The notes below the pieces were generated by a model. That model did not search any database, was not told where the DNA came from, and was given only the letters and a program-made list of their open reading frames with translations. From Campylobacterales bacterium (GTDB taxonomy: Bacteria > Campylobacterota > Campylobacteria > Campylobacterales > Sulfurovaceae), in the NCBI GenBank assembly GCA_016937775.1, contig JAFGVX010000007.1:1-32921 (forward strand): 32,921 nt of DNA, written 5' to 3'. Position numbers and translations under genes: made by a program. Of the stretch, positions 1 through 32,921 are shown piece after piece (the first letter of the stretch is position 1; every line of letters starts with the position of its first letter).

Positions 1-1
1 A

Positions 2-118
2 CCACATCATTCACTTCAAATGAAAACTCCTGTACAATATCTAATTGAAACTAATCCTCAGTGCCAAATGTTGTGGACTAATACATATCCTTGTTATTCC
101 CATATTATTCAGTTATAA
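2..118 (+). pseudogene. 3' end of an integrase-core transposase (cut by window edge)
   Basis: An open frame enters from the left edge and stops at TAA 116-118, giving 38 residues. It reads PHHSLQMKTPVQYL near its start and ends in a Cys/Trp-containing tail (CQMLWTNT). The 'RPHxSLxxKTPxxYL' pattern is the usual C-terminal end of the rve integrase core in IS3/IS481-type transposases, where it follows the last catalytic Glu. The catalytic DDE residues lie outside the window, so I cannot say whether the gene is intact. A 7-bp inverted repeat follows at 129-151. Family assignment rests on a short motif only. Confidence 0.55.
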
Positions 119-128
119 TATGCCTGTG

Positions 129-151
129 AAAGATGGTTCGAATACATCTTT
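129..151 (+). terminator. Possible hairpin after the transposase end
   Basis: AAAGATG at 129-135 pairs perfectly with CATCTTT at 145-151 around a 9-nt loop, 11 bases past the transposase stop. There is no clean T-run after it, so it may be a weak terminator or part of the element's terminal region. Confidence 0.3.
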
Positions 152-269
152 GGGAATGTTTTATATTGATAACCTTCGTTAGACAACACAAACCAAACCA
201 AAAGATAGTTTCATAATTAGATTTTCAAAAAAACATCAGCAATGATGCAAAAAACACAAAGGCGTAAAA

Positions 270-488
270 ATGGCAGAATTAGTAAATGGAACGGTTAAAT
301 GGTTTAACAGTGACAAAGGTTTCGGATTTATAGAACAAGAAAATGGGGGTAAAGATGTATTTGTACACTTTCGTCAAATAAACAACCCCGGATATGGTCG
401 TGTTTCACTTGAAGAAGGACAAAAAGTTACTTTCCAAGTTGGACAAGGTGAAAAAGGTCCTCAAGCAGAAAACGTTACACCTCTATAA
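270..488 (+). CDS. cspA: Cold-shock domain protein (CspA family)
   Basis: 72-residue single cold-shock domain, the full usual length. It binds single-stranded RNA/DNA and is expected to melt mRNA secondary structure in the cytoplasm. RNP1 is visible as KGFGFIE (about residues 16-22) and RNP2 as VFVHF (about 30-34); the start NGTVKWFN is typical. The ATG at 270 is preceded by AAAGG at 257-261, a reasonable ribosome-binding site. The gene stands alone, ending in a strong hairpin terminator, and converges with the glycosyltransferase. About 150 bases lie between the transposase stop and this start; a long leader as in other csp genes is possible but I cannot place the promoter. Family assignment is secure; the symbol is a family name rather than proof of orthology to E. 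coli cspA. Confidence 0.93.
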
Positions 489-490
489 TC

Positions 491-533
491 AAATAAGCGG
501 TCTTCCGCTTATTTACCCCCCCCCTTTTTTTTT
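491..533 (+). terminator. cspA terminator with C9T9 tract
   Basis: AAATAAGCGG (491-500), loop TCTT, then CCGCTTATTT (505-514): a perfect 10-bp stem. It is followed by one A, nine C (516-524) and nine T (525-533). The stem and T-run make a convincing rho-independent terminator for cspA. The C9 insert between stem and T-run is unusual and could be length-variable. Confidence 0.85.
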
Positions 534-565
534 AATTATCAATCTATAATGTATCAAAAACAGTA

Positions 566-1735
566 TCAGATAAGTGCTCTCTTATGCTCTTCTATAAAAG
601 CTTGGCAACTTGCCTCTATAGAGCGTTCTTGCATCTGATGGAATCCTGCTTGCCCCATTTGCGCTTTTTTTTGCTGATTAATCGTAAGCTCTTTGAGTGT
701 TTCCACCCAAGTCTCAGGAGCATCAATACTAAGCGTATAACCACTAATTCCATCTTGCACGCTCTCAACAACACCACCTTGATTTGTTACTATAGCACAC
801 ACACCACTTGCTTGCGCTTCCATTACCGTCTGTCCCAATGTTTCTGTTGTTGAAGCACTTATAAATATATCACTATTTGCATAGATAGACGAGAGCTCTT
901 CGCCTCTTTTTACACCAAGATAGAAGATACCCTCTTGTTTCCATTCATCAGTATATCTTACATACTCTCCTTCGCCTACTAACACTAAGACAACTTTTTG
1001 CTTCGTCTCTTCTTTAAACTCTCGAAATCGATCAATCAAAAAAAGAAGATTTTTCTCCACGTTGAGCCTGCCGACATATAAGAGTATGAGCGCATCTTTT
1101 GTGATACCATAACGAGTCCAAAAACCTTTTTCTTTAAAAGAAGGATGAAATTTTTGTGTATCAGTTCCTGAGCTTAAGAAAACAATCTTCTTTTGATCTA
1201 TACCAATCTCCTCCTCTATAATCTTTATATAGCTTTTAGATCTTGAAAATGTAAAACACATCCGCTTATAAAATCGGTGCATAAACCAAGTAGTAATCTT
1301 CCCTACTATCTTTGAGCCCGTATTCTCCTCTAAAAATGCCGGAAAATCAGTATGATATGTTCCTGCTGTCGGAATTTTGAGTATTTTTGCCATAAAAAGT
1401 GCAGACCACCCAAGAGGTCCCGGTGTTGATATATGGATGATGTCAGGTTTCAGTGCTCTTATTTTCTTCCATAAGCTCAATAAAGGAGGAATAACTTGCA
1501 AGGACTGCTCTTTATAAAAAGGCATACGCATAGCCAAAAAAGGTTTAAGGCGGATGATAAAAGGCGAAGTAAGAGGAGTATTATCACTTGCAACGGCAAT
1601 GGCATAGAGCGTAGCATTATATTTTGAAGCATGATGCACCATATCGTGGATAAAACGAGAAACACCGTTGGTATCGAAAAGTGTATCGGTAACTAAAACT
1701 ATCTTGATCTTATCTTGAATACTCAAATCCTGCAT
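566..1735 (-). CDS. GT4-family glycosyltransferase
   Basis: 389-residue GT-B fold retaining glycosyltransferase. The N-terminal acceptor half has the 'NGVSRF' glycine-loop area (about residues 23-28) and the GTYHTDFPAFL motif seen in MgtA/SQD2-like mannosyl- or sulfoquinovosyl-transferases. The donor half carries 'YVGRLNVEKN' and the E-x7-E signature in TETLGQTVMEAQASG. It probably transfers a sugar from a nucleotide donor to a lipid or envelope glycan at the inner membrane; donor and acceptor cannot be told from sequence. It is a single gene, convergent with cspA and divergent from nrdB, with no other sugar genes beside it. The ATG at 1735 lacks a clear Shine-Dalgarno sequence; no better start is evident. 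Confidence 0.85.
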   Translation of the reverse strand: MQDLSIQDKIKIVLVTDTLFDTNGVSRFIHDMVHHASKYNATLYAIAVASDNTPLTSPFIIRLKPFLAMRMPFYKEQSLQVIPPLLSLWKKIRALKPDIIHISTPGPLGWSALFMAKILKIPTAGTYHTDFPAFLEENTGSKIVGKITTWFMHRFYKRMCFTFSRSKSYIKIIEEEIGIDQKKIVFLSSGTDTQKFHPSFKEKGFWTRYGITKDALILLYVGRLNVEKNLLFLIDRFREFKEETKQKVVLVLVGEGEYVRYTDEWKQEGIFYLGVKRGEELSSIYANSDIFISASTTETLGQTVMEAQASGVCAIVTNQGGVVESVQDGISGYTLSIDAPETWVETLKELTINQQKKAQMGQAGFHQMQERSIEASCQAFIEEHKRALI

Positions 1736-1806
1736 GAGAAATAATAAAGAAAGAGTATTACAACTTTATTACGCTGAAAATTTACTTCCTTTTTATCAAT
1801 CTATGG

Positions 1807-1838
1807 TTACAATAAAAAATTCAAATTACAATAAAAAA
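1807..1838 (+). repeat. Tandem 13-bp repeats in the nrdB promoter region
   Basis: TTACAATAAAAAA occurs exactly at 1807-1819 and again at 1826-1838, so the copies start 19 bases apart. Each contains TACAAT, a plausible -10 box. They sit just before the nrdB ribosome-binding site, in the 113-bp divergent spacer between the glycosyltransferase and nrdB. They may be duplicated promoter elements or binding sites; function is inference. Confidence 0.5.
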
Positions 1839-1848
1839 AGAGTAGAAA

Positions 1849-2862
1849 ATGGATGCTAAACACTATTACAATCCCAAAGGGGAAGAGATACTTGACGAAA
1901 AAATATTTGGCGGTTCGCCTAGCGGATTTGTTGATTTTAACCGATCAAGATACAAATGGGACAGCAATATCTACAATCTAATGAATGCCAATACATGGTT
2001 TCCTTCTGAAGTAAATACAAGCACAGAAAATAAAAACTTTGAACAGCTTTCACCTAATGAACAATCAATCTACAAACTTACTTTTGCGCAACTCAGTTTT
2101 AATGACTCGGCTCAAGAAGAATATCTAAGCGACTTTAGACGTTTAACAAACAATCGACTCGTTAAGGCTGTTATATCGCTTCAAATTATGCAAGAGGTAA
2201 ACCATTCAAAAAGTTATGCTGTACTGCTTGATGCATGTGGCAATTCTGAAGAAGTCTTTAATCTTTACAAACACAATAGTGCACTTAATCGTAAAAATCA
2301 AAGAATAGCGGAGCAATTTGCTCAATATATAGACGGTGGCTCTGTCGATAAGATGCTCTTAAGTGCTATGGCGAGCGTTAATTTAGAAGGTATTTATTTT
2401 TTACTTGGCTTTAGCTATATCTACTTGCTTGGCGATAAGGTTCCGGGTGCGAGAGATATGATCAAATTCATAGCTAGAGATGAGCTTAATACCCATCTTC
2501 CGCTCTTTGCAAATATCTTTAAAACGATACAAAAAGAGAATAAGATACAAACAAGCACAATTGACAGTGTTTATACGATGATCAGTGATGCTGTTGATAT
2601 CGAGTTAGAATACGGACACTATCTTCTTGATCAATTCCCGATAATGGGAACAACACATGAAATAATGGAACAAACTGTTTTTAACTATGCTAACGATAGA
2701 CTCACGAAAATCGGTCTTGATCCTATCTTTAAACAGAGTGACACAACTTATCTGCAAAAGCTTGTAACAAAACATTTAGAGATGAATGAGGTGAAAAGTA
2801 ATTTCTTTGAAAGCAATGTTTCAAACTATGCAAAATCAAGTTTGGATTTGGATGATTTTTAG
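1849..2862 (+). CDS. nrdB: Ribonucleoside-diphosphate reductase class I, beta subunit
   Basis: 337-residue R2 protein that houses the dimetal/tyrosyl radical cofactor and works with NrdA to make deoxyribonucleotides. Visible ligand regions are FNDSAQ (first Asp), MQEVNHSKSY (Glu and His, with the radical-position Tyr four residues after the His), LEGIYF (Glu) and ARDELNTH (last Glu/His). The tail KSNFFESNVSNYAK...DLDDF is the typical NrdA-docking C-terminus of Campylobacterota NrdB. The last Glu and His are separated by three residues (E-L-N-T-H) where most R2 proteins have two. The start ATG follows AAAGAG. nrdA is not adjacent, so subunit genes are split, which is normal in this phylum. Confidence 0.93.
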   Translation: MDAKHYYNPKGEEILDEKIFGGSPSGFVDFNRSRYKWDSNIYNLMNANTWFPSEVNTSTENKNFEQLSPNEQSIYKLTFAQLSFNDSAQEEYLSDFRRLTNNRLVKAVISLQIMQEVNHSKSYAVLLDACGNSEEVFNLYKHNSALNRKNQRIAEQFAQYIDGGSVDKMLLSAMASVNLEGIYFLLGFSYIYLLGDKVPGARDMIKFIARDELNTHLPLFANIFKTIQKENKIQTSTIDSVYTMISDAVDIELEYGHYLLDQFPIMGTTHEIMEQTVFNYANDRLTKIGLDPIFKQSDTTYLQKLVTKHLEMNEVKSNFFESNVSNYAKSSLDLDDF

Positions 2863-2885
2863 TTGTTATAAATATTAGCATATTT

Positions 2886-2913
2886 GTCATTCTAAACTTG
2901 TTTCAGAGTCTCT
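2886..2913 (+). repeat. Dispersed 28-bp intergenic repeat, copy 1
   Basis: Begins GTCATTCTAAACTTG and ends TTTCAGAGTCTCT. It matches the copy at 2939-2966 at 25 of 28 positions. The form resembles the widespread 'GTCACCCTGAACTTGTTTCAGG' intergenic repeat seen in many bacterial genomes. Confidence 0.75.
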
Positions 2914-2938
2914 TTGTCACTTTCACACTTTTTATCCC

Positions 2939-2966
2939 GTCACCCTGAACTTGTTTCAGAGTCTCT
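2939..2966 (+). repeat. Dispersed 28-bp intergenic repeat, copy 2
   Basis: Begins GTCACCCTGAACTTG and ends TTTCAGAGTCTCT; it can fold weakly (CTGAA/TTCAG around CTTGT). This copy is closer than copy 1 to the commonly seen form of the repeat. The two copies are 25 bases apart in the same orientation. Confidence 0.75.
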
Positions 2967-2969
2967 ACA

Positions 2970-3046
2970 ATCAAATAACTGTCATGCGAGCATCTTCAAA
3001 AAAACGAATCGCCACGCTCTGCTCATCACAATGACAGTTATTTGAT
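2970..3046. repeat. Palindromic intergenic element with 16-bp inverted arms
   Basis: ATCAAATAACTGTCAT at 2970-2985 is the exact reverse complement of ATGACAGTTATTTGAT at 3031-3046. The 45-base interior holds GCGAGCATCTTC and CGCCACGCTCTGCTCATCACA, which recall the common 'GTCATTGCGAG...CGTGGCGATC' family of intergenic palindromes. It could fold as a long hairpin in RNA and might end nrdB transcripts, for which no other terminator is seen. It has no coding capacity. Confidence 0.7.
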
Positions 3047-3087
3047 AGATAGCACAAAAATATCTAATACCAGGCAATTTATTTGTG

Positions 3088-3093
3088 TATAAT
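3088..3093 (+). promoter_or_regulatory. -10 box for the flavoprotein gene
   Basis: A perfect TATAAT lies 32 bases before the ATG at 3126, preceded by T-rich sequence, as is usual for sigma-70 promoters in this phylum, which often lack a clear -35 box. Confidence 0.5.
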
Positions 3094-3125
3094 TATGATA
3101 GATATCTTTTAGACAAGGTTGATAT

Positions 3126-3851
3126 ATGACATTAGATGATGAGCAACATTATAAAAACATACTTGAAGATACACTCCAAGCGCTAAAAAAATATAAAAAA
3201 ATACTCTTTTTAACAACCTCTAATCGCTGGAGCAAAGAAGAGAATGGTGAAAAGCCAAAAAGCACTCTCTTGGCATACGAGATTGCAAAACGACTAAAGA
3301 ACTCAAACATTTCTATCATAGAAGTTCCGGTACTCAAGATCTATCCATGTGAAGGCAATGTATCGACAAAAAATGGAAACTCCTGTGGTTTGGTTAGCTC
3401 TAAACTCAAAGATCCATCTAAAAACCCCTCAGGGAATCATCGCTGTTGGGCGAGCATAAACAATCATGATGATGAACTCTGGAAGATAAGCAAAGAGTTA
3501 TTTGAGTCTGATTGTGTAGTATTTTTTGGATCAATCCGCTGGGGACAAATGAATGCTGAATATCAAAAGCTCATCGAACGCCTCACTTGGATAGAAAACA
3601 GACATTCAACGCTTGGAGAAGAAAATATCATCAAAGATATAAGCGCAGGTATCATTATCATTTCTCAAAATTGGAATGGCACCCATGTGCTTGATACTCA
3701 AAAGAAAGTATTGGAATTTTTTGGATTTGATGTTATAGATAATCTAAGTTGGAATTGGCAATATACCAATGTAGATACAGACGAAAGTAAACAATCATAT
3801 ATCGATGCTGCAAATCAATTTACAAAGATATTTTTAGAAGATGATAATTAA
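3126..3851 (+). CDS. Flavodoxin-fold NAD(P)H-dependent reductase
   Basis: 241 residues with the layout of the NADPH-dependent FMN reductase / iron-sulfur flavoprotein superfamily. A beta strand at about residues 25-31 (KKILFLTTSNR) leads to the FMN-phosphate loop, followed by the helix STLLAYEIAKRL. 'VVFFGSIRWGQMNAEYQKLIERL' (about 132-154) matches the second flavin-binding loop of this fold. Three Cys around residues 75-102 (YPCEGN, NSCG, HRCW) could bind metal or be redox-active, but no standard cluster motif is complete. It is probably cytoplasmic; electron donor, acceptor and physiological role are unknown. AAGG sits about 7 bases before the ATG. It is monocistronic, facing the tRNA on the other strand. 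Confidence 0.75.
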   Translation: MTLDDEQHYKNILEDTLQALKKYKKILFLTTSNRWSKEENGEKPKSTLLAYEIAKRLKNSNISIIEVPVLKIYPCEGNVSTKNGNSCGLVSSKLKDPSKNPSGNHRCWASINNHDDELWKISKELFESDCVVFFGSIRWGQMNAEYQKLIERLTWIENRHSTLGEENIIKDISAGIIIISQNWNGTHVLDTQKKVLEFFGFDVIDNLSWNWQYTNVDTDESKQSYIDAANQFTKIFLEDDN

Positions 3852-3890
3852 TCATACCGATAAAATAGTTGTGATTTTGTAGATTAAAAG

Positions 3891-3965
<75 letters not shown>

Positions 3966-3970
3966 ATAAA

Positions 3971-3990
3971 AAAGAAGTCAATGCTTCTTT
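3971..3990. other. Small inverted repeat upstream of tRNA-Asn
   Basis: AAAGAAG (3971-3977) and CTTCTTT (3984-3990) form a 7-bp stem in the region that would become the tRNA 5' leader. It could be a processing feature or a weak terminator for the upstream radical SAM transcript. Confidence 0.3.
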
Positions 3991-4002
3991 AAAGTGGATG
4001 AG

Positions 4003-4008
4003 ATTATA
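4003..4008 (-). promoter_or_regulatory. -10 box for tRNA-Asn
   Basis: The plus strand reads ATTATA here, giving TATAAT on the minus strand 37 bases before the tRNA 5' end. This suggests the tRNA has its own promoter with a leader of about 30 nt. Confidence 0.45.
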
Positions 4009-4038
4009 GTAAAAAAACGCTTCGATGTCAAGGAAATC

Positions 4039-4959
4039 TTAGGTCAAAGTGTAAAAAACAATCCCCTCTTTTTCTATTTTTTTTAATTTTGCTGAACTTA
4101 ACAATTTTTTTACCCTTATCATAGTCTCATCATCAAATAAAATTTCCATATCATCGCCCGTGAGCGGTCTATTATTTAAGGTAGCAAGTATCTCATTATC
4201 ACTATAACTTTGAGGACTCTTTGGAATATTTTTTCTACTTACAATATAGATAGGTAAGCTTTTGTCAAACTTCTTTGAAAGCATTAGAAGCTCTTCATAT
4301 TGCAACCCCTTCACATCATATGCCGGGGGTCTATCGATGCTGCCTATATCGATTCTGCTTGGTTGTAGCCTTAGTAGATATTCATTGAGTCCCAAGATAT
4401 TTTGAATATCATCATTGATATCTTTGACAAAAAGTATCTCTATGATAAGTGCTCCATTGTAGATCTCTTTAAACGCCAACATACCCCGCTTGATATTTTC
4501 AATATCGATATTCTTTGAGGGTCGATCAAGCTTTTTTAGACATTGCATATTGGCACAATCAAGCGAAAGTTTTACTGTATCAAGCTTGAGAAGTGCTTTT
4601 TGCACCTCTGTTTTATCAATAGTCGCACCATTACTAAGAATGAGTGTTTTGATATCACCTTTAATTTTATCTATCTCGTCGATAAGTTCGTTAAGGTACG
4701 GATAGAGTGTCGGTTCGCCATTTGCTGTCAAAGTAATAACATCGATATCTTGATGTTTTATAAGTGCAGCTTTAAGTGCAGTGATGATATCTTCAATGCT
4801 TAATATATCACTATAACTATCGACTGTTTTTGCAGGCTTGAGCTCACAGTAGAGGCAGTCAAAATTGCACTGTTTTTTTGATGGGCTCAAATCAATGCCA
4901 AGTGACTTTCCAAACCGACGGGAGAGTACTGGACCAAAAATTATATTATTTTTTTTCAC
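4039..4959 (-). CDS. Radical SAM protein, COG0731-like
   Basis: About 306 residues. [17 protein letters not shown] is followed by the radical SAM cluster motif CNFDCLYC (Cys-x3-Cys-x2-Cys, about residues 30-37), and then [12 protein letters not shown], the GGE-like SAM-binding motif with the 'NGEPT' form typical of COG0731 proteins. It should bind a 4Fe-4S cluster and cleave S-adenosylmethionine; the substrate is unknown. I chose GTG 4959 because homology begins just after it; GTG 4965 and 4977 are alternatives in the same frame. A longer open frame reaching 5151 would run inside hemE and has no homology there. The start overlaps the hemE 3' end, so translational coupling is likely. The same hemE-radical SAM pairing occurs in Campylobacter (recalled, not checked). 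Confidence 0.85.
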
Positions 4960-5980
4960 TAACACGGTGACATTCACTAACAAAATGAATAGCATTTTCC
5001 ACAGGCACGTCAGGAAGGATTCCATGACCAAGATTAAAGATATGACGCTTCCCTCCCATAATTTCCCCGATAGCTTCCACACATTCTGTAGTTGCCTCTT
5101 TAGAGTAGAGACGACAAGGCTCCATATTGCCTTGGAGTACATACTTGGCACCCAATTTCTCTTTTGCCAAACTCATAGGAGTACCCCAATCGACTCCAAA
5201 TACATCAAAATTACCATACACATTATCTAAAAAAGCAGGAACGCCTTTTGGAAACATAATGATAGGAATATGAGGATATTTTGCTTTGATGAAGTCACTT
5301 ATTTCAACCATATATTTCCATGAAAATTCATCATACTTCGATGGTTCGATTGCTGCTGCCCAGCTATCAAATATCTGCACTACATCAACACCCGATGCTA
5401 TCTGTTTTTCTAGGTAATACTTCACGACTTCAGTGACTTTTGCAAGAATCTTGTGAAGCAACTCCGGATTTGCATACATCATTTTTTTACAAATATTGTA
5501 TGTTTTTGTCCCTTGTCCTTCTATCATATAGGTTGCCAAAGTCCAAGGTGCACCGGTAAAACCAATCAATGCTTTATCGGATGCTAACTGCTCTCTTACA
5601 ATCTTTATAGTCTCATACACATAAGTTAATCTATCCGCTGCTGCTTCACCACCAAGCAAACTATCTATATCTTCGCTTGTTGCGATTGGCTTTTCAAATA
5701 CCGGACCTTCGCCTTTGATGAAATCAAGCTTCATCCCCATCTCATTGGGGATAACAAGAATATCACTAAATAAAATCGCCGCATCCACACCAACTATATC
5801 TACGGGTTGTAAAGTCACTTCAGCTGCAAGAGTTGGATTGTGGCAAAGATTTAAAAAATTACCTGCCTTTGCTCTTACTTTCATATACTCAGGAAGATAC
5901 CTTCCTGCTTGTCGCATCATCCATACAGGAGTATATGGTGTAGGCTTGCCAAAGCATGCATCTACAAAAATTTTACTCAT
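4946..5980 (-). CDS. hemE: Uroporphyrinogen decarboxylase
   Basis: 344 residues, the normal family length. It converts uroporphyrinogen III to coproporphyrinogen III in cytoplasmic heme synthesis, removing four acetate carboxyls without a cofactor. [10 protein letters not shown] (residues 23-32) is the N-terminal signature with the substrate-binding Arg residues, followed by [15 protein letters not shown] with the catalytic-site Asp. [26 protein letters not shown] and LQGNMEP are further family landmarks. The ATG at 5980 overlaps the yqhA stop by 8 bases, and its own 3' end overlaps the radical SAM start, placing it within the gyrA-asd-yqhA-hemE minus-strand operon. Confidence 0.97.
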
Positions 5981-6497
5981 GATGCCCTACTTTACTTAAG
6001 AAATAAAGTCCAATAGAAACTGCTGTGATAGAAAGAGCTAGATAAAACAACTCCAATGCCCCATTAAATGCAGTGTCTCCTACTTTTTGGAAAAATCCGA
6101 CAACAAGAACCATGACAATAACTTTTGAAATCTTGTCTTTGAGTTGATCAAGCGAGTGAACCGCCAAGAGTTGATTCTCTTTTCCAGCTTCATCTTTTGC
6201 AGGGTCTATCTCTGAGATAAAAAGCTCATATATCCCAAATGAAAAAATAATCATAATGACGCCTATAAGATAGAGATCAACCGCACCTATGATACCTCCA
6301 ACAACCTTATCATGAAACTCTTCGGGGTGCGCTCCTGAAGCATAAGTGCCGATGACATATACGGCTGTTTGATACACATCTACACTAGCAACGGCAAAAA
6401 GAAGCACGGCACCAACTAAACCAAAAATAACTGCTAAAATTATAATGAAGCGTGAACTCCAAAGACCATTTTCAAATATAGACTCTATTAAATTCAT
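5973..6497 (-). CDS. YqhA/UPF0114 family membrane protein
   Basis: 174 residues with four likely transmembrane stretches: about 13-36 ([20 protein letters not shown]), 68-90 ([20 protein letters not shown]), 125-140 ([15 protein letters not shown]) and 150-168 ([18 protein letters not shown]). Between the second and third is ELFIS, with a charged linker after it, as in UPF0114 proteins of the inner membrane. Biochemical function is not established. ATG 6497 overlaps the asd stop as ATGA and has GGAG at a good distance; a longer frame to 6581 would run into asd and adds a Cys-rich stretch without homology, so I reject it. Its presence between asd and hemE shows no obvious pathway link. Confidence 0.85.
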
Positions 6498-7528
6498 ATG
6501 CTCTCCAACTTTATCCATTTTTGTGCTATTCTCACTGCATTTGTAGCAGCGCCTACTCGCACCTGATCTGCAACACCCCATATATGAAGGATATTTGGAG
6601 CAAAATTATCTTTTCTAATCCTTCCAACATAAGTCTTATCTGTATCTGTAGCAATGATAGGCATAGGATATTTTGCATTCTCAAGATCATCAATAACCTC
6701 AACATTTTCAAAATTTGCAAGTGCATTTTTTGCTTCTAGAACGCTTACATCAACACCCTCTTTGAATGTAATAGTAATCGATTCACTATGGCTTCTAAGC
6801 ACCGGCACCCTCACACAAGTAGCACTGATGGCAAAATCGCTATGCATGATTTTATTGGTTTCATTGACCATCTTCATCTCCTCTTTTGTATAACCGTTTG
6901 GTTGAGGAATATCGATTTGCGGTATAACATTGAGTGCTATTTGATGCGCAAAAGCTTTTACTTCGCTCTCATCAAGCTTAAAATTAAAAAAATCCCGCAT
7001 CTGCAATACAAGCTCTTCCATCCCCTTTTTCCCTGCACCACTTACTGCTTGATAGGTACTCACATCCACTCTTTTGATACCATAAAGATCATCAAGTGGT
7101 TTGAGAAGTTGTACCATTTGTATAGTTGAGCAGTTCGGATTTGCGATGATACCGCTCTCCTCCCAAAGCTCTATATCTTCAGGGTTTACTTCCGGCACTA
7201 CAAGAGGCACATTGGGATCCATCCTAAAATGACTTGTGTTGTCTATCACTACCGCTCCAGATTCAACTGCGCAGTGTGCAAACTTTGCCGAAATAGAACC
7301 ACCCGCACTAAAGAAAGCGATATCGATATCTCTGCCATCAAATACACTCTCAGTAAGCTCTTCTATCTTATATTTTTTACCTGCAAACTCTATCTCCTCG
7401 CCTGCACTTCTAGCACTTGCCAAAGGCAAAAGCTCACCTACTGGAAATTTTTGCTCTTCTAAAACACGGAAGAGCTCTTCACCAACTGCGCCGCTTGCTC
7501 CTACGACTGCGACATTATATTTTCTCAT
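6494..7528 (-). CDS. asd: Aspartate-semialdehyde dehydrogenase
   Basis: 344 residues. It reduces aspartyl phosphate to aspartate semialdehyde with NADPH, the branch point to lysine/diaminopimelate, threonine and methionine; diaminopimelate makes it essential for peptidoglycan. VVGASGAVGEEL (about 8-19) is the NADP-binding loop, NPNCSTIQ (Cys about residue 132) holds the catalytic nucleophile, and the Gln-Ala-Val-Ser-Gly-Ala-Gly-Lys segment and the later His in RVPVLRSHSE match the active site. The ATG at 7528 is 13 bases after the gyrA stop with AAGGAT before it, so the gene is probably co-transcribed with gyrA, and its stop overlaps yqhA by 4 bases. Confidence 0.97.
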   Translation of the reverse strand: MRKYNVAVVGASGAVGEELFRVLEEQKFPVGELLPLASARSAGEEIEFAGKKYKIEELTESVFDGRDIDIAFFSAGGSISAKFAHCAVESGAVVIDNTSHFRMDPNVPLVVPEVNPEDIELWEESGIIANPNCSTIQMVQLLKPLDDLYGIKRVDVSTYQAVSGAGKKGMEELVLQMRDFFNFKLDESEVKAFAHQIALNVIPQIDIPQPNGYTKEEMKMVNETNKIMHSDFAISATCVRVPVLRSHSESITITFKEGVDVSVLEAKNALANFENVEVIDDLENAKYPMPIIATDTDKTYVGRIRKDNFAPNILHIWGVADQVRVGAATNAVRIAQKWIKLESI

Positions 7529-7541
7529 ATATCTATAATCC

Positions 7542-10016
7542 TTATTCTTCTATTTCATCTATATTATCAGGCTCAACCTCTTCATCATCTTTTGGACATT
7601 TAGCAATACTTACTACTTTATCTTTATTTGCAACTTTTACTATTGTCACACCCGAAGCAGCACGACCCGTCTTTCTTATACTCGCCATATCGACCCTAAT
7701 CATCTTGCCGATACTTGTAAGACACATAAGGTCTTTATCGTCTTCGACAAAAACCACACCGACAACATCACCTGTTTTATCGGCAATCTTCATAGAGATG
7801 ACACCCTTACCTGCTCGTGTTTGCTCTCTATATTCACTCGCTGTTGTCTGTTTTCCAAATCCGTTTTCACTCACTATAAGTATCTCATTAGATTCATCTT
7901 CAATAGTGGTTGCACCACATACGTAGTCATCTTTGACCTTAAATTTGATTGCCGTAACTCCTCTAGAAACTCTACCGATCTCTCTTAAATCATCGATTTT
8001 AAATCGAATACACATACCTTTTTTCGTTGCGATAAATATCCATTTAGTATCAGGCGTGACTATCTTCACTTCAACAAGTGAATCATCTTCATCAAGGTTG
8101 ATGGCTCTTACGCCGTTACTTCTGATGTTAGAATACTCACTCAAATTTGTTCTTTTAGCGATACCATTATTGGTAAAGAAAACTAATCCCTTATCATTTT
8201 CAAAATCGGATGTCGGGATAATAGACATAATCTTTTCATCAGGCTGTAAGTTTATGAGATTCACAACCGCTTTTCCTTTAGCTGCTCTGCTACCTTCAGG
8301 GATTCTGTACACTTTGAGCCAATAGAGCTGACCTCTATCGGTTACAAACATAAGCGTATCATGCGTATTGGAGACAAAAAACCTCTCAATAAAATCATCC
8401 TCATAGGTAGTGAGCGCAGTTTTTCCTTTGCCGCCTCTATTTTGTTTGTCGTATTGCTTAAGCGGTACTCTTTTGATGTAGCCTCTATGTGTGATAGTCA
8501 CAACCATAGGCTCATTTGGAATAAGATCTTCGATGTCGATATCATCATAATCATCAACAATCTCCGTTCTTCTTGGTATACTATACGCTTCACCTATCTC
8601 TTTGAGTTCGCTTTTGATGATGCCGTTTATCTTTTTCTCGCTTTTGAGGAGTCCCTCAAGATATTCAATTGTTTTTCTCAGCTCGGCCAACTCATTTTCA
8701 ATCTTCTCAATCTCAAGTCCTGTAAGACGTCTAAGACGCATCTCAAGAATTGCTTTAGCTTGTATCTCGCTCAAATCAAATTTAGATATCAGATTGGTTT
8801 TTGCATCTTCATCATCGTTACTTGCTCGAATGATTTTAATAACTTCATCGATGTTATCAACCGCAATCTTGAGTCCCTCTAAAATATGTGCTCTTGCTCT
8901 TGCTTTTTCTAGATCAAAAATTGTTCTTCTGATAATAACCGTTTTTCTATGTTTCAAAAAGAGGTCTAAAAGCTCTATAAGAGTAAATACTTTTGGCTCC
9001 TTATTGACAATCGCAAGCATGATAATTCCAAAAGTTACTTGCATCTGAGTAGATTTGAAAAGATTATTGAGAACAATATCACTCATTGCATCACGTTTAA
9101 GCTCAATGACGACTCTTATCCCTTCTCTGTCTGATTCATCTCTAAGCTCTGATATTCCTTCAATATTTTTATCTTTTACAAGTTGAGCAATATTTTCTAT
9201 AAGTTTTGATTTATTGACTTGATACGGCAATTCATCAATAACAATAGTCTCTTTACTTCCCTTTTGCTCTATGTGTGTTTTAGCTCTTACTTTTATGCGT
9301 CCTCTTCCTGTTTCATACGCATCGGTAATCCCCTTACGCCCGAATATAATACCCCCTGTCGGAAAATCAGGACCTTTCACTATCTCTTTGAGCTCCTCAA
9401 TACCGCTTTTTGGATTGTCCACTCTAAATAATAGTGCCTCAATAAGTTCTTCAAGACGATGTGGCGGAATATTAGTTGCCATACCGACGGCAATTCCGGA
9501 GCTTCCATTAAGTAATAAATTTGGTATGCGACTCGGCAATACATCCGGCTCTTTCATACTATCATCATAGTTCGGTACAAAATCCACGGTATCTTTATCA
9601 ATATCAGTAAGTAACTCTTCAGCTATCTTTGTCATTCTTGCTTCCGTATAACGCATAGCAGCTGCATTGTCGCCATCCACAGAACCAAAGTTCCCCTGTC
9701 CGTCAACGATCGGTGCCTGCATTGAAAAATCTTGTGCCATACGTACAAGTGCATCATAAACAGCAGTATCACCATGTGGATGATATTTCCCTATAACATC
9801 CCCAACAATACGGGCTGATTTTTTATATGAACTTCTATGAGAAAGGCTTAGCTCATTCATAGCAAAGAGAATACGACGATGTACCGGTTTCAAACCGTCT
9901 CTAGCATCAGGTAAAGCCCGTCCGATGATAACACTCATCGAATAATCCAAATAGCTAGATTTGATACTCTCCTCTATTAAAACCTCTTCAGATTTCTCCT
10001 CAAATAGTTGCGCCAT
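7542..10016 (-). CDS. gyrA: DNA gyrase subunit A
   Basis: 824 residues, full length. It is the DNA-cutting and rejoining subunit of gyrase, which with GyrB introduces negative supercoils. The catalytic Tyr is Y123 in [11 protein letters not shown]. The quinolone region reads [12 protein letters not shown] with Thr84 and Asp88 at the positions of E. coli Ser83 and Asp87; Thr is the usual wild-type residue in Campylobacterota. The GyrA box appears as QNRGGKG in the C-terminal pinwheel, and the protein ends in an acidic tail ([15 protein letters not shown]). The ATG at 10016 follows AAAGGAG at ideal spacing. It heads the minus-strand operon with asd, yqhA and hemE. gyrB is not nearby. Confidence 0.98.
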
Positions 10017-10047
10017 AAGACTCCTTTAGGTCATAAAAAATTAGATT

Positions 10048-10053
10048 ATTATA
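10048..10053 (-). promoter_or_regulatory. -10 box for gyrA
   Basis: The minus strand reads TATAAT 31 bases before the gyrA ATG. It lies in the 158-bp divergent spacer shared with exbB. Confidence 0.5.
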
Positions 10054-10135
10054 GCTAAGAGAGGCTTAAAAGCTTATCGAATCCACGAGAAAATACTTTT
10101 AGGGCATCCTTAATAAACAATTAACATAAATATTA

Positions 10136-10141
10136 TATAAT
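10136..10141 (+). promoter_or_regulatory. -10 box for exbB
   Basis: TATAAT (inside TATATAAT) lies 33 bases before the exbB GTG start, in the divergent gyrA/exbB spacer. Confidence 0.5.
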
Positions 10142-10174
10142 TCTTCGTCAATTTTATAAACAAAAGGGATTCTT

Positions 10175-10612
10175 GTGCCTATAGAACAGTTGAAAAATGT
10201 TGTCGATTATGGAGTGATCGGTTTTTTGGTATTTTTAAGCTTCATCGTTGTTACTTTTACGATAGAAAGAATACTCTTTTTTAGATCCATTCGAAAAAAA
10301 AGTTATGGAAGTAGAACACAACTCGAACTTGATCTTAGTTCACACTTATCAACTATAGCGTCCATAGGAACAAATGCACCATATATAGGACTCCTCGGAA
10401 CAGTCTTAGCTATCATCATCACCTTCTACATCATAGGTGAACAAGGCGATAATGTAAATGCCGGCGAGATCATGAAGAATTTAGCACTCGCACTCAAAGC
10501 AACAGCAGCAGGACTTTTAGTTGCCATCCCTGCTACGGCAATCTATAATGCACTTTTAACAAAAGTTGATAAAATCCTAGCGCAGTGGGATATAGCACAA
10601 GAAAACAAATGA
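10175..10612 (+). CDS. exbB: ExbB/MotA/TolQ-type proton channel subunit
   Basis: 145 residues, with three transmembrane stretches: about 14-32 (VIGFLVFLSFIVVTFTIERI), 64-90 (NAPYIGLLGTVLAIIITFYI) and 108-128 (LALALKATAAGLLVAIPATA). The APYIGLLGTVLAII and ATAAGLLVAIPA blocks are the MotA/TolQ/ExbB channel signature. With ExbD it should form an inner-membrane proton-driven motor that energises TonB-dependent uptake or a TolQR-like process. The GTG start at 10175 is supported by AAAGGG at 10163-10168. Its TGA overlaps the exbD ATG (ATGA). No tonB gene follows, so the partner could be elsewhere or the pair could serve another system. Confidence 0.9.
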   Translation: MPIEQLKNVVDYGVIGFLVFLSFIVVTFTIERILFFRSIRKKSYGSRTQLELDLSSHLSTIASIGTNAPYIGLLGTVLAIIITFYIIGEQGDNVNAGEIMKNLALALKATAAGLLVAIPATAIYNALLTKVDKILAQWDIAQENK

Positions 10613-10989
10613 GAAGAGAAAAATTTGATAAGATAAATATCGTTCCGTTTATTGATATTGTTCTTGTATTACTTGTTATTGTTCTTGCAACGGCAAGTTT
10701 TATAGAAAAGACGGGTATCGATATTGATCTGCCTACTGCATCATCACAAAGCAAGGTTGATCCTAAAAATATCACTATTACCATAGATGCAAAAGGAAGC
10801 TATTTTTATGATAAAAAAGCAGTTTCGCTCGATGAAGTAAAAGAGAATATCATGACACTCGATCCAAGCAAGGATAATGTTACGATAACAACAGATAAAG
10901 CAAGCTCATTTGAATCATTCGTTGCTATCATCGATATACTCAAGTCCAAAAATTTTGAGAAGATATCGATACTTACAAAAAGAGACTAA
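10609..10989 (+). CDS. exbD: ExbD/TolR-type motor subunit
   Basis: 126 residues. A short cytoplasmic N-terminus precedes one transmembrane helix (about 12-32) starting NIVPFIDIVLVLLVIVLA, which carries the family's essential proton-path Asp in PFID. The rest is a periplasmic domain with beta-rich repeats (ITITIDAKGSYFYDKKAV). It partners ExbB in the proton-driven motor complex. ATG 10609 overlaps the exbB stop by four bases, so translation is coupled; a longer frame from 10585 is rejected for this reason. The 3' end overlaps the thioredoxin gene on the other strand by four bases. Confidence 0.9.
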   Translation: MRREKFDKINIVPFIDIVLVLLVIVLATASFIEKTGIDIDLPTASSQSKVDPKNITITIDAKGSYFYDKKAVSLDEVKENIMTLDPSKDNVTITTDKASSFESFVAIIDILKSKNFEKISILTKRD

Positions 10990-11303
10990 CGCTCTAATAT
11001 CTCATATATTCGTGTAAGCTTTTCGCCAAGTGCATGGATGCTCATAGCTCTACCCTCTCTGATATACTCTTTACCTTCTATAAAAATGATAAGTGTAGGC
11101 ACACTAAAAACACTCAGCCAAGCAGCAATCTCAAGATGCTCTTTTGTATCTAAGAAAACTCTTTTAATAAATGGAAATTTTTGCTCTAAAAATTCTTCTA
11201 TCTTTGGCTTGAGTGCATTACAAACGCCACAATCCTCCCCACTAAAGTAGAGTGCTACGGCTGTATTGTTATGCACCAATGCTTCGATATCTTCAGGGTT
11301 CAT
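10986..11303 (-). CDS. Thioredoxin-like protein with CGVC active site
   Basis: 105 residues, a single thioredoxin fold without a signal peptide, so probably a cytoplasmic disulfide reductant. The active site is FSGEDCGVCNAL (Cys26 and Cys29), differing from the classical CGPC of TrxA, and the cis-proline loop appears as FSVPTLIIF. The altered dipeptide should shift redox potential, and similar short proteins are annotated as thioredoxin family without a known partner. It has a near-perfect Shine-Dalgarno sequence (AAAGGAGG) before ATG 11303. It is convergent with exbD and divergent from yebC, so it is transcribed alone. Confidence 0.85.
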   Translation of the reverse strand: MNPEDIEALVHNNTAVALYFSGEDCGVCNALKPKIEEFLEQKFPFIKRVFLDTKEHLEIAAWLSVFSVPTLIIFIEGKEYIREGRAMSIHALGEKLTRIYEILER

Positions 11304-11394
11304 GAGCCTCCTTTGAGAAAATGTTATATTTAAAAAGATGGTATCTAAAAAACTCTTTTAAATGAGTTACAGCCTCCCCTAAATGGCAAAAGTG

Positions 11395-11400
11395 TATAAT
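11395..11400 (+). promoter_or_regulatory. -10 box for yebC
   Basis: A perfect TATAAT 37 bases before the yebC ATG, preceded by a TG dinucleotide one base upstream (GTGTATAAT), in the divergent spacer shared with the thioredoxin gene. Confidence 0.5.
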
Positions 11401-11437
11401 TGCAAAATTTATATCCCTAATGAGCAAAGGAAAGATA

Positions 11438-12175
11438 ATGGGAAGAGCATTTGAGTATAGAAAAGCAGCTAAGATGAAGCGGTGGGGAAATATGTCAAAG
11501 GTATTTCCAAAATATAGCAAACTCATCACGATGGCAGCTAAAGACGGGGTACCTGATCCTGATCAAAATGCCAAACTAAGAACCATCATTCAAAATGCAA
11601 AAGCTGAAAATGTCCCTAAAGATGTCATCGAAAATGCGATCAAGCGAGCTAGTGGTAAAGATGCTGCAGACATCAAAGAGATGCGATATGAAGCTAAAGG
11701 ACCTTACGGCTTGCAACTCATTATAGAGTGTGCGACAGATAACGGCACTCGAACGGTTGCCAATGTAAAGGCAATCCTCGTGCGCAATAAAGCAGAACTT
11801 CTTACATCAGGCGCGCTTGATTTTATGTTCACAAGAAAAGCTGTCTTTCTTATTGATAAAAAAGACGATATAGACCTTGAAGAACTCGAGCTTGATCTTA
11901 TAGACTATGGGCTTGAAGAGATAGAAGAAGATAAAGAAGCGCAAGAGAACGGGGAAGATAAAGATATCATCCGAATTTATGGTGAATATAAGTCATTTGG
12001 TGAACTCAGTAAAACTCTAGAAGATCGCAAAATAGAGGTCACTAAAGCAACGCTTGAGTTTATCCCAAATACTCCTATAGAAATCTCAGAAGAGCAACTT
12101 GATGATATAGAAACGCTCATAGAAAAACTTGAAGATGATGAGGATGTACAAGTAGTTTATACCAATTTGGCATAA
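11438..12175 (+). CDS. yebC: YebC/PmpR family protein
   Basis: 245 residues, full length. YebC-family proteins have been described as DNA-binding regulators and, more recently, as ribosome-associated factors aiding difficult sequences; which applies here is unknown. The start [16 protein letters not shown] is the usual N-terminus in Campylobacterota (other phyla have MAGHSKW). [35 protein letters not shown] and YEAKGPYG are family blocks. I chose ATG 11438 over 11420 because homology starts there and AAAGGA lies eight bases upstream. The gene is followed after ten bases by a small exported protein on the same strand, probably in one transcript. Confidence 0.95.
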
Positions 12176-12185
12176 GGATATAGAA

Positions 12186-12521
12186 ATGAGAAAAATACTT
12201 TTAATGTCTGTTTTATGCTTAGGATTTGCATTTGCAAATGCTGATGCGATCTTAGATGGAGAGTGGATAAGAGTAAGTGGTGGTAGCGCTAAACTCATGA
12301 TCATCAAAGATGACGAAGGAAACTTTGATACAAAATGGATGAATACCTATGCTTATATACGATCGATAAAACAGACAAACCTAACACATTGGAGCTGCGA
12401 AATGATCCACAATAAAGGCTCAGAGCTCTTTTGGGAAGAGTGCGAAATCGATCTTGTGGATGGTAAGCTTATCATCAAAGATAAACACTCCGAGCACACT
12501 TTTACAAGAGAGATAAACTAA
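12186..12521 (+). CDS. Small exported protein of unknown function
   Basis: 111 residues. An N-terminal signal peptide is clear: MRKILLMSVLCLGFAFANADA with a cleavage site after ANA or ADA (about residue 19-21). The mature part is about 90 residues, rich in beta-prone segments (LDGEWIRVSGGSAKLMIIKD) and two Cys (about 72 and 87) that could form a disulfide in the periplasm. The pattern 'LDGEWIRVSGG...LxIKDKHSEHTFTRE' suggests a small beta-barrel or lipocalin-like fold, but I do not recognise the family. It lies ten bases after yebC and overlaps the 3' end of the phospholipase-like gene on the other strand by four bases. Confidence 0.75.
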   Translation: MRKILLMSVLCLGFAFANADAILDGEWIRVSGGSAKLMIIKDDEGNFDTKWMNTYAYIRSIKQTNLTHWSCEMIHNKGSELFWEECEIDLVDGKLIIKDKHSEHTFTREIN

Positions 12522-12964
12522 ATCTCTTCTAGCTTATCCAAGGAGTCATCGATCATTGATCTCAACACTTTGAGTTTCTCCACAACCTCTTGCTTCTCTT
12601 CGATATTCAAAGCTTTATATCCCCTAGATTCCGACCAACCATATCCCCAACGAAATGATGTTGGCAGATATGGAGTACCGCCTACTCGAACACCTGCTAG
12701 CATGATTTTGGCGATCTCAGGCTCACCGATAGACTCAACACATATTTTGAGAGCTTCATCGGCTTGAAGACGCTCTTCTTGCGTACCACCTTTCCAATAT
12801 GCAAGATCATGACTCACACAACAATTTAACCATTCCGATTGTTGATTAAATGTACCATTAGGAAATGAGCTGCAACCATCAGTAGTAAATGGTTTTAACT
12901 CATCACTTTGGACAACTGTAAAGATAAAGAATAGAGATAATATACAGCTACTTATAATTTTCAA
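12518..12964 (-). CDS. Secreted phospholipase A2-like protein
   Basis: 148 residues with a signal peptide (MKIISSCILSLFFIFTVVQS). The mature part begins DGCSSFPNGT and contains LNCCVSHDLAYWKGG (Cys-Cys-x2-His-Asp, about residues 48-53), the catalytic-helix pattern of phospholipase A2 (CCxxHDxCY), with an Asp partner plausible in QADEALKICV. It may hydrolyse phospholipids in the periplasm or outside the cell, although the calcium-binding glycine loop of animal enzymes is not obvious, so catalysis is unproven. The gene starts at TTG 12964, with GAGAG upstream, 18 bases after ybiT on the same strand. The N-terminal Cys is not in a lipobox. Confidence 0.7.
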   Translation of the reverse strand: MKIISSCILSLFFIFTVVQSDELKPFTTDGCSSFPNGTFNQQSEWLNCCVSHDLAYWKGGTQEERLQADEALKICVESIGEPEIAKIMLAGVRVGGTPYLPTSFRWGYGWSESRGYKALNIEEKQEVVEKLKVLRSMIDDSLDKLEEI

Positions 12965-12982
12965 ATTTATATCTCTCGTTTA

Positions 12983-14578
12983 TTAATGTCCATACACATC
13001 AACAAAAGCTTCATAATCACCCTCAAAATCCAATAGGCTTCCATCCTCTTGTATCTTGATAATTCGATTGGCAAAAGCATCTATAAGTTCACGGTCATGT
13101 GTCACACATATTACACCGCCTTGATAATCATGCAACGCTTCACCAAGTGAAACAATCGCCTCAAGGTCTAGATGGTTATTGGGCTCATCAAGCACCAAGT
13201 AATTGGCACTATCCATCATCATCTTACTGAGCATCAATCGATGTTTTTCTCCTCCGCTGCATGCACTTACTTTTTTGCTTTGTTCTTCACCGGTGAAAAG
13301 CATACGACCTAAACACTTTCGTATCTCGTCAATATGCCACTTGGGATCAAAATTTTGTATCCATTGCGGCAAAAGATCATCACCTTTGATGATATCTGTC
13401 GTATTTTGAGGGAAATATGTAGTAGTAACTGTTTGCCCCCACGAGAAATCACCGCTATCAGGCTTTAATTTACCCATAAGTATCTCAATAAGTGTACTCT
13501 TTCCCACACCGTTTGAACCGATAATTGCTACTTTATCACTCTTATTAAGTTTAAATGAAAGCCCTTCAAAAACCTGCTCACCATCATAGCTCTTTGTAAG
13601 TGCATTGACAGTAAGTACCTCATTGCCTATATCTCTATGGGGTTTGAAAACGATAGAGGGGTCTCTTCTACTTGAGAGTTTTATCTCGCTTATATCGAGT
13701 TTATCAAGCTGTTTTTGACGACTCGTTGCCTGTTTTGCTTTTGAAGCATTGGCGCTAAAACGTGCGATAAATTTCTCTAAATCATCTTTCTCTTTGAGTG
13801 CTTTTGAACGCTCCGTTTGTGCTTGTTTTGCTAGCAGATTTGCCGCAATATACCACTCATCATAATTACCCGTAAACTCCCTGATAGTTTGAAAATCGAG
13901 ATCTAGAATATGCGTTACGACACCATTTAAAAAGTGTCTATCATGAGAGATTACAACAAGTACGCCCTCGTGGCGTTTAAGTTCTTCCTCAAGCCAACTG
14001 ATCGTCTCTATATCAAGGTTATTTGTCGGCTCATCGAGTAGCAATACATCGGGCTTCAAGAAAAGTACCTGCGCAAGTAATATCTTAAATTTATCGCCGC
14101 TTGGAAGTGAACTCATCAACTCCATATGTTCACTTGCGGGAAATCCGAGTGCCTCGAGAAGTTTTTCTATCTTGACATCACTCTCATAAGTCGGATCTTC
14201 CTCGGCGCAAATAATCTCAAGTTCCGCTAAACGATTATTAACCGCTTCACTCTCAAAGTCTCCCTCCATATAGAGCTTCTCTTTCTCTTTTTGAGCATCA
14301 AAGAGTCTTTTATTGCCGTAGAGTACGGCATCGCTGAGTGTGAAGTCCTCAAAAGCATACTGATTTTGTCCTAACATTCCAAGTTTTACACCTGCTTGAA
14401 GCTGCACTTCGCCTTCAGTCGGCTCAATCTCACCCGAGAGTATCTTAATGAGTGTTGACTTCCCTGCTCCATTTGCACCGATGAGTCCGTATCTTTTTCC
14501 TGCATCCAAAGAGATATTGATTTTATCAAATAGTACCCTCTTGCCGTATCTTTGTGTTAAATTAACCGTAGATAACAA
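12983..14578 (-). CDS. ybiT: ABC-F ATPase, YbiT-like
   Basis: 531 residues with two ABC domains and no transmembrane segments, the ABC-F layout of ribosome-associated translation factors. Domain 1 has Walker A GANGAGKST (about 35-43), Walker B LLLDEPTNNLD, and a degenerate signature (LPSGDKFKILLAQ). Domain 2 has GSNGVGKST, an intact signature CSGGEKHRLMLSK and YLVLDEPNNHLD. The linker has the RFSANASKAKQATSRQKQ block found in YbiT. The degenerate first signature is also seen in E. coli YbiT, which helps assign it to this branch rather than EttA or Uup. It probably resolves stalled ribosomes at the E site. The TTG start at 14578 has AAAGGA at good spacing. Confidence 0.9.
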   Translation of the reverse strand: MLSTVNLTQRYGKRVLFDKINISLDAGKRYGLIGANGAGKSTLIKILSGEIEPTEGEVQLQAGVKLGMLGQNQYAFEDFTLSDAVLYGNKRLFDAQKEKEKLYMEGDFESEAVNNRLAELEIICAEEDPTYESDVKIEKLLEALGFPASEHMELMSSLPSGDKFKILLAQVLFLKPDVLLLDEPTNNLDIETISWLEEELKRHEGVLVVISHDRHFLNGVVTHILDLDFQTIREFTGNYDEWYIAANLLAKQAQTERSKALKEKDDLEKFIARFSANASKAKQATSRQKQLDKLDISEIKLSSRRDPSIVFKPHRDIGNEVLTVNALTKSYDGEQVFEGLSFKLNKSDKVAIIGSNGVGKSTLIEILMGKLKPDSGDFSWGQTVTTTYFPQNTTDIIKGDDLLPQWIQNFDPKWHIDEIRKCLGRMLFTGEEQSKKVSACSGGEKHRLMLSKMMMDSANYLVLDEPNNHLDLEAIVSLGEALHDYQGGVICVTHDRELIDAFANRIIKIQEDGSLLDFEGDYEAFVDVYGH

Positions 14579-14654
14579 AATAATCCTTTACATATATCAT
14601 TTATAATTTGAGTGCAATTTTAGCATATTGTATTGAAAATAACACTCATCTCTA

Positions 14655-15098
14655 TTAGCGTTTACTTATAAGCTCTTCATTTCGTTTGAGTATCCTCTTA
14701 TAATCTTTTTGAAGTTGAAGATACTCCCCTTTTAAAATACCAAGCTCATTGCTTACCGATTCGAGTTGCTCTTGCACCTCTCGAAGTTTATGTTCCGTTT
14801 TAAAAAATTCTTCTTGCTTCGACTCGTAGGCAACCTTAATACGCTCTAGTTCCTCAATATGGATTTTATCTTTTTTTTGCTCCGCCTTCAGCGCATCATT
14901 CTCTTTGGTAACTCTTTTGAGTTTTTTACCGTCTTCTACTTCCGCAAAGATTAATTTATCGTTTTTCTCTCTAAGCTCTTTAAGCTTGATAGAAAATCCG
15001 TTGGCAATAAATATCATCATTAAAAAACTGCTTAAAACAATAATTACTATCAAAGAAAGCCAAGTACTTGTAGAAAGATTTAAGATAAGTTCTGTCAT
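14655..15098 (-). CDS. Single-pass membrane coiled-coil protein, unknown
   Basis: 147 residues. One transmembrane helix (about 13-34, WLSLIVIIVLSSFLMMIFIA) is followed by a nearly continuous charged, heptad-rich coiled coil from about residue 40 to the end, with Leu/Ile spacing such as LREVQEQLESVSNELGIL. The coiled coil should lie in the cytoplasm or periplasm depending on orientation; Lys/Arg density right after the helix favours the cytoplasm. I do not recognise the family. It starts five bases after the lolA stop, so it is probably co-transcribed with lolA; the gap to ybiT is 76 bases and contains the ybiT ribosome-binding site. Confidence 0.75.
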   Translation of the reverse strand: MTELILNLSTSTWLSLIVIIVLSSFLMMIFIANGFSIKLKELREKNDKLIFAEVEDGKKLKRVTKENDALKAEQKKDKIHIEELERIKVAYESKQEEFFKTEHKLREVQEQLESVSNELGILKGEYLQLQKDYKRILKRNEELISKR

Positions 15099-15103
15099 TA
15101 TGG

Positions 15104-15628
15104 TTATTCTTCGATGATGTCATAGTCTACAGGATACATACACTGCATATCTTTTGGATGTAAGGGTTGATTTTTTGAATGTATATTTTCAAAAATGATA
15201 AGCACGGAGTTATCGACTTCGTCCTTATATGCTACTCTGCTTAATTCATTTCTTTGATTGACTTGAAGTGTATATATATGCTCTTTATATACTGCATTAT
15301 AGACAGTTGGACGAACAGGTTTTGCTTTCTTGATAATTTCAAGCAGATCAAAACCGTTATCGATCATATAGGCACTTACCTGCTCTAAATCATGATCGAC
15401 TATCAATATCTCTTCTTTGTTTGAGCAGACATCTTTTTTTGTCGGAGAAGTATAACTCCATTTTAGGTTTGAAGGCGAAGAGTAGAGTATCTTGCCCTTA
15501 TATATAATCTTCTCTTTTTGTTGATTTGTTATGATCTGTGTAAAATTTGCGCTAAAAGATTTTGGCAAAATAATCTCACCACCAAAAAGAAAAAAAGGAA
15601 TAAAAAATATACTAAATATTCGTTTCAT
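15104..15628 (-). CDS. lolA: Outer-membrane lipoprotein carrier LolA-like
   Basis: 174 residues with a signal peptide (MKRIFSIFFIPFFLFGG). LolA accepts lipoproteins from the inner-membrane Lol ABC transporter and ferries them across the periplasm. 'SFSANFTQIITNQQKEKIIYKGKILYSSPSNLKWSY' is the characteristic beginning of the half-barrel, with the F-x-Q and K-G-x-[IL] pattern, and YTSPTKKDVC/ILIVDHDLEQVS follow. Identity outside these blocks is low, as usual for LolA. The ATG has GGGAGC upstream. It is divergent from secA, and the LolC/E-like permease lies just after secA, so Lol components flank secA. Confidence 0.88.
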   Translation of the reverse strand: MKRIFSIFFIPFFLFGGEIILPKSFSANFTQIITNQQKEKIIYKGKILYSSPSNLKWSYTSPTKKDVCSNKEEILIVDHDLEQVSAYMIDNGFDLLEIIKKAKPVRPTVYNAVYKEHIYTLQVNQRNELSRVAYKDEVDNSVLIIFENIHSKNQPLHPKDMQCMYPVDYDIIEE

Positions 15629-15756
15629 AAAGCTCCCGATTTAAAGTCTTACTATATCAAAAGATCACTTTGATACCGTTTTGTAATTATGGCAAAAAAA
15701 TGTGACGTAAATGCGCTTAAAGTATAGAGCTAAACATTATTTTTAGTAATTTTAGA

Positions 15757-15762
15757 TAGAAT
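15757..15762 (+). promoter_or_regulatory. -10 box for secA
   Basis: TAGAAT 38 bases before the secA ATG with T-rich sequence upstream (ATTTTTAGTAATTTTAGA). Inferred from position and similarity only. Confidence 0.4.
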
Positions 15763-15800
15763 AAACGCACTTAAATAAGCAAATAAGGCAAACTAATATT

Positions 15801-18398
15801 ATGAGCATTGTAGGCAAATTTTTTTCTAGCAGAAACGACAAAATAGTCAAAAAACTCCTTAAAAGAGCAGCAAAGATTAACGAACTTGAACTCCTCTACA
15901 AAGGAATGAGTGATACGGAACTAAAAGAGAGTTTTGAGACTCTCAAAGAGGCTGTAAAGAGTGGAAAAAAGAGTCTTGATGAAGCACTCAACGACTCTTT
16001 TGCCATCACAAGAGAGGCAAGCACAAGAGTGCTTGGTATGCGTCATTTTGATGTACAACTTGTCGGTGGTATGGTCTTACACGAAGGAGATATCGCTGAG
16101 ATGAAAACAGGCGAAGGAAAAACACTTGTTGCAACACTCGCCGTTATTCTCAATGCAATGGAAGGCAAAGGGGTACATGTTGTTACCGTCAATGACTACC
16201 TTGCCAAAAGAGACTCAAATGAAATGGGAAAACTCTATGAGTTTCTCGGCTTTAGCGTCGGATGTATCACGGCCGATATTCATGATGAGCAGATGCGAAA
16301 AGAGCAATACAATCAAGATATAACCTATGGGACAAATAATGAATTTGGTTTTGATTATCTACGAGACAATATGAAAATAAGAGCCGAAGATAAAGTACAA
16401 AATACTCACAACTATGTCATAGTAGATGAGGTTGACTCAATTCTTATCGACGAAGCAAGAACGCCACTTATAATTTCCGGTCCAACAAAACGAGATCACA
16501 ATCATTATGGAAGAGCAAACGAGATTGCTAAAAAGATGATAAAGGGAGAGAAGAAAGAGACTAAACCGGGTGAACCCGAAGAGACAACGGGTGATTTTAC
16601 AGTTGATGAAAAAAATAGAGTAATCGTTATGACTGAAGAAGGGCTAGAAAAAGCGCAAGTACTCTTTGAAGTTGAAAATCTCTACAACTTAGAGAATGCC
16701 GCACTCTCACATCACTTAGATCAAGCACTTAAAGCACATTATCTTTTTGAAAAAGATGTTGATTATGTTGTAAGGGATAACGAGATAGTCATTGTTGATG
16801 AGTTCACAGGAAGGCTCAGTGAGGGCAGGAGATACTCCGAAGGGCTCCATCAGGCACTTGAAGCAAAAGAGGGAGTGGTAATCCAAGAAGAGAGCCAAAC
16901 ACTTGCAGAGATTACTTATCAAAACTATTTTAGACTCTACAATAAACTTGCCGGTATGACAGGAACGGCACAAACCGAAGCAACAGAATTCTCACAAATA
17001 TATTCTCTTGATGTTATCTCCATCCCTACTAATGTTCCTGTTATGAGAATTGATAAAAATGACCTGATTTACAATACGGAAAAAGAGAAGCTTAACGCTA
17101 TCATAAAAAAAGTAAAAGAACTCCATATAAAAGGGCAGCCCGTTCTTATAGGAACAGCTTCAATAGAAAAAAGTGAAATGATCGGTGAAAGATTAGCAAA
17201 AGAAAAAATTCCACACACTATACTTAATGCTAAAAATCATGAAAAAGAAGCTGAAATCATCAAAAAAGCCGGTGAAAAAGGTGCAGTAACCGTTGCAACC
17301 AATATGGCGGGTCGCGGTGTTGATATAAAAATTACAGACGAAGTAAGGGAGCTTGGTGGTCTCTATATATTAGGAACAGAGCGTCATGAGAGCAGAAGAA
17401 TAGATAATCAACTTCGCGGAAGAAGCGGAAGACAAGGTGATCCGGGTGAAAGCCAATTTTATCTTAGCCTTGATGATAATCTACTTAGAATATTCGGTGG
17501 GGATCGCATTAGAAATATCATGAACTCTCTTGGTGTGCAAGAGGGGGAATTTATAGATTCAAAACTTGTTACTAGAAGTGTTGAAAAAGCTCAGAAGAAA
17601 GTTGAAAATATGCATTATGAGTCTAGAAAGCATATCTTAGAATATGATGATGTCGCGAATCATCAAAGAAAAGTCATCTATACGTTTAGAAATCAACTGC
17701 TTGATCCAAACTTTGATATAGCCTCCAAAATCAAAGAAAATAGAATCGAATATACAAATTATATTTTAGATATGTGTGATATATTTGACGGAACACCCGA
17801 AGAAGATGTTGATCTTGAAAAGATTACACTTATGCTAAAAGAAGAGGTGAATGTTAGAATTGATACTCGGAATTTACAATTAAAAAACAGGGATGCACTT
17901 TTTAATCTTATTATAAATGAATTAGAAAAAAATTATGAAGAGAAGATGCAGCCACTTGATAGCGCTCAAAGAGATGAGATTGAGCGCGTACTCTATCTGC
18001 AAGTGCTTGACCCCCAATGGAGAGAGCATCTATATGAAATGGATGTTCTTAAAACAGGTATAGGTCTTCGTGGCTACAATCAAAAAGATCCACTCACTGA
18101 ATATAAACAAGATAGTTATAGACTCTTTAGTGATCTCATAGTACGTATAAAAAATGAATCGATCAAACTTCTTCAGCTTGTTCAGTTTGATTTTAAATCT
18201 GCCGAGGAAGAAAGAGAAACTATTGAGAAAATAAGAGATGATCTTGAAGTCGAAATCGAAGAGCCTATAAGCGAAAAAACACAACCAATAATAAGCGAAA
18301 AAAAACCAAGAAGAAACGATCCATGCCCATGTGGAAGTGGCAAAAAATATAAAAATTGTCATGGCAAAAGCGGACCCAAGCAAGGACTTCTCTCTTGA
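15801..18398 (+). CDS. secA: Preprotein translocase ATPase SecA
   Basis: 865 residues, full length. It is the cytoplasmic motor that drives unfolded preproteins through SecYEG. Walker A is [14 protein letters not shown] (about 102-109), Walker B is the [19 protein letters not shown] block (about 208-226), followed by the preprotein cross-linking domain, [22 protein letters not shown], and the second nucleotide domain with [11 protein letters not shown] and [13 protein letters not shown]. The C-terminus has an intact SEC-C zinc motif, [18 protein letters not shown] (about 840-857), which binds SecB or ribosomes. The gene is divergent from lolA. Its TGA overlaps the TTG start of the following permease gene, so translation is probably coupled. 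Confidence 0.98.
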
Positions 18399-19636
18399 GT
18401 AAAAAAGATTTTTATGAAAAGAAGAGTTATAGTCGCCGTTTTATAAAAACCGTTATTAAACACTATTTTAAATACGATAAAGATAATCCTTTTATATTTA
18501 TCTCCATGATGCTCGCGCTTTTAAGTGTTGCTGCAGGAGTTATGGTGCTCATTCTTGCTATGGGAATTATGAACGGAATGCAAAAAGAGTTTGAGAAAAA
18601 ACTCTTCGTTATGAACTATCCGCTTACCATGGTATCTTTTGACCAAGGTGCGATAAACGATACTATGCTTGCTTCTCTCAATAAAAAATTTCCGGAACTT
18701 AAATTGAGCCCTTTTTATACAACACAAGTTATCAGCAAGCATGAAGGGATGGTTCAAGGAACGATACTCTATGGAATTGATAGCAAAAAAGAGAGCGCGA
18801 TTAATCCTATTTATAAAAAATCCCTCAATGATAACGATAACACAAAAGATAAATTTAGCATCACTATAGGCGAAGGTCTCTCGAGCGAGATAAATGTCTT
18901 CAAAGGCGATAAAATTCTCCTCTATTTTTCAGAACAACAAGCCATAGGATTTGGTTCGATGCCGCTTCAAAAAAGATTTACTGTCGCAAGTATCTATAAA
19001 AGTGGACTCAAAAACTATGACAAGGTAATAGCCTATACAACACTTGAAGCTTTTTGGACACTACTTGATAAAAAACAAGGTTCATATGATGGAGTGCATA
19101 TCTATGCTAAAGAGCCGATGAAAATCATAGAAGCGATAAAAAAAGTATTGCCTCAAAATGTTTTCATAGAGGGATGGTGGGAACAAAACGGAAACTTCTT
19201 CTCTGCTATGGAATTAGAGAAAAAAGCACTCTTTTTAGTGCTTTTGCTCATTATACTCATAGCATCGCTCAACATTATCTCTTCACTTGTTATGACAATT
19301 ATGAGTAGACGTGCCGAAATTGCACTTATGAATACGCTTGGGGTTACCAAAAAAGAGATTAAAACTATCTTCTTTAAATTAGGAATGACTATTGGTATGC
19401 TTGGTATTTTTCTCGGTATTGTGCTGGCATTTTTAAGCAAATGGATTATTGATACTTTTGATATCATCTCTGTGCCCGAGGATGTTTACGGAACAAGTAA
19501 ACTCCCTATCGATATAACACTTAGTGATTTTAGCATAATCATTATAGGTGCTGTCTTTATCGTAGCAATCACTTCACTCTATCCTGCAAGAAAAGCTGCA
19601 TTACTGGATCCACTTAATATTTTGAGAAATGAATAG
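18395..19636 (+). CDS. LolC/LolE-type ABC transporter permease
   Basis: About 413 residues, an FtsX/MacB-type permease with four membrane helices: one near the N-terminus (about 34-58, containing [20 protein letters not shown]), a periplasmic domain of about 210 residues, then three more (about 276-300, 323-348, 379-400). It ends [18 protein letters not shown], the FtsX family C-terminal block. It probably extracts lipoproteins for LolA. I place the start at TTG 18395, overlapping the secA stop as TTGA with AAGGAC upstream, because a longer frame from 18356 lies inside secA. The ATPase LolD is not in the window, and there is only one permease gene, so a homodimer (LolF-like) is possible. Symbol withheld because LolC and LolE cannot be told apart. 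Confidence 0.85.
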
Positions 19637-19639
19637 TCT

Positions 19640-22183
19640 CTATTTTTCGGTTTCAAACTGCTTATAGAAAGTTACCATTCTCTCTAAAAAAACAACCGGA
19701 AGCAAAAGCACATCTTGTGCAACATTGGTCTCAATCTTAGGATCCTCATAACTTCCCGTAATTCGTGTACCGATTGTCATGCTCTCATCTTTACCAAGTA
19801 GTATATATCCAAGAACCGGTATCTTCCCTAAAAAACTCCCCGCCTCTTTCACACTTTGAATCGCAAGATCAACCTCAACATCTTTTGTTTCGAGATTTAT
19901 GGTTCCCCTGCCTGCAATATTTGCCGTCTTTCCTCTTACATATATTGAGTGAAAATTAATAATATTATCTTTGATTGTATAATCAATGATACCGTCTTTA
20001 ATCTTGAACCCTTTTGCTGAGAATCCGGGAGAATTAAGAGATGCCAATGAAGGAATCGTATTGATAAATGCCAAAAGATTGCTATAAGCGGTAAAATCAC
20101 TCAAAACCCCACCCTCAATCAATATATCACCTTTCATCTCTTTATCGATATCTCCGCTAAATTTAAAACTATATCTCCCCTCTTTTAAACCATGGAAATT
20201 GATAAGCTCGGCAAGTAATTTATCTTTTGTTCTATATGCTTTAAATTCAACGATATTCTTTTTTTTGTCAAACTCTATAACATCACCCTCCATGCTTCCA
20301 ATTGCTTTAACATTTTGGTTCGAATCGATATCAGCATCATAATGGTCTGTTAAGAGCGAGTATCGACCATAGCGTATTTTGCTCCAATCAGCTGATATCT
20401 TTACCGTACCTAAGAGATTTTTTGCAGAATGTGTATAATTCTCTTTTGAACGAAGTAGTTTTTCAATATCGACATTTACCTTATCGAGCCAAATAAGTGA
20501 TTTTCCCGAATCATATATTAATCTCTTGTTAAATGCATAAAGCCTCATATTTCCTTTTACAACATTCCCCTCAAAAGGAACTCTCGTAATACAAAGATTA
20601 TCACTCTCAAATAAAAAGCACTCATCCCACAAAAGCGTTCCTTTAAAAGCATAATCTTTAAAATCATTCGTCATGATTTTAAGATTGCCTCCTTTGTGAG
20701 AGATAGGATGATTTTTCATAAAAGGAGCTATCTTTTTTATATCCCCTAGCGATATAGTTACATTGTCATCCTCTTTTTGTATCTCCAAATCATATTTTGG
20801 TAATTTAAAAAGAAGTTTATTGTCATAATCAACAAGTATTTTAATCTTTTTGTTTTCAACATTGATGATATTTTTTGTCGCACCGTTAATCTCTAAATGC
20901 TTTGCATTGAGCAATATATCTCCGTTTCTCTTTTTTGTGTCCAATGTGCCACTAAGATTAAGATCATATATCTCATCTTGCAGTGCTATATTCGAAAGAG
21001 TTAAGATATTTTTTCTGAGCATTACATTACCATTTTTTGCAATAAGAGGCACACCACCAAGTTTAATCTCGCTGCTTTCTAAGATATCGACATCAACATT
21101 GGCATATACTTCTTTTGGATAAAACTTAATATTAAGCTCAACATCTGCACTTACTTTTCCACTGTTTTGTATTAGAGGAAGTTTTATCTTATATGCATTT
21201 AATATATCAAGAATATTTTGACTCAATCGTGTATCTTTTGATCCAAGCGAAACTTTGATTCTTGCCTTATCTTTGTACGGAATGTCACTAATAACTACAT
21301 TGCTCATTATATTCTCACCCTCGTAAGTGGCATTTTTAGGATAGATATAAAGGTTTGAGTGATTATACTCGACTATTGCATCACTAGCATGCGCCGCAGG
21401 AAGATTTTCCTTGAAATGAACATCTACATCCTTTAATGTAGCAGCGCCACTCATGCTATCTAAATCTATATCAAAGCGTCCGTTATGATAAGTTAATTTT
21501 GAATTAAACCAATCAAGCTTATAGTTCTTTGCTAGAACTTTTGTTGTAATCCACGCTTTTATCTTCTCTCTTAGGGGGAAAATATCTGCAAGGGGTTTAA
21601 TATCGTGAAATGTGTCGGTTTTAATATCAACAGATATATCCTTGCCGGTTTTATCGATAGCGAATGTCCCATTGATATCTGCTCCTTTTATGCTACCGTT
21701 AAAATCTGCACTCTCATCAAAATAATTATATTTACCCTGAGATGTTACGATTAAATCGCTGTTTTTTAATTTAGCAAAAGGAATGTCAACATGAAGTCTT
21801 CTATCTTCCTTTTGCAAATTGGCATTAATCTCATAATCATCACTTAAAAAATAAAATTTTTTGCCTTCAGTGATAATAAATGTAAGCTCTTTATCTCCGA
21901 TATGTAATTTTTTGATCTCAAAATAATCAAACAACTTCAAAGTAAAATTGATGCGATCAAAGAATATATCTATATCTTCTAGAGCACTCTTTTTTGCACT
22001 TAATGAATAATTCCACGTAAGCTCTTTAGCTCTAAAAGTCAATTTTTTATCAAGTTTTAAGTATAATCCTTTAGCATTAAATAATCCACCGTAAAAATTA
22101 TCTAAGGATATTCCTATTTTCAAAATGATAAAAAGAGTTACAAGTATGACTAGTAGATATAAAATAAGATTACCGATTATCAA
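19640..22183 (-). CDS. AsmA/YhdP-like large envelope protein
   Basis: 847 residues. A single N-terminal transmembrane helix (about 5-23, NLILYLLVILVTLFIILKI) is followed by a very long beta-rich periplasmic region. The C-terminal part (about 735-830, FSAKGFKIKDGIIDYTIKDN and GRGTINLETKDVEVDLAIQS) is an AsmA-like C-terminal domain. Such proteins (AsmA, TamB, YhdP) form long grooves thought to bridge inner and outer membranes and move phospholipid; that role is inferred here by family. The TTG start at 22183 is needed to retain the helix and leaves the gene head-overlapping mltG. It converges with the LolC/E-like gene three bases away. Confidence 0.8.
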   Translation of the reverse strand: MIIGNLILYLLVILVTLFIILKIGISLDNFYGGLFNAKGLYLKLDKKLTFRAKELTWNYSLSAKKSALEDIDIFFDRINFTLKLFDYFEIKKLHIGDKELTFIITEGKKFYFLSDDYEINANLQKEDRRLHVDIPFAKLKNSDLIVTSQGKYNYFDESADFNGSIKGADINGTFAIDKTGKDISVDIKTDTFHDIKPLADIFPLREKIKAWITTKVLAKNYKLDWFNSKLTYHNGRFDIDLDSMSGAATLKDVDVHFKENLPAAHASDAIVEYNHSNLYIYPKNATYEGENIMSNVVISDIPYKDKARIKVSLGSKDTRLSQNILDILNAYKIKLPLIQNSGKVSADVELNIKFYPKEVYANVDVDILESSEIKLGGVPLIAKNGNVMLRKNILTLSNIALQDEIYDLNLSGTLDTKKRNGDILLNAKHLEINGATKNIINVENKKIKILVDYDNKLLFKLPKYDLEIQKEDDNVTISLGDIKKIAPFMKNHPISHKGGNLKIMTNDFKDYAFKGTLLWDECFLFESDNLCITRVPFEGNVVKGNMRLYAFNKRLIYDSGKSLIWLDKVNVDIEKLLRSKENYTHSAKNLLGTVKISADWSKIRYGRYSLLTDHYDADIDSNQNVKAIGSMEGDVIEFDKKKNIVEFKAYRTKDKLLAELINFHGLKEGRYSFKFSGDIDKEMKGDILIEGGVLSDFTAYSNLLAFINTIPSLASLNSPGFSAKGFKIKDGIIDYTIKDNIINFHSIYVRGKTANIAGRGTINLETKDVEVDLAIQSVKEAGSFLGKIPVLGYILLGKDESMTIGTRITGSYEDPKIETNVAQDVLLLPVVFLERMVTFYKQFETEK

Positions 22184-23108
22184 TTTGATAGGACGCGTTA
22201 CTCTTTTTATGATTATTTCCTTTATGTTTTATATAACTATCCCTATCAAGACAACGTCAACCGTGCTTGTGCCCCAAGGCTCGATAACAAATATTATATC
22301 ACACTTCGGTAAACATGGATATGCTGTCTCAAAAATAGATAAATATATACTTTGGATAATGGGTACTCCACAAAGTGGGTGGATAAACATAGGTAAAAAT
22401 AGAGTAAATCGTATAGATTTTTTTTACAAAATAGTTAATGGAGAGACAAAACTTGTAGAGCTACAGCTCATCCCCGGGGATACACTTGTGCTCTTTTTTG
22501 AGAAGATTAGTAAGGAGCTCTCACTTGATGCAACAAAACTAATGTATTATTATAATGAGCTCTCAAGATATCCGGAAGCAGGCATATTTGCCGATACCTA
22601 CCATGTTCCTTACGGAATCAGCGAATCTGCACTTATAAGGTTTCTCATTAAGGAATCAGAATTAAAATATAAACAACTTTCAAAAAAAATATACGGAGTA
22701 TATGATAAAAAGCAATGGGAGAAGATTCTTATTACAGCATCTATCATCCAAAAAGAGGCGGCAAGCAATGAAGAGATGCCACTTGTCGCTTCCGTGATCT
22801 ACAATCGACTCGCAAAAGGTATGGCACTGCAGATGGACGGCACACTTAATTACGGAGAATACTCCAACATAAAAGTAACTCCCGAGCGGATAAAAAATGA
22901 CGTCTCACGCTACAATACATACAAATATAAAGGCTTACCATTAAAACCTGTTTGTGCAGTATCTGCTGATGCGATACTTGCCGCCATAAAACCTGCAAAT
23001 ACAAAATATCTCTATTTCATGAGACAAAGTGACGGAAAACATCAATTCTCTCAAACTTACAATCAACATCTACAGTCTATCCAAAAAAGAAAAAGAGACC
23101 TCAGATAA
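22146..23108 (+). CDS. mltG: Endolytic murein transglycosylase MltG
   Basis: About 320 residues. One N-terminal transmembrane helix (about 20-37) anchors it to the inner membrane; MltG cleaves nascent glycan strands and sets their length. The catalytic Glu sits in ITASIIQKEAA (about residue 204), followed by MPLVASVIYNRL, MALQMDGTLNYG, and the GLPLKPVCAVSADAILAAIKPA and YLYFMRQSDGKHQFS blocks, all family landmarks. I favour ATG 22146, although ATG 22125 and TTG 22185 are in frame and no start has a strong ribosome-binding site. Its 5' end overlaps the AsmA-like gene on the opposite strand, and its 3' end overlaps the DUF234 gene by eight bases. Confidence 0.92.
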   Translation: MTSRYKIRLPIINLIGRVTLFMIISFMFYITIPIKTTSTVLVPQGSITNIISHFGKHGYAVSKIDKYILWIMGTPQSGWINIGKNRVNRIDFFYKIVNGETKLVELQLIPGDTLVLFFEKISKELSLDATKLMYYYNELSRYPEAGIFADTYHVPYGISESALIRFLIKESELKYKQLSKKIYGVYDKKQWEKILITASIIQKEAASNEEMPLVASVIYNRLAKGMALQMDGTLNYGEYSNIKVTPERIKNDVSRYNTYKYKGLPLKPVCAVSADAILAAIKPANTKYLYFMRQSDGKHQFSQTYNQHLQSIQKRKRDLR

Positions 23109-23997
23109 GCATTTGTTCCATATTGTTCAAATCAAAAAGTAGAACATTTTTAGGGGGATTATTTGAGAGTTCATTTGAGAATCCATGTTTCGAAAAAAGA
23201 ACGTAGATGTCTGCCTTTACATGGAGGCTTTGACTCTTTATTATGAGTTTTGAAAGTTCACTTTTGCAGACTTTTCTATTTTTATATTTACACTCTCCAA
23301 ATATCACGCAACCTTTTCGTGTAACAGCTATGATATCAAACTCATTATCTTTATCCCAATAACTACCGTGAGAAATGATAGGATCGCTTTTTGCAAAATA
23401 CTCCTCCAATATCTCATTTGAGAGCTGCTCAAATACAAGGCTGCGTAACCGCTCATGCCCTTTTTGAAAATATTCAGTAAATTTATCACTATTTCCGTTT
23501 AGTAAAAAATTTCTGTAAGGCTCAACAAATCCAAACCAAAACCGATAAAAAGGTTTTTCAAATCGAATCTTTGCCTGAATCCTATATCCTCTTTTTACTG
23601 CATTGTTAATATCTTCCCTTGATTGCTCTAGATGAATGATAGAAAGCGCCTCAAGCTCCTTTACGATTTGCTCACCAAGGGCTTCGGATATCTTTGCTTT
23701 TTTAAGTATGGCATATATCCTTCCATCTCCCCTAGCAGCAGCAATTAGTATCTCTTTATAGGGTGACTCCAAAATATAATTTGGTGAAACATTTTTCTCT
23801 AAAGCAGTAAAATTATTTTGCAGTAAATTTTTTATTGACTCAAGCAAATTATCAAAATAATCAAACTCTAAAGACCTTCCCGTGCCCCCAAAGATAGAAA
23901 AATATTCTATTGCCTGCTCAAACTCAAGATGTTTATGAGCACTGTAAAACTCCCTAAATAACTCTTTTATAGTGTTCCTACTTTTAAATTTTTGCAA
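23101..23997 (-). CDS. DUF234 protein with PD-(D/E)XK nuclease-like domain
   Basis: 298 residues. A helical N-terminal half with winged-helix character (about 60-140, including KEILIAAARGDGRIYAILKKA) is followed by RFWFGFVEPYRNFL and a C-terminal DUF234 domain. The end has the restriction-endonuclease-like pattern FDIIAVTRKG (Asp about 219) then FGECKYKNRK (Glu-x-Lys about 235-237), so a metal-dependent nuclease active site may be present. DUF234 normally sits at the end of archaeal-type AAA ATPases; here the ATPase half is absent and the protein starts directly in the helical region. The TTG at 23997 has no clear ribosome-binding site. Function unknown; a nuclease is inference. Confidence 0.75.
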   Translation of the reverse strand: MQKFKSRNTIKELFREFYSAHKHLEFEQAIEYFSIFGGTGRSLEFDYFDNLLESIKNLLQNNFTALEKNVSPNYILESPYKEILIAAARGDGRIYAILKKAKISEALGEQIVKELEALSIIHLEQSREDINNAVKRGYRIQAKIRFEKPFYRFWFGFVEPYRNFLLNGNSDKFTEYFQKGHERLRSLVFEQLSNEILEEYFAKSDPIISHGSYWDKDNEFDIIAVTRKGCVIFGECKYKNRKVCKSELSKLIIKSQSLHVKADIYVLFSKHGFSNELSNNPPKNVLLFDLNNMEQMLI

Positions 23998-24073
23998 TAT
24001 ATTAACATAGTTTTGTTACAATATTTCAATTTTTATTGATCTAAACTTTTAAAATTTATCTTTTGGGCATTGT

Positions 24074-24799
24074 ATGGAAAACTTTAACTCATCATCACCG
24101 GAGGTTACGAAGATTCAAAAGGGGTTGAGACTCACAAAGACTCTCTTGGTATCTTCGCTTATTGCCGGCGAAAAACATACCGGCAAAAAAACACTCATAA
24201 AAGATATATTTCCCGATGCATTTTGGATTGATGCCAAAGATATAAAAGAGGTTAAAAAGGCTTTAGGGGTGCATCAAGAGATTGTTTTAAGTAATTTTGA
24301 TAGTTCTCTTCCTTATAACGAGAGTGACTTTTATTCAAAAAGAGTTATTGCAATATGTGATGACCCGAGTATAATAAAAAAGAAAGAGTCTTTATTCTCT
24401 TTCGTATATCTTTTGCCTCCGTTAAGAGAAAGGCCAAGCGATGTAAAAATATTAGCAAAAAAATTTATTGGTAAGGCGAATGAAATAATGGGGAATGATA
24501 TCGAGATCGATATGAAAAATCTTGATATTTCAGAAAATATAAAGTCACTCAAAAAAAGCATATATAAAGAAGTTTTTTCAAGCTCTTTAGATGAAAATGA
24601 GATAAAATCTATACTTTATAACTATTTTTATAATGCATTTGATGACGAGAACGGCTATAGAGAATTGAGTGAAATATTTGAAAGACCTCTTATTGAAGCA
24701 GGTCTCAAAAAATATAAGTCTCAGTTGAAATTAGCTTCTATATTGAAGATAAATAGAAATACCTTAAGGAAGAAGATATATGAGCTTGGAATCAATTGA
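24074..24799 (+). CDS. NtrC-like regulator with shrunken AAA+ domain and Fis-type HTH
   Basis: 241 residues. It begins like a sigma-54 activator AAA+ domain (LRLTKTLLVSSLIAG) with Walker A-like GEKHTGKK at 32-39, where activators have GExGTGKE. LPPLRERPSDVKILAKKF at 114-131 matches the conserved LPPLRERxxDI block. Walker B and the sigma-54-contacting GAFTGA loop are missing, and the distance between the two kept blocks is about 85 residues against roughly 125-130 in NtrC. No receiver domain is present. The C-terminus (about 207-241, LKLASILKINRNTLRKKIYELGI) is a clear Fis-type helix-turn-helix. It probably binds DNA but cannot activate sigma-54 in the usual way. It overlaps the next gene by 20 bases and lies upstream of amtB-glnK. 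Confidence 0.8.
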   Translation: MENFNSSSPEVTKIQKGLRLTKTLLVSSLIAGEKHTGKKTLIKDIFPDAFWIDAKDIKEVKKALGVHQEIVLSNFDSSLPYNESDFYSKRVIAICDDPSIIKKKESLFSFVYLLPPLRERPSDVKILAKKFIGKANEIMGNDIEIDMKNLDISENIKSLKKSIYKEVFSSSLDENEIKSILYNYFYNAFDDENGYRELSEIFERPLIEAGLKKYKSQLKLASILKINRNTLRKKIYELGIN

Positions 24800-25484
24800 T
24801 CTTAATTTTCTCATCGAAGCAGATATAAATCCGCTTATAATCTTCTCGCCAAACGGTCACATTATTCATCTTAACTCAACTGCAGAGATTCTTTTAGGAT
24901 ATACATCCTCTAAAGAGCTTTTTGAGATTGCTATGCAATATGCTCCTCAAACTTACGGACACAAAACGACCACCATGGATCTCAAGTACAACCTGTTTTT
25001 ATTTTACGGTATTACAATCGGCTATGAAAATGATGAGTATATCTATTTGCGACTCTATCACAAACCTAGACTTGGCAGCACAAAAGAAACTATTAACTGC
25101 AATACAACCGAAACGGATATCAATACACTTATTGAAGCCAACATTGCGCTCTTTCAAATAGAAAGTGACGCCAATATAGCCCTCCTAACGGATCAAGGAT
25201 TGCCTCAGATTAAAATAGATCAAAATCGCTTCTCAAAACTATTAAGTAAATCATTGAAAAATTTTAAGGATTGCGAAAATATAGATATATCACTCAAACT
25301 TATTATCGGTGAATATATTATTATCAAAGAGAAAAAATATCAGATCTTAGCGCTTGAGATAAAATCCAAACAAAGAGATACTACACACGATACAGAGCTC
25401 ACCTCCCTAACAGAAGATAGCTTTATCACTATCTCTCTTAATGAAAATGATATATCGCTTGAAATTCCATTTATTGCGCAATGA
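24780..25484 (+). CDS. NtrB-like PAS protein with degenerate kinase part
   Basis: 234 residues, cytoplasmic, no membrane segment. The N-terminal 95 or so residues look like a PAS domain (LIEADINPLIIFSPNGHIIH then STAEILLGYTSSKELF), similar in position to NtrB/GlnL. The C-terminal half has DQGLPQIKIDQNRFSKLLSK and then LKLIIGEYIIIKEKKYQILALEI, which resemble the N-box helix and beta strands of a histidine-kinase ATPase domain. There is no H-box His and there are no G boxes, so it cannot phosphorylate in the standard way. ATG 24780 has AAGGAAGAAG before it and lies inside the end of the Fis-type gene, so the two are translationally coupled. A nitrogen role is inferred from amtB and glnK next door. 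Confidence 0.7.
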   Translation: MSLESIDLNFLIEADINPLIIFSPNGHIIHLNSTAEILLGYTSSKELFEIAMQYAPQTYGHKTTTMDLKYNLFLFYGITIGYENDEYIYLRLYHKPRLGSTKETINCNTTETDINTLIEANIALFQIESDANIALLTDQGLPQIKIDQNRFSKLLSKSLKNFKDCENIDISLKLIIGEYIIIKEKKYQILALEIKSKQRDTTHDTELTSLTEDSFITISLNENDISLEIPFIAQ

Positions 25485-25545
25485 AAAAAATATAATTGCC
25501 TATTTTTTAATCACAATAGACTACATTTTATATTTATTTAAATGA

Positions 25546-25551
25546 TACTAT
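25546..25551 (+). promoter_or_regulatory. Possible -10 box for amtB-glnK
   Basis: TACTAT 33 bases before the amtB ATG, in a 100-bp spacer with T-rich stretches. No -24/-12 sigma-54 promoter (GG-N10-GC) was found here by eye. Low confidence. Confidence 0.25.
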
Positions 25552-25584
25552 TTAATTGTGAAAATTAACACAAAGGATTAGAAG

Positions 25585-26847
25585 ATGAAAAATAGATTTT
25601 TCGCTTTATTGGCACTTGTTTTGCCGATAGGACTTTTTGCGGATGAAAGTGTTTTAGATACCGGCGATACAGCATGGATGATAGTAGCAACTGCGCTTGT
25701 TATGCTCATGACTCCTGCCGGATTGGCACTCTTTTACGGTGGTATGACTAGAAGCAAGAATGTTTTAAATACTATGGGGATGAGCTTAATTGCTTTTGCC
25801 GTAGGTACACTTGTTTGGGTTTTATTTGGATACAGTATAGCCTTTGGTGAGGGTGATTTTATCGGTACAGGTAAACTATTTTTATCAGGCATTACCCATG
25901 AAAGTTTACAAGGAACTATTCCTGAACTTCTTTTTGTTGCTTTCCAAGGTACTTTTGCAGCAATTACTGTTGCTATTGCATCCGGTTCAATGATAGAGAG
26001 AATTAAATTTTCAACTTACACTATCTTTGTAGCTCTATGGGTTGTGATAGTTTATGCTCCAATCACACACTGGGCTTGGGGTGGTGGTACGACACTTAAC
26101 TTTGGCGAGATGGATTTTGCCGGTGGTACAGTTGTGCATATCAATGCCGGTATAGCAGGACTTGTAGTAGCAATGATAATGGGACCAAGAAAGGATTATG
26201 GAAAAGCTGCACTAAAACCATTCTCTCCGGTACTTGCGGTTCTTGGTGCAGTACTACTTTGGTTTGGATGGTTTGGATTTAATGCAGGTAGTGAAGTAGC
26301 AGCCGACGGTGTTGCGGCAAATGCATTTCTTATTACAAATGTTGCCGCGTCTCTTGGTGTTATCGGTTGGGTGTTATGCGAATGGATTATTTATAAAAAA
26401 CCGACACTTATTGGTGGAGCATCAGGCGCGGTTGCCGGTCTTGTTGCAATCACTCCAGCTTCGGGTTCTGCAGACACAATAGGCGCAATCATCATTGGTC
26501 TTGTAGGTGGTATCGTTGGATTTGTCGGAGTCTCTAAAATCAAAAAGCTATTTAAAGTTGATGATTCATTAGATGCATTTTGGGTGCATGGTTTAGTAGG
26601 TATTTGGGGTTCTATCGCAACAGCAATATTTATAGCTCCTTATTTGATGCCTGAAGACTTTGTGCTTGGAAGCCAACTTATAGCACAAATTAAAGCCGTA
26701 CTACTAACTCTTGTGTATAGTGGTGTTATGACAGCCGTTGTTTACTTTATATCAAGTATAATTACAGGTGGTGGTAGAGTTAGCGAAGAGACAGAAAATG
26801 CAGGTCTTGACGAAAACGTACATGGCGAAAAAGCAATCAATCTCTAA
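25585..26847 (+). CDS. amtB: Ammonium transporter
   Basis: 420 residues with a signal-like N-terminus (MKNRFFALLALVLPIGLFA) and about eleven transmembrane helices of the Amt fold, forming a trimeric inner-membrane channel for ammonium. The twin pore histidines are present: His185 in GGTVVHINAG and His335 in DAFWVHGLVGIWG. The gene is preceded by AAAGGA, although spacing to the ATG is long (about 9). glnK follows 15 bases later in the classic amtB-glnK arrangement, in which the PII protein blocks the pore when nitrogen is plentiful. The upstream NtrC/NtrB-like pair is on the same strand 100 bases away and may regulate it. Confidence 0.97.
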   Translation: MKNRFFALLALVLPIGLFADESVLDTGDTAWMIVATALVMLMTPAGLALFYGGMTRSKNVLNTMGMSLIAFAVGTLVWVLFGYSIAFGEGDFIGTGKLFLSGITHESLQGTIPELLFVAFQGTFAAITVAIASGSMIERIKFSTYTIFVALWVVIVYAPITHWAWGGGTTLNFGEMDFAGGTVVHINAGIAGLVVAMIMGPRKDYGKAALKPFSPVLAVLGAVLLWFGWFGFNAGSEVAADGVAANAFLITNVAASLGVIGWVLCEWIIYKKPTLIGGASGAVAGLVAITPASGSADTIGAIIIGLVGGIVGFVGVSKIKKLFKVDDSLDAFWVHGLVGIWGSIATAIFIAPYLMPEDFVLGSQLIAQIKAVLLTLVYSGVMTAVVYFISSIITGGGRVSEETENAGLDENVHGEKAINL

Positions 26848-26850
26848 TAA

Positions 26851-27204
<354 letters not shown>

Positions 27205-27206
27205 TA

Positions 27207-27228
27207 TTTGGGTCCTTTTGGACCCAAA
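27207..27228 (+). terminator. Hairpin after glnK
   Basis: TTTGGGTCC (27207-27215), loop TTTT, and GGACCCAAA (27220-27228) form a perfect 9-bp stem starting two bases past the glnK stop. It is not followed by a T-run (ACCCTCC instead), so it may stabilise the 3' end or act as an incomplete terminator before kdsB. Confidence 0.6.
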
Positions 27229-27250
27229 ACCCTCCATAAACTCTTCTTAG

Positions 27251-27256
27251 TATGAT
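27251..27256 (+). promoter_or_regulatory. -10 box for kdsB
   Basis: TATGAT 31 bases before the kdsB ATG, downstream of the glnK hairpin. It would give kdsB its own transcript. Confidence 0.35.
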
Positions 27257-27287
27257 ACAATATCATTAAAACAAAAGAGGGTTGTTT

Positions 27288-28007
27288 ATGATCATAATTC
27301 CTGCGCGTATAGGTTCGAGTAGATTTCCAAATAAAATACTAGCTGATGTTGATGGAATTCCCATGGTTGTCAGAACAGCATTAAGAGCCAAAGATGTAGA
27401 CAAGGTATGTGTTGCAACGGACTCAAATGAAGTTATAGCAATATGCAAATCATTTGAAATTAATGCAATATTAACATCAATTAATCACAATAGCGGAACA
27501 GATAGAATATATGAAGCTGCAAAAAAACTTCAATTAAAAGATACGACACTCATTATTAATGTACAAGCAGATGAACCTTTTTTGGAACAAGAGATTATAC
27601 AAACAGTTCATGCGCTTACAAAAGAAAATGTAAATAATCCAAATATACTTATTAATTCATGCTACAAAGAGATTGACTCCTCTCATGCGGATGATCCAAA
27701 TATTGTTAAGGTAGTAACCGACAAAAATGATATGGCACTCTATTTTTCAAGATCAAAGATTCCCTACTCAAGAGATCATTTTTTGGATCAATATAAAGCA
27801 CATATAGGTATATATGGTTTTACGATGCAATCACTTCATCTTTTTGCTAATATACCAAATGTTGCTTTGGAGGATATTGAAAAACTTGAGCAACTTAGAG
27901 CGCTTTTTGCAGGCTATAAAATTGCTATGAAAAAGGTAGAAACTAATAGCTTTGGTATAGATACACCTGATGATCTAGAAAGAGCCTTGAAGCTTCATAG
28001 GCTCTAA
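27288..28007 (+). CDS. kdsB: CMP-KDO synthetase
   Basis: 239 residues from ATG 27288. It activates 3-deoxy-D-manno-octulosonate with CTP for lipopolysaccharide inner-core assembly in the cytoplasm, and this implies a Gram-negative envelope with LPS or LOS. The nucleotide-binding motif PARIGSSRFPNKIL opens the protein; VNVQADEPF (family: NVQGDEP, here with Ala) and SRSKIPYSRD are further landmarks, with EDIEKLEQLRAL and DTPDDLERAL near the end. AGAGGG precedes the ATG by six bases; a TTG two codons earlier is in frame but less well placed. The 3' end converges with mshG four bases away. Confidence 0.95.
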   Translation: MIIIPARIGSSRFPNKILADVDGIPMVVRTALRAKDVDKVCVATDSNEVIAICKSFEINAILTSINHNSGTDRIYEAAKKLQLKDTTLIINVQADEPFLEQEIIQTVHALTKENVNNPNILINSCYKEIDSSHADDPNIVKVVTDKNDMALYFSRSKIPYSRDHFLDQYKAHIGIYGFTMQSLHLFANIPNVALEDIEKLEQLRALFAGYKIAMKKVETNSFGIDTPDDLERALKLHRL

Positions 28008-28011
28008 CTGT

Positions 28012-29262
28012 TTAACCGCCTTTGACTGCTTTTCCGAGATCCCACATAGGCATAAATATACCAAGCGCCATCAATAGCACCAAGCCCGCAATAAAGAACA
28101 TCATTATAGGCTCAATGTAAGTGCTTAAATTATCGATAATATCTTGAAATTGCATATCATAATATGTCGTTACTTTTCCAAGCATTGAATCTAACTGACC
28201 ACTCGCTTCTCCGGCTTTTATCATCTGAAGCAACATATTTTCAAAAAGTCCCGTCTGCTCAAATGCTTCTGAGAGATTCATCCCTCTTCCGATATTGGCA
28301 TTAACCCGTTCAAGTTGCTCTCTGATAACACTATTATCAACCATTCCGACTGCCGTTTGCAACGCTTCAGATACCGGAATACCGGATCGAACAAGCTCTC
28401 CGAAAACAAGTGTATATTTATGCATTGTAGATAAAAATATGACCTTATTAATAAGATAAAATCTTTTATGAATCAAAATTTTATCTATCTTATATTTAAA
28501 ATCCTCATTATTTTTATAAAAATAGATAAGCGCATATATAGAAACGATAAGAACCACAAGAACAACCAGTCCGTAATTACTAAAAACATATTCAATTTTC
28601 AAAAGTATCTGTGTTGGAATCGGTAAATCTGTTTTAAATTTATCAAAAATCTCTTTAAATTTCGGCACAACAGCCATAATCAAAATAACAAAGGCTATCG
28701 CCATTGCTGTCAACGTAATAAGCGGATAACGAATTGCCTTTTTAAATCTTGCGATATTATTTCTTATGTTCTCTAAGATATCTGCGAGCTTATGGTACGA
28801 ACCTGAGATATTCCCTGTACGCTCACCGAGTTTTGTCATTGCTAAACTCACATGTCCAAACTCATCTCTATATTTCTCCATTGAATCAGAGAGGCTCTTC
28901 CCCGCATTGATATCATTACTAATATCGAAATAAACCTCTTTTAGCTGTGTATTATGTGTATTTGATGCCACATCTTGTAAAGTATCATTAATCGGTATTC
29001 CTGCATCAGTCATAACAGCAATCTGTCTAATAGTGGCTATCTTATCATTGATATTAATACTCTTTTTAAATGATTTCTTAAATTTAGCACTTAAATTAGC
29101 AAGTACAACCTCTACCGGGGGAGAAGTAGGCGTAGCTTTGATGACAATACCGGATGGAAATTTATTTTTTGCCTTCGCAATAGCCAATCTATGATTTTCT
29201 GCTTCAATGAGCTCTAATCTTTTTTTTCCTTTATACATTATCGAAACATTAAAATAATCCAT
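28012..29262 (-). CDS. mshG: MSHA/type II secretion platform protein (GspF/PilC family)
   Basis: 416 residues, polytopic inner-membrane protein on which the pilus or pseudopilus assembles. A cytoplasmic N-terminal stretch (about 1-70, YKGKKRLELIEAENHRLAIA) is followed by two GspF domains, each with KxxxIRQIAVMTDAGIPI-like and LVRSGIPVSEALQTA blocks, and helices near residues 170-190, 218-243 and 380-400. The end AGLVLLMALGIFMPMWDLGKAVKGG is typical. Its ATG overlaps the mshE stop (TAATG), so translation is coupled. It is the last gene of the cluster in this window. The symbol rests on gene order mshL-M-N-E-G rather than sequence alone. Confidence 0.85.
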   Translation of the reverse strand: MDYFNVSIMYKGKKRLELIEAENHRLAIAKAKNKFPSGIVIKATPTSPPVEVVLANLSAKFKKSFKKSININDKIATIRQIAVMTDAGIPINDTLQDVASNTHNTQLKEVYFDISNDINAGKSLSDSMEKYRDEFGHVSLAMTKLGERTGNISGSYHKLADILENIRNNIARFKKAIRYPLITLTAMAIAFVILIMAVVPKFKEIFDKFKTDLPIPTQILLKIEYVFSNYGLVVLVVLIVSIYALIYFYKNNEDFKYKIDKILIHKRFYLINKVIFLSTMHKYTLVFGELVRSGIPVSEALQTAVGMVDNSVIREQLERVNANIGRGMNLSEAFEQTGLFENMLLQMIKAGEASGQLDSMLGKVTTYYDMQFQDIIDNLSTYIEPIMMFFIAGLVLLMALGIFMPMWDLGKAVKGG

Positions 29263-30998
29263 TACAACCTCGCTACTCTATAGACTTCATCTAAAGTGGT
29301 TTTACCCTGCAGTGCCTTATTGATACCATCTTGAAACATTGATTCAAACCCCTCTTTTATAGCTTGCTTCTCAAGCTCCTCTTTAGAGGCTCCTGAAGCA
29401 ATCATATGAGATAATTTTTCACTAATTAGAAGCATCTCAGAGACCATCTCTCTTCCTGCATATCCACTATGCCTGCACTCTTTGCACCCATCACCTTTAT
29501 AAAATTGATATTCACTTGGAATAAACTCTTTTATATCCTCTACGATATTAGGAGGTAGAATTATCGGTGTTTTGCAGTGTTCACATATTTTTCTTACCAA
29601 CCGTTGTGCCTGGATGCCCACAAGTGCACCACTCACTAAATAATTTTCAACACCCATATCAACCATTCTATTGATTGCGCTCACTGAATCATTTGTATGA
29701 AGAGTCGAGAGCACGAGGTGCCCTGTAAGTGCGGCCTGAATAGCTATACGAAGTGTTTCTGTGTCACGAATCTCACCTATCATAATCTTATCGGGATCTT
29801 GTCTTAAAATAGAACGTAAAGCATCCGAAAAACTTAGCCCAACATGAGCATTCACTTGCACTTGTTGTATACCGCTCATTTGGTACTCCACCGGATCTTC
29901 TACGGTAATAATTTTATCTTTGACATCACGTATAGTATTAAGTGCACCATAGAGTGTTGTTGTTTTACCGCTTCCTGTTGGTCCGGTCACCAATACGATT
30001 CCATAAGGAACTTGTATCGCTTTTGAAAATTTATCGTAACACACCTTACTCATACCCGAATCTTCTAAGCGTATCATCGCCTTTGTTTTATCCAGTATCC
30101 TTAATACTATCGACTCCCCAAAGAGTGTAGGCAAACTTGAGACCCTAAAATCAAAATCTTTACCGTTAATTGCTGCACTAAAACGACCATCTTGCGGCTT
30201 TCTTTTTTCTGCAATATCAAGATTAGATAAAAGTTTCATTCTTGAAGATAAAGGTGCAAAAATATCCTTATCGAAAGAGAAAGTCTGTCGAAGCATCCCA
30301 TCGACCCTCTCTCGCACCGAACAACTTTTTTCCAATGCTTCAATATGAATATCACTGGCACCTGCATAGATAGCAGATTTTAATATGAGATCGATAAGTT
30401 TTAATATAGCCGACGATTCCCCTTCTAGTGTCTCTTTTCCCTCTTGAGCTAAATCTTTACGAATATCAACAACAAGGCTCTTAATGCTCTCATTTGTCTC
30501 AAGCCTTCTAAGGTATTGTAATATCTGTTTTGGGCTTGCAATAGCAACAGAAATAGGTTTTTTAGGAAATATTCGCGATATAGAGTCATATGCCGACATA
30601 TCAAGAGGATCAGAAAAAACAACTGTAACATGCAAGTCGGTCTCTTCAACAGGAATAACATTATATTTCATAAGTTGCTTATAGGGAACTTCAGAAAAAA
30701 GTCGCATATCAAGCTCCATCTCATCAAGGTCAATAAATTTAACCTTAAGTTCATTGGCGGCCATTTTTAAAATATTTCTAGAGTCAATTCCTTCTATCTG
30801 CTCAACTTCCTCTAAAGTAACCTCTCCTTTTCTTATTTTCTGAGTTAAATATTTGATAAATTTATCTTCATCAAGCATATTCTCAGCTATCAAATTGGCA
30901 ACAGAAACCTTCTTTGGCGGTCTGCTCTTGACTAAAACTGATAGATCATCTTTTGAGATAAGCTTATCTCGCAACATCATCTCAATTATTTTTAGCAT
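29262..30998 (-). CDS. mshE: MSHA pilus assembly ATPase (GspE/PilB family)
   Basis: 578 residues from ATG 30998 (AAGGGG five bases upstream; GTG 31004 is less well placed). It is a hexameric cytoplasmic motor for pilus extension. A tandem helical motif at about 1-55 corresponds to the MshEN cyclic-di-GMP domain but lacks the Arg-Leu-Gly residues. A GSPII_E_N region follows, then Walker A GPTGSGKTTTLYG (about 340), ASDIHIE (Asp box region), Walker B ILRQDPDKIMIGEIRD (about 403) and the GHLVLSTLHTND histidine box. A tetracysteine zinc motif is visible (CEHC near 472, CKEC near 506). It overlaps mshG and follows mshN by a short gap. Confidence 0.9.
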   Translation of the reverse strand: MLKIIEMMLRDKLISKDDLSVLVKSRPPKKVSVANLIAENMLDEDKFIKYLTQKIRKGEVTLEEVEQIEGIDSRNILKMAANELKVKFIDLDEMELDMRLFSEVPYKQLMKYNVIPVEETDLHVTVVFSDPLDMSAYDSISRIFPKKPISVAIASPKQILQYLRRLETNESIKSLVVDIRKDLAQEGKETLEGESSAILKLIDLILKSAIYAGASDIHIEALEKSCSVRERVDGMLRQTFSFDKDIFAPLSSRMKLLSNLDIAEKRKPQDGRFSAAINGKDFDFRVSSLPTLFGESIVLRILDKTKAMIRLEDSGMSKVCYDKFSKAIQVPYGIVLVTGPTGSGKTTTLYGALNTIRDVKDKIITVEDPVEYQMSGIQQVQVNAHVGLSFSDALRSILRQDPDKIMIGEIRDTETLRIAIQAALTGHLVLSTLHTNDSVSAINRMVDMGVENYLVSGALVGIQAQRLVRKICEHCKTPIILPPNIVEDIKEFIPSEYQFYKGDGCKECRHSGYAGREMVSEMLLISEKLSHMIASGASKEELEKQAIKEGFESMFQDGINKALQGKTTLDEVYRVARL

Positions 30999-31017
30999 AT
31001 CCACCCCTTGTTTTAAT

Positions 31018-31701
31018 TTATATAATATCTTTTTTAATTCTATCTAAAAGAGTTGCCACTTCTTTTGAATCTTGAGTTTTCAAAAAAGCCCTTAGAAGTT
31101 CTATAGCTTCCTCTTTTTTTCCAAGTTTATATTTTGCTTTGGCTAATATCATCCAACTCTCATCAATATTTGCAATCTTATTTGTTTCAACTGCCCAATC
31201 ATGCGCTTTGGAATACTCTCCGTCAGAATAATATGTAGAGGCTAAAAAAAGTGAATCATATGGATCTTTCTCTTTTTTGAATCGCTCCATGATTCCATCA
31301 AGCACACCCTTATCAACAGAGACTTTTTTTATCTCAATTGCTACTTTAGGTTTATTTGTTATTGTTGCGCTTGCATTCACGGGATCAACCGGAAAAGCAG
31401 CATCTTTTGGATCAAGGAAGAGGGCATCTTCTACATGATTGTTACTTATATTTTGTGTACTTTCAAAACTATCATTATTGTTCTGTGTTTCAATTTTTGT
31501 AATTAAAGTATTTGTTTTTAATTCAATATTCTGATCTTTTAAATTAGATGTTGTTGCTGTATGTGCTCTTGCATTATCACTACTTAAAAATATACCTAGA
31601 ATTGCAATAAATATAAATAGAGCACTTAAAACACCGGCGGGTGCATACTGTTTAATTTTATATCTCTGCCATCGCTCTTCTAGTTGCTTTATCTCATACA
31701 T
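31018..31701 (-). CDS. mshN: MshN-like membrane protein with TPR repeats
   Basis: 227 residues. A cytoplasmic N-terminus (IKQLEERWQRYKIKQYA) precedes one transmembrane helix (about 22-40, PAGVLSALFIFIAILGIFLS). A low-complexity, Asn/Thr-rich linker (about 45-115) leads to a C-terminal TPR-like region (about 130-227, SLFLASTYYSDGEYSKAHDW and ESWMILAKAKYKLGKKEEAI). The periplasmic TPR domain probably docks pilus assembly partners, as in MshN or PilW/PilF-type proteins. Sequence identity to Vibrio MshN cannot be measured here; the name follows from position between mshM and mshE and from the TM-plus-TPR layout. It overlaps the ATPase gene by eight bases. Confidence 0.65.
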   Translation of the reverse strand: MYEIKQLEERWQRYKIKQYAPAGVLSALFIFIAILGIFLSSDNARAHTATTSNLKDQNIELKTNTLITKIETQNNNDSFESTQNISNNHVEDALFLDPKDAAFPVDPVNASATITNKPKVAIEIKKVSVDKGVLDGIMERFKKEKDPYDSLFLASTYYSDGEYSKAHDWAVETNKIANIDESWMILAKAKYKLGKKEEAIELLRAFLKTQDSKEVATLLDRIKKDII

Positions 31702-32506
31702 GTATATATCCTAACCTTAAAGCTGCCATCTCAATAATCTTTGGATCCATTGATTGGTAATTTACTTTAAGTGGCTCGTGCTTATCATAATGCTCACTGA
31801 TTTCGAATATAGAGTAAAGCAGTTTATTACAATCTCTATAATTTCCTTGAGTGATTTTATGAATTAAACGCACTTCCTTGTCTTTAATAGTATTGGCGAC
31901 CTCATAGAGGTCTCTATTGAGTAATTTTTTTCTTATATAATCACCAAGTTCATTCCTTGAAGCATTTTTCAATTCAACTATCTCCCAAATTCGTGTCTGA
32001 AAATGTCTTTTTGCTATTAAATCCTCATTTTCATTCTTATGCAAAGAAATGACAAATTTTACTGCTCTCGTATCAGAAAGAAGTCTAATCTTTTCTAAAA
32101 CATCAGCATTATACATTTGCGCCTCATCTATCAAGAAAACAACTTCTCTTTTGCCTCGTATACTTTTGCAATAGTTAACTAAACCAAAAAAATTTATCTT
32201 CGCGTCTAGCGATACATTCTCGCTTGTCAATGGTGCAACAAGACATCTCAGAAAATAGTTTTCATCGGCAGCAGGAATCTCTAAATAATGAATCTCTTTT
32301 TCATATTTAAGTTCATTATATAATCTATTAAGCAATATGCTCTTTCCTGTTCCGGGCTTGCCAAAAATTAAAATCATCTTCAATGGTTTATCTAAAGATT
32401 TTTTCAACTTATCATATGCGATGCTTGATGATTCTAATTCTACATAATCACCTACATCAACACTATCAATAAAGACATTTTTGGCATCCTCATATCTACT
32501 TTTCAT
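31694..32506 (-). CDS. mshM: ExeA/GspA-type AAA+ ATPase (MshM-like)
   Basis: 270 residues, a single AAA+ domain. Walker A is FGKPGTGKSILLNRL (about 47-61), Walker B is REVVFLIDEAQMYNADVLEKI (about 120-138), and VKFVISLHKN holds a sensor-1-type Ser. RNELGDYIRKKLL then HKITQGNYRDCNKLLYSI complete the ExeA-like C-terminal lid. In type II systems ExeA/GspA helps secretin assembly; the Vibrio counterpart is MshM. It lacks the peptidoglycan-binding and transmembrane tail of full-length ExeA, so it is a short cytoplasmic form, as is usual for MshM. Its ATG lies inside the end of the secretin gene, and its stop overlaps mshN. Confidence 0.82.
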   Translation of the reverse strand: MKSRYEDAKNVFIDSVDVGDYVELESSSIAYDKLKKSLDKPLKMILIFGKPGTGKSILLNRLYNELKYEKEIHYLEIPAADENYFLRCLVAPLTSENVSLDAKINFFGLVNYCKSIRGKREVVFLIDEAQMYNADVLEKIRLLSDTRAVKFVISLHKNENEDLIAKRHFQTRIWEIVELKNASRNELGDYIRKKLLNRDLYEVANTIKDKEVRLIHKITQGNYRDCNKLLYSIFEISEHYDKHEPLKVNYQSMDPKIIEMAALRLGYIHV

Positions 32507-32921
32507 TCAATTTCATATACCCCAAATCTTTCATATCAAGATCTCTTGCATTTTTAACCACATGGGGTGTGATAACAATAACAAGCTCTTCAACAGTCTC
32601 AATCTTCTCGTTTCTACTAAAAAAGTACTTTAAGCCCGGTATATCACCAAGAAGTGGAACTTTATTTGATGTAGTTCCATTTTTAGTTGTAATGAGTCCG
32701 CCCAAAATTGCATGCTCTCCATCTTTTACTTTTATAACAGATGCAATCTGTCTTCTAATAAGATCCGGCGGTATTGTTCTTGCTGTATCCGCTGAACTAG
32801 AAATTGTCTCGACTGTATCAGAAACTGAAGGGTTAATTTTTAACGTAACCATACCATTTGGATTAATTTCAGGTGTTATATCAAGCAAAATCCCTGCAAA
32901 TACGGAATCAACAAGCTCTCC
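32496..32921 (-). CDS. mshL: MSHA/type II secretin, C-terminal part (cut by window edge)
   Basis: The last 141 residues of an outer-membrane secretin; the 5' part lies beyond the window. It starts in frame at the edge with GELVDSVFAGILLDITPEIN and ends KLNEK. LDITPEINPNGMVTLKINPSV, then ILGGLI and the hallmark VPLLGDIPGLKYFFSRNEK and VIVITPHVV are the secretin (GspD/PilQ) C-terminal domain, which forms the gated beta-barrel. Placed upstream of mshM-mshN-mshE-mshG, it corresponds to MshL. The frame ends overlapping the mshM ATG. The symbol depends on gene order. Confidence 0.88.
   Translation of the reverse strand, partial: GELVDSVFAGILLDITPEINPNGMVTLKINPSVSDTVETISSSADTARTIPPDLIRRQIASVIKVKDGEHAILGGLITTKNGTTSNKVPLLGDIPGLKYFFSRNEKIETVEELVIVITPHVVKNARDLDMKDLGYMKLNEK

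Follow-up and report, generated by a model that had tools for sequence, protein, structure and literature searches.

An eight-gene type IV pilus operon in Campylobacterales that probably represents an undivided form of the Campylobacter DNA-uptake system

What does a run of pilus-type assembly genes build when no pilin gene accompanies it? This question is raised by one end of the DNA analyzed here, a 32,921 bp stretch of a Campylobacterales genome that we refer to as the window (G000:C107:1-32921; genome completeness 89%). Five consecutive open reading frames on the minus strand, at positions 28012-32921, resemble mshL (partial), mshM, mshN, mshE and mshG, in this order (Table 1). An earlier note had described such a block of mostly overlapping genes in MSHA-like order, and this description holds: L and M overlap by 11 nt, M and N by 8 nt and E and G by 1 nt, and N and E are separated by 13 nt. 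The transmembrane (TM) helix of the N protein spans residues 18-36. The secretin gene is truncated by the window end and its remainder is located on contig C63 (G000:C63:1-3818); the best NCBIfam model for the fragment is MshL (2.2e-36), a match that does not reach the curated cut-off, the fragment being short. At its other side the block stops, as the earlier note also stated, at mshG. The ends of the G gene and the convergent kdsB are 4 nt apart, and no prepilin gene was found within 28012-32921.

Table 1. Genes of the pilus block in the window and their convergent neighbor.
Feature	Positions	Strand	Size and best domain match
kdsB, convergent neighbor outside the system	27282..28007	+	NCBIfam kdsB 2.8e-75
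mshG/gspF/ctsF-like inner-membrane platform protein	28012..29262	-	416 aa; Pfam T2SSF 4.5e-50
mshE/pilB/ctsE-like assembly ATPase	29262..31004	-	580 aa; Pfam T2SSE 4.5e-133 and MshEN 8.8e-19
mshN/ctsX-like protein, N-terminal TM and C-terminal TPR	31018..31701	-	227 aa; ANAPC3/TPR 1.2e-9
mshM/ExeA/ctsP-like AAA ATPase	31694..32506	-	270 aa; Pfam AAA_22 4.6e-12
mshL/pilQ/ctsD-like secretin, C-terminal 141 codons	32496..32921	-	Pfam Secretin 6.1e-34

The mshI, mshJ and mshK counterparts that the earlier note had suggested looking for upstream are present on contig C63, where the block continues as mshK-, mshJ- and mshI-like genes followed by era-hslU. The survey of conservation that it had proposed gave a uniform result. 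The order era-I-J-K-L-M-N-E-G was found at all 13 loci read of the family to which the window belongs, which indicates that this order is not due to chance. The operon is flanked by kdsB at 10 of these 13 loci, and in other families era adjoins it at 11 of the 18 loci having an I gene. Neither the I nor the K gene gave a significant Pfam match of its own; both were identified from position and family profile. The I gene encodes 510 aa, in which no TM helix was detected at the threshold used. Type IV pilus clusters with such an order have been described before: pilMNOPQ, conserved in its arrangement and usually with a pilM-pilN fusion, is reported from half of the species of Campylobacterota (PMC11870540), and the length of the I gene fits this fused form.

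A search of the genome revealed two clear prepilins, a prepilin peptidase and two PilT genes, all outside the block, in agreement with the supposition of the earlier note that the pilins might be distant. One of these prepilin genes forms part of a contiguous pilin-priA-ispG-dnaB-comEC arrangement on contig C22, at the end of which comEC is cut after its N-terminal 144 aa; the second is not near comEC. The neighbor of one pilin is, as we presume from its sequence, an ATP-citrate-lyase-like gene, which might hint at a Sulfurimonas-like organism. Of the four T2SSE-family matches in the genome, a single one is a GspE/PilB-type ATPase and two are PilT proteins; the fourth, an unrelated VirB11-type ATPase, has VirB-like (conjugation) neighbors. 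The prepilin pattern TTYWCNHTNNTNGAR by itself was uninformative, occurring at 62 places in the genome versus 104 for the reversed control. Of these places, just the two prepilins supported by Pfam passed a filter that required a leader and a hydrophobic stretch; the filter covered about 283 kb, overlaps included, which is part of the genome, and more prepilins may exist. A third candidate was discarded because its Pfam match was weak (E 0.95).

A ComEC domain was detected in 53 of the 59 genomes searched. The PF03772 search gave no matches in the present genome because it missed the 5′ part of comEC on contig C22; once this part had been read, the absence of ComEC was dropped as a sign against DNA uptake. 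Neighborhoods were counted at 53 comEC loci, those of 52 other genomes and of this one (G049 was excluded, its stretch, L190, being without comEC). Of the 29 loci having priA, 25 have a pilin gene no more than 1.4 kb away from it; of the remaining four, two have priA at a contig edge. At 28 of the 53 loci no pilin is present, owing to contig ends or to real absence. The genome has the broad type IV pilus set: a prepilin peptidase and prepilins, ATPases for assembly and for retraction, a platform protein and a PilMNOPQ-like set. The block in the window probably forms the 3′ portion of a longer operon of eight genes, I-J-K-L-M-N-E-G, whose products assemble a type IV pilus in Campylobacterales.

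Among experimentally studied systems, the Campylobacter Cts DNA-uptake system is the closest relative. C. coli was used as reference in place of C. jejuni, and was so named because its E protein is 100% identical to one in a C. coli record. Its ctsR-D-P-X-E-F genes correspond, in the same order, to K-L-M-N-E-G, which are here distributed over contigs C63 and C107. In BLASTP comparisons E matched CtsE with 42% identity (3e-143), L matched its C. coli counterpart at 3e-79 and G did so at 2e-50 with 28% identity. The family HMMs of M and N led to ctsP (1.8e-25) and ctsX (1.6e-30), respectively, and with the K family profile CtsR came out on top among 107 C. coli proteins (97.9%). Both systems have an AAA-type M protein, an N protein with TM helix and TPR domain, a ComEC channel and the gene order glmU-coaBC-uppS-pilD-lptF-truA. 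C. coli also has pilin-priA-ispG, and the likeness between its priA-linked pilin and that on C22 is confined to the N-terminal 55 residues (38%). There are differences too. Here the operon still includes I and J, next to era, whereas era-I′-J′ stands apart in C. coli; M has 270 aa versus about 200 aa; the N-terminal part of E is longer; pilin, priA and comEC are contiguous; and PilT is present, whereas none was seen within the 340 kb of C. coli searched.

The match of these genes and of the scattered pilin sites to the Campylobacter DNA-uptake machine makes the block look like an older, undivided form of it. Several results count against this. The Cts proteins of Campylobacter are placed by the ATPase tree with long-branched rows of Helicobacter-like and Arcobacter-like type, outside the Campylobacteraceae rows with an intact operon; clear prepilins number only two, one of them away from comEC; a pilin is lacking at many of the comEC loci; and the candidate I counterpart in C. 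coli, described below, gives a weak profile match and differs from I in having a TM helix. Nevertheless, we consider it likely that the operon is the undivided ancestral form of Cts and specifies a type IV pilus that retracts and delivers DNA to ComEC. In such a system PilD would cleave the prepilins encoded beside priA and elsewhere, and these would be polymerised by E (PilB-like ATPase) and G (PilC-like platform). The PilMN-like I, PilO-like J and PilP-like K proteins would bring the inner-membrane platform into line with secretin L, and M (ExeA-like ATPase) and N (TPR anchor) might help to position this secretin within the cell wall. PilT1 and PilT2 would then retract the fiber, and DNA drawn into the periplasm would pass through ComEC.

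In Vibrio the MSHA genes are ordered mshI-J-K-L-M-N-E-G and are accompanied by pilin genes, and in V. cholerae this same order serves adhesion, which counts against a function in DNA uptake. The operon might accordingly be thought to build an MSHA-like adhesive or twitching pilus mainly for attachment, the nearness of pilin and comEC being a relic. The order of the eight assembly genes, MshL as best secretin model and the MshEN domain of the ATPase agree with this, two PilT genes suit a retractile surface pilus, and Thiovulum genomes are reported to have type IV pilus genes with MSH-like and other homologues, together with short filaments read as type IV pili (PMC9938260). The operon differs from MSHA, however, in lacking pilin genes, with kdsB after G and era-hslU before I, and in its ATPase. 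The c-di-GMP motif described for MshE (RLGxx...Q; PMC5013675) reaches at best 3 of 7 key residues in the window ATPase, and a score of at least 6 of 7 was obtained for none of the 11 ATPase rows of its family versus both rows of the MSHA-like type B. Type B is a separate, full operon of some relatives; it brings its own pilin genes, and the first motif is intact. Loss of the motif throughout the family, clustering of pilins with priA-comEC and the homology and synteny with the Campylobacter locus all speak against a pilus made mainly for attachment, as do Campylobacter secretin and ComEC mutants, reported to have lost transformation and to show a negligible role in biofilm (PMC10046745). We therefore regard this explanation as rather unlikely, and an adhesion role for the pilus as possible. 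Of the label MSHA-type used in the earlier note, the gene order and the likeness to MshL stand; it is only partly right because the ATPase lacks the c-di-GMP motif and the pilins are dispersed, and Cts is closer.

The same note had also considered a secretion device. Protein export by a type II secretion system would be in line with the GspD/E/F-type components of the operon, and C. jejuni Cts was first presented, in the title of a 2003 paper, as type II secretion components. Yet the operon is without gspC or pseudopilin genes, and true type II secretion operons with other components exist separately in the order. Their ATPases form a clade of their own (100/98), and a tree joining the Cts ATPases to it was rejected (p-AU 4e-7), which makes protein export very improbable.

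For I and J, C. coli has a candidate pair of counterparts, I′-J′ (L363:8651-10281), located after rplI-hslV-hslU-era. With the J family profile the best-ranked of 164 C. coli proteins was the 185-aa protein linked to era, and with the I family profile the best-ranked of 153 was the 358-aa protein, likewise linked to era. J′ has a TM helix near its N-terminus, as does J of this genome; I′ has a TM helix, unlike I. In C. jejuni the pair is probably Cj0660c/Cj0659c. Cj0660c is described as a transmembrane protein, Cj0659c as periplasmic, and Cj0653 as being near Cj0659. On balance we favor the view that the DNA-uptake machine of Campylobacter arose from the eight-gene pilus operon by splitting, that the era-linked pair represents its two unrecognised inner-membrane alignment proteins and Cj0683 the positional heir of the order-wide priA-linked pilin, and that the ancestral pilus was narrowed to DNA uptake through loss of c-di-GMP control and scattering of its parts.

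Alternatively, the Campylobacter pair could be flagellar or unrelated, and the operon never split. The match of I′ is weak, with a BLASTP E-value of 0.01 to a Helicobacter-like I′ and a profile match in C. coli of 45% (26 sequences) without intermediates, which became 91.5% after five had been added. In addition, Cj0659c, probably the J′ gene, is called essential in a genome-wide study (PMC5557513), unlike a competence gene, and the C. jejuni flagellar cage proteins FcpM, FcpN and FcpO are reported as PilM/N/O homologues (PMC11870540). The genes of the latter, however, are given a different place (CJJ81176_0481-0479, with miaB upstream), whereas I′ and J′ both occupy the ancestral position after rplI-hslV-hslU-era; together with the first ranks of both proteins and the TM helix of J′, this renders a flagellar or unrelated pair rather unlikely.

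The descent proposed for Campylobacter Cts yields two new predictions, namely that the era-linked pair supplies the missing Cts alignment proteins and that Cj0683 descends from an ancient priA-linked pilin; with these, a partly known DNA-uptake apparatus would gain a complete ancestral parts list. They are at odds with two published statements: that Cj0683 has no homologue outside Campylobacter, and that C. jejuni 81-176 encodes no type IV pilus components besides FcpMNO (PMC11870540). A term search of this preprint gave no mention of cts, competence or transformation. The results also suggest that much of the order, and not pathogens alone, carries a DNA-uptake machine. An ATPase of this superfamily was found at E ≤ 1e-60 in 284 of 299 genomes, a count that includes type II secretion-type and MSHA-like copies.

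The five genes of the block in the window overlap or almost touch each other on the minus strand, and only 4 bp separate the end of the last one, G (platform protein), from a convergent kdsB gene. None of them (28012-32921) is a pilin gene. The mshL-M-N-E-G-like order without pilins described in the earlier note is therefore borne out. The secretin gene, L, is truncated by the end of the window, which is positions 1-32921 of contig C107 (the assembly consists of 108 contigs and is 89% complete). A DNA search with the operon of the closest relative located the remainder of the operon at the start of another contig, C63. Because one stretch of secretin is encoded both there and at the window end, these contigs, which were read separately, abut, and the system is therefore I-J-K-L-M-N-E-G. 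Thus, the mshI-, mshJ- and mshK-like genes expected beyond position 32921 are present.

Genes of the operon and adjoining genes on the two contigs
Feature	Contig	Position	Length	Remark
Secretin (3' part only), AAA ATPase, TM+TPR protein, GspE/MshE ATPase, GspF/MshG platform protein	window	32921 down to 28012		
Secretin, 5' part	C63			
K-like gene	C63		138 aa	
J-like gene	C63		217 aa	PilO match 4.1e-7
I-like gene	C63		510 aa	
era, then hslU	C63			beyond I-like gene

The order era-I-J-K-L-M-N-E-G, and with it the five-gene order, was kept in all 13 fetched loci of the organism's family, with L present as two ORFs in one locus and an extra ORF before E in one; the convergent kdsB ends the operon in 10 of them. 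Outside the family, era adjoins I in 11 of the 18 loci holding an I gene. M has a homologue in 48 of 59 genomes, counting the present one. The E ATPase had a match (E <= 1e-60) in 284 of 299 genomes of the order, a count that takes in other superfamily ATPases since the order also contains true T2SS operons as well as a second operon, of MSHA-like type. The 15 genomes lacking a match are confined to family f13 (14 in one genus and 1 in another).

In Campylobacter coli (a genome assigned to this species by its E protein, which matches that of NZ_FBQX01000001.1 residue for residue), K-L-M-N-E-G follow a gene that we take to be nifJ. BLASTP between C. coli and the window's family gave 42% for E (3e-143), 31% for L (3e-79) and 28% for G (2e-50), and the family HMMs recovered M (1.8e-25) and N (1.6e-30). 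N is built alike in the two: a TM helix lies near residue 18, and the C-terminal part matches TPR. The C. coli L and E proteins (472 and 520 residues) agree in length with CtsD (472) and CtsE (519) of the DNA-uptake system as tabulated in the available text of PMC8308473, in which ctsD-ctsP-ctsX-ctsE are cj1474c-cj1471c. In keeping with the absence of ctsP reported there for C. lari, M is absent from three of five loci of a genus of Campylobacter-type genomes (g34).

The cts locus of C. coli contains neither I nor J. In this species rplI-hslV-hslU-era is followed by a 358-aa and then a 185-aa gene (probably Cj0660c and Cj0659c in C. jejuni), which, judged by profile matches, would be the I and J counterparts at the ancestral place. 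When the C. coli proteins encoded in the cts locus and in a further 340 kb, together part of the genome, were ranked, the 185-aa protein came first of 164 against the J profile (probability 96.8%, next 5.3%), and CtsR first of 107 against K (97.9%). The 358-aa protein came first of 153 against an I profile of 26 sequences (45.4%, next 23.6%), and reached 91.5% (next 17.2%) among the same 153 when five intermediates were added; its match is weak in plain BLASTP, and at the same threshold it has a TM helix whereas the window organism's I has none. In two Helicobacter-like genomes (loci L214 and L256) the pair heads an operon I'-J'-K-L-N-E-G, without M, which is flanked by divergent prepilin-like genes; pilins are therefore local in those two genomes.

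According to the available text of the preprint PMC11870540, type IV pilus clusters ordered pilMNOPQ, with pilM-pilN mostly fused, occur in half of the phylum's species; clusters resembling the window's have thus been reported before. The same text states that C. jejuni 81-176 lacks such components beyond FcpM/N/O of the flagellar cage; these lie at CJJ81176_0481-0479 behind miaB, which rules out the era-linked pair as FcpM/N/O. The terms cts, competence and transformation gave no hits in that preprint, and within the open-licence literature, as far as its available text goes, we found no paper tying the pair (Cj0660, Cj0659) to transformation.

The window organism's genome holds two prepilin genes above the Pfam cut-off and one prepilin peptidase gene, none in the block, as well as two PilT-like ATPases; its only GspE/PilB-type ATPase is the window's. 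The PilT-like genes lie distant from the operon, in what we take to be tal-pilT-hemB and gatC-pilT-cvpA-fur (L086, L087). A further ATPase match is of VirB11 type in a conjugation-like locus (L088, contig C97), where it adjoins VirB-like genes; this looks like a conjugation system remnant or part. The peptidase gene lies, both here and in C. coli (which has one additional gene), in an order that we read as glmU-coaBC-uppS-pilD-lptF-truA. One prepilin gene, on C28 (L130), directly adjoins an ATP-citrate-lyase-like gene pair. In another genome (L190, G049) two prepilin genes adjoin genes resembling fliW and proC; in C. jejuni the pseudopilin gene ctsT reportedly adjoins proC.

The other prepilin gene lies in pilin-priA-ispG-dnaB-comEC on contig C22, whose end cuts comEC, so that a ComEC domain search of this genome came back empty; the domain was found in 53 of 59 genomes searched. 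The comEC neighbourhoods of 52 other genomes and our own contain a prepilin gene in 25/53 and priA in 29/53. All 25 are among the 29, with the prepilin gene at most 1.4 kb from priA, and in two of the four priA loci without one, priA is at a contig edge. The order pilin-priA-ispG is also present in C. coli, but the two pilins are similar only in their N-terminal 55 residues (38%), and the tie therefore rests on position. Cj0683, placed at this position, is described in the available text of PMC10046745 as pilin-like, required for efficient DNA uptake and unique to Campylobacter.

The MSHA reading of the earlier note stands as regards the eight-gene order, but is opposed by the homology to Campylobacter cts and by the loss of the c-di-GMP motif. 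In Vibrio MshE, two 24-residue motifs of the MshEN domain mediate the binding of c-di-GMP (PMC5013675, available text). Scoring seven key residues in the best 24-residue stretch per ATPase gave 3/7 for the window's; at least 6/7 was reached by none of 11 family ATPases, by 5 of 26 from window-type operons, these five all from other families, and by both from MSHA-like operons, for which reason the motif was probably ancestral and then lost. MSHA-like operons hold their own pilin genes and an intact first motif, whereas the window's operon has no pilins. Two genomes (L047, L050) carry both types, the MSHA-like one encoding a large MshQ-like protein and several prepilins ahead of I-J-K-L-M-N-E-G, with the first motif intact. 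A phylogeny of 48 ATPases sets the T2SS sequences apart (support 100/98), and uniting Campylobacter Cts with them was rejected (p-AU 4e-7). The Cts sequences group with long-branched ones of other families, not with Campylobacteraceae-like ones keeping the operon, which may reflect fast evolution. Judged from gene content and homology, the operon most likely assembles a retractable type IV pilus that serves in the uptake of DNA; the pilus may instead function in adhesion.

Elsewhere in the window, two plus-strand ORFs (24074-25484) precede amtB-glnK. The 241-aa ORF has a Fis/NtrC-type HTH and no full sigma-54 activator domain match; the 234-aa ORF has no Pfam or NCBIfam match and is PAS-like at its start. 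The two resemble reduced versions of NtrC and NtrB, respectively.
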